Assembly: GCF_900110865.1 (NCBI RefSeq)
Contig: NZ_FOFD01000005.1
Span: 1-64,000 of the forward strand
Direction: 5' to 3'
Source of the DNA: Natrinema salaciae
GTDB lineage: Archaea > Halobacteriota > Halobacteria > Halobacteriales > Natrialbaceae
Length of the DNA: 64,000 nt
Shown here: in pieces, positions 1 to 64,000 of the stretch
Layout of the letters: the number at the start of each line of letters is the position of its first letter
Position numbering within the stretch: position 1 is the stretch's first letter
The notes under the pieces: generated by a model
The model's database searches: none
Told to the model about the DNA's origin: nothing
Seen by the model: only the letters and a program-made list of their open reading frames with translations
Program-made: the position numbers and the translations under genes

Positions 1-474
1 GAACTCGGCGACGACGGCAAAAAGATGACCATCGTCGCGACCAAGGGCAGCTTCGACATGGCCTACCCGCCGCTGATCCTCGCGAGCACGGCCGCTGCCT
101 TCGGCTGGGACGTCGTCGTCTTCCACACCTTCTGGGGACTCGACATCCTCCACGAGGAGAAATCGGCAGACCTCAAACTGAGCGCCGTCGGCAACCCGAA
201 CATGCCGCTGCCGAACTCGATCGCCGCCCTTCCCGGGATGGACCGCATGGCCACCAAAATGATGCAGAAGAAAATCGACGAAAACGGCACCGCCACCATC
301 CAGGAACTCATCGACCTCTCCCTCGAGCAGGGCGTCGACCTCCAGGCCTGCCAGATGACCATCGAACTGATGGACTACGACGAAGACGACTTCTACGACG
401 GCGTCACGACCGGCGTCGGAGCCGCCACCGCCCTACAGCACATGGCCGAGTCCGACGTGCAACTCCTCGTTTAG
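1..474 (+). CDS. DsrE/DsrF/DrsH-like family protein (5' end outside window)
   Basis: The reading frame is open from the first base (Glu-Leu-Gly-Asp-Asp-Gly-Lys-Lys before the first internal Met at base 25), so the true start probably lies upstream of the window. The protein shows the DsrE-like fold pattern: an early beta strand with TIVATKG, a hydrophobic stretch LASTAAAFGWDVVVFHTFWG, and one cysteine in DLQACQMTIELMDY, the usual position of the putative sulfur-relay cysteine in this family. Such proteins are thought to carry persulfide or act in thiol relay, usually as cytosolic homo-oligomers. The substrate cannot be read from the sequence, and no functional partner gene is visible inside the window. 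Confidence 0.85.
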   Translation, partial: ELGDDGKKMTIVATKGSFDMAYPPLILASTAAAFGWDVVVFHTFWGLDILHEEKSADLKLSAVGNPNMPLPNSIAALPGMDRMATKMMQKKIDENGTATIQELIDLSLEQGVDLQACQMTIELMDYDEDDFYDGVTTGVGAATALQHMAESDVQLLV

Positions 475-848
475 TTCGTGACTGGTCCCGTCAGTGGACC
501 TTCGGAGCCGCCCCCGTCCACGAAGCTGTCCCGCTCTTTGTGAGAAGCGATATCGGAACCCGGCGACCGCCGTTCGTGTCAGTTCGTTCATCGGACGGCT
601 GCGAGCAACGACGGGCTCCACCGACTGTCCTCACAGTCCATGCGGCCGCGACAGCAATCTCGGCGAATGTTCCGTCGCCGTTTCCGATATATCGTCGACA
701 CGTATCGGTTCGAGCGCGGCACGGGCCGAAAACGAGACTACGGACCGATCTCCGGCGAGAACCCCACACTTTAGGAAGGGAGGAGAGTAGAAACGCCCAA
801 TCGGGACGTGCGAGCGAGAGCGACGACCCACGTGACCGAGGAGAGGTC
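475..848. other. Intergenic region with a likely promoter for the UbiD block
   Basis: No convincing gene. A TATA-like CACTTTAGGA lies near 764-773 and a purine-rich GAGGAGAGG directly precedes the ATG at 849, so the downstream gene probably has a leader of about 50 bases with a Shine-Dalgarno sequence rather than a leaderless start. Long open frames on both strands here are arginine/serine-rich GC artefacts. Confidence 0.4.
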
Positions 849-1343
849 ATGTCGGACCACTACATCACAGCAGCGGAACATCTACCCGACGAGGAACAGA
901 CGGAAACGACGCTCCAGATCACCGACGCCGAGACGAAGCGGATATTCGAGGCACGGGTCCGGATCGCCCGGGCACCCGACGATCTCACCGATCCGCAACC
1001 GCTGCGGGTCGTCACAGGACCACACGAGAACGTCAGCGAAGAACGGTACGTGGAGTTCATCGACGAGATCGACTCGGCGGGGATCAACGACGGTCTCCTG
1101 CGTCGACTCACGAGCGAGCAGGAAACGACCTCGAACATCGTCAATACTCGATCCGACGATCTCAAGGTCGTGTTGCGCTATCTCGTCGAATCGGGGCAGT
1201 ACGAATCGACCGCCGAGGCGCTCCGAGAGATTTCGTTTCGATACCTCGCGGATCACCACCCCGCCCTGCTCGAGTCGTACGAGGACGTCCGCACCGAGTT
1301 CGAAGCCGACCCGCTTCGGCGTGCCCTCACGGAACGAGAGTGA
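849..1343 (+). CDS. Small acidic protein, possible ribbon-helix-helix C-terminus, upstream of ubiD pair
   Basis: 164 residues. The start at 849 is chosen because a Shine-Dalgarno-like GAGGAG precedes it and the more upstream frame is Arg-rich and unnatural. The N-terminal half (about residues 1-80) is acidic and unrecognised. Residues about 105-145 (VVLRYLVESGQYESTAEALR and following) look like the sheet-helix-helix pattern of CopG/RHH proteins. The stop is only 3 bases before the UbiD gene, so the two are almost surely cotranscribed. It may be an operon regulator or a small accessory subunit of the decarboxylase; the sequence does not decide. Confidence 0.6.
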   Translation: MSDHYITAAEHLPDEEQTETTLQITDAETKRIFEARVRIARAPDDLTDPQPLRVVTGPHENVSEERYVEFIDEIDSAGINDGLLRRLTSEQETTSNIVNTRSDDLKVVLRYLVESGQYESTAEALREISFRYLADHHPALLESYEDVRTEFEADPLRRALTERE

Positions 1344-1346
1344 CTC

Positions 1347-2858
1347 ATGTCGGCTGAGTCGTTCCGAGAGTACCTCCGGCTTCTCGCGGACGAAGACGCC
1401 CTCGTCTCGGTCGCGGAGTCGGTGTCGTGGGACCTCGAGGCGAGCGCGATCACGACCCTCGCCAATCGGACCGACGGCGAAGTTCCGGTCTTCGAGTCGA
1501 TCGAGGAGACCGCAATCGGCGCGACACTCGTCGGCGATCCGTATCGAGGGCCGGGATACAGGCCGTGGGCGCACCTCGCTCGAGCGTTCGGGCTACCAGC
1601 CGAGCTGTCGGGGCCGGCGTACTACGAGGCGGTCGTCGACCGACTCCGATCACCCCACGAACCGCGAGTCGTCGGGCGGGACGTGGCACCCTGTAAGAAC
1701 GTCGTCCGGACCGGAACGGACGTCGACCTCCTGTCGATCCCCTGGCCGTACATCCATCAGGGCGACGGCGGACGGTACTCGAACCTCCACACCGTCGTCG
1801 CGCCGGATCCGGAGACGAAGTGGGGACACTGGTCGAGCCACCGCATGATGGTCCACGACGACGCCCTCGCCAGCCTGTTGTTTCTGGCGGGCGAACAGGC
1901 GCCGAATCGCTACTATTACGAATACGAACCGCAGGCGGAGCCGATGCCGGTGGCGGTCGTCCTGGGTGCCGAACCGGCCGTCCAGTGCAGTACGGAGATG
2001 TGGATTCCGACGGGGCGGAGCGAGGCCGCGTTCGCAGGTGGATTGAAAGACGGGGCAGTCGAGCTGGTCACGTGCGAGACGAACGACCTGTACGTTCCAG
2101 CGACGGCGGAGCTCGTCATCGAGGGACGCGTGGTCCCTCACGAGCGGCTCGACGAAGGCCCGTTCGGCGATTACTTCGGGTACATGAACGGCCCACGACG
2201 GTCCATGCCCGTGTTCGTCGTCGACGCGATAACCCGCCGGACGGAGCCGCACGTCCCGTTTTGCGTCGAGGGAACCGGCGTCGGATACGGCCAGAACTCC
2301 AGCAGCACGCTCCAGACCGCCGCGGCCGGTCCCGACGCGACCCTCGGCCTTCGGGCGGCCGGCTTCGACGTAACACTGGCCGTCCCGTGGCGCTTTACCT
2401 CGCGGACCGTCTGGGTCATCGCGACGGACCCTTCCTATCCGGGCTCCCTCCACGAGCTGGCGAACTTCGTGTTTACCACGTGGGGGATGCTCCACATCGA
2501 TTTCTTCGTGTTCGTCGATGCCGACGTCGATCCACTCGATCCGCGGGCCGTGTTGACGGCGATCGCCCTCGAGGCCGACCCGGACGCCGACTTCCACCAG
2601 TTCGGCGTCGAACGAATGCCGAAAGTGCCGCTCAACATCTACCAGACACCTGACGAGAAGGGCAGCGCGGACGTCGGGACCTCGAAAGCCAAGACCGCGA
2701 AAGCGTACATCGACGCGACCAGCGACCGGCCGTCGGGGGAGGGGAACGGAACCGGAGACGTGACGGAGCTGCGAAAGCGCGCCCAGGAACTCCTCGTCGA
2801 TGCGGGCCTCTCGCCGGCGCGGTTCGACCTCCTCGAGGAGGGGGGTGGATCTCGATGA
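1347..2858 (+). CDS. UbiD family prFMN-dependent decarboxylase
   Basis: 503 residues, the normal length for UbiD. Enzymes of this family use prenylated FMN with a divalent metal and K+ to (de)carboxylate aromatic or alpha,beta-unsaturated acids. The central signature EGPFGDYFGY (residues 270-279) matches the conserved EGP(Y/F)GD-x-x-GY segment carrying catalytic acidic residues, and GTGVGYGQNSSSTLQ and the CKNVVRTGTDVDLLSIPWPY stretch are also typical. It starts 3 bases after the small upstream gene and overlaps the next UbiD-like gene by 4 bases, so the pair is translationally coupled. The UbiX prenyltransferase needed to make prFMN is not in this window. The substrate is unknown; the neighbouring acyl-CoA genes hint at aromatic, terpenoid or branched-acid catabolism. 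Confidence 0.88.
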   Translation: MSAESFREYLRLLADEDALVSVAESVSWDLEASAITTLANRTDGEVPVFESIEETAIGATLVGDPYRGPGYRPWAHLARAFGLPAELSGPAYYEAVVDRLRSPHEPRVVGRDVAPCKNVVRTGTDVDLLSIPWPYIHQGDGGRYSNLHTVVAPDPETKWGHWSSHRMMVHDDALASLLFLAGEQAPNRYYYEYEPQAEPMPVAVVLGAEPAVQCSTEMWIPTGRSEAAFAGGLKDGAVELVTCETNDLYVPATAELVIEGRVVPHERLDEGPFGDYFGYMNGPRRSMPVFVVDAITRRTEPHVPFCVEGTGVGYGQNSSSTLQTAAAGPDATLGLRAAGFDVTLAVPWRFTSRTVWVIATDPSYPGSLHELANFVFTTWGMLHIDFFVFVDADVDPLDPRAVLTAIALEADPDADFHQFGVERMPKVPLNIYQTPDEKGSADVGTSKAKTAKAYIDATSDRPSGEGNGTGDVTELRKRAQELLVDAGLSPARFDLLEEGGGSR

Positions 2859-4255
2859 TTCCGTTCGCGCAGTATCTGCGGGGGCTGGCGAGCGACGGCG
2901 ACCTGGTGACGCTCGACAGGCCCACCGACGTTCCGCCGGACGTCATCGCGTCCGAAGCGCTCCGCGCGAACGGGCCCGCACTCCGATACGGCGGAGACGA
3001 CGGGGTCGACCTCGCCAGCGGGGCGTTCAGCGGCCCGGATCAGATGCAGCGCCGGGAAACGAAGCCGTGGTCACGGCTGGCACTGGGACTCGGACTGGAA
3101 CCCGACGCGTCGTTCGTCACCGTACTCGAGGTGGTCACGGGGCTCGGACCCGCCGGCGACGAGGGGGAACCGACGTACACCGGGCAGGCGGCGTCGCGTA
3201 CCCTCGGCAGCGTCCGGGCGCTACACCTGCCACGCGGTGTCGAGGACGTCTGGCCGTCACTGACGCTGGGCGTGGCCTCGGTGTCGACGTCGGACGGGTC
3301 CCACTGGGCACCGATTCACGGCTCCGTTATCGGCGACGACAAACTCGGCGTGTCCACCCCCGTCGCCCTCTCGTCGCTCCTGGATGACGACGGGATGCTC
3401 GCCATCGCCCTCGGAGTGCCACCGGCGGCCATCGCGACCGCGTACCTGCTCGCAGTGACGGGGTGCATCGACGTCCCGATCCAGGCCTGCGGCGTCGCGA
3501 ACGACGTTCCGCTCGCCCCGACCAACGGCGGCCTCGTCCCGAGCGCGACGGAACTGGTCATCGAGACGTCGGTCGACGATCGCGACCCCGATTTCCAGTC
3601 GGACCGGCGCGAAGCGTGGGAACACGGCGTCGAAAGTACGCCGTTGGCGCTGTCGGTCGAACGGATCATCGCGACCGACGATCCGGTGATCCCCTTCTCT
3701 CCGCTCGGACGACCGCTCGCCGACGACCTGCAACTCGCGGGCGTAACGACCGCGGCGACGCTGTACCACCGCGTCAACGACTACTGGGGAATCTCGCCCG
3801 TCGAGTGGGTCCTGTTACCGGCGGAAGCCGAACTCGGCATCTGTTTCGTGGCCACCGACGTCCTTTATGCGGGCTTCGAGTGGCAACTCGCCAACATCCT
3901 CTTTACGTTCTCGTCGCTGTTCGACACCATCGTCATCGTCGACGACACCGTCCCGCCGCGAGAACTCGGACGCGTCCTCGGCGATATCTGGGTGAAAGCG
4001 CATCCGTCTCGAGACTGGATCTTCAGTGAACCGTCCGCACCGGCCGCAAACCGGCCTCGCTATCGACAGGACGGAACGACTGGCGCTCGGCTGTACGTGA
4101 ACGCGGCCTGGGACCCTCGCTGGGAGGACTCGTACATCGCCCCGCGAGTCGCGTTCGAACGGTCGTTCCCGGACACCGTCCGTAGGGCGGCCCGAAAAGC
4201 GTGGAACACACGTCACGACCCGGGATCCGAAGACGGCGACCCCGACCGTCGCTGA
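2855..4255 (+). CDS. Divergent UbiD-like protein, probably a partner subunit
   Basis: 466 residues, overlapping the preceding UbiD gene by 4 bases (GATGA arrangement). UbiD character is visible in HWAPIHGSVIGDDKLG, NGGLVPSATELVIET, and the C-terminal FEWQLANILFTFSSLFDTIVIVDD segment, which parallels HELANFVFTTWGMLHIDFFVFVD of its neighbour. The EGPFGD catalytic segment expected after SATELVIE is absent: the sequence runs into TSVDDRDPDFQSDRREAWEH instead. I infer a non-catalytic or differently specialised subunit forming a hetero-oligomer with the upstream protein, as in phenylphosphate carboxylase, where two UbiD-like chains work together. An alternative is an enzyme with a different active site. 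Both are inference; the homology itself is clear. Confidence 0.75.
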   Translation: MIPFAQYLRGLASDGDLVTLDRPTDVPPDVIASEALRANGPALRYGGDDGVDLASGAFSGPDQMQRRETKPWSRLALGLGLEPDASFVTVLEVVTGLGPAGDEGEPTYTGQAASRTLGSVRALHLPRGVEDVWPSLTLGVASVSTSDGSHWAPIHGSVIGDDKLGVSTPVALSSLLDDDGMLAIALGVPPAAIATAYLLAVTGCIDVPIQACGVANDVPLAPTNGGLVPSATELVIETSVDDRDPDFQSDRREAWEHGVESTPLALSVERIIATDDPVIPFSPLGRPLADDLQLAGVTTAATLYHRVNDYWGISPVEWVLLPAEAELGICFVATDVLYAGFEWQLANILFTFSSLFDTIVIVDDTVPPRELGRVLGDIWVKAHPSRDWIFSEPSAPAANRPRYRQDGTTGARLYVNAAWDPRWEDSYIAPRVAFERSFPDTVRRAARKAWNTRHDPGSEDGDPDRR

Positions 4256-4413
4256 CCGACGGCCGCGACTGCGTGGTGGCAGCTACCGACTATCGTGTCG
4301 GTTACTAATCGAAAACAGAACCGTTTACGCCAGATGCTGTCGCTGTAACTTTTCTAACGTTAATAGTTTTGTGTATATTTCTACTGTTTTAGTTGCAGAA
4401 TTTACCGGTGCGG

Positions 4414-4420
4414 TTATATA
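4414..4420 (+). promoter_or_regulatory. TATA element for the acyl-CoA synthetase operon
   Basis: TTATATA centred 27 bases before the ATG at 4444, in a locally AT-rich stretch (about 4335-4420). The spacing fits transcription beginning at or next to the start codon, the common leaderless arrangement in haloarchaea, and it supports the ATG at 4444 over a TTG at 4393. Confidence 0.7.
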
Positions 4421-4443
4421 GGGGAACGGAATCCGAGCCGTGT

Positions 4444-6126
4444 ATGGGTTCCAGCCACAACCTGTCCGACTACGAGACTGCACGGAAGCAGTTCTCGTGG
4501 GACGACATCTATGCAGCGGCCGACTGGGATGCACCGGGGAACCTGAACATCGCACACGAGGTCGCCGATCGTCACGCCGACGACCGCGAGAAAGTTGCGC
4601 TCTACCAGGTCGACACCGACGGGGAGCTCACGAAAACGACGTTCTGGGAGCTGGCCGATCGCTCGAGCCAGTTCGCGAACGTCCTCGAGGAACTCGGCGT
4701 CGAGCGGGGTGATCGCGTGTTCTCGTACATGCCGCGGATTCCGGAACACTACGTGGCGCTGATCGGAACGCTCAAGCGGGGCGCGGTCTGGGGCAGCGTC
4801 AACGAGCGGTTCGGTCCGGACGGCATCTCCTACCGGCTCGACGACTGTGACGCGACGGTCGTCGTCACCACGACCGACAATCGCGACACCGTCGACGCCG
4901 CGCTCGCCGACGCGCCGTCGGTCGAGCACGTCGTCACCGTCGACCGCGGCGGCGGTGCGCCCGCCGAGGACGTCGTGTTCAATACGGCGCTCGACGGTGC
5001 GAGTACGGCGTACGACACCGCCGACACCGGCGGCGAGGACGACGCGCTGCTCTATTACACGTCCGGGACGACCGGGCTGGCGAAAGGCGTCCTGCACAAA
5101 CAGCGCTGGGTGGCCGGCGTGGCCGCCACGCAGAAGTACGCCGTCGACCTCCAGCCGGGTGACCTCTACTGGAGCACCGGCGACCTGGGCTGGTTGACCG
5201 GCGCGATCAACACGCTCGGTGCCTGGTTCTGGGGGGCCTCGCTGTTCACCTACGAGGGCGAGTTCGATCCGGAGGCGTGGGCCGACCTGCTCGACGACTA
5301 TCCGATCACCGTCCTGTTCTCGGTTCCGACGGCCTACCGCATGCTCCGGGAGAAGGAGGAGGTGCTGGAGGGCGTCGACCTCGACCTGCGCCACGCGCTA
5401 TCGATCGGCGAGCCCCTCAGCGCCGGCGTCGTCGAGTGGGGCGAGGACGAACTCGACGTCACCATCCTCGACACGTACGGCCAGACGGAGACGGGCAACA
5501 TGATCATCAACAACTATCCCACGATGGAGCTCCGGCCCGGCTCGATGGGCAAGCCCCTCCCCGGAATCGAGGCCGACATCGTCGACCCCGAAACCGGTGC
5601 CGTGCTCGAGCCCGGCGAGACGGGCGAAATCGCCCAGCGAGGGGACTACCCCTGCTTCTTCGCCGAGTACTGGAACAAACCCGAGAAGACCGCGTCGTGT
5701 TTCGTCGACGGTCCCGACGGCAGGTGGTATCTCTCGGGCGACCTCGCGCACAAGGACGAGGACGGTTACGTCTGGTTCGAGGGGCGAGCGGACGACGTCA
5801 TCCTCTCGTCGGGATACCGGATCGGCCCGTTCGAAGTCGAGAGTTCGCTGGGCGAGCACGAAGCCGTCGCCGAGGCCGCCGTCGTGCCCAAGCCCCACTC
5901 GGAGCGGGGCAACATCGTGAAGGCCTACATCGTTCTCAGCGAAGGCGCGACGCCCGCCGAGGATCTCAAAGCGGAGATCAAGGACCACGTGCGCGACGAA
6001 CTCTCGGCCCACGAGTACCCTCGAGAGATCGAGTTCCGCGAGGAACTGCCGAAGACTGTCACCGGGAAGATCCGCCGAACCGAGCTCCGGGACGAGGCGG
6101 AAGGAGAGACCGAGGCGTCGCCGTAA
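4444..6126 (+). CDS. Acyl-CoA synthetase (AMP-forming, medium-chain/ACSM-like)
   Basis: 560 residues. It activates a carboxylic acid to its CoA thioester through an acyl-adenylate. The phosphate-binding loop YYTSGTTGLAKG is at about residues 204-215, the A5 segment is TYGQTETGN, the A7/A8 hinge region is YLSGDLAHKDEDGYVWFEGR with SSGYRIGPFEVE, and the C-terminal catalytic lysine lies in PKTVTGKIRR. Together these are complete for the ANL superfamily, and the overall pattern is closest to medium-chain acyl-CoA or acetyl-CoA synthetases. A TATA element at 4414-4420 supports the ATG at 4444 as a leaderless start. It is first of four genes that next encode a dehydrogenase and both subunits of a biotin-dependent carboxylase, so it probably feeds that pathway. 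Substrate chain length cannot be inferred safely. Confidence 0.9.
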   Translation: MGSSHNLSDYETARKQFSWDDIYAAADWDAPGNLNIAHEVADRHADDREKVALYQVDTDGELTKTTFWELADRSSQFANVLEELGVERGDRVFSYMPRIPEHYVALIGTLKRGAVWGSVNERFGPDGISYRLDDCDATVVVTTTDNRDTVDAALADAPSVEHVVTVDRGGGAPAEDVVFNTALDGASTAYDTADTGGEDDALLYYTSGTTGLAKGVLHKQRWVAGVAATQKYAVDLQPGDLYWSTGDLGWLTGAINTLGAWFWGASLFTYEGEFDPEAWADLLDDYPITVLFSVPTAYRMLREKEEVLEGVDLDLRHALSIGEPLSAGVVEWGEDELDVTILDTYGQTETGNMIINNYPTMELRPGSMGKPLPGIEADIVDPETGAVLEPGETGEIAQRGDYPCFFAEYWNKPEKTASCFVDGPDGRWYLSGDLAHKDEDGYVWFEGRADDVILSSGYRIGPFEVESSLGEHEAVAEAAVVPKPHSERGNIVKAYIVLSEGATPAEDLKAEIKDHVRDELSAHEYPREIEFREELPKTVTGKIRRTELRDEAEGETEASP

Positions 6127-6183
6127 GCGAGCGCCTCGCGAGACGAGCTATCGAAGACGACGAGCAGTTCGATCCACCGCACG

Positions 6184-7401
6184 ATGAATTTCGAATCTAC
6201 AGACGAACGTTCGATGATCCGGTCGACCGCGGAATCCGTCGCGGCCGAATACGGACCGGAGTACTGGCGAGCAAAAGAAGAACACGGCGAGTTTGCCCAG
6301 GAGTACTGGGACGAGCTCGCCGAGGCTGGCTTCCACGGGCTACTGGTCCCCGAGGAGTACGGCGGCGCCGGCATGGGGATGCAGGAGATGGGGCTGGCGA
6401 TGGAGACGCTCTGCGCCGAGGGCTGTGGCATGGCCGGCACCTGGTATCTGGTGCTCACCGCGGGGATGGCCGCCGTCGGCATCCGCGAGAACGGCACCGA
6501 GACCCAGAAGGAGACCTACCTGCCCGACATCGCCGCCGGCGAGCGGAACTTCTCCATCGGCATCACCGAGCCCGAAGCGGGAACGAACACGCTGAACGTC
6601 GCCACGCGGGCCCAGAAGGAGTCCGCCGAGGAAACCACGGCTGACCCATCGGAAGCCGTCGCTTCCGAGGACGGCGACGAGTACGTCCTCAACGGGACCA
6701 AGGCGTGGATCACCTTCGCCGATCGGGCGGACAATATGATCCTCGTTACCCGTACGACCCCGCGCGAGGCGGTCGACCAGGGCACCGACGGCATCAGCCT
6801 GTTCATCGTCGATATGGACGACCCCGGGATCGAGGTCTCGCCGATCCCCAAACACGGGATCAACTACTCGAACTCCTGTGAGGTGTTCATCGAGGACGTT
6901 CGCGTCCCCGAGGAGAACCTGCTCGGTACGGAAGACGAGGGCTGGTGGGCGCTCGTCGACATGTTGAACCCCGAGCGCATCGGCTTCGCCGCGGCCGGGA
7001 CGGGGATCGGGAAACTGGCCGCCGAGACCGCCATCGAGTACGCCACCGACCGGGAGGTGTTCGGTGCCCCGGTCGGGAGCCACCAGGCCGTCTCCTTCCC
7101 CATCACGCAGGCCTACGCGCGGATGGAGACGGCCGCGCTGATGCGCGAGAAAGCCGCCTGGCTCTACGACCACGGCGAGGACTGCGGCTACGAGACCAAC
7201 GTCGCGAAAGCGACGGCCGTCAGCGCCGGCATCGAGGCGGTCAAGCAGTCGATGCAGGCGTTCGGCGGCTGGGGCTACGCGACGGAATACGACGTCGAGC
7301 GGTGGTGGCGTGAGATCAACCTCACGCGGTTAGCCCCCGTCTCCCAGCAGATGGCGTACAACCACATCGGCCAGCAGCTCGGCTTCCCCAAATCCTACTG
7401 A
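6184..7401 (+). CDS. Acyl-CoA dehydrogenase
   Basis: 405 residues. A FAD enzyme that introduces a 2,3-double bond into acyl-CoA and passes electrons to [16 protein letters not shown] and [20 protein letters not shown] form the FAD/substrate region, and the C-terminal signature [20 protein letters not shown] is canonical. An acidic insert of about 20 residues (near residues 142-162, rich in Glu, Thr and Ala) sits in the middle domain loop and looks like a halophilic surface insertion. The gene lies 57 bases after the synthetase and 2 bases before the biotin carboxylase gene. A dehydrogenase directly coupled to an acyl-CoA carboxylase recalls isovaleryl-CoA or citronellyl-CoA type pathways, but specificity is inference. 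Confidence 0.92.
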
Positions 7402-7403
7402 TC

Positions 7404-9176
7404 ATGTTCGAGAAAGTTCTCGTCGCCAATCGCGGCGAAATCGCCGTTCGCGTGATGGCAGCGTGCGAAGAACTCGGTATCGAGACGGTCGCCATCTACA
7501 GCGACGCCGACCGCAACGCCGGCCACGTCGACTACGCCGACGAGGCGTACAACGTCGGTCCGGCACCGGCCAGCGAGTCGTACCTCGATCAGGCGGCGAT
7601 CGTCGACGTCGCCGAACGCGCCGGCGCGGACGCGATCCATCCCGGTTACGGCTTCCTCGCCGAAAACGCCGCGTTCGCCCGCCGCGTCGAATCGACGGCC
7701 GGCGTCACGTGGGTCGGACCGCCCAGCGACGCCATGGAGACGCTCGGCGAGAAGACGACGGCCCGGACCGTCATGCGGGAGGCCGGCGTTCCGGTCGTCC
7801 CCGGGACGACCGAACCGGTCGCCGACGCCGACGACGTGCGGACGCTGGGTTCGGAGTACGGCTACCCCATCGCCATCAAGGCCGACGGCGGCGGTGGCGG
7901 CCGGGGCATGAAGATCGTCCGCGGCGAGGCCGAAGTCGAGGACGCGCTCGAGAGCGCACGGCGCGAGGGCGAGGCGTACTTCGACAACGACACGGTCTAC
8001 GTCGAGAAATACCTCGACGCCCCCAAACACATCGAGGTGCAGGTGATCGCCGACCGTCACGGCAACGTCCGACACCTCGGCGAGCGCGACTGCTCGCTCC
8101 AGCGTCGCCACCAGAAGGTCATCGAAGAAGCGCCGAGCCCGGCGCTCGACGCCGACCTGCGCGACGAGATCGCCGAGGCCGCTCGCCGAGGCGTCCGTGA
8201 AGCCGGATACACGAACGCCGGAACCGTCGAGTTCCTCGTCGAAGATGGCGCGTTCTACTTCATGGAGGTGAACACCCGCATCCAGGTCGAACACACCGTC
8301 ACCGAGGAAGTGACGGGAATCGACATCGTCCGGTGGCAGCTGCGGGTCGCCGCCGGCGAGGAACTCGCGTTCGACCAGAACGCCGTCGAAATCGACGGTC
8401 ACGCGGTCGAGTACCGCATCAACGCCGAGAATCCGGCCGCCGACTTCGCACCGACTCCCGGCCGGCTCACTACCTACAGGCCACCGTCGAGCATCGGCGT
8501 CCGCCTCGACCACGCGGTCGCGCAGGGCGACGAGATCGGCGGCGACTACGACTCGATGATCGCGAAACTGATCGTCAGCGGCGACGACCGCGATCACTGC
8601 CTCGAGCGATCGAAGCGGGCGCTCGAGCACTTCGACGTCGAAGGTGTGCACACGACGATCCCCTTCCACCGGCTGGTGCTCGACGACGACGTCTTCGTCG
8701 CCGGGGATCACACCACGAACTACCTCGATCGAGCGTTCGACGCCGACGCGCTCGAGACGGCCGTCGACCGCTGGGGACCCGCAGCGGCGACCGACGGCGA
8801 TGGCACGCGGTCGACGACGTCGGCGGTGACCGTCGAAGTCGATGGCCGGCGGTTCGACGTCGTCATCGAGGATGGGGCCCCACAGGCTGCCGTCGAGAGC
8901 GGCGACACCCAAACCGGTCCCGGCGGTGACACCGGAGCGGACGGTACCGCCGCGGTCGCCACCGGCGACGCCGTCACCGCGGAGATGCAGGGGACGATCC
9001 TCTCGGTCGCCGTCGAGGAGGGCGACGACGTCGCGGCCGGGGACGTCGTCTGCGTGCTCGAGGCGATGAAGATGGAAAACGACGTGGTCGCCGCCAGCGG
9101 CGGGACGGTCGAATCGGTTCCGATCACGGCGGGTGACTCCGTCGATATGGGCGACACCCTCATCACACTGGAGTAA
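7404..9176 (+). CDS. Acyl-CoA carboxylase alpha chain: biotin carboxylase fused to biotin carboxyl carrier domain
   Basis: 590 residues. The N-terminal biotin carboxylase begins [15 protein letters not shown], has the glycine-rich ATP-grasp loop [10 protein letters not shown] at about residue 165 and the [19 protein letters not shown] segment. The C-terminal biotinyl domain carries EAMKMEN with the biotinylated lysine at residue 556. The two domains are joined by an acidic Gly/Asp/Thr-rich linker (about 470-520), without the long BT domain of mitochondrial alpha chains. It carboxylates biotin with ATP and bicarbonate and hands the carboxyl to the carboxyltransferase encoded 5 bases downstream. 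Because the second carboxyltransferase gene near 21 kb lacks a neighbouring alpha gene, this chain could serve both complexes; that is inference. Confidence 0.93.
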
Positions 9177-9181
9177 TCACG

Positions 9182-10933
9182 ATGCGAGTCAGTATTTCCG
9201 ACGACGCGACCGAAGCACAGGCGCGAGCGATCGCCGAAGCCATGGCGTTGCAGTACCGTGACGACGTGACCGTCGTCACCGATGGCGGCGACGAACTCGG
9301 CAGCGCCTCCTACGACGGCAGCTCCGACACGACGCCGGGAACAGACCCGGACGACCTCGGGCCGACGGCCCGCGAGGAGGCACTGCGCGAGGAAATCGAC
9401 GACATCCTCGAGGGCGGCCCGGAGAAGTACAGGGAGCAACTCCCGGAGGAGGGGAAGCTATTCGTCCGCGACCGGCTCGACCTCTGGTTCGGTGACGACT
9501 TCCTCTTCGAGGACGGGAAATTCGCGGCGTTCGACGACTGGCACCCGAGCGGGTCGAACGTCGACGACGGGACCGACGACCGGCTCCCGGCCGACGGCCT
9601 GATCACGGGCGCCGCCGAGTTCGAGGGCCGTGACATTCACGTCATGGCCAACGACTACACGGTCAAGCGAGGCAGCATGGCCGCGAAAGGGGTCGAGAAG
9701 TTCCTGCGGATGCAACAGCGTGCCCTGAAGACGGGCAAGCCGGTGCTGTATCTGATGGACTCCTCGGGTGGCCGGATCGACCAGCAGACCGGGTTCTTCG
9801 CGAACCGCGAGGGCATCGGGAAGTACTACTACAATCACTCGATGCTTTCGGGACGCGTGCCACAGATCTGCGTGCTGTACGGCCCCTGTATCGCCGGGGC
9901 GGCCTACACGCCTATCTTCGCGGACTTTACCGTCATGGTCCGGGACGTGAGTGCGATGGCCATCGCCAGCCCGCGAATGGTCGAGATGGTCACCGGTGAG
10001 GAGATCGACCTCGAAGCGCTGGGCGGCCCGGACGTCCACGCACAGTACTCCGGAAGCGCGGACCTCGTCGCCGAAGACGAAGCGCACGCCCGGGAGCTCG
10101 TCGCGCAGCTCATCGGCTACCTGCCGAACAACAGCGACGAAACGCCGCCGCGAACCGACGGCCGGGCTCCCGCCAGTTCGCCGGCGGGCATCGACGCGAT
10201 CGTCCCGCAGGAGCCGAACAAGGGCTACGACATGTTCGACGTCATCGAGCGAGTCGTCGACGCCGGCTCGGTGCTCGAGTTGCGGCCGCAGTTCGGCCAG
10301 GAGATCATCACCGCCTTCGCCCGGATCGACGGCCGGCCGGTCGGGATCGTCGCCAACCAGCCCGCCCACCGCGCCGGTGCGATCTTCCCCGACGCAGCCG
10401 AGAAAGCGGCCCAGTTCATCTGGACCTGTGACGCGTACGACGTCCCGCTGCTGTACCTCTGTGACACGCCCGGTTTCATGGCCGGCTCACAGGTCGAGAA
10501 GGAGGGAATCCTCGAGCAGGGGAAGAAGATGATCTACGCCACCTCGTCCGCGACGGTTCCCAAACAGTCGGTCGTCGTCCGGAAAGCCTACGGGGCAGGT
10601 ATCTACGCGATGTCCGGTCCGGCCTACGACCCCGAGAGCGTCATCGGCCTCCCTTCGGGCGAGATCGCGATCATGGGGCCGGAGGCGGCGATCAACGCCG
10701 TCTACGCGCGCAAGCTCGCCGAAATCGACGACGAGGAGGAACGCGAGCGAACGGAACGGGAACTCCGGGAGGCGTACCGAGAGGACATCGACGTGCACCG
10801 AATGGCCAGCGAGGTCGTCGTCGACGAGATCGTTCCGCCGAGCTCGCTCCGCGAGGAGCTCACCGCCCGCTTTGCCTTCTACGAGACCGTCGAGAAGGAT
10901 CTCCCGGACAAGAAACACGGAACGATCCTCTGA
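9182..10933 (+). CDS. Acyl-CoA carboxylase carboxyltransferase chain with PccX-like N-terminal extension
   Basis: 583 residues, about 60 more than the usual 510-530. The carboxyltransferase core starts near residue 60 and shows both halves: YLMDSSGGRIDQQ and GPCIAGAAYTPIFADF in the N-lobe, then QFGQEIITAFARIDGRPVG, CDTPGFMAGSQVEKEGI and MSGPAYDPE in the C-lobe. Residues 1-32 (MRVSISDDATEAQARAIAEA and on) resemble the short 'acc operon protein'/PccX, normally encoded separately in haloarchaeal propionyl-CoA carboxylase loci (pattern I-x-D-D-A-x-E-x-x-x-A-I-A-x-A). It ends the operon-like run from 4444. The substrate could be propionyl-, methylcrotonyl- or geranyl-type CoA; the operon partners favour a branched or unsaturated acyl-CoA over acetyl-CoA. 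Confidence 0.9.
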   Translation: MRVSISDDATEAQARAIAEAMALQYRDDVTVVTDGGDELGSASYDGSSDTTPGTDPDDLGPTAREEALREEIDDILEGGPEKYREQLPEEGKLFVRDRLDLWFGDDFLFEDGKFAAFDDWHPSGSNVDDGTDDRLPADGLITGAAEFEGRDIHVMANDYTVKRGSMAAKGVEKFLRMQQRALKTGKPVLYLMDSSGGRIDQQTGFFANREGIGKYYYNHSMLSGRVPQICVLYGPCIAGAAYTPIFADFTVMVRDVSAMAIASPRMVEMVTGEEIDLEALGGPDVHAQYSGSADLVAEDEAHARELVAQLIGYLPNNSDETPPRTDGRAPASSPAGIDAIVPQEPNKGYDMFDVIERVVDAGSVLELRPQFGQEIITAFARIDGRPVGIVANQPAHRAGAIFPDAAEKAAQFIWTCDAYDVPLLYLCDTPGFMAGSQVEKEGILEQGKKMIYATSSATVPKQSVVVRKAYGAGIYAMSGPAYDPESVIGLPSGEIAIMGPEAAINAVYARKLAEIDDEEERERTERELREAYREDIDVHRMASEVVVDEIVPPSSLREELTARFAFYETVEKDLPDKKHGTIL

Positions 10934-11166
10934 GCCCCAGCGACGACGGGGTCGGACGACGAGGCGTTCGAGGGCGACGATGGCCGACGAGCACGAAGCC
11001 GGCGACGGCGAGCGCGGGATCGTCACCATGCACGTCGACGTGTTCAGGGTGACCGAGCCGGATGAACCGCTGGTCTGTGCGTTCGGCCGGACGGCGCTCT
11101 CGCCGAAACGGGAACACGAACCGTCGCGATGCCGGATGGCTGGGCCGAACCGGTTCGCTCCGGCCC

Positions 11167-11889
11167 CTACTCGGCGACGCCGACGATCCATCGCCACCGC
11201 TGTTCGACGGTCCCCTCGAGGCCGTCGAGCAGATCGCGCGCCTTCGCGACGCGTTCCTCGGCGTCGAGTGTCGGATAGAGGCGCGCCGCCATCGCCGGAA
11301 TGGTGTGGAACCGCCGGACGTCCGCGGCCGTCGTCGCGAACCGCCAGGTGCCCGCGGTGACGGCGAACGCGTCCTCGAGCGCCGCCTCGACCTCGTCGGC
11401 CCCCGCCGGCGACCGCGACTCCCGGTCGAGGGCGGCGAAGACGTCCGTTCCGTCGGCGTCGACCCAGCCGAGCGGCGCGACGGCACCGACGACTCCGCCC
11501 GACCGCAGGACCCGAGCGGCCTCCCGCACCGCGACCGCGGGATCGGGGGCGAGAAACAGCGACGCGGTGAACGCGACCCCGTCGAACGCGTCGGCGGTGA
11601 ACGGCAGGCGGTCGAAATCCGCCACGACGCGCGGCGCGGACTCGAGTTCGCGCAGCATCTCACGACTGATGTCCAGCGCGACCGTCCGTCGCGACCGTTC
11701 GTCGAACACGCGCGTGCTCACGCCCGTGCCGGCCCCGGCGTCGAGAACGGACGTGAAGTGACCGTCCGCTCGAACCGACATCTCGGCGGCCAGCAGCCGC
11801 GCGAGCGCCGTGAACCGGCCGGTTCGCCGTTCGTAGGCGTCGTAAGCGGAGACGCTGTCGTCGAAGTTAGTCCGGACGACGGCCTTCAT
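11167..11889 (-). CDS. Class I SAM-dependent methyltransferase
   Basis: 240 residues. Motif I is VLDAGAGTGVST, followed by VALDISREML (acidic residue binding the SAM ribose), VADFDRLPFTADAFDGV (motif II/III region) and REAARVLRSGGVVGAV, the pattern of UbiE/COQ5-like or malonyl-ACP-type methyltransferases of the type 11 fold. I chose the ATG at 11889 because the preceding 16 codons lack family similarity. The acceptor molecule is not inferable. It stands alone, convergent with the carboxylase operon; the 233-base gap between them holds nothing recognisable. Confidence 0.85.
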   Translation of the reverse strand: MKAVVRTNFDDSVSAYDAYERRTGRFTALARLLAAEMSVRADGHFTSVLDAGAGTGVSTRVFDERSRRTVALDISREMLRELESAPRVVADFDRLPFTADAFDGVAFTASLFLAPDPAVAVREAARVLRSGGVVGAVAPLGWVDADGTDVFAALDRESRSPAGADEVEAALEDAFAVTAGTWRFATTAADVRRFHTIPAMAARLYPTLDAEERVAKARDLLDGLEGTVEQRWRWIVGVAE

Positions 11890-12023
11890 ACGCCCCGAGA
11901 CGACCGGCGGCGGAATATGCGTTCCCATTCGACGCACCCGCCGGATCGACCTGTCGACGTATCGCTCGCTACCCGGCCGAACCCACGAGAGACCGGTCCC
12001 GCTGCTCGACGGCGGGCGGATAC

Positions 12024-12473
12024 CTACTCGTCCGGGTTTCGCCGCTCGATCATTCCCGTAACCGTGTAGGAGAGGACGACGTCGCCGTCCTGGTTCAGCA
12101 CTTCCACGGCGTTGTCCACGTACCCGCGACGCGGATCACTCTCGGAGCGGTGTTTGTCCAGCACCTCGGTTCGAAGCGACAACGTGTCGCCCGGCGTGAC
12201 CGGTTGCTGCCACCGGAGTTCGTCCGCGCCGCGACCGCCCATGCCCGCCTGCTCGAGGAGGTGGTTGTCGACGAGCATCCGCATGGATATCGCGGCGGTG
12301 TGCCACCCCGACGCGACTAACTCGCCGAACGCCGACTCGTTCGCCGCGTCCTCGTCCGTGTGGAACGGCTGCGGATCGTACTGTTCGGCGAATTCGAGTA
12401 TCTCCTCCTCGGTGACGTGATAGTCACCGAACTCCTCGACCGTCCCGACCTCGATGTCTTCGAAGTAGCGCAT
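12024..12473 (-). CDS. MaoC family dehydratase/hydratase
   Basis: 149 residues, the normal length for a single hot-dog R-hydratase. MRYFEDIEVGTVEEFGDYHV is a typical start and the hydratase signature is FAEQYDPQPFHTDEDAA, with Asp and His as catalytic residues, followed by GELVASGWHTAAISMRM. The enzyme would hydrate enoyl-CoA to R-3-hydroxyacyl-CoA. The start at 12473 is chosen from the family start; the upstream frame is arginine-rich and unnatural. It sits near an acyl-CoA synthetase/dehydrogenase/carboxylase operon, so a role in the same pathway is plausible, although it is transcribed separately. Confidence 0.9.
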   Translation of the reverse strand: MRYFEDIEVGTVEEFGDYHVTEEEILEFAEQYDPQPFHTDEDAANESAFGELVASGWHTAAISMRMLVDNHLLEQAGMGGRGADELRWQQPVTPGDTLSLRTEVLDKHRSESDPRRGYVDNAVEVLNQDGDVVLSYTVTGMIERRNPDE

Positions 12474-13200
12474 CGGTAGTGAGGACGCAGAAGACGGAAA
12501 AAAGACTAGCGGACGACGTGTGATGCGCTCCGAGTGACCGTGCCCGCGCCAGCGAAGGCGCTCGAGTCGCCGTCCGAGCGCGAACGAAGCGACGCGTCTC
12601 GATCGGCCACGAGGACGCGCCGGCGGACGCACAGCGAGCCATCGACGAGTTCGTTCTCGACTCGCCGTCCGCCGACGAGTGACTCGAGCGGTGTCGACCC
12701 CCGGCCGCCTCGAGGCGCCGCTCGCTCGTCGGTACCTCCATCGGCCGCAGTCGTTTCGACGCCAGAGACACGGACGACCGTCATCTCCTCAGTCTTCGTC
12801 GTCCGGAGAGCCGAAGATCCCTCGCTCGGCCAACTCGTCGAGCACCCCCTCGGAATACCCGCGCTCGCGGAACACCAGTGGTATCGTTCCAGGGATGCGA
12901 CTACCGATACCGCTCGTCGGCGTATCGACGACACCTGGGAAACGTGGACCGCCTCGAGATCGCGCGGCTCGGGAGCGGTTCCGCTCGTCGTTTCGGTGGA
13001 CGAGTCTTCCGGCGACCCGGAGACGCCCACCCTGCGCTGCCGATCGCGCTCGACAGCCTCTGCGAGCGATATCTGGACGGGGCGAACGGTGATAACGGTG
13101 GTGGATGCGCCCACTGACGAACTGCCCGTACGTAGCCGTGACGGAAACCAGTTCGTCCGCTCCTGTCGGCGGTCAGTAGCCAGTCGATCAGCCGCACGTA
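12474..13200. other. About 0.7 kb with decayed coding fragments on both strands
   Basis: No intact gene. On the minus strand, ending at the TGA at 12789-12791, a short natural-looking stretch can be read (GGPRFPGVVDTPTSGIGSRI, then PGTIPLVFRERGYSEGVLDE, LAERGIFGSPDDED). It resembles the tail of a CoA-transferase (CaiB-like) or similar acyl-CoA enzyme; upstream its frame turns into Arg-rich sequence. On the plus strand, ending at the TGA at 12680-12682, RVSIGHEDAPADAQRAIDEF then VLDSPSADE also looks like a real C-terminal tail with nothing sensible upstream. I read the region as gene remnants. Family assignment is weak. Confidence 0.35.
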
Positions 13201-13232
13201 AAACTTATGTCGTGATGTAACTAATTTGAACT

Positions 13233-13799
13233 ATGAACGCCTCCACGCTGCGTGCCATCTACAACTATGGCGCGGTCCTCTCGGTCATCGCAACCGCCGT
13301 TGCCGCGGTCGCGTTCGTCGTGAACGGACAAAACAGCTTCCTCGGGCTACTCTTCGGGTTTTTTGGCCCGTTCTGCGGGTTCTTCTTCATCGGAGCGGTC
13401 CTCTCCCACACGGCCAGGTATCACGACTTGGGAGAAGAATGCTTACGCGGAATCGTGTGGCACTTCGGAAGCCTCGTCGGCTGGGGAGTTATCGCCACCG
13501 CCTCGAATGCGCTATCGATAACGCCGTTTACCGTGTTCGGACTCCCGGTACTCACAGCCCTCGGGATCGTTCTCCTGTTTGTCGGTATCCGGCGGGAGAC
13601 GGGGCTCGATCTGAAAGCGAAGACCGAAAGCGGTCAACTGCTACTATCGATACTCGGAACGATCGTCGGCGGGTTTCTCGTCCTCTCTTTTGTCCTCGTC
13701 GAGGGGCGTTCGCCGCTGCTCGTCCCCGTCTACCTCCTTGCGACGGTCGTCGGATTCGGGCTCTGGCAGCGACACTTGCGACCGCAGCGAGTCGCCTGA
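13233..13799 (+). CDS. Hypothetical membrane protein, five to six TM segments
   Basis: 188 residues, very hydrophobic. Probable membrane segments lie at about 12-32, 37-58, 78-95, 100-118, 137-157 and 160-177, with few charged residues between them. FGFFGPFCGFFFIGAVL is unusually rich in Phe and Gly. I recognise no family. A TATA-like AAACTTAT at about 13200-13207 lies 25-30 bases before the ATG, which supports this start as leaderless. It is convergent with the RND exporter gene; a functional link is not shown. Confidence 0.75.
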   Translation: MNASTLRAIYNYGAVLSVIATAVAAVAFVVNGQNSFLGLLFGFFGPFCGFFFIGAVLSHTARYHDLGEECLRGIVWHFGSLVGWGVIATASNALSITPFTVFGLPVLTALGIVLLFVGIRRETGLDLKAKTESGQLLLSILGTIVGGFLVLSFVLVEGRSPLLVPVYLLATVVGFGLWQRHLRPQRVA

Positions 13800-13864
13800 G
13801 ACGGAGCCCGGCCGCTCGAGACAGCCGTCGTGACGGAACGAAAAACGCGGCGTTCGTGAAATCG

Positions 13865-16800
13865 CTACGTGCCGTCCTGGTCGTTCGACGCCGCTGTGAC
13901 TTGCCCGCCGTCGCTGGCCGTCGCGACGGCCGAACTGTCGCTCGGTGCGTCGAAGGAGACGTCCGGACCGAGATACTTCGTCCAGACGACGAGCAGGCTC
14001 GGGAGGACGAGCACGCTCGCGAGGAACGCGTAGATGATCGTCATCCCGGTGATGATCCCGAACTGCTGGAGCGGCGGGAGGATGGCGACGACGAGGACGC
14101 CGAAGCCGCCGACGGTCGTCGCAGCGCTGCCCAGTAGTGCGCCGCCAGTGCCGGTGACCGTCCGCGACATCGCTTCCCAGACCGACCCCGTCCGTTCCAG
14201 TTCCAGACTGTACCGTTCGCTCATGTGGATGCTGTAGGCGACGCCGAGCCCGACGGTGAGGCTCGTGATCATCCCCGTCATGACGTTGAAGGGGATCTCG
14301 AGCAGGGCCATCGTCCCGAGAATCCACGAGACGCTGAACACGACAGGGAGCAGCGTCACCGCGCCGAGCGTCGCGCTCCCCTTCGTGAGCCGATAGGCGA
14401 CCATCAGGAACACGAAGACGGCCACGAGCGTTATCAGCAGGCTCTCGATGACCGTGTCCATCAGTTGCTCCTGGACGATGTCGAACAGGATCGTCTGTCC
14501 GGTCGCGGTGGCCTCGAGCCCGTTCCCGTCGAGCCCGTCCGCGATAGCTTGCATCTCGGTCGTGACATCGCTCATCGCCGCGGCCCCGCTCGTCGAGACG
14601 ACCATCCGAACGGCCTCGTAGTCGCCGTCTTGGGTCCGGTGGATGACGCCGGCCGCCTCGTCGGGGGCGACGGCGAACAGCTCGTCGTACACCTGCTCGA
14701 CGTTCCGGTCGGGCACCCCGTCGCCGTCGGTGTCCGCCGCGGTGAGCGTCGCGTTGAACGACTCGTTCTCCGCGGCGACCCGTTGCATCGTCCGGAGCGG
14801 ACTCTGAACGTCGGCCTCGTCGCTCGAGAGGGGGACCGCGACGTCGCTGTCGGCGGCCTCGCGCTCGGCCTCGGAGAGCCGCCGTACCGTCTCGGGATCG
14901 GTTACGGTACCCTCGACGAGGATCTGCGCCTGGGAATCCTCACGGACGAAGTTCCGATTGACGAACGCGAGGTTCTCCTTCATCGAGTAGTCGCTGGGCT
15001 CGAGCGGGCCGGGAAGGGTGCTCGTCCACTCCGGGGGATCCTCCGCGATGAAATCCTCCTGATCGAAGCTGGTGTCTACCTGCGTCGCCCCGTACGCGCC
15101 GCCCGCGCTCACGAGGGCTGCGACGAGGATGACGACGATCGGAACCCGTCGCGCCGCCGTCGACCCGGTGGACAACAGCTGGCTGAACCGGCCACCGCCC
15201 GTTCCGAACGCCCGCTTGCGCCGATCGAAGCCGCGATTCTCGAGGCGTTCGTCCAGTTCGACCTTGAGAGCCGGAACCAGCGTTCCGAACACGAGCAGGG
15301 CTGCCGTGATGCCGACCGCGCTGACGATACCGAAGTCCTGAATCGGCGGCACCGGACTCGTGAGGTTCGAGAGGAATCCGATAGCCGTCGTCGCAGTCAC
15401 CAACACGAGGGCGATGCCGACGCCGGCCAGCGCCACCCGCATCGAGCCACGAGCGTCGTCATCGCCGTACGCACCACCGTGCTGGCGCTGCTCGCGGTGG
15501 CGCATGAAGATGTGGATCGCGTAGTCGATCGACAGCCCGATCAGGAGGACCGGGACCGCGATGAACATCTGGTTGAAGTCGATACCCGCCCAGCCCATGA
15601 AGCCGAACGTCCAGACGAGGACGGCGACGATACCGAACAGGCCGAGGAGGATGTCCAGCAGATCGCGGTACGCGACCAACAGGGCGACGACGACGAACAG
15701 CAGCGCGAGCGGACCGACGATCGCGAGGCTATCGCCCATCGAGTTCTCGATCTCCTGGCTCATGACTCCGCCGCCGAAGACGATGACCGACGATCCGTCT
15801 CCCGCGACGTCCTCGTTCGCGATGGACTGCATGGCCAGTTGCGCATCGACGACCGCGTCGGATGCCGTTCCGCCTCGACCGCCGCCACCCTCGCTCTGGT
15901 GTGTGACCATCAGCATCGTCGCGTTCGAACTCGTCGAACCCGCCTCGTAGTTCGTCGGCATGAACGCCAGCCCACTCAGCTGCCCGGCCGACTCCTCACC
16001 CAGGACGGTATCGAGCGCGCGTTCGTACTCGGTGGCGTTCATCGACTCGACCGCGTCGATCTGTTCCTGCAGCGTGGGCGACGTGGCGTTCTCCAGCGCC
16101 GCCTGCTGTTCCGCCAGCTGGCCGCCGAGTTCCTCGAGCCGATCGGCCTGTGACTCGAGGTCCTCGCTGCGCCGTTCGAGGTCCTGGTACTCGTCGGCGA
16201 GGACACCCTGCGTGCCGAGCCGGGAGGCCGCCGCGATCTGTGACTCGTTCTCGGCGTTTCTGCGGAGCTGCGCCGACTCGTTGAACGTCGCGTACTGCGT
16301 GTCGTCGAGTTCGACCGACGAGTTCGCGGCTACCGCATCGAACTGCGCCCGCGGCGATGCCGACGGCTCCTCGTGAAGCGTGTCGAGAGCCGCACGCAGC
16401 TCCCGTTGAGTCGCGTTCAGTTCCGCACGTCGTTCCTCCAACGCGCCACGTTCCTCCCGAACGGTCGCGTTCACCGCCTCGAACTCCGCAGCCGTCGCCG
16501 CTAACTCGCGCTGTTGCTCGCCGGTAATCGACGCGATCGCGAGGAGATTCGCGACGCCGATCGTCGGCCGGTCGTCGACGAGCGTCCGGTCGATCGTCTC
16601 GTTCTCCCGGAACGACTGTTGGAGCCGAAGAGTCTCGAGTTGCGAGTCCCGTGTGAGGACGTTGTCGCCCCGCACGATCACCTGAGCTACGGTCGTGTTG
16701 TTCGGGCCGGTCGAGAAGTTCGCTTCGACGTACTCCAGTTTCTCGGATTCCGTGGTATCGCTCTGGAACTGCCCGAGGTCCGACGACTGCTCGATCGTCC

Positions 16801-16900
16801 CGGCACCGGCACCCGCAACGACCGTGAGTACGAGCATGACAGCGATCACGGGTCGACTGTACGCCATAATCGTCTCGGCGAATCGATCGACCCAGCTCAT
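13865..16900 (-). CDS. RND superfamily (MMPL/HAE3-type) exporter
   Basis: 1011 residues. The layout is a tandem RND duplication: an N-terminal TM at about 15-35, a large extracellular domain (about 40-340) with a coiled-coil-like Glu/Ala/Arg-rich region (about 110-290), then a five-helix block ending in HIFMRHREQ, a second TM and loop (about 600-790) and a second five-helix block with ITSLTVGLGVAYSIHMSERY. The sterol-sensing-like VPVLLIGLSIDYAIHIFMRH contains the Asp typical of the proton relay. It would export lipids, hydrophobic compounds or drugs using the ion gradient. A perfect palindrome 283 bases upstream (17183-17200), related to two others near the TetR gene, suggests control by that repressor. 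Confidence 0.9.
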   Translation of the reverse strand: MSWVDRFAETIMAYSRPVIAVMLVLTVVAGAGAGTIEQSSDLGQFQSDTTESEKLEYVEANFSTGPNNTTVAQVIVRGDNVLTRDSQLETLRLQQSFRENETIDRTLVDDRPTIGVANLLAIASITGEQQRELAATAAEFEAVNATVREERGALEERRAELNATQRELRAALDTLHEEPSASPRAQFDAVAANSSVELDDTQYATFNESAQLRRNAENESQIAAASRLGTQGVLADEYQDLERRSEDLESQADRLEELGGQLAEQQAALENATSPTLQEQIDAVESMNATEYERALDTVLGEESAGQLSGLAFMPTNYEAGSTSSNATMLMVTHQSEGGGGRGGTASDAVVDAQLAMQSIANEDVAGDGSSVIVFGGGVMSQEIENSMGDSLAIVGPLALLFVVVALLVAYRDLLDILLGLFGIVAVLVWTFGFMGWAGIDFNQMFIAVPVLLIGLSIDYAIHIFMRHREQRQHGGAYGDDDARGSMRVALAGVGIALVLVTATTAIGFLSNLTSPVPPIQDFGIVSAVGITAALLVFGTLVPALKVELDERLENRGFDRRKRAFGTGGGRFSQLLSTGSTAARRVPIVVILVAALVSAGGAYGATQVDTSFDQEDFIAEDPPEWTSTLPGPLEPSDYSMKENLAFVNRNFVREDSQAQILVEGTVTDPETVRRLSEAEREAADSDVAVPLSSDEADVQSPLRTMQRVAAENESFNATLTAADTDGDGVPDRNVEQVYDELFAVAPDEAAGVIHRTQDGDYEAVRMVVSTSGAAAMSDVTTEMQAIADGLDGNGLEATATGQTILFDIVQEQLMDTVIESLLITLVAVFVFLMVAYRLTKGSATLGAVTLLPVVFSVSWILGTMALLEIPFNVMTGMITSLTVGLGVAYSIHMSERYSLELERTGSVWEAMSRTVTGTGGALLGSAATTVGGFGVLVVAILPPLQQFGIITGMTIIYAFLASVLVLPSLLVVWTKYLGPDVSFDAPSDSSAVATASDGGQVTAASNDQDGT

Positions 16901-17182
16901 GCGTCGAACCGGCCTCCACGAGCACCGTCCGCGTCCGTTTCACTCGAGCGGGGCGGAAGACCGGCATCGAACCGACAGGGCGATACAGCGATCGACAGTC
17001 GTGGATTCGCCGCCGGACTCATCGCCACCCACTCCGTCGAGACGCTCGTTCGTCTCGAGCGTTCCGGTGAGCGATTCGCGGCCGTCTCGATCCTGTGCGC
17101 TGCGATAGACGAGCGGACCCGACGGATTCGTCCGGAGGGAATCCCGTTTCGGCAGTTCGTTTCAGTTCGGCAACCATCACTG

Positions 17183-17200
17183 ACTGACTAATTAGTCAGT
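17183..17200. promoter_or_regulatory. Perfect 18-bp palindrome, candidate TetR operator 1
   Basis: ACTGACTAATTAGTCAGT equals its own reverse complement. It shares the half-site pattern ACT(A/G)A-N4-TTAGT with 17529-17542 and 18784-18797, all within 1.6 kb around one TetR gene. It lies in the divergent region upstream of the RND exporter. Confidence 0.65.
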
Positions 17201-17528
17201 ACACATCAACCTTTTCACTGCAGCCCGCAGTAGCGTGGCTACGCGTCGAAACGAGGGACAGAACGCGTCGATACGGGCTGATCGTTCAGTCAATTCTGTA
17301 CCGGGAACACGAATACGGTACGGGAAATTGAACCGCTACAGGCCCGAATCGGGCGCGGATCACCGCCGAGAGGACCGATAACGTCGACCAGAGGTCCACC
17401 GTGGACGACCCCGAAGAGACCCCCGACTTCACGCGGCACTCGTCGAGCTTCGAGCACAGGCGGCTCACGACGGAGATTTCCGGGAGTATCTCACCCTGTT
17501 CGATTCGACGAAGCGAAGACTTATGCCT

Positions 17529-17542
17529 ACTAATCAGTTAGT
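17529..17542. promoter_or_regulatory. Candidate TetR operator 2
   Basis: ACTAATCAGTTAGT, an inverted repeat ACTAA/TTAGT with a 4-bp spacer. It differs at a single base from the site at 18784-18797. It occupies the space between a TATA-like ACTTATG (17519-17525) and the ATG at 17549, where a bound repressor would block a leaderless transcript. Confidence 0.65.
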
Positions 17543-17548
17543 TAGAAT

Positions 17549-17986
17549 ATGGCCCAGTCGAACTCCCGGAAGCGACCGTGGCTCGCAGCGCTGCTGGCAG
17601 TCCTCGTCACCGGCCTCGGACACCTGTATCTCCGCCGATGGCGTCGCGCGCTCGGGTGGCTCGCGAGTTCGTTTCTCGTCACCGTCCTGTTCGTCGATCC
17701 GGCGGCGGTCGACGAACTTTCGACTGGAGCCCCGAGCCTCGAGACGCTACTCACGGCCGCGCCGATGCTCGTCGTCGCGGGACTCAGTACCCTCGACGCG
17801 TACGTGCTCGCTCGCGCCCGCCACTCGAGCGCGAGCGCAACCGCCCTCCCGTCCGACGCGGCCGACGACGCGTTCGCCTGTCCCCACTGCGGCAAGGCCC
17901 TCGATCCCGAACTCGAGTTCTGTCACTGGTGCACACGCTCCGTCGCGGACGCCGAACCGAACCGCGAGTCGACGAACAACGAGTGA
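17549..17986 (+). CDS. Zinc-ribbon membrane protein
   Basis: 145 residues. A basic start (QSNSRKRPW) precedes one or two TM helices (about 11-30 and 35-52), a third hydrophobic segment lies at about 68-88, and the cytosolic C-terminus carries a treble-clef style zinc ribbon CPHCGKALDPELEFCHWC (about 112-129) with four cysteines. The N-terminal WLAALLAVLVTGLGHLYLRRWRRALGW resembles the TM2/DUF-type small membrane domain in haloarchaeal proteins. The function is unknown. An operator candidate overlaps its promoter, placing it with the RND exporter and the TetR gene in one proposed regulon, so a role in envelope stress or export is a reasonable guess. Confidence 0.8.
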   Translation: MAQSNSRKRPWLAALLAVLVTGLGHLYLRRWRRALGWLASSFLVTVLFVDPAAVDELSTGAPSLETLLTAAPMLVVAGLSTLDAYVLARARHSSASATALPSDAADDAFACPHCGKALDPELEFCHWCTRSVADAEPNRESTNNE

Positions 17987-18036
17987 CGACTGCCGACTGA
18001 CGCCGTCCGCTCGCGTATCGGCGCTGCGGCTCCACG

Positions 18037-18636
18037 TCAATCGCCGTCCAGCAGGACGTGACTCACGTACTCGGCGGCGGCCCGTCTCGCCGTCGGGAGC
18101 GCGCGCTCCTCGTCGAAGACGACCGCTCGAGTCCGGGCCCCGTCCACGAGCGTCATGAGTGTTCGCGCCACGTGTTCGGCGTCGACGGGCTCGAACGTGC
18201 CCGACTCGATCCCTTGTTCGATCACCGTGCGAAGCAGGTAGCGGACGTACTCGTCGTTCTCTCGGAAGCGCTCGCGGAACCGTTCCTTGTACGGTGCCTG
18301 ACTCCGCATCTCGAGTATGGCGACGAGCAGGTCCACGTGGTCCTCGGCGTCGACGAGCAGTTTGTCGAGTAACAGCTCGAGTCGCTGCTCGGGATCGGTC
18401 GTCTCCACCTCGTGGACGGTGTCTTTGAACCGATCGAGGACGAAGTCCAGAAACGCCGCAAGCAGGTCCTCCTTCGTCTCGTAGTGGTAGTGGATCGCCG
18501 CCGTCGATTTGCCGTACTCGTCGGCGATCCGCTGAATCGTGAGATCCGCGTACCCGTGCTCGCGAAGCGCCCGGTAGGTCGCTCGCATGATCTCCTCGTT
18601 TGGATCGGCATCCCTCTCGTTCGGCGAGTCCGCCAT
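18037..18636 (-). CDS. TetR/AcrR family transcriptional regulator
   Basis: 199 residues, a typical TetR length. The N-terminal DNA-binding domain (about 15-65) reads MRATYRALREHGYADLTIQR followed by IADEYGKSTAAIHYHYETKE, the classical TetR helix-turn-helix with the Y-H-Y ending. The remainder is the helical ligand-binding and dimerisation domain, including the haloarchaeal-type QRLELLLDKLLVDAEDHVDL segment. It is flanked by the zinc-ribbon membrane gene and a polyprenyl-synthetase-like gene, and three similar palindromes occur nearby. Autorepression plus repression of the exporter is the simplest model. Confidence 0.9.
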   Translation of the reverse strand: MADSPNERDADPNEEIMRATYRALREHGYADLTIQRIADEYGKSTAAIHYHYETKEDLLAAFLDFVLDRFKDTVHEVETTDPEQRLELLLDKLLVDAEDHVDLLVAILEMRSQAPYKERFRERFRENDEYVRYLLRTVIEQGIESGTFEPVDAEHVARTLMTLVDGARTRAVVFDEERALPTARRAAAEYVSHVLLDGD

Positions 18637-19016
18637 CGTCTCGGTAGTTACACGGCCGACTGATAACGGTTTTGACCTGCTCGTCAGGATAGAGTACGTC
18701 GCCGTCTGGCGAGTGGCTGTACCGCGGGTCGATACAGCAATTCAAACCACTTAGCGCGACGATCTCGTTTCCGAACGTTTTTGACTGATCAGTTAGTAAG
18801 CTCGATATCGAGATGGATGGCGACACGACGGACGATCGGTTGCGTGCGACGCGCCGAGTACCGTGTAGATACGGACACGCGGACACGCGGAGACGCATCC
18901 CGGTAACTCGGCCGAGGGGCCGTGCTAGTGGGAACCCGTCGCGTCGTCGACGCCCCGTTCGACGGGCTCGACGAGTTCGATCGAGGTCTGACGCCACCAC
19001 TACGGACGACTGAGAG
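18637..19016. other. Intergenic region between TetR and polyprenyl-synthetase-like gene
   Basis: About 380 bases. It holds operator candidate 3 (18784-18797) and, on the minus strand, a TATA-like CGTTATCA about 30 bases before the TetR ATG. A 66-codon Arg-rich plus-strand ORF starting at 18813 looks like a GC artefact and is not annotated as a gene. Confidence 0.4.
18784..18797. promoter_or_regulatory. Candidate TetR operator 3
   Basis: ACTGATCAGTTAGT; the first ten bases form the perfect palindrome ACTGATCAGT, and the whole site matches the operator at 17529-17542 at 13 of 14 bases. It lies between the TetR gene and the divergent polyprenyl-synthetase-like gene, so it could serve either or both. 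Confidence 0.6.
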
Positions 19017-19838
19017 ATGATCCAAGACTACTCGCTCGACGACCGACGCGCGGAAATCGGCACCCGCCTCGAGACGGCGCTCGACGCCGCGACCGGCGCG
19101 TATCTGACGCCCGCTCGAGCGGCCGTGTTCGAATCGGACGATCGCTGGTACGGACAGCTCGCCGCGTGCAGTTACGCAGCCGTGGCCGGGACGTCCGACG
19201 ACGAGGCGGCGCTTCGAGCGGCGACGGCGATGGAACTGCTTCGCGGCTATCATCGCCTCCGCGGGCGATTGCTGGGCGGTCTCGCCGAAACGACCCCGGT
19301 GGGGCTGGAATCCGATGCCGCCCTATTGGCCTCGGACTACCTCTACACGACCGCGTACTCGAGGCTCGCCGGCCTCGACGAGGCGGACAATAAGGCCGGA
19401 GCGGCTATCCGGAGGCTCGCCAGCGTCTCGGCGGCGATGATCGAAACGTACGCGAATTCCGACGCCCGGTCGTCCACGCCGCCGTCGGTCTCCGTGTCGT
19501 TCGTCGACGGGACGGCGGGTGCGCTCGGTGCCGGTGCGGCCGCGATCGGTGCGACGCTGGCGGGCACCGACGACCGTCACACGGACCGCTTCGCCACGGT
19601 GGGACGCGGGTTCAGTACGAGCCGCCGGATCCACCGCACCCTCGACGGAGACGACGACGTATCGGCCGCTGGATCGGCGGGCCTCGACGACCGACGGCTC
19701 CGGCAGCACGCTCGACGGCATCGCCACGACGCCCGCCGCGCGCTCCGGACGCTCTCGGCCGCCGTATCCGTCGAGCCGCTCACGGCGTTCCTCGAGGCGC
19801 GCCTCCCCGATGGGGTGGCGGATAGCGTACGGGAGTGA
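19017..19838 (+). CDS. Degenerate polyprenyl-synthetase-like protein
   Basis: 273 residues. The all-helical prenyltransferase fold can be traced: AATAMELLRGYHRLRGRLLG corresponds to the helix with the first Asp-rich motif, and LLASDYLYTTAYSRLAGLDE to the 'L-x-GDYL' helix of geranylgeranyl diphosphate synthases. The catalytic first DDxxD motif is missing (RLRGRLLG stands in its place) and no second DDxxD is seen, so chain-elongation activity is unlikely. A Gly/Ala-rich segment (about 160-185) replaces the usual catalytic centre. Such non-catalytic homologues could act as regulatory or structural partners of a true synthase. It may be under the TetR regulator through site 18784-18797; that is inference. 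Confidence 0.7.
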   Translation: MIQDYSLDDRRAEIGTRLETALDAATGAYLTPARAAVFESDDRWYGQLAACSYAAVAGTSDDEAALRAATAMELLRGYHRLRGRLLGGLAETTPVGLESDAALLASDYLYTTAYSRLAGLDEADNKAGAAIRRLASVSAAMIETYANSDARSSTPPSVSVSFVDGTAGALGAGAAAIGATLAGTDDRHTDRFATVGRGFSTSRRIHRTLDGDDDVSAAGSAGLDDRRLRQHARRHRHDARRALRTLSAAVSVEPLTAFLEARLPDGVADSVRE

Positions 19839-20034
19839 GCGATCGACAACGGACCCCGCGCGAGAGGAGGGGCGGTCGCGGTCACTCGCGTCGTCACCCG
19901 CCGTGGGACAGAGCTCGAACGACGAGAGACGACGCTCTCGCGAGGAGTTCGTCCAAAAGTAGCGGAAGAACGCCAGCGTGGACGAAGCCGTGGTTCTCGT
20001 CGACGGCGCACCCAGCACCCGACGGAACCCGTCG

Positions 20035-20616
20035 TTACGAGCACTGCGTTCGAGACGGGGACCGTGCGTTCGACGCATTCTCGAACGTGTCTGCTTCAAT
20101 AGATAACGAGTGACCTGTTCGTTCGGCTGTATTTGTAGTAACCGATATTTTGGAGGCGAACCCTCGGTCCGCTACGTCGTCGACGATCGGCAATGCGCGA
20201 CGAACCAGACGATGCCAGCCGGTATCTGCATTCTCGTCGCTTCGCCGAGAAACCGGTTCGTGAGCAGCGGCTTTCCGGGACCAGTACGTCCACTTCGTTC
20301 GTATCATGTATCGTTGAATGACGGTGGGTCGAAAATTCTGGCGTCCATCGAGATCCCACGGGGGCTGCTCGAGCCACGTCACGAAATCGGTCGTGACTCG
20401 CACGAGTGCGCCGCTGGTTTCTCGAGAGACCCGCGAACCGTCGACGAGGCTGAAGACGGCGTACAGTATCGCGACCCCGCTGTAGACCAGTTTCGTCGAT
20501 CGGGGGCAATCCGCCGAGAGAGCGCACGTCACGATGTCGGGTAAGATCGCCGTCCACACCGCCGGAAGCCGCCGAGAAATGACTGCCAGTGGTCGGTTCG
20601 AGACCCTTGTTAACAC
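20035..20616 (-). CDS. Hypothetical protein with one hydrophobic segment, doubtful
   Basis: 193 codons from a GTG at 20616. The N-terminal half reads like a real protein, with one hydrophobic segment (LVYSGVAILYAVFSLVDGSR, about residues 42-61) followed by SRETSGALVRVTTDFVTWLE. The C-terminal half is less convincing. A TATA-like TTTGATAAG lies about 20-25 bases before the start. I recognise no family. It could instead be a decayed gene in the 800-base gap between the polyprenyl-synthetase-like gene and the second carboxylase locus; nothing else is seen there. Confidence 0.3.
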   Translation of the reverse strand: MLTRVSNRPLAVISRRLPAVWTAILPDIVTCALSADCPRSTKLVYSGVAILYAVFSLVDGSRVSRETSGALVRVTTDFVTWLEQPPWDLDGRQNFRPTVIQRYMIRTKWTYWSRKAAAHEPVSRRSDENADTGWHRLVRRALPIVDDVADRGFASKISVTTNTAERTGHSLSIEADTFENASNARSPSRTQCS

Positions 20617-20658
20617 ACCAGAACACTTATCAAACGGTTCTGTCGATGTAGTTGATGT

Positions 20659-20907
20659 ATGAGAGACACAGGCACGCTAGATACGAGACCCATCGAAGCG
20701 GTCCGAGACGACCTCGAGACCGATCCCGAAATCGTCGTCATCGATACCGGCACCGGGACGCCGGAAACCGCCTTCGAGACGACGGCCGTTGCCGAACTTC
20801 GGGACAACCCCGACGACGACACCGAGGTCGACGTCACGTGGGACGACACGGCGAGTGAAACGAACAAGATGCGGAAGGTCGAACTCAGAAACCAGCTCCT
20901 CGAATGA
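20659..20907 (+). CDS. Small acidic protein in carboxyltransferase operon
   Basis: 82 residues, overlapping the carboxyltransferase start by 4 bases (ATGA), so coupled translation is likely. A TATA-like CTTATCAAA at about 20627-20635 gives leaderless spacing. The sequence (PEIVVIDTGTGTPETAFETT in the middle, MRKVELRNQLLE at the end) is not obviously like PccX, the small subunit of haloarchaeal propionyl-CoA carboxylase, but occupies the place where such a subunit would be expected. I infer an accessory or assembly subunit; no family recognised. Confidence 0.6.
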   Translation: MRDTGTLDTRPIEAVRDDLETDPEIVVIDTGTGTPETAFETTAVAELRDNPDDDTEVDVTWDDTASETNKMRKVELRNQLLE

Positions 20908-22475
20908 CCGACGATACTCCTTTCGAGAACGTCGCAGAGGCGAAACGGACACTTTCGGACGACGCGCGTGAAGACGCAGTCGAATATCAACACGAACTCG
21001 GCAAGTTGACCGCTCGAGAACGCATCGACTACCTCCTCGACGACGGGACGTTCGACGAGATCGGCCGTCTCGCTTCGCCGATGCCGACCACCCCCGAAAC
21101 GACCGACTGGGAGCGAAGCGACGCGCCGGCAGACGGCGTGATTACGGGATTCGGGACGATCGACGGTCGAGAGGTAGCCGTGTTCGCGACCGACTTCACG
21201 GTCAAAGGCGGATCGATCGGGCACGCCGGCGGTCGGAAGATGAAGCGAGTCTCCGAACGCGCGCTGGACCGGGGGCTCCCGCTGATCATGCTCCACGACG
21301 GTGGCGGCCATCGAATTCAGGAGGGACTCGATGCAGCGCCGTTCGCTCGAGGAGACAACGGGTTCTCGAAGCTACAGACGACGCTGTCAGGGTGGGTCCC
21401 TGTCGTCTCAGCGATGATGGGGCCGGCCTTCGCGGCGCCAACGAACTTCGCGGCGCTCTCGGACTTCGTCCCCATCGTCGACGGAACGGGGACGATGGGC
21501 GTCGCCGGCCCCTCGCTCGTGAAAGCGGCGCTCGGCGTCGACGGGAGTAAGGACGAACTCGGCAGTGCGCGTTTCCAGACGAGCGAGACCGGAATGGCGG
21601 ACGTCGCGTGCGAGGACGACGAAGCCTGTCTCGACGCGGTTCGGACGTTCCTCTCGTATCTCCCGCGAAACGCCAGACGGGACCCACCGACGACGGATCC
21701 GGAACCGCCGGCCGATGCGGCCGTCGAGCGATTGCGCGAAATTATTCCCGCGAGCCCACGGAAGGGGTACGATATCTACGCGATTATCGACGGGATCGTC
21801 GACCGGAACTCGACGTTCGAACTCAAACCGACCTACGCTCGGAACATCGTCACGACGTTCGCGCGACTCGACGGGAGACCGATCGGCGTTATCGCCAACA
21901 ACCCGCGGTTCAAAGCCGGAACGATCGATACCGCGGCCTCGGAGAAGGCGTCCCACTTCGCATCGCTGTGTGACGCGTACGGACTCCCGATCGTCACCTT
22001 GACCGACGTTCCCGGGATCCTGCCCGGTCCGGACTCGGAACAGGAGGGGATCGCCCGTCACTCGGCGAAACTGCCGTTCGAGTTGGCGCGGGCGACGGTG
22101 CCGATCGCGAACGTCGTTCTCCGTCGCGGATACGGGTTCGGCTACGTCGCGATGGGCGGCGGACGGTCGCTCGACTCCGAACTGACGGTGTTGTGGCCGA
22201 CCGCCGAACTCGCGGCGATGGGTATCGAAGGTGCCGTCGACATCGCCTACGGACACGAGATCGACTCGGCGGACGATCCGGAATCCCGCCGACAGGAGTT
22301 GATCGACACGTTCGAATCGCGGACCGACGCGGTCCGCGCTGCGACCCGCGTCGGCATCGACGGTGTCGTTCAACCGGAGCAGACCCGTGATCGAATCCGT
22401 CGGGCGTTCGAGCGCGCGACCGAACCACACGATCCCGACTGGCCCCCGAAAAAGCATCCGATCAATCCCATCTGA
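20904..22475 (+). CDS. Acyl-CoA carboxylase carboxyltransferase chain (second copy)
   Basis: 523 residues, the standard length. The N-lobe shows GKLTARERIDYLLDDGTFDE, the FTVKGGSIGHAGGRKMKRV segment and LIMLHDGGGHRIQEGLDAAP; the C-lobe shows ARLDGRPIGVIANNPRFKAG, TDVPGILPGPDSEQEGIARH and RRGYGFGYVAMGGGRS. It transfers carboxyl from biotin to an acyl-CoA. Unlike the copy at 9182-10933 it has no N-terminal extension. No biotin carboxylase gene is next to it; it must use an alpha chain encoded elsewhere, for example at 7404-9176. Downstream lie the remains of an enoyl-CoA hydratase and an IclR regulator gene, so this looks like the intact head of a decaying catabolic operon. Confidence 0.9.
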   Translation: MTDDTPFENVAEAKRTLSDDAREDAVEYQHELGKLTARERIDYLLDDGTFDEIGRLASPMPTTPETTDWERSDAPADGVITGFGTIDGREVAVFATDFTVKGGSIGHAGGRKMKRVSERALDRGLPLIMLHDGGGHRIQEGLDAAPFARGDNGFSKLQTTLSGWVPVVSAMMGPAFAAPTNFAALSDFVPIVDGTGTMGVAGPSLVKAALGVDGSKDELGSARFQTSETGMADVACEDDEACLDAVRTFLSYLPRNARRDPPTTDPEPPADAAVERLREIIPASPRKGYDIYAIIDGIVDRNSTFELKPTYARNIVTTFARLDGRPIGVIANNPRFKAGTIDTAASEKASHFASLCDAYGLPIVTLTDVPGILPGPDSEQEGIARHSAKLPFELARATVPIANVVLRRGYGFGYVAMGGGRSLDSELTVLWPTAELAAMGIEGAVDIAYGHEIDSADDPESRRQELIDTFESRTDAVRAATRVGIDGVVQPEQTRDRIRRAFERATEPHDPDWPPKKHPINPI

Positions 22476-22568
22476 GCGCGGGTGACGGTCGGCCGCCGTC
22501 CAACGCGAACATCACGATCAGTTGCGCTGCACGCAGCGGTTTTCCGCGGCGAGCGATTCCGCCGGTCG

Positions 22569-22823
22569 ATGCCCGTAACCGATGTGTCGAACCGGGACAC
22601 CACCGACGAGCGCGCTCGAGGCTGGGCGGATTCGGTAGTCGAGAGCGCTCCGCTGGGCATGGAGTCCGGACGACGGATGGTGAGTTCGGCCCTCGAGATG
22701 CCACTCGATACGGGCCCCGAACTCGAGCGGGAATTCGGAGCGACGCTGCCCGAAATCGACGATCATGCCGAGGGGTTCGCCGCAGGCCTCGAAAACCGGG
22801 AACCCGAGTTCGACGGAAACTAA
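22569..22823 (+). pseudogene. C-terminal fragment of an enoyl-CoA hydratase
   Basis: About 80 codons. The stretch ERARGWADSVVESAPLGMES, then GRRMVSSALEMPLDTGPELE and IDDHAEGFAAGLENREPEFD, matches the crotonase C-terminus: the 'A-x-x-x-A-x-x-I-A-x-x-P' helix, the TK-like turn, then D-x-x-EG-x-x-A-F-x-E-R-x-P-x-F. The catalytic N-terminal two thirds (oxyanion hole, active-site Glu) are absent, and upstream the frame becomes Arg-rich. The start coordinate is only the first in-frame ATG. Confidence 0.7.
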
Positions 22824-22984
22824 CACGGGGTCGACCCCCAGCGAGAACAGGACGACACTCGGCAGGTGACGAGGAACCTGGCGACCGACCCGTCCGAACG
22901 AGCGGGACGGTCTCGATTTCGCTCGGCGCAGCGCCGTCCGATAGCATCGGATGTATTTATATTCCGAACGGTTGCGTGGCAACT

Positions 22985-23207
22985 ATGGGACGAGACCAAC
23001 CGAAGACGAAGCCGCTCACGTCCCATCAAAGGCTTACTCGAGATTGCGAAGCCGATTCTGTCCGACGACGGAGTTCCACACGGGGCCGTCGAAATTGCGG
23101 GCCCGATGAAGCGGTTGGAGAACGACGAGTACCGACGAGCGCTTCTCGACGAAATCGAGAAAGCAGTCAACGAAATCGAAGTCAACGTTCACTCGGGCGA
23201 ACTCTAG
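22985..23207 (+). pseudogene. Remnant of an IclR family regulator: promoter, first codons and C-terminus
   Basis: In the last 60 codons (from 23025) IKGLLEIAKPILSDDGVPHG, AVEIAGPMKRLENDEYRRAL, LDEIEKAVNEIEVN matches the end of the IclR effector domain (A-x-P-I-x-D-x-x-G-x-x-x-G-A-x-x-I-A-G-P, then helix ending N-E-I-E-x-N). A TATA-like TATTTATAT (about 22952-22960) stands about 28 bases before an ATG at 22985 that opens a different frame (MGRDQPKTKPLTS), like the first residues of an IclR protein. The DNA-binding domain and most of the effector domain are gone, so an internal deletion is the simplest explanation. Confidence 0.65.
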
Positions 23208-24329
23208 CGACGATTCGGACGAGAGATGGCGGCACACGGCGTCAGTTGCTCTCTCGACCCGTCTACGGACTCCGACGCACCCGACGACAGTGCGTCCGAC
23301 ACTGTCGGATTTAGGACACAGAATGGTCGTCGCGGAAAGGGGCGCGTCTCACAAGCGCGTCGTCAGGGTATCGACGCCGCGTCAGTCAGTCGGTTCCACA
23401 GTAGCCAGTCCGATCGACTGCGACTGCCGGTCACTCGAGGCGGCCTTCACTGAACGATTTGTGTTACACCAATATGCGTGTAAATCACTGTGGGAGTACG
23501 AGGAACCGACGCGCGAAACACGAGCGAGACGGGTGGCACCGTACTTCCCGTCTCTCGATTTCAGGAGGGTGTTCGGAGACGGTCCGTCACGCGAGGCGAT
23601 CGACGCTCGTAGTGGTCGTGCCGAACTAGCTCCCATCGGCTCGAGTATCGGCATTCGGTCAGTGTTCGCGGAGTGGGAGCTGGTGCCGTGCGAGTCGATG
23701 ATAGAAATCGCTCGAACCCGCTTGCCCGAATTACCATTTCGACATACAGTTTCTGTGCTGAAACCGTTTTATGCCGAGCGGAGCCAATCGACCATCCAGA
23801 CGGCGGCGCGTGAACTGATGCGCAGCCGACGGATGGAACCGCTCCGGCTCACAGCGCCGGCGACGAACTGTGGACGCTATCGGTCCGGGGGTGAACGAAC
23901 GGGACCGCGTTACGCACTCTCCCGCGAAATCGCTCCAGTTACCTCGGTGTACCTCAGCGAGCGTCGAGGGAGACGACGTCGAAGTCGCCGTGTTTCCCAT
24001 CGAGACGGCTCGGAAGATACCGCTTCAGTCCACGACCACGGGATTCGATCTCGATACGGGAACCGTGGGAGTCCGACGCTATCGAACAGCCATTTCAGGG
24101 ACAGGTTTTCATATTACTCAAAATTCGAACGTTTCAGAACCGCCGGTCTCGCGACCGCCAGAACACGGTACGGTCGGGCCGTCGAGACGGACGAGGGTCG
24201 ATTCCACCGACGCTGACCGGGTTCGCCGCGTCAGATGCGTCGGGTCGGTGATTCGGTGGTAACGAGCACGCAAGACGAGTTCGCGATCACGGGTGCCGAG
24301 ACGTCGAGACGACCGTTCCGGAGGCGAGG
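23208..24329. other. 1.1 kb without a recognisable gene
   Basis: Long frames exist, but their composition is Arg/Ser-rich and frame-shifting. Short stretches look coding-like, such as VEGDDVEVAVFPIETARKIP (plus strand, around 23970-24030), but nothing can be assigned to a family. Local AT-rich spots (about 23460, 23755, 24105) may be old promoters. I read it as a continuation of the decayed region that starts at 22476. Confidence 0.4.
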
Positions 24330-24563
24330 TCACTGGCTACCGCTGTCGGCGTCGACCCGAGCGTGCTGCTCGAGGAGCTGTTGAATCCCGGCCCTGATCG
24401 CCGCGCTCCGAGTGGGGTACGCGCCGGCGTCGACGAGCGACTCGAGCGCGTCGAGTTGTTCGTCGGTCGCCCGGAAGGTGACGCGATCGAGCGGCTGGCG
24501 GTCCGCCAGTCGGGAGTTGGCCGGTTCGGGCGTGATGTCGCTGGCGGAGGGCTGCTGTGCCAT
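24330..24563 (-). CDS. CopG-type ribbon-helix-helix DNA-binding protein
   Basis: 77 residues. The C-terminal part reads DRVTFRATDEQLDALESLVD then AGAYPTRSAAIRAGIQQLLE, a canonical RHH fold: a beta strand with alternating Arg/Thr, helix A, turn with G-x-x-x-(T/S)-R, helix B. The N-terminal 25 residues are a flexible Ser/Pro tail. The ATG at 24563 is preceded at the right distance by a strong AGGAGGT, which fixes the start. Targets are unknown; the next gene in the same orientation is the MFS transporter upstream at 24793-25950, and many RHH proteins regulate a neighbour. Confidence 0.85.
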   Translation of the reverse strand: MAQQPSASDITPEPANSRLADRQPLDRVTFRATDEQLDALESLVDAGAYPTRSAAIRAGIQQLLEQHARVDADSGSQ

Positions 24564-24574
24564 CGTTACGGAGC

Positions 24575-24581
24575 ACCTCCT
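24575..24581 (-). promoter_or_regulatory. Strong Shine-Dalgarno sequence for the CopG gene
   Basis: Read on the minus strand this is AGGAGGT, fully complementary to the anti-SD core, with 11 bases between it and the ATG at 24563. Such a full SD is notable because many starts in this window are leaderless. Confidence 0.6.
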
Positions 24582-24792
24582 CTGTGGGTCGGAGCCGATA
24601 CCTGCCCCGTCGTCGTTCTCGCGATGGCGCGTTCGACTCTGTTGCTCCGAAAGACCATGGACGGAGAAGGGCGTCGTCGGCAAAAAGGGCTCGCGTATCA
24701 CGGTGAAAGTGAAACTGTATCCCGCTTCACCGACGCATCGGAACCGCACGTCGCACGGACGGGGTAGCGGAAGCGAGCGGCGCTGTCCACGG

Positions 24793-25950
24793 TCAGCTCG
24801 GCAACCGTCCGGTTCGGTCGATGAGCGCGAGAACGACGACTGTGGCACCGAGGACGAGAGCGCCGGTCCGGAACACCGAATCGTAAGAGTAGCCGGATTC
24901 GACGAACAGTCCCAGGACGAACGAGCCGAGCGATTGCGTGAGCATCCAGGCGGAACTGAACACGGCGTAGGCGCTACCCCGCGTCGAATCCGGCAGCGTA
25001 TCGAGGAGGAACGTGTCCGTGGCCGGAAACAGCGCGTGAATGACGAAGCCGAGGATCCCGGAGACGACGATCAGTCCGATCAACCCGTCGACGACTGTCA
25101 GAACGAGCAGCGTGACGGCGAAGACGCCGACGATACTGAGCAAGTAGGGAACGCGCGGCAGCCTGTCTGCCAGATCGCCGCCGAAGTAAAACGCGGGAAT
25201 GCCGGCAGTGAAGACGAGAGAGAGCAACAGCCCCGACACCTGCCCGGAAAGCCCCTTCCACTGCATGTACAGCTCGTAGAAGTTGAACACGCCCTGCCAG
25301 ACGAACGACGCCGCGCCGACGACCGCGAGCGCAGTCACGATGAGACGCCACTCCGAGAGCGCGCCGGCGACGAAGTTTCGGTCCGCCTCGCTGGCCCTCG
25401 GTAGCTCGGTCCGTCTCGCGGCGATCCACGTGTAGACCGTTACCGCCGCTGCACCGACGGCGATCCCCCACAGCGAGAGGCGCCAGTCGACGACGAGCGT
25501 GAGCGCCACGAGCGGCGCGGCGACCACTGCGGCGAGCTGACTGGCGGCACCGTGAATCCCCATGACGCGGCCGACGCGGTCCGGAAACAGCTCGCTCAGA
25601 AACGGATTGGCCGAGACGAAGTACACGCCGGAGGCGATGCCCATCAGGAAGGCCCCCACCATGAGGTGGCGGACGGTCGTTGCGGTCGCAGCGAATCCGG
25701 ACGCGACCGTGAGGACGGCTCCGGACCCGATCACGACGTAGTGTCGCGGCACTTTCGTCAGGAGCCACCCCGTCGGCAATCGAGGGGTCGCGCTTCCGAC
25801 CCACGCGAGCGTCACGAGGAGTCCGGCAGTCGCCTCACCGATAGCGAACTCACCGATAATTACGTCCAACAGCGGTGCAAAGACGATTCGCGCGAGGTTG
25901 AGGAGGAAAACGAGACCACAGAGCGAGGCGAAGAGTCGGGCGCGGCCCAT
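24793..25950 (-). CDS. Major facilitator superfamily transporter
   Basis: 385 residues with about 12 hydrophobic helices. Family signs are the first-helix FLLNLARIVFAPLLDVI, LVTLAWVGSATPRLPTGWLL (the MFS A-type loop between TM2 and TM3), the Gly-rich VLTVASGFAATATTVRHLMV, and FLMGIASGVYFVSANPFLSE. The substrate cannot be read from it; the closest general class is sugar- or drug-type H+ antiporters. I place the start at the ATG at 25948-25950; a GTG two codons upstream is possible. An AT-rich GTATATTT (25966-25973) sits just upstream. Confidence 0.85.
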   Translation of the reverse strand: MGRARLFASLCGLVFLLNLARIVFAPLLDVIIGEFAIGEATAGLLVTLAWVGSATPRLPTGWLLTKVPRHYVVIGSGAVLTVASGFAATATTVRHLMVGAFLMGIASGVYFVSANPFLSELFPDRVGRVMGIHGAASQLAAVVAAPLVALTLVVDWRLSLWGIAVGAAAVTVYTWIAARRTELPRASEADRNFVAGALSEWRLIVTALAVVGAASFVWQGVFNFYELYMQWKGLSGQVSGLLLSLVFTAGIPAFYFGGDLADRLPRVPYLLSIVGVFAVTLLVLTVVDGLIGLIVVSGILGFVIHALFPATDTFLLDTLPDSTRGSAYAVFSSAWMLTQSLGSFVLGLFVESGYSYDSVFRTGALVLGATVVVLALIDRTGRLPS

Positions 25951-26173
25951 GGCCACTATTTCCGAGTATATTTGACAAACGTTCCGGATTCGAAACGAGT
26001 AGAACGAGTGGCACGAGACGGTGTTCAGTTCCGACCGTCGATACGGACGGGGACGGGACCGAGTGGATATCCGCCGTCACGAGAGCAAACGAAGAGAGAT
26101 GCGTATTCGTTGAGAGGAGTCGGTACGAGCGGCAGTGACTCGCTTCCCGTCGCGGTTCGTTCGGACGTTTCGG

Positions 26174-26478
26174 TAGTGAACGCGGTTTCGATAGTCGTCG
26201 CGACTGCGCCGTTCGGATACCTGTTCGGGTACCGCTTCACGGTCCACGCCGTCACAGACGAGACGACGGCAGTGTGGCTGACGACTATCGCGTTCGCCGT
26301 TCTCGCTTACTCCTCTGGCCAACCTGATCTCGGTTCCTGTCACGCGGGTCGCGTGCGACGTGACCGCTGTGACACGGCTCCGTGAGGTTTCAGGGACCGT
26401 CTCGGAGACAGTCACGGCCCTCGTCTCCTGCGTCTCGCAACCAGCAGACGTGATACTCCGGAAAAAATGTTCGGGAAG
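26174..26478 (+). pseudogene. Frameshifted small membrane protein remnant
   Basis: A plus-strand frame from the GTG at about 26174 gives NAVSIVVATAPFGYLFGYRF and TTAVWLTTIAFAVLAYS, two plausible membrane helices. Near 26310 sense seems to move to another frame, continuing LANLISVPVTRVACDVTAVT then RLREVSGTVSETVTALVSCV. Neither part is complete alone. I read it as a broken gene for a small membrane protein, but with no homologue recognised the call is weak. Confidence 0.3.
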
Positions 26479-26575
26479 AGCGTTCCGCTCGAGACCCACA
26501 CTCGTCGACCGTCGGACGCGACTCGAGCGACGCGCGAGCGAGTCGATCGGGTCGGTACCAGCGACCGTATCGCCG

Positions 26576-26869
26576 TTACGCCGAGTCAGCGAGTAACTCG
26601 TCGACGTACTCGTCCTCCCACTCGCGCCGGGCCTCGAGTTCGCGGTGGCCGCGAGCCGTGATCGTGTAGTAATTCGTCCGCTGGTCGAGCTCGCCTTTCT
26701 CGACGAGGCCCTTGGCGACGATCTCGTCGAGGTTCGGATAGAGTCGGCCGTGATGGATCTCGTTCTCGTAGTACTCCTCGAGGTCCGCTTTGATCGCCAG
26801 TCCGTGTGGCTCGTCCAGTCCGGCGATCGTGTAGAGCAGGTCTCGCTGGAACCCCGTGAGATCGTGCAT
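26576..26869 (-). CDS. PadR family transcriptional regulator
   Basis: 97 residues. MHDLTGFQRDLLYTIAGLDE opens the winged helix; IHHGRLYPNLDEIVAKGLVE is the recognition helix and wing entry typical of PadR (H-x-R-L-Y-P-x-L), and the C-terminal helix RREWEDEYVDELL is the dimerisation arm. The ATG at 26869 follows a TATA element by leaderless spacing, which rules out the longer reading frame. It is very similar to the product at 34862-35137. Its target genes are not shown by the sequence. Confidence 0.9.
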   Translation of the reverse strand: MHDLTGFQRDLLYTIAGLDEPHGLAIKADLEEYYENEIHHGRLYPNLDEIVAKGLVEKGELDQRTNYYTITARGHRELEARREWEDEYVDELLADSA

Positions 26870-26891
26870 ATCGAAATCTGAGGGTAGTGGC

Positions 26892-26900
26892 GGATAAGTA
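26892..26900 (-). promoter_or_regulatory. TATA element for the PadR gene
   Basis: Minus-strand TACTTATCC centred about 27 bases before the ATG at 26869, giving a leaderless transcript. It lies just downstream of the histidine kinase remnant. Confidence 0.55.
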
Positions 26901-26935
26901 CTTCGAGTACGGAAACGAGAACGCGGAGTGCGGAA

Positions 26936-27195
26936 CGGAGATCCGTCTCCGGGCTCGGATTCCACCCCGATGTCGCCGCCGTGGCGTTCGACGACTCTCG
27001 CACAGAGCGCGAGCCCGATTCCGGCTCCAGCCTGTCGTCGACGCTGGCGTCGCCGTGAACACGGGGCAACGGCTCGACGGCGATTTCCGTGTCGTTTTCG
27101 CCGATCGTCACCTGCAGGTCCTCGAGTGCGTTTGCGACCACACGGGCCAGTTCGATCGGCTCGAACGGGTCTCCTCGTGTCTCGACTCGAGACAC
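26936..27195 (-). pseudogene. Histidine kinase catalytic-domain remnant with internal deletion
   Basis: On the minus strand a first frame gives GDPFEPIELARVVANALEDL, then QVTIGENDTEIAVEPLPRVH, the start of a haloarchaeal HATPase domain. At about 27028-27045 the sense jumps to another frame, GAGIGLALCARVVERHGGDI followed by GVESEPGDGS, which is the G2 box and end of the same domain. The expected middle (N box Q-N-L-L-x-N-A, G1 box D-N-G-I-G) and everything N-terminal (PAS/HisKA) are missing. The junction combines a deletion with a frame change. Confidence 0.75.
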
Positions 27196-27372
27196 TCATC
27201 CTGACGAATCAGCGGTCGTCGATGGGAATCACAGCTGCGAACCGCCACCTCGAGACGACGACGGCCGGAGGCCGGAGTGGCGACGGTATCGACGCCGATC
27301 GAGCGGCAGTCCGGGAACGGGCCAACGCAGCGTCCCGGGCACCACCCCATTTCCACGAGATTGAGGAAAGAC

Positions 27373-27380
27373 TATATATT
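27373..27380 (+). promoter_or_regulatory. TATA element upstream of the small ORF and restriction-modification gene
   Basis: TATATATT in an otherwise GC-rich stretch, centred about 31 bases before the ATG at 27408. This supports transcription of the small ORF and, 3 bases after it, the restriction-modification gene. Confidence 0.6.
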
Positions 27381-27407
27381 CCCAGTAACGCTTCCGGCGC
27401 ATACCGA

Positions 27408-27599
27408 ATGACCCGGGAGCAAATCGGGAGACGAACGGGACGGCCCGGACGGATCGACGTTTTCGGGGCTGAACCCGACGAGATCGACGGTACCGTCGGC
27501 GACGCGGTCGAGGTCGACGCCGTCGACGCGAGAGTACTCGTACACGCGCTCACCGACTGCACGACCGCAGACGCGTTCGTCACCGTCACTCCGGCCTGA
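27408..27599 (+). CDS. Small acidic protein preceding the restriction-modification gene
   Basis: 63 residues (MTREQIGRRTGRPGRIDVFG, then AEPDEIDGTVGDAVEVDAVD and a short C-terminus). No recognisable family. The support is positional: a good TATA box at leaderless or short-leader distance, and a stop only 3 bases before the ATG of the large enzyme. It could be a controller, an inhibitor or a simple leader peptide. The function is unknown. Confidence 0.45.
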   Translation: MTREQIGRRTGRPGRIDVFGAEPDEIDGTVGDAVEVDAVDARVLVHALTDCTTADAFVTVTPA

Positions 27600-27602
27600 C
27601 AG

Positions 27603-30600
27603 ATGCAGACTGCACTCACCTACCGCACGAACCGAGATCTGTTCTCCAACCACTACCTCGACGAGCACCTCCCAGAGACGGACGCGTGGGACGAGGTCAG
27701 TGACGAAACACTCCGCGAAGCCTACGAGGCCATCAACGAACTCTGGGAGCGTGAGAAGACGACGGCCCCGAAACGGAACGAGTCCCAGCTCGAAGAGACG
27801 TTTATCCGGCCACTGTTCCGGACGTTGGGCATCCCGTTCGAAGTCGAGGAGAGCACGAGTCGCACGCGGCGACGCCCCGACTACGGGTTCTTCGAGACGG
27901 AAGACGCCACCCGCAGGGCGTTCGAGCGTCGCGAGGAGGGTGGCGACTTCTACGAGGGTTCCGTCGCCGTCGCCGACGCGAAGCGCTGGGGACGCCCCCT
28001 CGACACTCGCGGGAGCGGTGAACACGACCGCGATTTCGAGAACCCGAGCTACCAAATTCACGTCTACCTTCAGGAGACGCCGGCGCGATGGGGCGTCCTC
28101 ACCGACGGCAAGAAATGGCGGCTCTACTACGCGCCGACGAGCCACCGCCTCGACTCGTACTACGAGATCGACCTCCCCACCGTACTCGAGACGGGAGACC
28201 TCGAGGCGTTCAAGTATTTCTACCTCTTTTTCCGCCACGAAGCCTTCCTCGAGGATGCAGGTGGGGACAGCTTCCTCGACGACGTCTACGACGAGTCTAC
28301 CGTCTTCGCTCAGGAGTTGGGAGCGGACCTCCAGGACAACATCTACGAGGCGATCACGGTCCTCTCGGAGGGGTTTCTGCAGTACCCCGACAACGATCTC
28401 ACCGAGGACGACCTCGATCTGATTCACGATAGCTCGCTCGTCTACCTGTATCGGCTCATCTTCGTCCTCTATGCCGAGAGTGAGGGCCGCGACCTGCTCG
28501 ACACGAACAACGAGATTTACGAGCAGTCGTACAGCCTGAACTCGCTCAAACAGGAGGTCGCCGAGGAGCTCGACAGTGCGGACCCGACGTACCGCGACTG
28601 GCAGAACACCCTCCAGGCGCGTCTGGACGAGCTCTTCATGCTCATCGACGAGGGGAGCAAGTCACGCGGGATTCCCGAGGAGGAGCTCCACATTCCGGCG
28701 TACAACGGCGGACTGTTCCGAACGGATCCCGAGGACGACAGCCGCGAAGCGACGTTCCTCGCCACTCACGACGTCGGCGACGCCTCCCTCGCCAGAGTCA
28801 TCGAACTGCTGACCCGGAGCGAGAACGCCGCCGGTGACGGAACGGTTTTCGTCGACTATTCGTCACTCGACGTGCGCCACCTCGGGAGCGTCTACGAGGG
28901 ACTACTGGAGTACCAGCTCGCGGTCGCCGACGAACCGCTGACGCTCGACGACTGCGAGTACAGAAGCGCCGCCGAGGGCGACGACGTCGTCGTGCAGAAC
29001 GGCGACGTGTACCTGACGACCGGCAGCGGTGAACGAAAGGCGACTGGGTCGTACTATACGCCCGAGTACGTCGTGGAGTACATCGTCGAGAACACGCTCG
29101 AGCCGCTCGTCGACGACATCCGGGCGGACCTCGACGGTCGGAGTGATCGGGACGATCGTGGCTTCGGGGCAGCGTTCGCCGAGCGCGTGTTCGATTTAAA
29201 GATTCTCGACCCGGCGATGGGGAGCGGTCACTTCCTCACGAGTGTCATCGACTACCTGGCCCGCGAGATCATCGATGCCCAAGAAAAGCAGGCCGCACAG
29301 CAGGGCATCGAAACCGTCGACGAGGAACACGACATCAACTGGGCCCGTCGACAGGTCGCCCAGCGCTGTATCTATGGGGTCGACCTGAACCCGCTTGCCG
29401 TCGAACTGGCCAAGGTGTCCCTGTGGCTGCGCACCCTCGCCGCTGAACAGCCGCTCGCCTTCCTCGATCACCACCTGAAGACGGGCAACTCGCTCGTGGG
29501 GAGTGACATCGAGGAAATCGAGGAACTTGACTCAACGGGCGGTGGCGACGGCCACAACGCCTCGCTCGCGGACTTCGGTGTGGCTCGGAAGGGGACGATC
29601 GAGCAGTTGATGCGGATCTACGAAGCGTTCATCGCCATCGAGAATCAGGAACTCGCGGACGTCAAGGAGATCGAGTCCAAGTACGACGAGTTCGAGCGGA
29701 ACGAGCTTCGGCAGCGACTCGAGGCGATGGCAAACGTCCATACCGCCGACGCGTTCGGGCTGGACGGTCTCCCGAGCGACGCCTACGAGCGGATGGCAGC
29801 GGCGATGGAAGACGACGACGAATGGGAGCGAATCGAACGGATGCAGTGGTTCCAGGATGCACAACAGTGGGCCGACGACGACGACTACTTCCACTGGAGT
29901 TTGGCGTTCCCCGAAGTCTTCTACGATACGAGCGGGACCGAACGGGAGACCCCCGGGTTCGATGCGGTCGTCGGAAACCCCCCGTATCTCAAGTCACACC
30001 ACATCCCGGATGGCGTAGATACCGTGTTGCGGACCGAGTACGAAACCGCTGAGGAGGGAGCGTACGACATCTACGTTCCGTTTGTGGAACTTGCAAATCG
30101 ACTCCGAAACGGCCGTGGTCGGGTCGGCGTTATCGTTCCGAACAAGTTCTTCGAGGCCAACTACGGGGCCGCACTACGGAACTATCTGGTGGAAAACGAT
30201 TGTCTCGACGCCGTCGTCAACTTCGGAGAGAAGCAAGTGTTCGACGGGGTGAGCACGTACACGTGCGTGGTATTCCTGGACGAAGCCGTTTCAGCCGTTG
30301 ACTACCTGGCAATCTCGGACCTAACCGGCTTCGCCAATCGAAAGCCGGACGGAGACGTTGGAGAGAGGCAAACGTACGGTCTCGAGAGCCTGGGAGACAG
30401 GTGGAACTTCGTTACTGGTGACACCGCTGCCGTTATGAGCAAACTCGCCGATAAGCCGACGCTGGGCGATGCCAGTGAGCGGATTTTCAAGGGTCTCGAC
30501 ACCGGGATGGCCGATTTCTATGCCGTCGAAAAAAGAGCCGAACACGGAGACACCTACACGGTATACTCGGCGCAAGCCGAAGCCGAAATCGAGATCGAAA

Positions 30601-31943
30601 CACGGCTGCTGAAACCGCTACTGAAGGGGAAAGACATCGAGTCGTTCCGTCCGGACTACCAAGATCGGCTCCTGTTCTTTCCCTACGAGACGCACACGGA
30701 CGGGTACGACTTGCTGGCCGAGTCGACGATCGAGTCGACCTATCCGCACGCGTACGAATACATGAAGCAACACGAATCCGAACTGAGACAGCGGCAAAAC
30801 GGCGCGTACGACGACGACGAGTGGTATCGATTCACGAATCCACGGAACCTCCATCACTACGACAACGAAAAAATCTGTTCTCCCTACAATTCCTTTCGCC
30901 CTGCGTTCATCTTCGATACGGACGAGTTCTACTTCACGACCGGCTTCGCGGGTGCCTATGGTACCATCACGACGGAGCAATCCCCCGATTTCTATCGAGC
31001 AGTCACTGCGATCCTCAACTCGACGGTGACGCAGTTCGTTATGGAACAGACGAGTACGCCGATGCGGGGGAACTACTTCTCGTACGAAAAGCGGTTCATC
31101 AAGCACATTCCCCTGCCGATCGACGCGTACTCGACGACGGCGGAGCAGCGAGAGCGTATTGCTGCGCCCCTCATTCAGGAATTCGATGCGGCTATGTGCG
31201 AGGACGGTTCTGAACCGCGGTTCTCCGAGACGGTAGAACGCTTCTGCGAAGAACGGACGAAGACAGAAGCCGTGTGTTACGCCATAGCGGATCTCTGCAC
31301 CCAGATCGGGGAGATGAAAGAAGAACGCCACCGTCTGAACGGAGACGTATTGGACTACCTCGGTACGTACGACGGCGGGGAACAGTTGAGTGAAGTTGCC
31401 GAATACCAGCCGCCGAGCGGGGTTGCAGACAGCATCCTTTCGGAGACGGCGGAGAGCCGTGACAATCTCAGAGTTGGCGACGTCAGGATTCGAGAGCGTG
31501 GCTCGAAACTCCGGATCCTGGCAACAGCGCGATACAAACCGGAGACCCCTGACGAGTACGAAACTGATCGCTGGGGGTATACAGAGACGGATTATCTGCC
31601 CGCGATGGACTTCGTCGGGCTGGAAGAGGTGAAACGGAACGTGATAACCGAATTCGTCCCGAAAGCAGTCGCCAACGGCGACGGGTTCGCGGATTTCAGA
31701 GAAACGGCAACCAAGACGAACTCGATAGTCGACCGGATTGGCGGACTGACGCTGCCGAACGTAGCCGACGTAGCGTCCGGTCTGAACCGGTATCTGCGGA
31801 CGAAACGACGAGACGAAGAGCTCGGTAGACGACTGGAATCCGCCACGTCCGTACTCGACGACGTAGTGTATACACTGTACGGGCTGAGCGACGAGGACGT
31901 GGAGACGGTGGAGTCGACCGTCGCTGCTGAACGCGGAAAGTGA
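27603..31943 (+). CDS. Single-chain restriction-modification enzyme (Eco57I-like, type IIG)
   Basis: 1446 residues. The N-terminal nuclease domain carries a PD-(D/E)xK pattern: Asp93 in RRRPDYGFFE and Asp125-Ala-Lys127 in VAVADAKRWG, next to an HsdR-like YQIHVYLQETPARWGVLTDG. The amino-methyltransferase follows: SAM motif I LDPAMGSGHF (Asp536), then VDLNPLAVELAKVSLWL, and the catalytic motif IV NPPY at residues 792-795. Residues from about 1000 on form a target-recognition domain (KGKDIESFRPDYQDRLLFFP, TPMRGNYFSYEKRFIKHIPL). It would methylate an adenine in its site and cut unmodified DNA, protecting against phage and plasmids. No separate restriction or specificity gene accompanies it. Base composition in its 3' half is somewhat less GC-rich than its neighbours, fitting acquisition by transfer. 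Confidence 0.88.
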   Translation: MQTALTYRTNRDLFSNHYLDEHLPETDAWDEVSDETLREAYEAINELWEREKTTAPKRNESQLEETFIRPLFRTLGIPFEVEESTSRTRRRPDYGFFETEDATRRAFERREEGGDFYEGSVAVADAKRWGRPLDTRGSGEHDRDFENPSYQIHVYLQETPARWGVLTDGKKWRLYYAPTSHRLDSYYEIDLPTVLETGDLEAFKYFYLFFRHEAFLEDAGGDSFLDDVYDESTVFAQELGADLQDNIYEAITVLSEGFLQYPDNDLTEDDLDLIHDSSLVYLYRLIFVLYAESEGRDLLDTNNEIYEQSYSLNSLKQEVAEELDSADPTYRDWQNTLQARLDELFMLIDEGSKSRGIPEEELHIPAYNGGLFRTDPEDDSREATFLATHDVGDASLARVIELLTRSENAAGDGTVFVDYSSLDVRHLGSVYEGLLEYQLAVADEPLTLDDCEYRSAAEGDDVVVQNGDVYLTTGSGERKATGSYYTPEYVVEYIVENTLEPLVDDIRADLDGRSDRDDRGFGAAFAERVFDLKILDPAMGSGHFLTSVIDYLAREIIDAQEKQAAQQGIETVDEEHDINWARRQVAQRCIYGVDLNPLAVELAKVSLWLRTLAAEQPLAFLDHHLKTGNSLVGSDIEEIEELDSTGGGDGHNASLADFGVARKGTIEQLMRIYEAFIAIENQELADVKEIESKYDEFERNELRQRLEAMANVHTADAFGLDGLPSDAYERMAAAMEDDDEWERIERMQWFQDAQQWADDDDYFHWSLAFPEVFYDTSGTERETPGFDAVVGNPPYLKSHHIPDGVDTVLRTEYETAEEGAYDIYVPFVELANRLRNGRGRVGVIVPNKFFEANYGAALRNYLVENDCLDAVVNFGEKQVFDGVSTYTCVVFLDEAVSAVDYLAISDLTGFANRKPDGDVGERQTYGLESLGDRWNFVTGDTAAVMSKLADKPTLGDASERIFKGLDTGMADFYAVEKRAEHGDTYTVYSAQAEAEIEIETRLLKPLLKGKDIESFRPDYQDRLLFFPYETHTDGYDLLAESTIESTYPHAYEYMKQHESELRQRQNGAYDDDEWYRFTNPRNLHHYDNEKICSPYNSFRPAFIFDTDEFYFTTGFAGAYGTITTEQSPDFYRAVTAILNSTVTQFVMEQTSTPMRGNYFSYEKRFIKHIPLPIDAYSTTAEQRERIAAPLIQEFDAAMCEDGSEPRFSETVERFCEERTKTEAVCYAIADLCTQIGEMKEERHRLNGDVLDYLGTYDGGEQLSEVAEYQPPSGVADSILSETAESRDNLRVGDVRIRERGSKLRILATARYKPETPDEYETDRWGYTETDYLPAMDFVGLEEVKRNVITEFVPKAVANGDGFADFRETATKTNSIVDRIGGLTLPNVADVASGLNRYLRTKRRDEELGRRLESATSVLDDVVYTLYGLSDEDVETVESTVAAERGK

Positions 31944-32032
31944 ACGCCGAGTCGGCGACCGGATCGAGTTCGCCGGCGCCCGCGGACGAGGCCGAAACGA
32001 CGACGACCGTCAGCGGCGCTGTCCGCTCCCGT

Positions 32033-32968
32033 TCAGCAGACTGTGAGCGAGCGAATCCCCACCGAGATCGTTCCGACGCCGGTCCACGTGCCCTCCTCGT
32101 CGCGGCCGATGAGTCGACCGTCGTTGGTGCCCGCCACGACGCGCTCGTCGACGGCGGTCCACGCGAGGATGACCGCTTCCGGCCCGCCGGGGTACGAGGC
32201 AGTCGCCATCGTCTCGCCGTGATCCGTCGATTCCACGAGTATCGCGTCGGCACCGTCGTCACCGGTCCACGTCCCCGGCGGGCTCCGGGCTGCCGCCGCG
32301 TAGAGCCGTCCGCCGTGTGCGAACGCCTCCCGAAAGTATCGATGATCGAGCGCCGCGTCGAGTCGCGTCCACGACTGGCCGGCATCACGCGTCCGGTAGA
32401 GGCCATCACCGCACGAGGCGACGTACTCGTCGGGGCCGAGGACGAGGACGTGGTGGACATCGTCTTGTACCCCATCGCGGCGCTCGGTCCACGTCTCGCC
32501 CCGGTCCTCGCTGACGTGGATGCCGCCGACCTCGACGCCGGCAATCACGCGGTCGGGCCGTTCCGGATGGACGCCGAGACTGCGCACGTGGGCCTCGTTG
32601 CGATGCCGCGGCGTGTGCCACTCGGCTCGCGACGGAAGGTCCCGAAAGCCGTCGAGCTCGTCCCACGTTTCACCGCCGTCGGTGGACACGTACAGGTGCG
32701 CCGGATGGGTCCCCGCGTAGAGGCGGTCGCCGTCCGAACTGGCGACGACCGAGTACACTTCCTCCCGCGGGACGCCGAGGTTCACCCACGTCTCACCCTC
32801 GTCCGTGGATCGGTACAGCCCCGTCTTCGTCGCGGCGAACGCGCCGTCGACGGCGGGAAACGTACGAACTCTGGGCGTATCGCCGCCGTCGAGTACCCGT
32901 TCGGCGTCGTCGACGGGGACGGTTGCTGTGCGGTAGACACCGTCTCGAGTACCGATGAGGACCGCCAT
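32033..32968 (-). CDS. BNR/Asp-box repeat beta-propeller protein
   Basis: 311 residues. Repeated Asp-box motifs S-T-D-x-G-x-T-W are clear: RSTDEGETW, VSTDGGETW, VSEDRGETW, RTRDAGQSW, and a decayed ESTDHGET. With spacing of about 45-55 residues they predict a single beta-propeller of the sialidase/YCF48-like class. There is no signal peptide, and sialidase catalytic residues are not evident, so a glycosidase activity should not be assumed. Haloarchaeal proteins of this kind are usually annotated as exo-alpha-sialidase-like or WD40/BNR proteins of unknown function. It converges with the restriction-modification gene. Confidence 0.85.
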   Translation of the reverse strand: MAVLIGTRDGVYRTATVPVDDAERVLDGGDTPRVRTFPAVDGAFAATKTGLYRSTDEGETWVNLGVPREEVYSVVASSDGDRLYAGTHPAHLYVSTDGGETWDELDGFRDLPSRAEWHTPRHRNEAHVRSLGVHPERPDRVIAGVEVGGIHVSEDRGETWTERRDGVQDDVHHVLVLGPDEYVASCGDGLYRTRDAGQSWTRLDAALDHRYFREAFAHGGRLYAAAARSPPGTWTGDDGADAILVESTDHGETMATASYPGGPEAVILAWTAVDERVVAGTNDGRLIGRDEEGTWTGVGTISVGIRSLTVC

Positions 32969-33449
32969 AGCGTGCGTACGTGCGCCGACCGCGTAATACC
33001 GAGGGGTGATCTCCCACGGACTGCCACCAATACCGTGCGTCGGTATCGTCTCTAGATGGCGGCGAGACGTGAGCGGTGACTCGGTGTCGGCTCCCGGGTC
33101 ACGATGCGCCGATGGCCGACGGGCCGGGCGGGGAAGAACGCATCAGCACGGCGATAGAAGAACCGCACCGGGCGACAGCCGCTGTCCGACCTGCGAGGAG
33201 CGGTCCGGGAAGGCGGGACCGAATCCAACCGAGACGCTCGCAGGGACGCGGTAGCCTGGGTCTACAGATGAACAAGGCGAGGCCTCGGGGTCGTTTGGAA
33301 GCTCTTCGATCTTCCGTGATGACGAGGGAGCGACGCGCTCTCGAACCACTCGACCCCGAGGCGGTTCACGCCGGCTATCGCAGTCGTTGGTACGTGTTAG
33401 AAACGTCGTACAGGGCGGGACTGTTCGACGCGCCGTGACGACACCGGCG
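32969..33449. other. Intergenic, nothing recognised
   Basis: About 480 bases between two minus-strand genes. Frames here are Arg/Ser-rich artefacts. No clear TATA box for the BNR gene could be fixed and no repeat was seen. Confidence 0.3.
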
Positions 33450-34520
33450 TCAGCGACGGGTTTCGATATGCCGGCCGATCCGCTCGAGACCCGCCTCGAG
33501 CTCGTCGGCGTGGAGGCCGAACCCGATTCGGAACCGGTTCGGATACCCGAAGACGTCACCGGGTGCGAGGACGACGCTCTCGGCGTCGAACAGCGAGCGA
33601 CAGAACGCAGTCCCGTGTTCGAACCCGTCGGGAACTGTCGGAAATCCGTTGACGCCCGTCGGTTCGAACCAGTCGAGATCGTAGCGCCCGACGAATTCGG
33701 CGACGCGTTCCCGGTTCGCCCGTGCGTGGGTACGGTTCGCCTCGAGGATGGCGGCCTCTTGGCCACCGAGCGCCTGTCGAGCGATGTGCTGCCCGAGAAT
33801 CGGCGGTGAAATAGTCGTGTAATCCTTCCATTTACGTACTGTATCCGCCAGCTTCGTGTCCGCGACGACCCAGCCGAGACGCGCACCCGCGAGGCCGTAC
33901 GACTTCGAGACGCCGGCGGTCGAAATCGCTCGGGGGCCGAGCGACGCGGCCGGGGCGTGGGGGTCGTCGGCGAGCATCCGGTACACTTCGTCGACGAGGA
34001 GGAACGCATCGTGCGCATCGACGAGGTCGTACAGCGCTCGCAGCGTCTCAGGGCCGAGGTACTTCCCGGTCGGATTGCTCGGATTGGCGAGTACGACGAC
34101 TCGAGTGTCCGGGCGCATCGCCTCCGCGACGGCGTCGACGGGGAGATCCCAGTCCGGTGGTTCGGTTCGGACTTCGGTTACCTCGCCGATGGCGGCGGGG
34201 ACGCTCGCGAGCGACTGATAGGTCGGCGAGACGACCACGCTGTGGTCCCCGTCGCCCAGGAGCGCCATGAACGTGAGGTAGTCCGCCTCTTGCGTTCCGC
34301 AGGTGAGAACCACTTCCTCGACGTCACGGTCGTACCGTGCAGCGATTTCGGCTCGGAACTCCGGGGACCCGTCAGTAGGGATCACGTACCCGAGTTCACC
34401 GACGTCGAGATCGAATCGATCGGCGGGAAGACTCCGAACACCGCTTTCAGCGAGCATCAGATCGGCGTCCGGCTCGTATTCGTCGAGCCACCGTTCCAAC
34501 TCGAAGGGTGGTAACTCCAT
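33450..34520 (-). CDS. Class I/II pyridoxal-phosphate aminotransferase
   Basis: 356 residues. Fold type I PLP enzyme: VVVLANPSNPTGKYLGPETL contains the conserved N-P-x-N/S-P-T-G segment, Asp177 in LLVDEVY and Tyr180 contact PLP, and Lys206 in STAGVSKSYGLAGARLGW forms the Schiff base. Arg in FRIGFG near the C-terminus is the substrate carboxylate clamp. The overall sequence resembles aspartate/aromatic or capreomycidine-synthase-like aminotransferases; the amino donor is not inferable. It stands alone, divergent from the PadR gene at 34862. Confidence 0.9.
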   Translation of the reverse strand: MELPPFELERWLDEYEPDADLMLAESGVRSLPADRFDLDVGELGYVIPTDGSPEFRAEIAARYDRDVEEVVLTCGTQEADYLTFMALLGDGDHSVVVSPTYQSLASVPAAIGEVTEVRTEPPDWDLPVDAVAEAMRPDTRVVVLANPSNPTGKYLGPETLRALYDLVDAHDAFLLVDEVYRMLADDPHAPAASLGPRAISTAGVSKSYGLAGARLGWVVADTKLADTVRKWKDYTTISPPILGQHIARQALGGQEAAILEANRTHARANRERVAEFVGRYDLDWFEPTGVNGFPTVPDGFEHGTAFCRSLFDAESVVLAPGDVFGYPNRFRIGFGLHADELEAGLERIGRHIETRR

Positions 34521-34861
34521 ACGACCCCTCCACGGAGACGAACAATAGACCCTCCGTTCCCCACGGAACGACGCGCCCCGAAGGACGGTGACGCTTCCCC
34601 GCCCCTCTCCCGATTACCCCGACGGGATTTCGTCGGCCAACGCTGCTGGACACGTGCGCCACCGGAGCCGAGGTCCTTTCGCTCGTCGACGCTGCGGATT
34701 CCGCGGAACGGCGAGACGCGCGAGTACTGGACGAAGTGGACGGACGGGGGGATCGGAATCACCGAGCGTGGCGCTTTTTCTCCGACGGACGGGCCAGTTG
34801 CGTCGACGTACAGGCTCGTACGGGTGAGATAACAAATATCACAGGGGTCGAGCGCCGAAAC

Positions 34862-35137
34862 ATGGACGACCTCACGGGATTCCAACGAGACCTGTTGTAC
34901 GTGATCGCCGGTGCCGACCAACCCTCCGGACAGGATGTCAAAGGGGAGATCGAGCAGTACTACAGCAACGACATCAATCACGGACGGCTGTATCCGAATC
35001 TCGACACCGTCGTGGAGAAAGACCTCATCGAAAAAGGGCAACTCGACAGGCGGACGAACTATTACGCGATTACCGACGACGGCGAGCGAGCCATCGCCGA
35101 TCGTCGCGAGTGGGAGTCGCAGTACGTGGACGAGTGA
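34862..35137 (+). CDS. PadR family transcriptional regulator (second copy)
   Basis: 91 residues. MDDLTGFQRDLLYVIAGADQ, INHGRLYPNLDTVVEKDLIE and RTNYYAIT reproduce the PadR winged helix, with the C-terminal RREWESQYVDE arm shorter than in the copy at 26576-26869. The ATG at 34862 is preceded by a TATA-like AACAAATATC at about 34832-34841, a leaderless arrangement. It sits between an aminotransferase and the fructose phosphotransferase locus; either neighbour or a distant gene could be the target. Confidence 0.88.
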   Translation: MDDLTGFQRDLLYVIAGADQPSGQDVKGEIEQYYSNDINHGRLYPNLDTVVEKDLIEKGQLDRRTNYYAITDDGERAIADRREWESQYVDE

Positions 35138-35626
35138 CCGGCCTCGTCGTGCTCGCTCGCGCTCTCGAATAGCGGTGGAACTGATACCACGAGCGACGTA
35201 CGTCGATAGGGATCACGCCGCGTTCGCTGGTGGCGCGATGGGGTCGAAAATCGAGAGACCAAGGGCCGACGATGGGAAGGGGGACCATCGTCGGAAACCA
35301 CGGTAGGGCGTCGGTAGGTGGGTGATTGGATCGCGGTCTGTCGCGCACAGCGGGTTGCGCGACAGATAACATGTTCGGGAGGACCGTTATCAACTTCTAC
35401 CCGATTCCCAGTTGCTCGAAATCGTCCCGCCCGTTCGGTAGTGGCACCTCCACCCCACGACTACTGACGTGATAGCAAACGGCACGTATCGTCGGGGCCG
35501 GCGGGCTGTCGGAGACGAACCGTATTGCTACTGGAGTAGCGGAGCGGGCAGCACTCGATCCTGCGTTCGAACGACGGAGCGGCGACGTCGTTCGGTCAGC
35601 GATTGCGCTTCTCGGTCGAAACGGAA
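35138..35626. other. Convergent intergenic region
   Basis: About 490 bases between two convergent genes. I see no gene. An imperfect inverted arrangement ATAAC...GTTAT occurs near 35367-35391. No T-run terminator was identified with confidence. Confidence 0.3.
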
Positions 35627-36466
35627 TTAGACTCGATCCTCAACCCTGTCGATTAGGGCAGTGCTCCCGAAGTACGCCGGGACGTGCTGGTGGAGGTCAT
35701 CCGGGGGGACGTCGAGAAGCGATCCGCGACCGGTCGATGCGCGTCCGCCTGCAGTCTCGACGAGGTGTGCGATCGGGTTCGCCTCGTACTGGAGTCGGAG
35801 GTCTCCGTTCGGACTGGACGACCGTTCGGGGTACCCGAGTAGTCCGCCGTCGACGAGAAGGTGGTCCACATCGCCGACCATCGCCCCGGTGTACCGAAGT
35901 TTATACTCGGCGTTCAGACCCTCCCAGAACGCTTTGATCGGGTCCGGCCACTCGTTCGTCGCCCCGGCGAATCCGCAGATGTGGTCTTCGTCGGGGAACG
36001 TAACGGGGACGGCGTCGACGATTTCGCCGTCGTCGATCGTGTATCTGGTCACCTCCCCGTCCACGGCGGCCGTCATCGTCGTGAGCGGCCCGTACAGGAG
36101 GAAGGCGCTTGCGACCAGATCGCGGCCGCTGGCCGGGAGCGGCGCATCGTACACTCCCACGACCGTTCCGACGACGTTGTTCGACCGGAGGTTCGACGAG
36201 CCGTCGAGCGGATCTACGGCGACGCTGTACCCGTCACCGACAGTCTCGATCGTCTCGCGCTCCTCGCTTGCGACGGCACCGACAGCGTCGAGTGAGGCTA
36301 TCCGGTCACGAAATCGGCGATCGATCGCCAGATCCGCGGCGGACTGCGCGTCGCCGCTGGGGTTCTCCGTCGCGGTCGTTCCGGTTTTCGAGGCCGTTCG
36401 CAACTCCTCGCGGACGGCAGGCGTCACCGTCACGAGCGCGTCCACAATCGAGCTACGGCCGGTCAT
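35627..36466 (-). CDS. fbp: Fructose-1,6-bisphosphatase, class I type
   Basis: 279 residues. It hydrolyses fructose 1,6-bisphosphate to fructose 6-phosphate. Metal and phosphate ligands are visible: GAVASEERE (Glu residues of metal site), VDPLDGSSN (residues 84-92, Asp85, Asp88), and LVETAGGRASTGRGSLLD near the C-terminus. Class I length would be about 280-330, so it is compact but complete. It is last in the fructose phosphotransferase run, 58 bases after the EIIB gene. Fructose-grown haloarchaea need it for gluconeogenesis from the phosphorylated sugar, which explains its place here. Confidence 0.9.
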   Translation of the reverse strand: MTGRSSIVDALVTVTPAVREELRTASKTGTTATENPSGDAQSAADLAIDRRFRDRIASLDAVGAVASEERETIETVGDGYSVAVDPLDGSSNLRSNNVVGTVVGVYDAPLPASGRDLVASAFLLYGPLTTMTAAVDGEVTRYTIDDGEIVDAVPVTFPDEDHICGFAGATNEWPDPIKAFWEGLNAEYKLRYTGAMVGDVDHLLVDGGLLGYPERSSSPNGDLRLQYEANPIAHLVETAGGRASTGRGSLLDVPPDDLHQHVPAYFGSTALIDRVEDRV

Positions 36467-36524
36467 CGATTCGACCGACCTCCCGGGATCGCGTTCACTT
36501 CGGAACCGGATTGGCGAAACAACC

Positions 36525-37007
36525 TCATGAGAACAACCGCTTCAATCGGGCGAAGAGCCCCTTCGATGGATCACCGCCGAGCTGTTCGGGGTGCGCTTCG
36601 TTCGCCGAGTCGGTGTCGGAGTCGGACTCGGATTCGCGCGTGTGCGAAGCCGCCGTCTCGGCACGAGCTCCATCGCTGGCCCCGGTGACGCCGGTTTCGC
36701 CGGCGTCGGCGCGTTGCGCTGCGGTATCGATCAGTCCCTCCGGATCGTTGACGGCATCTTTTACGGTCCCTTTGACGAGCGGTTTCTCCTCGAATCGGCC
36801 GCGGCTGACCGACGTGTCCGCGGCGATGATCACCGCATCCGCGGCCGCGATGTCGCTGTCGGACAGTTCGTTTTCGGCCCCCATCGCACCCTGGACCTCG
36901 ACTTCGATGTCGTGGCCCGCCGCTTCAGCGGTCGTCTCGAGATTCTCCGCTGCCATCTGACTGTGAGCGATACCTGTCGGACATGACGTGACTGCAACGA
37001 GTTTCAT
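36525..37007 (-). CDS. ptfB: PTS fructose-specific EIIB component
   Basis: 160 residues. The fructose-class IIB domain occupies about residues 1-100, with the phosphorylated Cys9 in VTSCPTGIAHSQMAAENLE, followed by the acidic IIAADTSVSRGRF segment. Residues about 105-150 are an unusually long Ser/Asp/Glu/Thr-rich tail ending GLFARLKRLFS, a possible amphipathic membrane-attaching helix. It receives phosphate from EIIA and passes it to fructose held by EIIC. It lies 10 bases after the EI gene. Separate EIIA, EIIB and EIIC chains are the haloarchaeal arrangement. Confidence 0.92.
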   Translation of the reverse strand: MKLVAVTSCPTGIAHSQMAAENLETTAEAAGHDIEVEVQGAMGAENELSDSDIAAADAVIIAADTSVSRGRFEEKPLVKGTVKDAVNDPEGLIDTAAQRADAGETGVTGASDGARAETAASHTRESESDSDTDSANEAHPEQLGGDPSKGLFARLKRLFS

Positions 37008-37017
37008 TGGTCGTGGG

Positions 37018-38712
37018 TTATGAATCGCGGCTTCGAATTCGTTCGCGTACCTGGTCGCTGGTGGTCGCTTCGAGCGCTCGAGACGCGTGTGCGACCGCCT
37101 CGTCGGCGTCGACCGACTGGACGGCGGCTTTCACCTCGGGAACGGTGACTGCGCTCATGCTCAATTCGTCGAGCCCGAGGCCGACGAGCAGCTCGGTCAG
37201 CTCGGGATCACCGGCCATCTCTCCGCACATGCCGATCCAGGCGTCGTTCTCGTGGGCCGCCTCGACGGCTCGATCGATGGCCCGCAACACGCTCGGCTGA
37301 CGTGGATCCCTGATAGCGGACACGGTTTCGTTCTCGCGCGCCGCGGCCATGACGTACTGCGTGAGGTCGTTCGTCCCGACGCTGAAGAAATCCACTCGCT
37401 CGGCGAGTTCCGAAGCGACGAACACGGCACCGGGCGTCTCGATCATCACGCCAAGTTCGGGGATGGCGTAGTCGATACCGTCCGCAGCGAGGGCATCGGC
37501 AACTGCATCGACGGTTTTGATCGCGGCGTCGAGTTCCGCGACTGTCGTGACGAGCGGAAACATGACCGAGAGCCGGCCGTCACCGTCGGCGGCGGCTCGG
37601 AGTAGCGCCCGGACCTGCGTCTCGAAGAGTTCCGAGTCCGGGCCGAGCGATCGGCGGATTCCCCGCTCGCCCAGGAACGGATTGTCCTCCTCGGGCACGT
37701 CGAGGTAGGGGATCGGCTTGTCGCCACCGACGTCGAGCGTCCGAACGATTACGCGACCGTCCGGGAACGCCCCGAGTGCCTCCAGGTACGTCTCGTACTG
37801 TTCGTCCTCGTCCGGCGGTGCCTCGCGACCGAGAAACAGAAACTCCGTGCGGTAGAGACCGATGCCGTCGGCTCCCCGGTCCTTCGCGGCCTCGAGTTCG
37901 GCGGGCTGACCGACGTTCGCAGCGACCTCGATTTCGGCACCGTCGGCGGTCGCGACCGGCGCGTCGCGGATCTCGACCTCGCGGGCGGCCGCCGCCGCCT
38001 CGCGGCGCTCGTCGCTCGGATCGACGACGACCTCTCCGGTCTCGCCGTCGACGGCGACGGTCGCTCCGTCGTCGATGTCGCGTAGTTCGTCGCCGACGCC
38101 GACGACGGCCGGGAGGGCGAGCGACCGGGCGAAGATCGCGGCGTGCGACGTTCGTCCCCCGGTAACGGTGACGAATCCCGCGACGCGGTCGGGGTCGAGT
38201 CGGGCCGTGTCACTCGGTGTGAGTCGCTCGGCGAGGATCACCGCCCCCGCAGGCAGGTTGCCGAGGTCGGTCCGATCGCCGCCGGTGAGCAGCCGAATCA
38301 GCCGGTCCCGGATGTCGCGAAGGTCGTCGGCCCGCTCGGCCATCCGCCCCTCCATGCCTTCGAACTGCTCGATCGGATCGGCGAACGCTCGGTGGACGGC
38401 GTGCTCGGCAGGAAGACCGTCCGCGATGGCGCTCTCGGCCCCGTCGCCGATCTGCGGATCGTCGAGGAACTGCAGGTGGGCGTCGAATACCGCGGCCTCT
38501 TGCTCGCCGACGCGTTCGGCGGTTTGCTCGCGCTCGGATTCCAACTCCGAGCGGGCGGTATCGCGAGCGGCTTCGAACCGATCACGCTCGGTAGCCGGGT
38601 CGACGTCGACGTCGTCGGGGTCGGGGAGTTCGGCGTTCTGACTGTACCAGACGGCCGTCCCGACGCTCGAGCGGGGCGTCGCACCGGTTCCGGTGAGGGT
38701 TCGTTGAGACAT
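37018..38712 (-). CDS. ptsI: PTS enzyme I (phosphoenolpyruvate-protein phosphotransferase)
   Basis: 564 residues, full length. The N-terminal HPr-binding domain is helical (about 30-145), the phosphohistidine domain has His190 in TVTGGRTSHAAIF, and the C-terminal TIM barrel for PEP shows GIGLYRTEFLFLGRE, VIVRTLDVGGDKPIPYL and FFSVGTNDLTQYVMAA. It takes phosphate from phosphoenolpyruvate and transfers it to HPr. It lies between HPr (12-base gap) and EIIB (10-base gap) in one transcription unit. Confidence 0.95.
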   Translation of the reverse strand: MSQRTLTGTGATPRSSVGTAVWYSQNAELPDPDDVDVDPATERDRFEAARDTARSELESEREQTAERVGEQEAAVFDAHLQFLDDPQIGDGAESAIADGLPAEHAVHRAFADPIEQFEGMEGRMAERADDLRDIRDRLIRLLTGGDRTDLGNLPAGAVILAERLTPSDTARLDPDRVAGFVTVTGGRTSHAAIFARSLALPAVVGVGDELRDIDDGATVAVDGETGEVVVDPSDERREAAAAAREVEIRDAPVATADGAEIEVAANVGQPAELEAAKDRGADGIGLYRTEFLFLGREAPPDEDEQYETYLEALGAFPDGRVIVRTLDVGGDKPIPYLDVPEEDNPFLGERGIRRSLGPDSELFETQVRALLRAAADGDGRLSVMFPLVTTVAELDAAIKTVDAVADALAADGIDYAIPELGVMIETPGAVFVASELAERVDFFSVGTNDLTQYVMAAARENETVSAIRDPRQPSVLRAIDRAVEAAHENDAWIGMCGEMAGDPELTELLVGLGLDELSMSAVTVPEVKAAVQSVDADEAVAHASRALEATTSDQVRERIRSRDS

Positions 38713-38724
38713 CTGCTCAGTTGA

Positions 38725-39015
38725 TCACGTGTTCACGTCGGCGAGTTCGTCCTCGGGCGTGGTCAACACTCGCTCGAGGGCGTCCAGGGTCGCCTCCTCG
38801 TCGGGACCGTCCGCGACGATCCGGACCTCCGCACCGCTCTCGACGCCGAGACTCGTGACGGCGATCATGCTGCCAGCGGGGGTGAGCTCCTCGTCGTCGG
38901 CGCGACCGATCCGGACGGTCGACTCGTGGTCGGTGACGGCTTCGACGAACGTGGCGGCGGGGCGGGCGTGGAGGCCGGCTTCGGGGACGACCGTGACGGT
39001 GCGTTCGCTACTCAT
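38725..39015 (-). CDS. ptsH: PTS phosphocarrier protein HPr
   Basis: 96 residues. VVPEAGLHARPAATFVEAV carries the phosphorylated His16, followed by AGSMIAVTSLGVESGAEVRI. The usual regulatory Ser46 region reads PAGSMIAV, so a serine is present although the HPr kinase system is not expected in archaea. It shuttles phosphate from EI to EIIA. Its start overlaps the end of the EIIA gene by 4 bases, which indicates coupling. Confidence 0.94.
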   Translation of the reverse strand: MSSERTVTVVPEAGLHARPAATFVEAVTDHESTVRIGRADDEELTPAGSMIAVTSLGVESGAEVRIVADGPDEEATLDALERVLTTPEDELADVNT

Positions 39016-39488
39016 GCGACCGCCTCCTTCAGGACGGCCTGTACGTCGTCGGGCGTCTCGGCCGCGGAGAGGTCATCGCGGACCTCGTCGTGCATGAGTG
39101 CCCGCGAGAGGGTGCTGAGGATCGCGAGGTGGTCGTCGGCGCCGGACTCGGGGACGAGGATCATGAAGACGAGCCGCGCGGGTTCGTCATCCATCGCCCC
39201 GAAATCGACGCCCTCATCGGAGCGGGTGAACGCCACCGACGGGCGACTGACGGCGTCCGTCTGGGCGTGCGGAATTCCGATCCCCATGCCGACGCCGGTC
39301 GTGGTTTCTTCCTCCCGAGCGAGCAGCGCCTGCAGAGCGGCCTCGCGGTTCTCGACGCGCCCCGCGTCGACGAGCAGGTCCAACAGGTATTCGATGGTGG
39401 CTCGTTTGTCGGCGGGCGGCGGATCGAGCGTGATGTGGTCGGTCGGGGCGAGCGTGTCGATTCGGTCTCGGTTGAGTGTATCTGCCAT
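39012..39488 (-). CDS. ptfA: PTS fructose-specific EIIA component
   Basis: 158 residues. A fructose/mannitol-class IIA domain: DLLVDAGRVENREAALQALL then TTTGVGMGIGIPHAQTDAVS, where His74 in GIPHA is the phosphorylated residue, followed by LVFMILVPESGADDHLAILS. It accepts phosphate from HPr and passes it to EIIB. Tight spacing with EIIC (38 bases) and overlap with HPr support one transcript. Confidence 0.94.
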   Translation of the reverse strand: MADTLNRDRIDTLAPTDHITLDPPPADKRATIEYLLDLLVDAGRVENREAALQALLAREEETTTGVGMGIGIPHAQTDAVSRPSVAFTRSDEGVDFGAMDDEPARLVFMILVPESGADDHLAILSTLSRALMHDEVRDDLSAAETPDDVQAVLKEAVA

Positions 39489-39526
39489 GGTGAGTCTACG
39501 GGCTGTGTCCGTACATCGAGCGGCGA

Positions 39527-40717
39527 TTAGCTGATAGTGCTTTGGTCGTCAGTCTGGGGTGCGGTTTGAGCACCCGTCCCGGCCTCGGTATCGACATCAG
39601 CGACCGTGCGATCGAAGTCGGGTTTGAGAGCAGTCGCGACGACTGCGGTTACGATCGTTCCGAGCGCGATACAGCCGAGGAAGGCGAACGCGCTGTTCGA
39701 CAGGAGGAACACGAAGATACCGCCGTGCGGTGCAGGCATCGTGACGCCGATCCACATCGCGGCTGCGGCGGCGGTGGCGCTACCGGCCATACAGCTGGGG
39801 ATCACGCGCAACGGATCGGCCGCCGCGTAGGGAATCGCCCCCTCCGTGATGAACGACAGACCCAGCGGCAGTGCCGCCTTCGCGTTCTCGTACATCTCGG
39901 CGGAGTACTTCTGAGGCGCGATGAAGTTCGACAGCGCCAGCCCCAGCGGCGGCGTCATGCCGGCGATCATCACCGCGGCCATCGGGCCGTAGATCTGCTC
40001 TCCGACCAGCGCGACGGCGAAGACGTAGGCGACCTTGTTGACGGGACCGCCCATGTCGAACGCCATCATCGCGCCCAGAACCAGGCCGAGCACGATCGCG
40101 TTCGTCCCCTCCATCCCCTCGAGGAACGTCGTCAACGCGTCGTCGACGATCGCGATCGGGACGCCCAGTCCGAGGATGACGAGCGGGGCGAGTAGCGCCG
40201 TGGTGAACACCGGAATGATTAGCACCGGCATCATCGGGTCGATAAAGGACGGCACTGCCCACTGTTTCATCCAGCGAGCGACGTAGCCGGCGAGGAGACC
40301 AGCCACTAACGCACCGAGAAACCCGGCAACGGCCCCGTCGGCCGTGAACCCGACGATGGTGCCCGCAGCTTCGATGATTTGCTCTTGCTGGATCGCCCAC
40401 GAGAGGATGAAACCCGGCGCGAGTCCGGGCCTGTCCGCGATAGCGTACGCGATGTACGCCCCCAGAATCGGAACCATGATCGTCAGACCGAGCACGCCGA
40501 TCTCGGCCAGATACCACGCGAGCGTTCCGTTCTCTTCGAAGACCGTCTCGGTGTTGCCGGCGGTGAACGGGAGCTCAGCGATCATGAACGCCACTGCGAG
40601 GAAGATACCCCCGATGGTGACGAAGGGGATCATGAACGATACGCCCGTCATTACGTCCTCCTTCACGGAGGTGACGTGGGATCGAAGCGCATCCTCGGCT
40701 TTGTCTGTACCTACCAT
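39527..40717 (-). CDS. ptfC: PTS fructose-specific EIIC permease
   Basis: 396 residues with about nine to ten hydrophobic segments. VSFMIPFVTIGGIFLAVAFM near the start, GFTADGAVAGFLGALVAGLL, and PLGLSFITEGAIPYAAADPL (the conserved G-(I/L)-S-x-I-T-E-G-A-I-P loop of fructose permeases) identify it. It imports fructose and releases fructose 1-phosphate using EIIB phosphate. It is the first gene of the ptfC-ptfA-ptsH-ptsI-ptfB-fbp run and is separated from pfkB by 218 bases with its own promoter region. Confidence 0.95.
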   Translation of the reverse strand: MVGTDKAEDALRSHVTSVKEDVMTGVSFMIPFVTIGGIFLAVAFMIAELPFTAGNTETVFEENGTLAWYLAEIGVLGLTIMVPILGAYIAYAIADRPGLAPGFILSWAIQQEQIIEAAGTIVGFTADGAVAGFLGALVAGLLAGYVARWMKQWAVPSFIDPMMPVLIIPVFTTALLAPLVILGLGVPIAIVDDALTTFLEGMEGTNAIVLGLVLGAMMAFDMGGPVNKVAYVFAVALVGEQIYGPMAAVMIAGMTPPLGLALSNFIAPQKYSAEMYENAKAALPLGLSFITEGAIPYAAADPLRVIPSCMAGSATAAAAAMWIGVTMPAPHGGIFVFLLSNSAFAFLGCIALGTIVTAVVATALKPDFDRTVADVDTEAGTGAQTAPQTDDQSTIS

Positions 40718-40935
40718 ACAGGGAATTCCAACCTATTATTCAAAAGGATTTTCGAATGCGATTGTTTCTGACTTACTATAACGAAATGAATATTCGAGCG
40801 GACAGCGGAACGCGAAACGGGGCAAACTGTACGGGCGTAGTAACGCGGATGGTCGGTTCATCCCGGTTTTATATAATACTCGCAACATAGCTCGAGCCGA
40901 AACGACGGCTCCGACGGGTGACGGAACGAACACAT
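40718..40935 (-). promoter_or_regulatory. Regulatory region upstream of ptfC
   Basis: An AT-rich interval in a GC-rich genome. It contains a strong TATA-like TTTTATATAAT at 40867-40877 (usable in either direction), a perfect GAATATTC palindrome at 40788-40795, and an inverted pair TCGAAT (40752-40757) / ATTCGA (40792-40797). It is a likely site for GlpR and/or fructose-responsive control; no binding motif can be proven here. Confidence 0.45.
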
Positions 40936-41871
40936 TCAGTCACCGGTAGTGTGAGACGAGCTATCGCGTCGAGAGAGAGAGACGCGATCGATCGCGTTCG
41001 TCATATCGCCGAACGGCGGGACATCAGTTCCCGGTACCGAGACGACACAGGAGGCGACGGCAACACCGGTCCGAAGTGCCTCTTCGTCCGTCGCGCCCCG
41101 GTCCAGCGCGGAGAGAACCCCCGCAAGCATCGAGTCGCCGGCGCCGACCGTGTCGACGACGTCGGCGTCCAGCGCCGTCGCGTGCAGGCGTTCGTCCGGC
41201 GTCGCCATGATCGCACCGTCGGCACCGAGCGACGCGATGACTCGGTCGTAGCCCCGCTGGCGGAGGTGTTCGATCGCATCGTAACAGTCCGCTCTAGATT
41301 CGACCCGTCGGCCCGTCGCCGCAGCGAGTTCCTCGCGGTTGGGCTTGCAGAGCGCGTAGGAAGCGTCCAATTCGCGGAGAATGTCCCCACCGACGTCGAC
41401 GGCGGTCGGGCAGTCGCTCTCGCGGGCGATTCGGTCGATGGCGTCCGGTTCCAGACCCGGCGGGAGGCTGCCACCGACGACGACGGTATCGGGATCGTGA
41501 CGGTCGATACTGCGGAGGAGGCCGTCGATCGCACTCGAGTCGACCGTCGGACCGTTGTGATTGATCTTGTATTCGGCCTCGTCGGTCAGGATCGTCGTAT
41601 TGAGCCGCGTCCGCCCCTCGATCTCGACGAAGTCGCTGGGAATTCCGTCGTCGCTCAAGCTGTCGCGAACGAACCGACCCAGAAAGTCACCGACGACGCC
41701 GGTCGCGACCGTTTCCGTGTCGAGTTCGACGAGATACTGTGAGACGTTGATTCCCTTCCCCCCGGGGTCGACGTGCGCGGTGTCGGTCCTCGCGACCGTA
41801 TCGGGGGCAGGGAGTTCGTCGACCGTCAGCGTGTGGTCGACAGCGGGATTGAGTGTGACTGTCAGAATCAC
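40936..41871 (-). CDS. pfkB: 1-phosphofructokinase
   Basis: 311 residues. A PfkB/ribokinase-fold enzyme: MILTVTLNPAVDHTLTVDEL at the start and VDPGGKGINVSQYL (substrate GGKG motif) are typical of 1-phosphofructokinase. DTVGAGDSMLAGVL carries the catalytic Asp and the anion hole. It converts the fructose 1-phosphate made by the PTS to fructose 1,6-bisphosphate. It overlaps the end of the GlpR gene by 4 bases, which indicates coupling with its repressor. Confidence 0.93.
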   Translation of the reverse strand: MILTVTLNPAVDHTLTVDELPAPDTVARTDTAHVDPGGKGINVSQYLVELDTETVATGVVGDFLGRFVRDSLSDDGIPSDFVEIEGRTRLNTTILTDEAEYKINHNGPTVDSSAIDGLLRSIDRHDPDTVVVGGSLPPGLEPDAIDRIARESDCPTAVDVGGDILRELDASYALCKPNREELAAATGRRVESRADCYDAIEHLRQRGYDRVIASLGADGAIMATPDERLHATALDADVVDTVGAGDSMLAGVLSALDRGATDEEALRTGVAVASCVVSVPGTDVPPFGDMTNAIDRVSLSRRDSSSHTTGD

Positions 41872-42635
41872 CCCTCGGCCACCTCGACGAGCTCTACACC
41901 GGCGTTTTCGAACGGTTCACGCTGCTCGTCCGACAGCGTCGTATCGGTAACGAATACGTCCAGATCCCCGAAATCGGCGAATTTCACGAAGCTCTGTTTT
42001 CCCAGCTTGGAACCGTCGGAGACGAGCACGACGCGACCCGCGTTCTCGATCATGAGCGATTTGAGTCGCGCTTCGTCCTCGTTCGGTGTCATCAGCCCTT
42101 CGGACGGTTCGATGGCGTTCGTACCCAAAAACAGGAGATCGAAGTTCGTTCGCTCCATGAACCGCTCCGCGCTCGGCCCGGTGAGCGCGCGAGTCTCGTG
42201 ACGGAGCGAGCCGCCGGTGAGCTTCACGTCGTCGTTCCGTTTCCCCAGTTCGATCGCCAGGATCGGCGAATTCGTGACTGCGAGGAACGGCAGATCCGTC
42301 GGGACGTTCTTGGCGACCTGCATCGTCGTCGATCCCGAATCGAAGAAGACGACCTGGTTCTCGGTCATCTCCTCGACCGCGCGTTCGCCGATCGCCATCT
42401 TGCCGTCGAGGTTCTGTACCTCCTTCTGGCCGTAGGTCTGTTCTTCGCCGACGGTCGTGGCCGGCACCGCGCCGCCGTGGGACCGTTCGATCAACTGCTG
42501 GTCCGCCAGGTCGGTGAGATCGCGACGGATCGTCGCCTTCGAACAGTCCATCTCCTCGGCGAGTTCGGCGACGGAACATTCGCCGCGCTCGGAGACTAGC
42601 TCGACGATTTCGCGCTTTCTCATTGCCGGTAGCAT
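41868..42635 (-). CDS. glpR: DeoR-type repressor GlpR
   Basis: 255 residues from the ATG at 42633-42635. The N-terminal DeoR helix-turn-helix reads MRKREIVELVSERGECSVAE, LAEEMDCSKATIRRDLTDLA, followed by the sugar-phosphate-binding domain with VVFFDSGSTTMQVAKNVPTD and LFLGTNAIEPSEGLMTPNED. GlpR of Haloferax volcanii is known to repress pfkB and other sugar kinases in the absence of fructose or glucose. Here it is immediately upstream of pfkB with overlapping stop and start, the same arrangement. Confidence 0.93.
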   Translation of the reverse strand: MLPAMRKREIVELVSERGECSVAELAEEMDCSKATIRRDLTDLADQQLIERSHGGAVPATTVGEEQTYGQKEVQNLDGKMAIGERAVEEMTENQVVFFDSGSTTMQVAKNVPTDLPFLAVTNSPILAIELGKRNDDVKLTGGSLRHETRALTGPSAERFMERTNFDLLFLGTNAIEPSEGLMTPNEDEARLKSLMIENAGRVVLVSDGSKLGKQSFVKFADFGDLDVFVTDTTLSDEQREPFENAGVELVEVAEG

Positions 42636-42812
42636 AGGTGTTCGTTCACGAGCGGATAGTACGGTCGCGTTCATATTTCTATCTGAATGTGATCGTTTTT
42701 GACCGCCCCTGGTGCACCGATTGGCAGCGACGATGTCGACGGCACCGTGGGCGAAATCGAACCGCAACCGACCGCTCGAGCCGCCCGATGGATCGCGCGT
42801 ATAGACACCGTC

Positions 42813-43601
42813 TCAACCGTCAAGCACCTCGTCTGCGGTTGCACCGTCGAAGACGACCGCCTCGAGTGCGTCCAGAACGCGCTCGGGTTCGTCGCGCTGC
42901 CAGACGTTTCGACCGACCGCGAGGCCGCACACACCCGCATTCATCGCCGTCTCTACCAGAGAGAGGAACGCGCGATCGTCGGTTTTGGAGCCGCCGCTCA
43001 AGACGACGTTTACGTCGCCCGCCGCGTCCACCGCGTCGGCCATCGCGTCGCCGCTGCGCGGATACTTCACCTTCGCGATATCCGCACCGAGCTCGAGCGC
43101 GATTCGGGTCGCGTAGGCGATGACGTCCGGCTTGCGCTGCTCTTTCAGCGCCTGTCCGCGCGGATACGACCACATCGCCACCGGCAGGTCGTGTTCGCGA
43201 GCGGTCTCCTGTACCGACCGGAACTCCTCGAACATCTCCGGTTCGCGATTCGTCCCCGGGTACACCGTGTATCCCACGGCGTCAGCACCGAGCTCGAGCG
43301 CGTACTCCACCGAGCACGTCTGCGGCGAGTACGGCTCGCCCATCCAGAGACTGCTCGTGCCGTTGAGCTTCGCGATCAGGTTCACGTCGTCGGCGTAGGA
43401 GGGATAGTACGTCTCCGCAAGTCCCTTCTGGACGGCGAATCCGGTCACTGCGTCGTGCGTCGCCATCTCGAAGATCCTCTCCGGATCGAGCCGCTCGGGG
43501 ACGTCCGCGAATGCGGTCGGCCCGTGTTCGAGTCCGTGATCGTGCGCGAGGATGATCGACTTCCCGTCCTGTACGATCGGCGTCTCGTCGAGTGGATGCA
43601 T
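42813..43601 (-). CDS. fba: Class I fructose-bisphosphate aldolase, archaeal DhnA type
   Basis: 262 residues. SIILAHDHGLEHGPTAF at the start and GADIAKVKYPRSGDAM, where Lys177 or Lys179 forms the Schiff base, are the archaeal-type class I aldolase marks; VVLSGGSKTDDRAFL and GVCGLAVGRNVWQRDEPERV form the phosphate-binding end. It cleaves fructose 1,6-bisphosphate to glyceraldehyde 3-phosphate and dihydroxyacetone phosphate, completing the pathway begun by the adjacent PTS and pfkB. It heads the minus-strand locus, 177 bases before glpR. Confidence 0.94.
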   Translation of the reverse strand: MHPLDETPIVQDGKSIILAHDHGLEHGPTAFADVPERLDPERIFEMATHDAVTGFAVQKGLAETYYPSYADDVNLIAKLNGTSSLWMGEPYSPQTCSVEYALELGADAVGYTVYPGTNREPEMFEEFRSVQETAREHDLPVAMWSYPRGQALKEQRKPDVIAYATRIALELGADIAKVKYPRSGDAMADAVDAAGDVNVVLSGGSKTDDRAFLSLVETAMNAGVCGLAVGRNVWQRDEPERVLDALEAVVFDGATADEVLDG

Positions 43602-43614
43602 TCAATCTCGATCA

Positions 43615-43676
43615 GTACCAAATACAGTTAGCGACTAAACGTTACTGTACACGATTTATCTCTACTGTTTTGGTAC
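43615..43676. repeat. Inverted 8-mer pair upstream of the aldolase gene
   Basis: GTACCAAA at 43615-43622 and TTTGGTAC at 43669-43676, a perfect inverted pair 46 bases apart, in the AT-rich gap upstream of fba. A minus-strand TATA-like GATAAAT lies between them. They are possible paired operator half-sites for fructose-responsive control of fba. Confidence 0.4.
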
Positions 43677-43731
43677 GAAATATATGCGAGCGAGCACAAC
43701 AGACGACTCGAGCGATCGGCCGTCTCGCGAG

Positions 43732-45381
43732 TTACTCGGTATCGGCTTCAGGAAGGACGACTTCGACGACGTCTCCGGCGTCGACATCGGCCCGTTCCAG
43801 GAGGCGGAGAAACTGCTCGCCGTCGCCGTCGGTGAGCACTCGAGCCGGGACGGTCTCCGTGGAGCGATCGAGTTTCGACTCGATCGCCTCGAGCCGCTCG
43901 AGGAGTTCGACCTCGATCGAATCGTCGTCCGCCCGTTCACGGGATCGATCCGTCCCGGTCTCGGTCACCGTCGCATCGTCGGTCGGAACCGAGTCGGCGT
44001 ACGGATCGGTCGGCGCTCGAGCGAAGGCGTTCTCGAGCGCCTCGATATCGACGCCTTCTGCCTCGAGATCGACCGAATCCCGCCGAACGGACGGCACCGT
44101 TCCATCGGAAGCGAACGATTGGCGTTGCACGGTCTCCCACCGGCGTTTCCGAATCCGCGTCGCGGTCGTGTCCGTGATCCAGCCCGGTGCCCGCCACTCT
44201 CCCGCCTCGTAGAGCCGATGGATATCGTCGTCGTTCGTGCCCCAGACGAAACAGTGATCGAAGCGACGCTGGAATCGGTTGAGCGCATCACCGGTCGCGT
44301 GTTTGACGACGACGTGCATCGGCGCGAGATCGCCGACGAACTCGTCGATCGTCTCGAGAGACGGATGGTTACGGAGCTCGACGTGCTGGGTCGTACAGCG
44401 CACGTCCGAAATCGCCGCCGCATCACCCGTCGCGAGCTGGACGAAGACGCCAGCGGGGTCGTCCTCGATCGCGTCCAAGAGCCGGGACGCACTTCCCCGC
44501 GCGGGCGTCTCCGGGCCGGCGATCGTCACCCGCCCCTCCTCGAGCACCTCGGCAGTCCCATCGAACACCGCTCGTGTCTCGACTCCGGGAACGTCGAACT
44601 CGAGTGCGTTGTACAGTTTAGCGGCCTGCCCGACGAGCGTGATCGGCAGCGAGCGATCCAGCTCAGCCGTAATCCGTCCCAGCAACACCGCGTAGTGAAC
44701 GCCGGTCAGGGAACTCGTCGCGACGACGACCCGCGAGCCGGCGTACGCTCGCTCGAGCACCGTTTCCAACGACTCGTTGAGCGCAGTCGGGTAGGACTCG
44801 TCGGTCGAAACGTTCAGGAGCACCGCGTCGATATCGAACGGGAACGTCGGGTCCAGTCCCGGAAAGCCCGCACAGGGGCGGGTCGTGAAATCGCCAGTTA
44901 CCAGGAGATGCCGTTCCCCGTTCAAGAGCCCGTCAGCAACAGTCTCGTCGCGAAAGCGCACGACGAAGCCGGCTGCGCCCGGTGTGTGACCGGCGCTGAC
45001 CGGCCGGACCTCGAGGTCGTGCAGGATCGACGTCCAGTCGTCGATCGGCTCGAGTGCGTCCAGCGCGTCCGACACGTCCCCGACATCGTTGTCCTTCCGG
45101 GCTTCCGGCAGTGCGTGCTCGAGGGCGGTCGCGGTCGCCGGCGACGCGTAAATCGGTGCGTTGTGTCGAACGTTTCTCGCGAGCGTTCGATAGTGATCGA
45201 TGTGTGCGTGCGTGAGGAGAATCGCGTTGAGATACTCGTCCGCTGCGAGTAGCGAATCCAGCTCGACACCGTCGCCGGCGTCCACGAGAATGCACGCGCG
45301 TGTCCCATCATCGGTCGTGAATCGGAGGAGCGTCGATTCGTTACCGCCCCTTATGTTCGTATTCTGATAGGAGACGCGCAT
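43732..45381 (-). CDS. Metallo-beta-lactamase fold hydrolase, beta-CASP-like architecture
   Basis: 549 residues. The zinc-binding motif H-x-H-x-D-H is LLTHAHIDHYRTLARN, followed by HTPGAAGFVVRF and LLVTGDFTTRPCAGF (metal ligand Asp), then a second domain with GSRVVVATSSLTGVHYAVLL. This layout resembles CPSF/RNase J-like beta-CASP nucleases, but the C-terminal third is an acidic, low-complexity segment ending with a leucine-rich coiled coil. The ATG at 45379-45381 is chosen because a TATA box at 45411-45418 would start transcription downstream of the alternative GTG. RNA or DNA processing is likely; the substrate is unknown. Confidence 0.8.
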   Translation of the reverse strand: MRVSYQNTNIRGGNESTLLRFTTDDGTRACILVDAGDGVELDSLLAADEYLNAILLTHAHIDHYRTLARNVRHNAPIYASPATATALEHALPEARKDNDVGDVSDALDALEPIDDWTSILHDLEVRPVSAGHTPGAAGFVVRFRDETVADGLLNGERHLLVTGDFTTRPCAGFPGLDPTFPFDIDAVLLNVSTDESYPTALNESLETVLERAYAGSRVVVATSSLTGVHYAVLLGRITAELDRSLPITLVGQAAKLYNALEFDVPGVETRAVFDGTAEVLEEGRVTIAGPETPARGSASRLLDAIEDDPAGVFVQLATGDAAAISDVRCTTQHVELRNHPSLETIDEFVGDLAPMHVVVKHATGDALNRFQRRFDHCFVWGTNDDDIHRLYEAGEWRAPGWITDTTATRIRKRRWETVQRQSFASDGTVPSVRRDSVDLEAEGVDIEALENAFARAPTDPYADSVPTDDATVTETGTDRSRERADDDSIEVELLERLEAIESKLDRSTETVPARVLTDGDGEQFLRLLERADVDAGDVVEVVLPEADTE

Positions 45382-45410
45382 ACACTTGTCCTCACTCACG
45401 GCTGGCGCTA

Positions 45411-45418
45411 CTTAAATT
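45411..45418 (-). promoter_or_regulatory. TATA element for the metallo-beta-lactamase-fold gene
   Basis: On the minus strand AATTTAAG. With 25-27 bases to the expected transcript start it gives a leader of about 5-10 bases before the ATG at 45381 and would exclude the GTG at 45399. Confidence 0.5.
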
Positions 45419-45549
45419 CCACCTCAACTGTTAGCCAATTATAACATAATGGCGACAGATGTGTCTCGTGCCATCGACGCCGACCGTCGACTCGAACACC
45501 GGACGTGGTCGCAGCCCGGGTTCCCGGCTCGGTGCGCAGTCCCACCGTT

Positions 45550-46311
45550 CTACTCGGGGTATAACTCGTCCTCGCGGTCGACGCCGTCGATGCGGACGAC
45601 GTCCGCCTCGTCCAACTCGAGATCCAGGGCCGCGCGGTTCGCCTCGAGGTGGTCCCGACTGGACGCCTTCGGAATCGGATAGATCCCCTTCGCTAGTAGC
45701 CAGGCGAGGCTGGCCTGCGCCGGCGAAACACCGTGCTTCTCGGCGACCGTGACGACCTCGGCGACGTCGCCGACCCGCCCGCCTGACAGCGGCGAGTACG
45801 CCACCAGCGGATAGCCGTGCTCGCGGGCGTGGGCCAGCCGATCCTCCGGCTGGAAGAGGGGGTGGTACTCGACCTGATTGGCGGCCGGTGGCCGTCCCAT
45901 CACGTCCCGGAACCGCTCGAGCTGGTCGACCTCGAAGTTGCTGACCGCGACGCCGCCGACGAGGCCGTCCTCACGGGCCGCCGCCAGCGTCGGGAGGGTC
46001 CCGTCGGGATCGTAGTCGCCGCGGGGGCGGTGGACGTACAGTAGGTCCACGCGTTCGAGTCCGAGGCGCTCGAGGCTCGCCTCGACGCTCTCGTAGACGG
46101 TATCGGCACCGAGCTGGTCGACCCACACTTTCGTCGCGACGGTCAGCTCCTCGCGATCGATCGCCGCGCGCTCGATACCCTCGCCGACGACGACCTCGTT
46201 GTCGTATATCTGTGCGGTGTCGAGGTGACGGTATCCGAGCTGGATCGCCATCTCGATCGCCGCGGGATCGTCGATACCCATCGTCCCGAGCCCGAGTCGT
46301 GGAAGGTCCAT
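45550..46311 (-). CDS. Aldo/keto reductase
   Basis: 253 residues, a compact AKR. GYRHLDTAQIYDNEVVVGEG carries the catalytic Asp and Tyr, ELTVATKVWVDQL the Lys, and LLYVHRPRGDYD the His of the tetrad. The NADPH-binding end reads GIYPIPKASSRDHLEANRAA, with the usual I-P-K-(A/G)-x-x-x-x-x-x-x-x-N pattern. It reduces aldehydes or ketones with NADPH; the substrate is not inferable. It is a single gene, convergent with nothing of related function. Confidence 0.92.
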   Translation of the reverse strand: MDLPRLGLGTMGIDDPAAIEMAIQLGYRHLDTAQIYDNEVVVGEGIERAAIDREELTVATKVWVDQLGADTVYESVEASLERLGLERVDLLYVHRPRGDYDPDGTLPTLAAAREDGLVGGVAVSNFEVDQLERFRDVMGRPPAANQVEYHPLFQPEDRLAHAREHGYPLVAYSPLSGGRVGDVAEVVTVAEKHGVSPAQASLAWLLAKGIYPIPKASSRDHLEANRAALDLELDEADVVRIDGVDREDELYPE

Positions 46312-46597
46312 GCCGCTAGATCCGCGACCGGCGAGAAGAGGGTGACGACCTCACCGAGCCGGCGAGCAACGAGGACGAAAGCGGTCGCCGAAGTACCCGT
46401 CCGGAGCGGATGAGACGATCGTCACTGTCTCTCTCCGCGCTTTCCCACACGGTTCCCGAGTACAGTCAGCCTCCCGACTACTGGTATCTGACCACCCTAT
46501 CGACAATCACCGTATACGTCGACTGCCCTCGCCGTCGAAACGGCGGCCGCCCGCACCGATCCCAGCCGTTGACGTATCGGCCCCCCTCAGTGCTCGT

Positions 46598-47377
46598 ATG
46601 AGCTACGTCGGTGTCGACTGGGCGGGTAGTTGCTGGGTCGTCGTCGCTATCGGCGACGAGATTACCGTGTCGACCGAGCCGTCGATCCTGAACGTCTGGA
46701 CGGCGTACGAAGCGGACGCGGCGTCCATCCTCGTGGACGTCCCGATCGGCTTGCCCGAAGACGGGGATTGGGCGTGCGATCGCGCGGCGGCGCACCTCCT
46801 CGAGAGTCGATCGAGTTCCGTCTTTTCCATTCCCTGCCGAGCTGCCGTCACGGCCGAGACGTACGAGGAGGCGCGCGACGCGTGCGGCGGATCGCTGGGA
46901 AGCCAGAGCTGGTGGCTCTTCCCGCGAATCAACGAAGTCGACGCGTTCCTGCGGACCATCGACGACGCCCGGAAGATCGTCTACGAGAGTCATCCCGAAG
47001 TCTGCTTCGCGGCGTACGACGGCGGAGCGCTCCCGTCGAAAGGCGACGAGGACGGCCTCCGGGCTCGAGTAGCCGTTCTCGAGGGATTGAACGAACGGCT
47101 CGCAACGAAAGTCGGGAAGATCGTCGACGAGCGGCGAGACGGCACCGAGTGGCACGATCGCATCTCCAGTAGCCGGCGCGACGACGTCGTCGACGCCGCC
47201 GTCCTGGCTGTTACGGCGGAGCGACTCGAGCTCGGAGAGCGGACGCCCGAGCAGGCGTATCCGTCTCTTCCGGACGGAGACTATTCGGGGCCCGGTGAAT
47301 CGGGGACGGACCCGGCACTGGAGATGCCGATGGAAATCGTGTTTCCGGGACGAGACCCCGGGCGAAGCGACGAGTAG
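46598..47377 (+). CDS. DUF429 domain protein
   Basis: 259 residues. The family pattern is clear: MSYVGVDWAGSCWVVV (an RNase-H-like first strand with Asp), ILVDVPIGLP, CDRAAAHLL, SVFSIPCRAAV, YESHPEVCFAAYDGGALPSK and DDVVDAAVLAVTA. These are the DUF429 motifs (G-x-D, D-x-P-I-G-L-P, R, H-P-E-x, D-D-x-x-D-A). The fold is RNase-H-like, so a nuclease-related role is suspected for the family, but no activity is established. Standard length and apparently intact. Confidence 0.88.
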   Translation: MSYVGVDWAGSCWVVVAIGDEITVSTEPSILNVWTAYEADAASILVDVPIGLPEDGDWACDRAAAHLLESRSSSVFSIPCRAAVTAETYEEARDACGGSLGSQSWWLFPRINEVDAFLRTIDDARKIVYESHPEVCFAAYDGGALPSKGDEDGLRARVAVLEGLNERLATKVGKIVDERRDGTEWHDRISSSRRDDVVDAAVLAVTAERLELGERTPEQAYPSLPDGDYSGPGESGTDPALEMPMEIVFPGRDPGRSDE

Positions 47378-47455
47378 CGACGACTCCGACTTCGGGTCGT
47401 CCGTCCCGAGAGCCGATTCGAAGCGATCGCTGCAGGGTACCGATGTCGGCCGTCT

Positions 47456-47659
47456 TCACTGTCGATCGGTTGCGAGTTCGAAGTATCCCTGTTCGTGTTT
47501 GATCGTTCCCTCGTTATCGAGTGCCGAAATCGCGCGGGTGATGGCACCGTCACTGTACCCGTACTCCTCCGAAATGGTCCGTCTAAGCGATTTGTGGGTG
47601 TGTCGGGTTCGCTCGAGTTCCGCGACGATCCGTTCGTTCAGGCGTTCGGGTTCACTCAT
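47456..47659 (-). CDS. Small winged-helix protein
   Basis: 67 residues from the ATG at 47657-47659. MSEPERLNERIVAELERTRH, then THKSLRRTISEEYGYSDGAI and TRAISALDNEGTIKHEQGYF gives three helices and a short wing, the pattern of a minimal winged helix. The recognition helix would be YSDGAITRAISALDNEG. No ligand domain. Likely a small DNA-binding regulator, but the target is unknown. It overlaps nothing and converges with the DUF429 gene. Confidence 0.7.
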   Translation of the reverse strand: MSEPERLNERIVAELERTRHTHKSLRRTISEEYGYSDGAITRAISALDNEGTIKHEQGYFELATDRQ

Positions 47660-47884
47660 CGTTCTCACCGTCGCTACTGACAGCCGTCCACGGCTACCGC
47701 CGTAGGTGTTCGCCTCGCCACCACTGGACGATCGGGTCGTCGCTGGCAGCGCGGTCGCGTCCACTGGCCACGCTCGCTGCGCGGCGACTCCGACGGATCG
47801 TCGATGGTGTCGGACGGCGAGTTGCTGCTTTCGAGAGCGGGAATCGAACGACCGGATCGAGCCGATCGACGGAGTTGCCCCTCG

Positions 47885-48673
47885 TTACGGCCCCTCGGCG
47901 AGATAGTCTCTAACGCAACGCCCCTGTGGATAGGTGAAGGTGACCGTCCCGTGGAGGATCGACGGCGTCGAGAGCGGGTCCGTCGGGGCGAACTGCTGAA
48001 ATCGAGATCCCTCGGGGAAATCGAAGTCGATCCGATCGACCTCGGCCTCGAACAGTTCGCTGACGAACGGGATCGGGAACTCGACGAGTTCGTTGATTTC
48101 CGCTCGACCGCCGGCCGGATCCGGTATCTGCCGGTGGGCGTAGTAGTGGAGGTGACCCGTGAGCGTGTCGACCTGTTCGTCGCCGACGCTCACCGCCGCC
48201 TCGATGACGGAGTCGCCGTCGACCTCGAGCGTCGAGACCAACTCGTCGTCGTCCGTCGTCCACTCGCACGATCCGGCCTGAGCCGGAATCCCACCGCCCT
48301 CGCGGGTGTACGACTGCATCTGCGGAGAGTCGGTCCAGTAGCCGACCCAGAACCGTCCGGGAACGGGAAACTCTCCCTCCGCGCTACTGATCGCGGAACT
48401 GTCGTGGTCGGCTACCTCCACGGTCAGATAGGTGAGCGTATACGGCTCGAGGTGGCTGGTTTGCTCCGCGGATGGGACCCGATACATGTTCATCTGGATG
48501 AGGTTGTTCGGATGCGGGCTGAGCCCCGGTGGCAACACCGACTCGAGCACTTCGGGGTCGGCCTCGTAGCCGACGATGAGCATCCGCGCGTTCTTGATGA
48601 GCTGTGGCGAGGGGACGGTCGCCCCTGCCGGCATTCCGGTGTACGTCTCTGGATCGAATTGGTGGGTACTCAT
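47885..48673 (-). CDS. Acetoacetate decarboxylase-fold protein lacking the catalytic lysine
   Basis: 262 residues. The acetoacetate decarboxylase fold is visible: LIVGYEADPEVLESVLPPGL, LEPYTLTYLTVEVADHDSSA, WVGYWTDSPQMQSYTREGGG, and TGHLHYYAHRQIPDPAGGRA. True decarboxylases form a Schiff base through a lysine. Here the whole protein contains a single lysine, Lys27 in LIKNARM near the N-terminus, far from the expected position. It is therefore probably not a classical decarboxylase and may be a dehydratase, aldolase-like or binding member of the family. It lies 16 bases after the alpha/beta hydrolase gene, so the two are likely cotranscribed. Confidence 0.8.
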   Translation of the reverse strand: MSTHQFDPETYTGMPAGATVPSPQLIKNARMLIVGYEADPEVLESVLPPGLSPHPNNLIQMNMYRVPSAEQTSHLEPYTLTYLTVEVADHDSSAISSAEGEFPVPGRFWVGYWTDSPQMQSYTREGGGIPAQAGSCEWTTDDDELVSTLEVDGDSVIEAAVSVGDEQVDTLTGHLHYYAHRQIPDPAGGRAEINELVEFPIPFVSELFEAEVDRIDFDFPEGSRFQQFAPTDPLSTPSILHGTVTFTYPQGRCVRDYLAEGP

Positions 48674-48689
48674 GGGCGCCTCGTGTGTG

Positions 48690-50057
48690 TCACTTGTTCG
48701 CTTCGACGCCGAAGTCTTCGGGTGCGAAGACGTCGGGAACCGGTTCGTCTCGGACGCCGCGAATGTCGTCGAGCACGGGCTTCAGATAGGCTCGGAATAG
48801 CTCCGGGCGCTCGCTCATCGGGAAGTGACCGGTCGCCTTCATCTCGTGAGCCGTCGCGCCGTCGCCGATGGCCGCGGCGGCCTCGCGGGCGTCGTCGGGA
48901 TTGGTCAGGTAATCGTACTCGCCGTTCATCAGATACATCCGAACCTGGGTAGCGTCGATATCGTCGGCGGATTCGCTGTAGTCGTGATCCGTAGAGTAGT
49001 AGTGGAGATCGCCTTTGAGCACGCCGTTGGCACCCTGCTCGTACAGGTAGAGGGTTTCGCGGCGCGCCCACTCCGGCCCGTGGGGGGCCATCAGCCCCCA
49101 CGTCGCGTGGGAGTTGACGTCGTTCGCGTTGACGTGAGGGTGGTCGAGCCACTGGATGTAGAACCCCGGCGTGAACAGGCCCGCCTCGAGACCGATCAGG
49201 GCTCGGAACCGCTCGGGATACCAGTCAGCGAGTTCGAGCGTGATCGTCCCGCCCATACTCGAGCCGATGAACACGGGGTCCTCGAGTTCGAGCGCGTCGG
49301 CGATGGAGACGATGGTGTCCGTGAATCGCTCGGCGGTGAGGTCGTACTGGTCGGCCCACCACGACTCGCTCGAGGGCGGGACCGATTTCCCGTGCCGGGG
49401 CAGGTCGTAGGCGACCACCCGGAAGTGCTCGGTTATCTCCGGGTCGTTTAGCACGTGCCGCCACTGCTGATTGTTGCACCCCGCGGTGTGCTGGCAGAGC
49501 AGCGGGATGCCGTCCGTCGGGCCAGCGGCTTCGTAGTAGATGCGATGATCGACGCCGTCGAGATCGACGGTAACGTACTGTCCCGTGATGGGCTCGTCCG
49601 TCACTTCTTCGGGTCGGTTTGACCCTTCGGTACGCGGTTGGCCGCCGTTGTGCGCCGTCCGCATCAGGTCGAGCGCCCGCTGGAACGGTCGGAAGTTCTG
49701 GAATATCGCCTCGTGATTGCCGATGAGGTCGAAGTAACCCTCTTCCCCCTTGACTGCGGTCCGGTAGAACGACGCGAACACTTCGTTGTGGTGTGGCGAC
49801 GGCACTTCGCTGACGAATTCCTCCCACGCCTCGCGCGGGCCGACCACGCCGAACGACCACGCGTCGTCCAGCCCCGGCGTTCGGACGTCCTGCACCTCGC
49901 CACCCTGCATTTCGACGAGAAAGTGTTCCTCACCGATACCGACGACGAAGTTCTCGTCGAACGCGTCTCGGCCGTGCAACGTCATCTCCGGGTCCGAATT
50001 GACGACACCTTGATACTCGGACCACCATTCGTCACTGGCTAGTGTTTCGTTTGGCAT
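48690..50057 (-). CDS. Alpha/beta hydrolase with N-terminal extra domain
   Basis: 455 residues. Residues about 1-130 form a separate alpha/beta domain (HGRDAFDENFVVGIGEEHFL, then VEMQGGEVQDVRTPGLDDAW) resembling an SCP2-type lipid-binding fold. The hydrolase follows: oxyanion-hole PLLCQHTAGCNNQQW, FRVVAYDLPRHGKSVP, and the nucleophile Ser267 in FIGSSMGGTI. An acidic residue after MYLMNGEYDYL and His in ATGHFPMSERPELF complete the triad. The start at 50057 is chosen because the 14 residues before it are Arg/Gly-rich. With the ADC-fold gene downstream it may process a small acyl or dione metabolite; that is inference. Confidence 0.82.
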   Translation of the reverse strand: MPNETLASDEWWSEYQGVVNSDPEMTLHGRDAFDENFVVGIGEEHFLVEMQGGEVQDVRTPGLDDAWSFGVVGPREAWEEFVSEVPSPHHNEVFASFYRTAVKGEEGYFDLIGNHEAIFQNFRPFQRALDLMRTAHNGGQPRTEGSNRPEEVTDEPITGQYVTVDLDGVDHRIYYEAAGPTDGIPLLCQHTAGCNNQQWRHVLNDPEITEHFRVVAYDLPRHGKSVPPSSESWWADQYDLTAERFTDTIVSIADALELEDPVFIGSSMGGTITLELADWYPERFRALIGLEAGLFTPGFYIQWLDHPHVNANDVNSHATWGLMAPHGPEWARRETLYLYEQGANGVLKGDLHYYSTDHDYSESADDIDATQVRMYLMNGEYDYLTNPDDAREAAAAIGDGATAHEMKATGHFPMSERPELFRAYLKPVLDDIRGVRDEPVPDVFAPEDFGVEANK

Positions 50058-50308
50058 GATTCGGTCTCCACCCCCGTTCCGATAGTGCGGTATGGACACG
50101 ATCGTGAACGTGGGTATGGCTAACGTACTACAGAGAGTATCATAAACACACCGGCGCGAAGTGACACGAGAGACCAGTTCACCGCGAGGAAACGGGTACC
50201 TCCGGAGCAGACACCTCCATCACAGTTGAAATCGGCGACCGACAACTGGTGACGGAGACGTGCGTTGGTCGTGCCATCCGAACTCCGTCACGAAACCGCC
50301 CGGCACGA

Positions 50309-50315
50309 CTTATAC
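50309..50315 (+). promoter_or_regulatory. TATA element for the DUF2238-like membrane gene
   Basis: CTTATAC centred about 31 bases before the ATG at 50343. The same 285-base divergent region has a minus-strand TATA-like GTTTATGAT near 50150, probably for the hydrolase/ADC-fold pair. Confidence 0.5.
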
Positions 50316-50342
50316 GTCGTCGAGATGTAGACCAGGTAACCA

Positions 50343-51623
50343 ATGGTGTACCGTCCGTCCGAGAATTCGCTCTCGTTTCAGCACCTCCTCAGCCGGCTGT
50401 TTCAGGCGACTATCGGCGCCATACTCGTCGTCGGAGTCGTCACGCTGACCCTGAGCGTGATCGTGAACGCGGCTATCGCGCTGGGGGTGACGTTCGTCCC
50501 GGCCGTCCTGCGACGCGACTACCGTCTCAGTCTCGACCCGTGGATGACGCTGTGGATCACGGGGGCGCTCTTCCTGCACACGGTCGGAATGCTCGGCCTG
50601 TATCGCGACGTCTGGTGGTACGACCACATGACGCACACGCTCTCGGCGACGATCGTCGCCGGCGTCGGGTACGTGACCGCCCGCGCGGTCGACGAGTGGA
50701 GCGACGCGATCTATCTCCCGCCACGGTTCATGTCGGTGTACGTCCTCCTCTTCACGCTCGGTTTCGGCGTCTTCTGGGAGGTCACGGAGTTCGTCGCCCG
50801 AATCGGCGCCGACCTGCTCGGACTCGAGGCCGTGCTCATCCAGTACGGCCTCGAGGATACCCTTCTCGATCTGCTGTTCGACGCGGTCGGAGCCGTCATC
50901 GTCGCCATGTTCGGGACGGGACTGGTGTCGACGATGATCGATACGCTCGCGGCCAGGATCGGCGACCACCATGACGGCACGCACGACGGGGTCCGGGACG
51001 ACCCCGCTGCTGGACGGACGACGACACGAGGCGGTGACGAATCCGGACACTTCGGCGGGTTCGTGTCCGACGGACCGGCGAACGCGCGTGCGTCTTGGGC
51101 GGTCACCGTCTTCCTCGGCGCCGTCGCGATCGGCGGGGTGTTCGCCGGTGCCATCCTCGCAGCGATACGCGTCGGCGTCGTGCTGGCGTTGGCGCTGCTC
51201 CCGGCGCTGGCGTATCGGGATCACCGGGCGACGCTTCCGTGGCCGGTCCTCGGACTCGCCAGCCTCCCGGTATTCGGTACCGTGATCGAACAGCCGTGGC
51301 TGACGTCGAATCTCGTCACCTACGTTGCCGTCGCGACGGTCGCACTCGTGATCGCGGTCGAACTCAACCTGTTCACGGCCGTCAGGATGTCGCCCCGGTT
51401 CGCCGTCGTCTTCGTCGTCGTCACGACGATGGCGACGGCGGGACTCTGGGCGCTCGGTCGCTGGTTCGCTGACCTCTCTCTGGGAACGGAGCTGCTCTTA
51501 CAGCCCGGCTACACGGACGCCGAGATCGAGACCGCGCTTATGTGGGAGTTCCTCCACGCCGTGGTGGCCGGGGTAGTCGCCGGCATCGTGTTCGAGTGGG
51601 GCTTCCGGCGGCGGGAGGAGTGA
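50343..51623 (+). CDS. DUF2238-like polytopic membrane protein
   Basis: 426 residues. The N-terminal half has a DUF2238-like pattern: LYRDVWWYDHMTHTLSATIV, FTLGFGVFWEVTEFVARIGA, LLDLLFDAVGAVIVAMFGTG, with two conserved His residues in the DHMTH loop. An acidic, His-rich hydrophilic linker (about residues 205-245) joins it to a second block of about six TM segments with a related ending, ALMWEFLHAVVAGVVAGIVF. The two halves may be an old duplication. The role is unknown; some family members affect membrane or metal homeostasis. Confidence 0.75.
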   Translation: MVYRPSENSLSFQHLLSRLFQATIGAILVVGVVTLTLSVIVNAAIALGVTFVPAVLRRDYRLSLDPWMTLWITGALFLHTVGMLGLYRDVWWYDHMTHTLSATIVAGVGYVTARAVDEWSDAIYLPPRFMSVYVLLFTLGFGVFWEVTEFVARIGADLLGLEAVLIQYGLEDTLLDLLFDAVGAVIVAMFGTGLVSTMIDTLAARIGDHHDGTHDGVRDDPAAGRTTTRGGDESGHFGGFVSDGPANARASWAVTVFLGAVAIGGVFAGAILAAIRVGVVLALALLPALAYRDHRATLPWPVLGLASLPVFGTVIEQPWLTSNLVTYVAVATVALVIAVELNLFTAVRMSPRFAVVFVVVTTMATAGLWALGRWFADLSLGTELLLQPGYTDAEIETALMWEFLHAVVAGVVAGIVFEWGFRRREE

Positions 51624-51861
51624 CGTCCCGCGACACGGACGGATGGCCGCCATTGCTCGCTACTCCTCCTCGAACGACAGGGGTACGTCGACCGACGGCC
51701 GAAGGGCAGTGCCCCCTCGATTATCGTCGGCAGGTCGAGACGGCTCCTGAACGTCCTGGTGTCAGGAGCCGACGCTGGTACGGAAGACATCCGCAGGCGA
51801 AGAGCGGGCGCATACCGATCACCGTCGGGCCGATAGAGGCGATCGGGGACGAACGGCCGCG

Positions 51862-53241
51862 TCACGAAACCCGGTCGGATCGCTCCCTCGAGCGCTCGAG
51901 GGGAGAACCGGTCGCCGCGTTCTCGACGACCGCACGGCCGGGTAATTCGGGGTTCGGCGACCGACCCAGCGTGAGCAGTCGCTCGGTGAACGTGAGCTCT
52001 TTCGCGGTCGGACTCGATTTCTCGATCCCTTCGAACTCGACCGCGACGCCCTCGGCAACGGCTTCGATGCGGACGACACACAGCTGATACGACGGATAGA
52101 AGACCGGTGGGAGTCGCCCGGCGACGACGTCCCGCCGGTGGAGTCGCTTCAGCCAGGTTCCGGTGTTGACGAGCAGCCTGTCCTCGACTTGCCGCATCGA
52201 CGGCCGGTGGGTGTGTCCGTAACAGAAGACGGCCGTCTCCGGGCGGTCGGCGAAGACCTCACGGGCGGCCCGCACGTACGGCGCTTCCGGATCGACCGTG
52301 AGGTCCGTCTCGGCGATCCCGAACCGGTCGACCGTCTCCCTGACGTCCCGAAGCAGGAAGTACGCGGGAATCCCGACGAGCAACAACAACCCGGCGATCA
52401 CCGCGTTGATCGTGAGTAGCAGGTGAACGGCCGTTCCCGCGAGGCCGAACCGATCCAGAAACGCGTCGGCCGATTCGACCGGCATCGTCCAGATGCCGGC
52501 CAGATCGAGCCCCGCGAGCACCGCCAAGATGACGCTGACGTTGAACAGCAACAGAAACGGGACCGCAGCGTACCGCAAAAGCGGATTCATCTCGCGGTAG
52601 AAGTACTTCGAGACGAGCCAGTGCGGCATGCGCTCGGTCGGCGTGACCGCCTGTACGTCTTTCAACCAGTTGTACCGTCCCCGGTCGGACAGCTGTCCGG
52701 CCCGACTCGTCACGTGCGTGTTATAGAAGTACCCCATTGGCGTCGCGTGCGGATTGCCGAAGTCCTCGATTCGGTTGTTGGGATCCCGCTGGTGGCCGTG
52801 TTCGAAGTAAACCGTTCGGTCGCCGACCGGCCGGGTGATCGACTCGGATCGGACGAGATCGACGTTGTACTCGGCGAGGCGCTCGACGTACGCGTCGTAG
52901 GCGGCGAGTTCGTGGTCGTGGTTACCCGGTTGCAGCGTGATCGGGACGGACTCGCCGGTCGCACGGAGCTGTTCGAACAGCGCCGGATACGTCTCGACGA
53001 GAACGTCGAACTTCTCCAGCCCCTCGATTTCGGTGAGCTCCCAGAGGCCGAACGCGTCACCGTTGATGATCAGCTCCGCGTCCTCGTCAGTCGTTTCCAG
53101 CCGCTCGAGAAAGTCGAGCAACTCGTCGAGGAAATCGACCGTCCCCAGCTGTTCGTCGCCGCCGATGTGGAGGTCGCTGATAACGTAATAGACCCGGCCG
53201 TCGGCGTCGTCCGTCATAGAGTCGACTATCGTGTCCATCAC
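51862..53241 (-). CDS. Membrane-inserted metallophosphoesterase
   Basis: 459 residues. Calcineurin-like motifs are complete: VISDLHIGGDE, LIINGDAFGLWE, LQPGNHDHE, FEHGHQRDPNN and CYGHTHRPS. Between the metal-binding halves there are two TM helices (about 210-232, LLRYAAVPFLLLFNVSVILA, and about 263-288, LLLTINAVIAGLLLLVGIPA), so the chain is anchored in the membrane with the catalytic parts on one side. The C-terminal 70 residues are acidic and charged. Related proteins hydrolyse phosphodiesters or lipid-linked diphosphates; the exact substrate is not visible. Confidence 0.88.
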   Translation of the reverse strand: MMDTIVDSMTDDADGRVYYVISDLHIGGDEQLGTVDFLDELLDFLERLETTDEDAELIINGDAFGLWELTEIEGLEKFDVLVETYPALFEQLRATGESVPITLQPGNHDHELAAYDAYVERLAEYNVDLVRSESITRPVGDRTVYFEHGHQRDPNNRIEDFGNPHATPMGYFYNTHVTSRAGQLSDRGRYNWLKDVQAVTPTERMPHWLVSKYFYREMNPLLRYAAVPFLLLFNVSVILAVLAGLDLAGIWTMPVESADAFLDRFGLAGTAVHLLLTINAVIAGLLLLVGIPAYFLLRDVRETVDRFGIAETDLTVDPEAPYVRAAREVFADRPETAVFCYGHTHRPSMRQVEDRLLVNTGTWLKRLHRRDVVAGRLPPVFYPSYQLCVVRIEAVAEGVAVEFEGIEKSSPTAKELTFTERLLTLGRSPNPELPGRAVVENAATGSPLERSRERSDRVS

Positions 53242-53470
53242 ACAAGGTCCTGTGCCCGGCAGTTCGAGGAGACAACCGCGCTCCTCCGGGGGTCACGACG
53301 CGAATGGCCGGCTCGGTTCCGGGCCGGTCGATCACCGGGCGACCCCCGTCTCGAGCGAGTTGCTAAACCGTCTTACTGAACGTCGTCGCTCGATCTGCGG
53401 CCAGGTCGAGCACTGTCATCTCGGAGTCACTGCAGTAGCGTTGCCAGTTACGCCGATACCAGAGATATAT

Positions 53471-53492
53471 CTGTTACAGACGTCTGTAACAG
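53471..53492. promoter_or_regulatory. Perfect 22-bp palindrome, candidate operator
   Basis: CTGTTACAGACGTCTGTAAC followed by AG, identical to its own reverse complement. It follows a TATA-like ATATAT (53465-53470) and precedes a GTG at 53498, so a bound protein would block transcript initiation. No regulator gene lies next to it. Confidence 0.6.
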
Positions 53493-53497
53493 CCATT

Positions 53498-53566
53498 GTG
53501 ACGACAGCGGCAAGATTCCACCCTCCAGAGCGATATTCAGCTGAGACGGCGTCCGGGGTATCGTAG
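53498..53566 (+). pseudogene. Truncated 22-residue leaderless ORF downstream of the palindrome
   Basis: GTG at 53498 gives VTTAARFHPPERYSAETASG, then VS and stop. It has a TATA box at leaderless distance and the palindrome between. Too short for a known protein; I read it as the surviving start of a deleted gene or a leader. The promoter of the toxin-antitoxin pair begins just after it. Confidence 0.4.
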
Positions 53567-53570
53567 CCAG

Positions 53571-53580
53571 TTATTTATAC
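53571..53580 (+). promoter_or_regulatory. TATA element for the MNT-HEPN pair
   Basis: TTATTTATAC centred about 27 bases upstream of the GTG at 53602 and 35 bases upstream of the ATG at 53611, which fits either start with no or a very short leader. Confidence 0.6.
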
Positions 53581-53601
53581 CTCGTTGCACAAAATCAGAC
53601 A

Positions 53602-54291
53602 GTGTCTGAGATGGCGAAACGAGATATTACAGTCTGCATCGACGCGTACCCGGATGCGGACGCCGACGTATTTCGCATCAAAGCAGCGGACGATATTCTC
53701 CGTCTGCTCGTCGACGCCCACGAGACTGAGTTCACGATCCCCGATCTCGTCGATGCGACGGACGTCACTCGCTCGACAGTCTGGCGGGCCGTCGAGCTGC
53801 TCGAGCGTATCGGTGCCGTTCGGATACGGGAGACGCCGCAGCGGAACTACGTCGCTATCGACCCGGACCGCCTCCAGAAAGACGATCCGATACTCGCGGT
53901 CGACCAGTCGGAGTTCCACGCACCGATTCGAGCGTTCGTTGAGCGGGTTCGAACCGCAATCGCCGACGCTGACGACGTCGACACTATTCTCGGCATCGTC
54001 GTCTTCGGAAGCGTCGCTCGCGGAGAGGCGGACCGCCAGAGCGACATCGACCTGTTCGTCGTCGTCGACGGCGACCGGACGAGTGCTCGACGCATCGTGA
54101 CCGACGTCGTTGCCGAGCTCCGCGAGCAGCGATTCGATGGAGATCGGTTCGATTTCGAGCCGTACGTCGAATCCGCGGAGAGCGCACAACGAGCCGGATC
54201 GAAGCTCCGTGAAATCTTCGCAGAGGGTATCACAGTGGACGGTGACGACCAGCTTCAGTCGCTTCGCAAGGAGGTGTTCGCCGATGAGTAG
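53602..54291 (+). CDS. MNT-type nucleotidyltransferase antitoxin with N-terminal winged helix
   Basis: 229 residues. The N-terminal part (about 20-100) is a winged helix: IKAADDILRLLVDAHETEFT, IPDLVDATDVTRSTVWRAVE, RIGAVRIRETPQRNYVAID. The C-terminal minimal nucleotidyltransferase has the catalytic GS-x(n)-SDID pattern FGSVARGEADRQSDIDLFVV (Gly136, Ser137, Asp148, Asp150). The next gene encodes a HEPN protein and overlaps by 8 bases, the classic MNT-HEPN toxin-antitoxin layout, where the nucleotidyltransferase inactivates the HEPN RNase by AMP addition. The extra DNA-binding domain suggests direct autoregulation. The start may be the GTG at 53602 or the ATG at 53611. Confidence 0.88.
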   Translation: MSEMAKRDITVCIDAYPDADADVFRIKAADDILRLLVDAHETEFTIPDLVDATDVTRSTVWRAVELLERIGAVRIRETPQRNYVAIDPDRLQKDDPILAVDQSEFHAPIRAFVERVRTAIADADDVDTILGIVVFGSVARGEADRQSDIDLFVVVDGDRTSARRIVTDVVAELREQRFDGDRFDFEPYVESAESAQRAGSKLREIFAEGITVDGDDQLQSLRKEVFADE

Positions 54292-54781
54292 TACACGCAT
54301 CGAGCAGCTCATCGACGACGTTCAGGCGGCGTTCGACCGCCGGCCAACCGCCATCGAACCCGGTCTCGACGTCGAGGACGCAGCGCTCCTCCAGTTACGG
54401 AAGGCGTGTCGGTTGCTCGCTGGTGCTGGAACCCTGCGTGATGCACGGTACGACACGCTCGTCGTCGAAGCATCGTTCGTAGCTATCGAACGGACGATCG
54501 AATTCCGGCTCCTCGAGCGGGGGAGGATGCAGCCAGACGATCTCCCCGGCACGCATCCCGGGGTATACCGAGAAGCAGCGACAATCGGAATCGTGGCCGA
54601 ATCGACCGCAGAAGACCTCGCCGATCTCTGGCGCGATCACCGGGCGAAAACGTACTACCAAGACGGCCTCGCCGCGGCGGATCGTGCCGCGGAGATGTAT
54701 GCGCTTGCCAGGGAGATCCACGCCTTCGTCGTCAACCGGTCTCCACAGAGCCACGAGTGTCTCTGTGACGAGATAGACTGA
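54284..54781 (+). CDS. HEPN domain toxin
   Basis: 165 residues, all-helical. The HEPN RNase motif R-x4-H is present as Arg152-SPQS-His157 in FVVNRSPQSHECLC, close to the C-terminus, with DLWRDHRAKTYYQDGLAAAD ahead. The tyrosine that is AMPylated in the HepT-type motif R-x4-H-x-Y is replaced by Cys (H-E-C), so neutralisation by its partner must involve another residue, such as Tyr124 or Tyr125 in KTYYQ. It overlaps the antitoxin gene by 8 bases. When freed it would cleave RNA and halt growth, possibly during phage infection; this is from family knowledge. Confidence 0.85.
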   Translation: MSSTRIEQLIDDVQAAFDRRPTAIEPGLDVEDAALLQLRKACRLLAGAGTLRDARYDTLVVEASFVAIERTIEFRLLERGRMQPDDLPGTHPGVYREAATIGIVAESTAEDLADLWRDHRAKTYYQDGLAAADRAAEMYALAREIHAFVVNRSPQSHECLCDEID

Positions 54782-55535
54782 GGCGAGACCACATCAAATC
54801 GCTCTTGCGGACTCCCGGGACAGCCCTTCCGTCGCCCAATTACGGGATCTTCCAGAGTAGCACCGTTCTCTGCTCCGGTGGGGAAATCTCCCGCACTCAC
54901 CGCGGTCGTGTCAAGGAAAGGCTGAAGAGAGAGGTCGGGTTCAAAACCGCTCGTCGCTTTTCACGAGGCCCGAAGGACAATGGCATTGACGCGAGTTCCT
55001 GCCGAACGCGATCCTTCCGTTTCAGTTTCACCGCGGTTGGATCGGTTATATACCGATTTGGACGCTCTACTCGTACAGCGAGCAGTTCCTCAGACCGGTC
55101 GCGATAACACGCTCCACGTACCACCGCAGCTCACCTCGGCAAAGGAGGGCGGGTCAAAATGGCACATATAGGATGAATTAACCACAGCTCCGTTCGCACT
55201 CACTGTGCAATTCCGACATCACGATCGTCCGTCCGGTCAGCGAGCCTATGTCGGGTGAGAGAACGACGATAGACGCAGAGTATCGTGATACTGAGGGTCC
55301 TGCGGGATTTTCTCGACGATGATAGCTGGATGGATCTCCCGGGTAGTAACTGGCGGGAGCGAAACGGTTCACAGATACGAGTGCCGACACCGTGGGACCA
55401 CCGTCGCGGAGGCGACCGACGCGTGCCCTCGATGCGGGGCGGCGGAGATCGCTCGGTATCACCTCCCCTGACCATCTCCGTTGAGCGGTGCCTCACTGCA
55501 GCGCGGGCCGCCACCGTCACCTCGGTTCAAACCGC
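54782..55535. other. About 750 bases with no recognisable gene
   Basis: Several short frames on both strands are Ser/Arg-rich. No TATA-start pair of good quality. Nothing identified; it may be part of the decaying region that includes the broken M48 peptidase. Confidence 0.3.
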
Positions 55536-56722
55536 TTATCGCCGCCGACGCTGCTCGAGCGATCGCAACTGCTCGATCCGGGTTTCAGTCGCCGGGTGCG
55601 TCGAGGGTCGCCACCCGAGCATCCGACGAACCTCCGACATCGTCGGGCGGACGACCCTCGTGTAGAGCCATATCAAAACTCGATTTACCCCGTTGGGACC
55701 CGCAGGTCCCTCGAACGAGACGCCCGGCAAATACCGGTCCACCCAGTGTTCCGCATTGCCCTCCGCATCCTCGACTGACAGCGGCCGCGGCACGATTCCC
55801 GAGCATCGCGCTCGCGTACACCCGTGCGTCCTGCTTCGGACGGTCGTCCTCGAGCGTCTCGAGTGCGCCCGCCAACGCGGCCGGGTCGCCGATGAGCTGA
55901 CACGCTCTACGATCGACGGCGTACTCGCGGGTCTTCGAGAACAGTCCGAGCGAGATCGCGTTCACACCGAGCAGTCCCCGTGCGACGATGCGCACGACGA
56001 GATACGCCAGCCCGATCGCCGATCGCGACGGTCGCGGCGACGGCGGTGACGACCGAGAGGTCACGGTTGGCGACGTGAGCAACCTCGTGAGCGAGGACCG
56101 CTTCGAGTTCGTCCCCGTCGAGTTGCTCGAGCAGTCCCGTCGTGACGACGATCGTCGGCGACCGTTGCGGTCCGACGGTCAGACAACCCGGTTCGGCTCG
56201 GTCGGCGACGGCCACCGACGGGGACGGGACATTCGCCTGCGCTGCCAGCCGTCGGACTCCTCCGGTGACGGTTCGCGGACCGCCACCCTCGAGTTCCTCG
56301 AGACTGAGCCCAGCAACGACAGTTCGCGAGGCGTATCGTCCCTGCAGGGCGGCGAGTCCGATCGCGCCGAGGAGGACCGCACCCACGGTGAACGGAACCC
56401 CGAATGCAGTCGGCAGTGGCCGCCCGCTCGCAGACGCCACACGGAGACCGCTCCAGGCGAGGACCGAGAGGAAGAGCGCGTTGACGCCCACCACCAGCGC
56501 GAGTGCACCAGCGATCCGAATCTGGCGGTGACGGTTCGGGGAGAGTGGCACACTGTCGGCTCGCTCCCGAATTCCGAACAGTATTTCGGGAGCGGCGGTG
56601 CGCGGTAGCTCCGAGTACCGGTCGAATATCCGTCTGCGTTCGATGACGATTTGGATACCGCCGACGACAGCTATCGACTCGACACGACGACGGACTCGGC
56701 ACACAGTACTCTCGTGTGTCAT
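55536..56722 (-). pseudogene. M48 family (HtpX-like) membrane metallopeptidase, broken by two frameshifts
   Basis: Three frames on the minus strand together give one M48 protein. Frame 1 (56722 to about 56020): two TM segments and the zinc motif EAVLAHEVAHVANRDLS. Frame 2 (about 56020 to 55800): GLAYLVVRIVARGLLGVNAI then SKTREYAVDRRACQLIGDPA, with the third zinc ligand Glu. Frame 3 (about 55800 to 55536): PRPLSVEDAEGNAEHWVDRY, then HPATETRIEQLRSLEQ, the normal C-terminus. The first shift is a 7-bp tandem duplication (56013-56026); removing one copy restores TVAIGLAYLV. The second is a single extra base near 55796-55801. Catalytic residues are intact in what remains, suggesting recent inactivation. 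Confidence 0.85.
56013..56026. repeat. 7-bp tandem duplication disrupting the M48 gene
   Basis: CGATCGC occurs twice in direct succession. In-frame reading resumes (valine-alanine-isoleucine-glycine-leucine-alanine) if one copy is removed, which marks it as the frameshift mutation. Confidence 0.75.
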
Positions 56723-56820
56723 GGGGGAAGCTCATCGAGCAGTACCTATCTATCACGGCGCGGATTTCGCAGCCTCTCCAACGCGGTCGTTGTCACTGAT
56801 CTGACGGTGTAGCTTCTGTT

Positions 56821-56867
56821 TCTAAAACTGGTTTTTGCAAGGAACACTACAAAACATCAGTTTAGGA
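56821..56867. promoter_or_regulatory. Imperfect inverted repeat before the FMN reductase gene
   Basis: CTAAAACTG at 56822-56830 and CAGTTTAG at 56858-56865 form an inverted pair, followed by GGAACG and the ATG at 56903 about 36 bases later. In many prokaryotes similar repeats bind HxlR or MarR repressors controlling FMN reductase and quinone reductase pairs. No such regulator gene is seen beside it. Confidence 0.4.
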
Positions 56868-56902
56868 ACGATTTTTCTGGTGAGATCGCCTATCCAACGA
56901 CG

Positions 56903-57505
56903 ATGACAACGAGCCGAACAAATCCGAACGTGATCGCAGTCTGTGGCAGTTTGCGTGACGAAAGCCGGACGCGAATCGCCACGAACGAGGTACTCACAGC
57001 CGCGGCTGAGGGTGGTGCGACGACAGAACTGATCGACCTACGATCGTACGACCTGCCGAGATTACACGCCGACGAGACGGACGTCCCGGACGCGGAGAGA
57101 CTCCGAGAATCCGTCGTACAGGCCGATAGTGTCCTTCTCGGGACGCCCAACTACCACGGGTCCTACTCGGGTGCACTCAAAAACGCTCTGGACTACTGTC
57201 GGCGTGACGACTTCGAGGGAACGACTGTCGGCCTGCTCGAAGTCGCAGCAGGGGACTTCCCTGGCTCCGCACTCGGACACCTCCGGGCCGTTAGTCGGAC
57301 GCTCCGCGCGTGGACCCTGCCGACGGAGGTTGCGATTCCCAATTCGCAGACAGTAATCACCGACGATGGAATCAGCGATTCCGACATCGCCGAGCGAGCG
57401 CGGCGACTCGGGCACGAACTCGTCGCCTACGCAGGCATGTCGAGCTACCCGGAATTAAACCAGCTGTCAGCCGCCCCCACGGCTGACTTCGGGGCAGACA
57501 ACTAA
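56903..57505 (+). CDS. NADPH-dependent FMN reductase family flavoprotein
   Basis: 200 residues. The flavodoxin-like fold is shown by VIAVCGSLRDESRTRIATNE (FMN phosphate loop GSLR-x-x-S) and TPNYHGSYSGALKNALDYC (TP-(E/N)-Y-x-x-S/G-x-x-G-x-L-K-N-x-x-D pattern). It reduces FMN, quinones or nitro-compounds with NAD(P)H. One base separates its stop from the next ATG, so it is in an operon with the MDR oxidoreductase, suggesting a role in electrophile or quinone detoxification. Confidence 0.9.
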   Translation: MTTSRTNPNVIAVCGSLRDESRTRIATNEVLTAAAEGGATTELIDLRSYDLPRLHADETDVPDAERLRESVVQADSVLLGTPNYHGSYSGALKNALDYCRRDDFEGTTVGLLEVAAGDFPGSALGHLRAVSRTLRAWTLPTEVAIPNSQTVITDDGISDSDIAERARRLGHELVAYAGMSSYPELNQLSAAPTADFGADN

Positions 57506-57506
57506 C

Positions 57507-58466
57507 ATGAGAGCAATGCAACTTCCAACTCTCGACGGGATGGACGCGCTGGTCTACGAAGATGTCCCCCGACCCGAACCGAACAGCGACGAACTGCTCG
57601 TGCGTGTCCACGCAGCTGGCGTAAATCCACTCGACTGGCTCATCTGCCGCGGAGCACTCCCGGAGGTACGCGACGAACCGCTTCCGTGGATCCCCGGTTG
57701 GGACCTCTCAGGCGTCGTCGTGTCTGTCGGGGATGACGTGACGGCGTTTGAACGGGGTGACGCCGTCTGCGGCATGGTGCGACCGCCCGGTGCTGGCGGC
57801 ACGTTTGCCGAATACGCGACGATGAGTACCGCGGAAGTCACGGCGAAGCCGGCATCGCTTTCGCACACCGATGCTGCGGGCGTTCCAATGGCAGGCCAGA
57901 CCGCCTTTCACGCCCTCTATGAGACCGGCGGACTCGAGCCCGGACAGCGGGTTCTCGTCCACGGGGCGGCCGGTGGCGTCGGTCACATGGCCATCCAGTT
58001 GGCGAAGAATACCGGAGCGCATGTGATCGGCACCGCCTCGGGACGAAACGAGCAGTTCCTCCGCGATCTCGGCGTTGACGAGTTCGTCAACTACCGCGAG
58101 GAGCGATTCGAAGCCATCCTCGACGATGTAGATATCGTCCTCGATGCCATCGGTGGCGAAGTCCTAGAACGGTCGGTCGACGTTACTCAGCCAGGTGGTG
58201 TGGTCGTCACGCTCCCGGAGCAACCGTCAGAAGACGGTATCGAGCGATGCCGGACAGAGGACGACGTTGCAGTCCGCTTCTTCGATGTTCTCACGGAGTC
58301 AGATCCGGCAATACTTCGACAGGTGGCTACCCACGTTGAAGCGGGCGTTCTCGAGCCCACGATCAGTGATACGTATCCACTCGCTAACACACAGGAGGCA
58401 CTCGAACAGAGTGCAGACGGCCACGTTCGTGGTAAACTCGTCGTAGGGGTGATCGACGACGAATAA
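57507..58466 (+). CDS. Medium-chain NADPH:quinone-type oxidoreductase
   Basis: 319 residues. MDR superfamily: GROES-like N-terminus with VHAAGVNPLDWLICRG and IPGWDLSGVVVSVGDDVTAF, then the Rossmann fold VLVHGAAGGVGHMAIQLAKN (G-x-A-G-G-V-G). The zinc-binding cysteines of alcohol dehydrogenases are absent, so it belongs to the zinc-free quinone reductase/enoyl reductase class. It is encoded directly after the FMN reductase gene. The substrate is probably a quinone or alpha,beta-unsaturated carbonyl. Confidence 0.9.
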   Translation: MRAMQLPTLDGMDALVYEDVPRPEPNSDELLVRVHAAGVNPLDWLICRGALPEVRDEPLPWIPGWDLSGVVVSVGDDVTAFERGDAVCGMVRPPGAGGTFAEYATMSTAEVTAKPASLSHTDAAGVPMAGQTAFHALYETGGLEPGQRVLVHGAAGGVGHMAIQLAKNTGAHVIGTASGRNEQFLRDLGVDEFVNYREERFEAILDDVDIVLDAIGGEVLERSVDVTQPGGVVVTLPEQPSEDGIERCRTEDDVAVRFFDVLTESDPAILRQVATHVEAGVLEPTISDTYPLANTQEALEQSADGHVRGKLVVGVIDDE

Positions 58467-58748
58467 CTGCCGGACACGGGTCAGGTCGAGGGGATCGAGC
58501 ACGTCGAACTGTGGGGCCTGTCCGCTCCGAGGCAGCCGAAGGATACGACGAGGCGCTCGGTCTCGAGATCGTCGCGGGACTCGAGCGCGTATCCGCTGTT
58601 GATCTCCAGCGACGGTGGCGGGACGATGCTGGCTCCGTTCCCGGTGAACGCTCGACTCGAGAGTTGCCCACAGACGATCGGTCCCGACCGAGAGAGGGGC
58701 GCGGAATTCCGGCAAAATAGGTTTCCGCCAAGCGACCGTCCCGAACAC

Positions 58749-60101
58749 ATGGCGACGACCGAAGAGCTCTCCAGGTTCGTTCAGGCGGTCTCCATCGAAG
58801 CGTTCTCCGAGGACACGCGGGAGGAACTGAAAAAGCGCATACTCGATTCGGTCGGGATCGGGATCAACGCCCTCGGGGCGGAGCCGGTGGACGTCGTCCA
58901 TCGGACGGTCCAGCGAGCGAACCCCGGCGACGACTGCACGCTCTGGGGGCGTGGCGAGTCCGCGTCGCCGGTCGGCGCCGCGATGCACAACACGGCGCTG
59001 ACGCGCTATCTCGACTTCATGGATTCCTTTCTCGCGCCCGGCGAAACGCCCCACCCGAGCGACAACATCGGAGCCATCGTCGCCGCAGGCGAGGCCGTCG
59101 ACGCCTCCGGCGAGGAACTCCTCGAGGGGATCGGCGTCGCCTACGAGGTTCAGGGCGAACTCGCCTGGAACGCGCCGGTCCGGGACAAGGGGTGGGACCA
59201 CGTGACCCACACGGTCATCTCGGCGGCCTGCGGCGTCGCGAAGGTGCTCGACCTCGACGCCGAGACGACCAGGGACGCCATCGGCATCGCCGGGACCGCC
59301 CACAACGCCCTCCGCGTGACCCGCACCGGCGGCATCAACGAGTGGAAGGGCATCGCATCGGCCAACGCCGCCCGTAACGCCGTCTACGCGGCCCTGCTGG
59401 CCAGTGACGGAATGGAGGGGCCGAAGAACCTCTTCGAGGGACAGAAGGGGTGGAAACAGGTGATCAGCGGCGAGTTCGAGGTCGACCTCGACCCCGGCTG
59501 CACGAGGGTGCACGACGTCATGACGAAGCGGTACGTCGCCGAGACGTACGCCCAGTCCGCCGTCGAGGGCGTTATCGAACTGGCCGAACGGGAAGATCTC
59601 ACCGGCAGCGACGTCACGCTCGTCGATTTAGAAACGTTCGCCGGCGCGAAGCTCATCATCGGTGGTGGCGAAGGTGATCGCCACACGGTCGAGACGAAGG
59701 CGCAGGCCGACCACTCGCTCCCGTATATGTTAGCAGCAGCGCTACTCGACCGGGAGATGGGCAACGCACAGTACGGGCCGGAGCGCATCACCCGCGACGA
59801 CGTCCAGTACCTCCTCCGGCACGTCACCGTAGAAGCGAACGAGGCGTTCACCGAACGGTTCGAAGCCGGGGAGATGCCCGCTCGCGTGACGGTCGAACTC
59901 GAGGACGGCACCACCCACGTGGTCGAAAAAGACGCCTTCCAGGGCCATCCGACGAACCCGATGCGTTGGGATCAGATCGAGTCGAAATTCCACGACACGG
60001 CCGGCACTGTCCTCGACGATGGTCGCCGAGACGACGTCGTCGCGACGGTCAGGGAGCTGGAATCACGGACCGTCGACGACCTCGTCACCCTGTTGACGTG
60101 A
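58749..60101 (+). CDS. MmgE/PrpD family protein
   Basis: 450 residues. The 2-methylcitrate dehydratase-type fold is supported by LDSVGIGINALGAEPVDVVH, GWDHVTHTVISAACGVAKVL, DAIGIAGTAHNALRVTRTGG, ETKAQADHSLPYMLAAALLD and the usual C-terminal GHPTNPMRWDQIESKF segment. The ATG at 58749 has a TATA-like CAAAATAGG about 30 bases before it, so the upstream extension is excluded. PrpD-type enzymes remove water from a hydroxy-acid; here the neighbour is a ComA-like gene, 75 bases downstream, and no citrate-synthase gene is near. A substrate other than 2-methylcitrate is likely. Confidence 0.88.
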   Translation: MATTEELSRFVQAVSIEAFSEDTREELKKRILDSVGIGINALGAEPVDVVHRTVQRANPGDDCTLWGRGESASPVGAAMHNTALTRYLDFMDSFLAPGETPHPSDNIGAIVAAGEAVDASGEELLEGIGVAYEVQGELAWNAPVRDKGWDHVTHTVISAACGVAKVLDLDAETTRDAIGIAGTAHNALRVTRTGGINEWKGIASANAARNAVYAALLASDGMEGPKNLFEGQKGWKQVISGEFEVDLDPGCTRVHDVMTKRYVAETYAQSAVEGVIELAEREDLTGSDVTLVDLETFAGAKLIIGGGEGDRHTVETKAQADHSLPYMLAAALLDREMGNAQYGPERITRDDVQYLLRHVTVEANEAFTERFEAGEMPARVTVELEDGTTHVVEKDAFQGHPTNPMRWDQIESKFHDTAGTVLDDGRRDDVVATVRELESRTVDDLVTLLT

Positions 60102-60176
60102 CGACTCGTACTCTCAGAGAGACCTGACTGTTGCCCCCCTCACTAAGCAGACAGCGATCGAGTCTGCTACCGGATT

Positions 60177-61010
60177 ATGGTAGATCGCACGTTCGAGTTC
60201 CTGCATCACAACGAGCGCGAGGAGAAGCCTCGAGAGAAGGGAATCACGGAGATCCGGGGGCCGTACTACGACCCGATGGGGCCGCGCGAACTCCGCGATA
60301 TACTGGAGACGATGGGGCAGTACGTCGACATCTACAAGTTCAGCGGCGGATCGTTCGCGTTGATGCCCGAAGCGGCGGTGACGGAGTTGATCGACGTCTG
60401 CCACGAGTTCGACGTGAAGGTGTCCACGGGCGGGTTCGTCGAGAACGTCCTCATCCGTGACAACGACAAAATCGAGCAGTACTTCGAGGAAGCCGAACGG
60501 CTCGGCTTCGACATCGTCGAGCTATCGAGCGGATTCCTCGCCATCGGTACCGACGACATGGTTCGAATGACGGAACTCGTGGCCGACGACTACGAGATCC
60601 AGCCCAAACCGGAGATCAACGTCCAGTTCGGCGCTGGCGGTGCCACCGACCCGGAGATCTTGGAGGAGCAGGGCCAGCAGGATCCCGAGCAGGCCATCGA
60701 AGAGGGTCGTCGGCACCTGGAGGCGGGCGCAGACCTGCTGATGGTCGAGGCCGAAGGTATCACCGAGGAGGTCACCGAGTGGCGAACGGACGTCGCCTAC
60801 CAGATCGCGAACGAACTGGGGATCGAGAACCTCGTGTTCGAGGCCCCGGGCCCGGAGATGTTCGAGTGGTACATCAAGAACTTCGGTCCCGAGATCAATC
60901 TGTTCGTCGACAACTCCCAGATCGTCGAACTGGAGTGCATGCGCTCCGGCCTCTGGGGGAAGGCGACCACCTGGGGGCGAACCGTCACCTGGAAAGGCGA
61001 CGACGAATAG
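60177..61010 (+). CDS. Phosphosulfolactate synthase (ComA)-like protein
   Basis: 277 residues. The TIM-barrel ComA pattern is clear: KPREKGITEIRGPYYDPMGP, YVDIYKFSGGSFALMPEAAV, KVSTGGFVENVLIRDNDKIE, GFDIVELSSGFLAIGTDDMV, GADLLMVEAEGITEEV and NLVFEAPGPEMFEWYIKNFG. In methanogens this enzyme adds sulfite to phosphoenolpyruvate in coenzyme M biosynthesis; haloarchaea are not known to make coenzyme M. It could act in sulfolactate or sulfonate metabolism or in an unrelated addition reaction. It lies 75 bases after the MmgE/PrpD gene, and the two probably work in one pathway. Confidence 0.85.
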   Translation: MVDRTFEFLHHNEREEKPREKGITEIRGPYYDPMGPRELRDILETMGQYVDIYKFSGGSFALMPEAAVTELIDVCHEFDVKVSTGGFVENVLIRDNDKIEQYFEEAERLGFDIVELSSGFLAIGTDDMVRMTELVADDYEIQPKPEINVQFGAGGATDPEILEEQGQQDPEQAIEEGRRHLEAGADLLMVEAEGITEEVTEWRTDVAYQIANELGIENLVFEAPGPEMFEWYIKNFGPEINLFVDNSQIVELECMRSGLWGKATTWGRTVTWKGDDE

Positions 61011-61494
61011 CCGAACCGCAGGTCGGGACCACCGAGTCGGCGAATCGGTTCCGTCACGCGTTTCGGTGCGTTCCGTTTTGCGGATCGAGAGACGTGGCAG
61101 TGAGACGGATGGTTTTCGAGCCGACCGACAGGCCGGGTCAGCCACACCAGGGGTACCGAGAGGAAGACCGCCGGGCCGCGTTGCCCCTCGAGGATCAGGG
61201 CACCCGGTGGGGAGCGCACCGCACCGAGAACGCCGTCGATTTGGAGCGTGTACTCGCCGTCCCAGAACAGGTGCTGCTCGAGCACGGTGAAGAGAGTGGA
61301 GTCACTGGAGACTGTCAGTCCGCACCTCACAATCATCAACTCCCGGTAGTTGGCCAGCATCTCTGGTCCGAATACGGGGTGGAGTAACGAGCATAGTGAG
61401 TAGTACGGTTCACCATCGTGATAGAACATAACGTACGGTGAGAAGGTTCCATATTGGGCAGCGGCTTTTCAATCGCTGCGCGTTAATACAGTGT
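61011..61494. other. Intergenic region, one doubtful minus-strand frame
   Basis: About 480 bases. A minus-strand frame starting at an ATG at 61429 begins with MFYHDGEPYYSLCSLLHPVF and could be a short gene or remnant, but it runs antisense into the ComA-like gene and turns Arg-rich, so it is not annotated. Directly before 61495 the sequence becomes AT-richer (GCGTTAATACA). Confidence 0.3.
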
Positions 61495-62043
61495 ATGGAC
61501 AGGAGGAAAGTTTTGGCTTCTATCGGACTTTTGATTTCGTGCGGATGTTCGGGAACGGACGTTCCGAAAGATACTGAGGGTGATCGTGGAGTTTCCGAGA
61601 ATGCTACTGGTCTAAATACTAGTAGAAAGAAGACGACTGATCGTGTCGACTCGATCTGGGTCGAAAATTACGACCACAGTAGTCATAAAGTGAATATTAC
61701 CGTAATAGGCGACGAAGAAGAACAAATATATAACCAGAAGTACCAGATCCCTGGGAAAACAGGGTTTGAAGTGCCCGCTGTTGGGCAGAACGGATCCGAG
61801 TACGAGATCGTTGCCGAAATCAATGGGAGTATAACGCAATCGTTCGATTGGGACGTGAAACGCTGTGAACGTGGTGAAACAGACACTTCCGGAGGCAATA
61901 CTGATGCAGGAGTTATGATTTCTGAAAACGAAATGAGGGTTGCGAGGACTGAGTGTGACGTGGCTAGTTTTGGGATGCAAAATATAGACTACGGAAACCA
62001 TACTGAATTCAGCATTGATGACGATAAATCGGAGGAGGCGTAG
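61495..62043 (+). CDS. AT-rich lipoprotein of unknown function
   Basis: 182 residues. MDRRKVLASIGLLISCGCSG is a lipoprotein signal: basic start, hydrophobic stretch, lipobox ending in Cys. The start at 61495 is chosen because it puts this signal at the N-terminus. The mature part is beta-rich (DSIWVENYDHSSHKVNITVI, then GKTGFEVPAVGQNGSEYEIV) with repeated charged turns, as in Ig-like or cupredoxin-type surface proteins, and has no recognised family. Codon use is much more AT-rich than in the neighbours, suggesting recent transfer or a variable surface gene. Confidence 0.75.
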   Translation: MDRRKVLASIGLLISCGCSGTDVPKDTEGDRGVSENATGLNTSRKKTTDRVDSIWVENYDHSSHKVNITVIGDEEEQIYNQKYQIPGKTGFEVPAVGQNGSEYEIVAEINGSITQSFDWDVKRCERGETDTSGGNTDAGVMISENEMRVARTECDVASFGMQNIDYGNHTEFSIDDDKSEEA

Positions 62044-62292
62044 ACGAGGGAGCCCACTGACGCTCCTCGAGATTCCGCGTTTTGACCTCCCCCACGGTCT
62101 GTCGGTCGTGAAATCATCCAAGGGGATTTCCGCCGAGCGAGACAACCGAAATGACACCACGACTACGCACCAGATACCACCGAGTCCGTGTCGTTTCGAG
62201 AGCCCCTTTTCGCCGACGGGGGCGGAAGTGCGACCTCGCGTTTTTGTAGCTGGCTTACTTCAACCAGTACTGTGACCGTGCGAGACGACAGG

Positions 62293-63411
62293 ATGCCGAG
62301 GCCCAGTGCGGCGGCTGATACCCCGCACAGTGAGGAGTTAGCTCCGGAATCGGCCAGCCGTTCAGCGGTCGACGAGACGGCCGCCAGTGAGGAGGCCGAG
62401 CCGGTTCGTGAAGCCGCTACCAGTACCAGTAGTAGCGGTTCGGCGATGGACGGCCGCGACGTCGCCGTTTCCGTAACCGGTCTGCGCAAGCGGTTCGGCG
62501 ACGGTCCGGAGGCGATCACCGCCGTGGACGACGTCACCCTCGACATCGAAACCGGGTCGATCGTGGGACTGTTAGGCCCGAACGGGGCCGGGAAGACGAC
62601 GCTCATCAAATCGATTCTCGGGATGGTGCTGCCGGAGGAGGGGACCGTTCGGATTCGGGGCGTCGACCTCCACGATCGGCCACGAGAAGCGTACGCCCAC
62701 GTCGATGCGATGCTCGAGGGGGCGCGCAACGATTACTGGCGGTTGACCGTCCGGGAGAATCTCCGGTACTTCGCCACGATCAGCGGCGTCGATCCGGATT
62801 CGGTGAGCGAGCGCCACGACCGGCTGCTGGCGCAGTTGGGGCTCACGGAGAAAGCGGACGTTCCCGTCCGCGACTTATCGCGCGGGATGAAGCAGAAAGT
62901 GTCGTTAGCGAGCGTTCTCGCGGGGGGAGCGAAGGTCGTGTTCCTCGACGAGCCGACGCTGGGGTTGGATATCGAGAGCTCGCGGACCCTCCAGCGGGAA
63001 CTACGACGACTCGTCGAGGAGGAGGCGCTGACCGTCGTCCTCAGCAGTCACGACATGGACGTCGTCGAGACGGTGTGTGATCGCGTCCTCGTGATGTCCG
63101 ACGGAGAGATCGTCGCGGACGACACCGTCGATGCCCTGCTTCACGGGACCGATCTGCACCACATACAGATCACGAGCGGCGATCTCGACGCGGCGATCGT
63201 TTCGACGCTCCGGAACAGATTCGACACGATCAGCGTCGAGTCGCGCGATCGTGGCGCCCGGATCGACGTGACGACGGATAGCGACGGGCTCTACGAGTTG
63301 CTGGATCGACTCCGCGCCGAGGACGTGACACTCGAGCGCGTACGGACGATCGAGCCGGACCTCGAGGACGTGTTCGTCGACCTGACGACGGTCGAAGGGA
63401 GGGATCGATAA
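62293..63411 (+). CDS. ABC transporter ATP-binding protein (ABC-2 exporter type)
   Basis: 372 residues from the ATG at 62293. A Ser/Ala/Glu-rich tail of about 55 residues precedes the ATPase, so a start at the internal Met (MDGRDVAVSVTGLRKRF) is also possible. Walker A is LLGPNGAGKTTLIKSILG, the signature is DLSRGMKQKVSLASVLAGG, Walker B is VVFLDEPTLGLD, and the switch His is in VLSSHDMDVVETV. The C-terminal domain (about 280-372) is the accessory domain of multidrug/antibiotic-type ABC-2 ATPases. Its stop overlaps the permease start by one base. Confidence 0.9.
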   Translation: MPRPSAAADTPHSEELAPESASRSAVDETAASEEAEPVREAATSTSSSGSAMDGRDVAVSVTGLRKRFGDGPEAITAVDDVTLDIETGSIVGLLGPNGAGKTTLIKSILGMVLPEEGTVRIRGVDLHDRPREAYAHVDAMLEGARNDYWRLTVRENLRYFATISGVDPDSVSERHDRLLAQLGLTEKADVPVRDLSRGMKQKVSLASVLAGGAKVVFLDEPTLGLDIESSRTLQRELRRLVEEEALTVVLSSHDMDVVETVCDRVLVMSDGEIVADDTVDALLHGTDLHHIQITSGDLDAAIVSTLRNRFDTISVESRDRGARIDVTTDSDGLYELLDRLRAEDVTLERVRTIEPDLEDVFVDLTTVEGRDR

Positions 63412-64000
63412 TGTCACACGGTCGTGACGCGGCCGCCGCGCCGCGGAAGGCGGGCTACTCTCACCTCGCACGTGCCGTACTGTACCGCGAGGTTCTGCTC
63501 TTCGTCCGCTATCCCGCGAACGCGATCGGCGGTATCGTCGTCTCCCTGTTCTTCTTCGGGGTCCTCTTCTACGGTGGGCAAATGGTCGCCGGGCAAGCGC
63601 TCACCGACTCGATCGAGGGGATCATCGTCGGCTACTTCCTGTGGACGCTGTCGGTGGGCGCGTACTCCTCCATCTCGAACGACATCGGGAGCGAGGTGCA
63701 GTGGGGGACCCTCGAGCGCCACGTGATGTCGCCGTTCGGATTCGCGCCCGTCGTGCTACTGAAAGGGGTCGCGAAGATCGTTCGGACGTTCATCACCTCG
63801 ACGGTGATCCTGGTGGTGATGATCGGTATCACCGGGACGACGCTCGAGTTGCATCTGTTCACCATCGCCGTCATCGCGACGCTTAGCATCGTCTCGGTGC
63901 TCGGGCTCGGGCTCGCGGCCGGCGGCGTGACTGTCCTCTACAAGCAGATCGGCAACTGGCTCAATCTGCTCCAGTTCGGGTTCATCGTGCTCATTTCCGC
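63411..64000 (+). CDS. ABC-2 type permease (3' end outside window)
   Basis: The ATG shares one base with the stop of the ATPase gene, so the two are translationally coupled. The 196 codons visible give MSHGRDAAAAPRKAGYSHLA, then a first TM (about 37-57, NAIGGIVVSLFFFGVLFYGG), further helices at about 67-85, 110-135 and 140-160, with YLVREVLLFVRYP-like membrane entry typical of ABC-2 permeases. The frame runs off the window end without a stop. With the ATPase it forms an efflux or lipid/polysaccharide exporter; the substrate is unknown. Confidence 0.85.
   Translation, partial: MSHGRDAAAAPRKAGYSHLARAVLYREVLLFVRYPANAIGGIVVSLFFFGVLFYGGQMVAGQALTDSIEGIIVGYFLWTLSVGAYSSISNDIGSEVQWGTLERHVMSPFGFAPVVLLKGVAKIVRTFITSTVILVVMIGITGTTLELHLFTIAVIATLSIVSVLGLGLAAGGVTVLYKQIGNWLNLLQFGFIVLIS

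Follow-up and report, generated by a model that had tools for sequence, protein, structure and literature searches.

Putative TetR operators in a reduced haloarchaeal efflux island

Genes and palindromes at the locus

The window, by which we mean the whole 64-kb stretch of Natrinema salaciae DNA that was analysed, holds a small island of genes and related palindromes with the following features.

13865-16900, minus strand: RND-superfamily exporter of the MMPL type (Pfam PF03176, E 1e-42, in two stretches)
17183-17200, unstranded: site 1, ACTGACTAATTAGTCAGT, a perfect 18-bp palindrome; putative operator upstream of the RND/MMPL gene
17277-17290, unstranded: possible weak fourth site, GCTGATCGTTCAGT, with one mismatch, between sites 1 and 2
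17325-17519, plus strand: TetR3 relic, a pseudogene fragment that preserves residues 75-137 of a third TetR and lies between the first two sites
17529-17542, plus strand: site 2, ACTAATCAGTTAGT; putative operator of the zinc-ribbon membrane gene
17549-17986, plus strand: small membrane protein with a C-terminal zinc ribbon (DUF7575; Pfam PF24460, E 1.1e-13)
18037-18636, minus strand: TetR1, with TetR_N and TetR_C_6 (BetI-type C-terminal) domains; the only intact island TetR in the window
18784-18797, plus strand: site 3, ACTGATCAGTTAGT, in the context TTTTTGACTGATCAGTTAGTAAG; putative operator of a divergent tetR2-MATE-prenyl-synthase-like promoter
18813-18884, plus strand: TetR2 relic, the first 24 codons (MDGDTTDDRLRATRRVPCRYGHAD), aligned from the start codon
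19017-19838, plus strand: prenyl-synthase-like protein, with the fold present and both aspartate-rich motifs missing

An earlier note on this DNA had described three related palindromes, and all three are present. Site 1 is perfect over its 18 bp, as that note had it, and comprises two overlapping 14-mer registers four bases apart (17183-17196 and 17187-17200). The 14-mers of sites 2 and 3 do differ at a single base; their flanks are palindromic and their centres are not. Shuffling led us to expect 0.02 matches to ACTRANNNNTTAGT in the window, where the three sites were found, and a pattern search of the whole 4.86 Mb genome returned these three only, so that the strict pattern is not equally frequent elsewhere. 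Genome matches to a looser symmetric form, ACTRANYRNTYAGT, were also confined to sites 1-3. Its reversed control was equally frequent in this genome (4 versus 4), so this count is weak by itself, and the argument is carried by clustering and conservation. Moreover, ACTRANNNNTTAGT was derived from the window sites themselves, and independent evidence from other genomes therefore weighs more. Such evidence is of three kinds: conservation beside orthologues in other genera, a footprint obtained from alignment alone, and a weight matrix made without the window.

The matrix, built solely from sites of other genomes, returned the three sites as the top matches in the 64 kb (33.5, 30.5 and 22.1 bits, site 1 scoring 33.5). 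The weak site at 17277-17290 came next at 11.4, and no unrelated match scored above 0. A generic repeat search of positions 16900-19020 recovered sites 1-3 as its first three-copy family; the other repeat families in this interval look like chance matches. Scans for sigma-70 promoters and terminators gave nothing above shuffled sequence, as expected for archaea. A small open reading frame on the minus strand, whose ATG lies just after site 1 (16901-17182), has 52 codons in the window, 11 in the Natrinema relative L288 and other lengths elsewhere, and is probably not coding given that its length is not conserved.

TetR1 has the domain make-up of the TetR family, a TetR_N helix-turn-helix (PF00440, E 1.3e-10) followed by a helical ligand domain (PF13977, E 2.1e-19). 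We rejected its assignment as the BetI choline regulator, since it scored 60.6 bits against the equivalog model TIGR03384, which has a curated cut-off of 201.3. Orthologues of 55-82% identity were found in 40 other genomes of the order, and PDB entry 3crj (E 2.4e-83) is a near-orthologue with a crystal structure.

Conservation and promoter geometry among haloarchaea

Comparison with related genomes, one of the checks that the earlier note had proposed, bore the pattern out. Among TetR1 orthologues at loci fetched by name, ACTNANNNNTNAGT occurred within 230 bp upstream in 66 of 77, as compared to 11 of 3850 shuffled regions (0.3%). It usually lies 130-165 bp ahead of TetR1, within CTTTTGACTRACYRGTYAGTAAGT; an exact upstream site was absent in the remaining 11 orthologues. 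The other check, alignment of the intergenic regions, was made on 75 regions without using the pattern, and its strongest 14-nt block fell at 18784-18797, averaging 1.4 bits per base where the median was 0.33. Among genomes of the genus, those with TetR1 had on average 5.6 matches to ACTRANYRNTYAGT and those without it 2.5 (one-sided p = 1e-4), whereas the reversed pattern showed no difference (2.2 versus 1.9).

The palindrome also accompanies other TetRs. In 24 of 39 paralogues, most of them 41-50% identical, it lies at -32 to +8 of the paralogue's own start, and a MATE pump then follows in 13 of those 24. This suggests an operator type of the subfamily and not a private signal of TetR1. Throughout, the symmetric halves ACTNA...TNAGT are kept while the centre varies; site 1 itself differs in its centre from the sequence at the equivalent place in relatives. 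Its position relative to the RND start is similar in several loci (about 280 nt in the window, L119, L076/L191 and L290) and closer in L288 (160 nt).

At sites 2 and 3 alike, a TATA-like element precedes the palindrome and a start codon follows it, a placement that fits repression by promoter occlusion. Site 2 falls between a TATA-like CTTATG (17519-17524) and the ATG of the zinc-ribbon gene at 17549. This gene adjoins TetR1 in many relatives, and 21 of 32 orthologues have a site at -20 to -24, again between TATA-like element and start codon. The conserved promoter block of TetR1 itself (18661-18677) overlaps no operator, so simple autorepression is not supported, and TetR1 may be made steadily.

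The order of genes in L288 is RND - site - TetR3 - site - zinc ribbon - TetR1 - site - TetR2 - MATE - prenyl-synthase-like, and in relatives TetR3 adjoins site 1 and TetR2 adjoins site 3. In the window, both of these regulators are reduced to remnants. The TetR3 relic gave a profile match of 29.7 bits (E 1.6e-10) and a tblastn match of 60.7% over 28 aa, and the TetR2 relic a profile match of 10.8 bits (E 5.6e-05), where the best of 2000 shuffles reached 4.6 bits. The MATE gene is missing altogether. Read against these relatives, the window preserves a larger, widely conserved island in a decayed and reduced state, with all three putative island operators kept. The locus thus offers an example of candidate operators outliving the regulators that once stood beside them.

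Exporters and the prenyl-synthase-like protein

In most relatives, site 3 is followed by a divergent TetR2, then MATE, often then the prenyl-synthase-like gene; in loci without TetR2, MATE often comes directly after site 3. Of the 79 named loci, 58 have MATE under the divergent promoter. Halobacterium salinarum (L142), a laboratory strain, has the order TetR1-site-MATE. These loci, like the RND gene with site 1, show the arrangement of a TetR-controlled efflux system, with the regulator adjoining the exporter and the palindrome inside the exporter promoter. Conservation and promoter geometry strongly support the core idea of the earlier note, an exporter linked to TetR operators, but the usual target among other haloarchaea is MATE and not RND.

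The RND protein matched the HAE3 model TIGR00921 (E 2e-78) at a score under the curated cut-off, so we do not assign it to that subfamily. Its gene is accompanied by site 1 in the window and in the Natrinema relatives L119, L191 and L288, where site 1 adjoins the third TetR. Beyond Natrinema, a site lies about 50 nt before the RND gene of Halorhabdus salina (L134), and in L125 an RND gene follows downstream of a site and MATE, with the same operator type. At other loci with an RND orthologue, no site was present within 1.5 kb in 28 of 29. The inclusion of RND in the proposed regulon, as the earlier note had it, finds some backing in Natrinema, L134 and L125, but it is patchy.

The protein encoded at 19017-19838 gave no Pfam match on its own. 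A profile of its family matched polyprenyl synthetases in the PDB (3nf2, E 3.2e-11), and 15 of 22 family members matched PF00348 weakly. The AlphaFold model (pLDDT 85) matched GGPP and FPP synthases with E-values down to 6.5e-07, and Foldseek comparison with these enzymes (probability 1.00, TM-score about 0.7) identified the all-helical isoprenoid synthase fold. None of the 22 members has a DDxxD-type motif at either aligned position, so they lack what marks a catalytic polyprenyl synthetase. The description of this gene product as a prenyl-type protein thus holds for its fold. With both aspartate-rich motifs missing, the protein is probably no prenyl-lipid enzyme: a role in prenyl-lipid synthesis is unlikely, a pseudoenzyme likely, and a binding role possible. 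Proteins of this type are widespread in haloarchaea and are encoded in MATE operons.

The gene stands last in the efflux operon of relatives, and in several Natrinema it lies directly after site 3. In the window, 220 nt separate site 3 from its start, with the TetR2 relic between them. Having lost tetR2 and MATE, the window leaves site 3 to reach this gene only through a relic leader.

A putative efflux regulon and its alternatives

Taken together, the palindromes are very probably TetR operators, and we are confident, from the comparative evidence above, in reading them as the operators through which a haloarchaeal TetR subfamily controls efflux genes, retained here in a reduced island. The operator consensus would be about TKACTRAYYRRTYAGTMA. 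A TetR dimer, here most likely TetR1, would block the promoter by binding downstream of the TATA-like element, in the interval up to the start codon or transcription start, and a ligand, probably a pump substrate or a lipophilic compound of the cell envelope, would release it. TetR1 would now serve all three sites, and the two registers of site 1 might take two dimers. Sites 1 and 3 may, however, have been bound mainly by TetR3 and TetR2, respectively, and could now be relics too. A further operon likely belongs to the same regulon: another contig of this genome (G000:C1:1061681-1063797; L255, L269) carries a tetR2-like-MATE operon whose operator has one mismatch (ACTGACTGGCCAGT on one strand, within the consensus TTTTG...TAAGT context).

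The caveat can be extended to a rather unlikely account in which sites 1 and 3 are orphan operators of the lost TetR3 and TetR2, and TetR1 controls the zinc-ribbon gene only, or a chromosomal TetR2-like protein reads the orphaned sites. The placement of these sites beside TetR3 and TetR2 in relatives, the decay of both regulators in the window, and the chromosomal tetR2-like-MATE operon all fit this account. It is less easily squared with the retention of site 3 in relatives that have TetR1 but no TetR2 (L077, L289, L291 and several Halorubrum), with the top score of site 1 under a matrix derived from TetR1-linked sites, or with the near identity of sites 2 and 3. That no regulator reads the palindromes, and that they represent core-promoter sequence or symmetry arising by chance in A+T-rich DNA, we regard as extremely improbable. 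The sites do adjoin TATA-like elements in promoters, where A+T content is high, and the reversed-pattern control was also found a few times per genome; yet the TATA-like element forms a conserved block of its own, upstream of the palindrome, the symmetric halves are preserved around a variable centre, and the palindrome goes with a single TetR subfamily.

The earlier note had suggested one regulon for the RND exporter, the zinc-ribbon membrane protein and a prenyl-lipid-type protein, which we take here as functional and as reaching into prenyl-lipid synthesis. Every one of these genes has an upstream site in the window, and the Natrinema loci with the prenyl-synthase-like gene immediately after site 3 would also suit such a grouping. 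We nevertheless consider it quite improbable in that form, given a prenyl-synthase-like family without aspartate-rich motifs in all 22 members, the relic-filled distance from site 3 to this gene, its place at the close of an efflux operon in relatives, and the patchy link to RND. An elaboration of the efflux reading, in which TetR1, TetR2 and TetR3 read one operator type as a layered switch for several ligands and the prenyl-synthase-like protein acts as a non-enzymatic, isoprenoid-binding partner of the pump or repressor, is speculative and we think it unlikely.

In the efflux reading that we favor, the regulon appears to be of a known kind, TetR-controlled efflux, in an apparently unstudied archaeal form. 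TetR repressors of multidrug efflux pumps of the AcrR, TtgR and QacR type have a palindromic operator in the promoter of the adjacent exporter or of their own gene. The window TetR shares with them the TetR_N DNA-binding domain and a palindromic operator, putative in our case. The haloarchaeal form differs in placing the putative operator downstream of a TATA-like element and ahead of a near-leaderless start, in having several paralogous TetRs with one operator type per island, and in its targets, MATE and MMPL-type RND pumps. TetR-family efflux-pump repressors are treated in PMC3511530. An archaeal TetR-family regulator is also known in FadR of Sulfolobus acidocaldarius, which regulates fatty-acid metabolism and not efflux (PMC6449355).

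Multidrug efflux control in archaea is little studied. According to the searched passages of PMC11721430, MATE-2898 of Halorubrum amylolyticum CSM52 lowered the accumulation of Hoechst dye and exports Hoechst when expressed in E. coli; these passages mention no TetR regulator, operon or promoter. All seven MATE-2898 residues given there (F72, I75, S76, M79, F300, I304 and R308) occur, with the same numbers, in the MATE under the putative operator in H. amylolyticum ZC67 (L124). On these seven residues, and not on a deposited sequence, the two are probably the same gene. The closest sequences to 3CRJ in our set are the Haloarcula loci L032 and L033, both with a site and MATE. Our literature search returned nothing direct on TetR1, its motif or the function of 3CRJ, nor a paper on the TetR1-type TetR-MATE pairing, and the papers found name no target of 3CRJ. 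The present analysis thus proposes an operator and targets for a regulator family with a solved structure but no assigned function, and ties this family to a pump that is probably an experimentally active archaeal MATE multidrug exporter, as described in those passages.

Some observations concern the wider setting of the island. The TetR1 island occurs twice on one contig of N. hispanicum (L080, L082), and TetR1 is plasmid-borne in several species (L075, L078, L079, L085, L145), suggesting that the island may move between replicons. In the window, it is flanked by acyl-CoA carboxylase beta-type genes at 9182-10933 and 20904-22475, the latter directly preceded by an 82-aa open reading frame. 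The gene at 9182-10933, a methyltransferase gene and a MaoC-like gene are also found near TetR1 in N. thermotolerans (L076).
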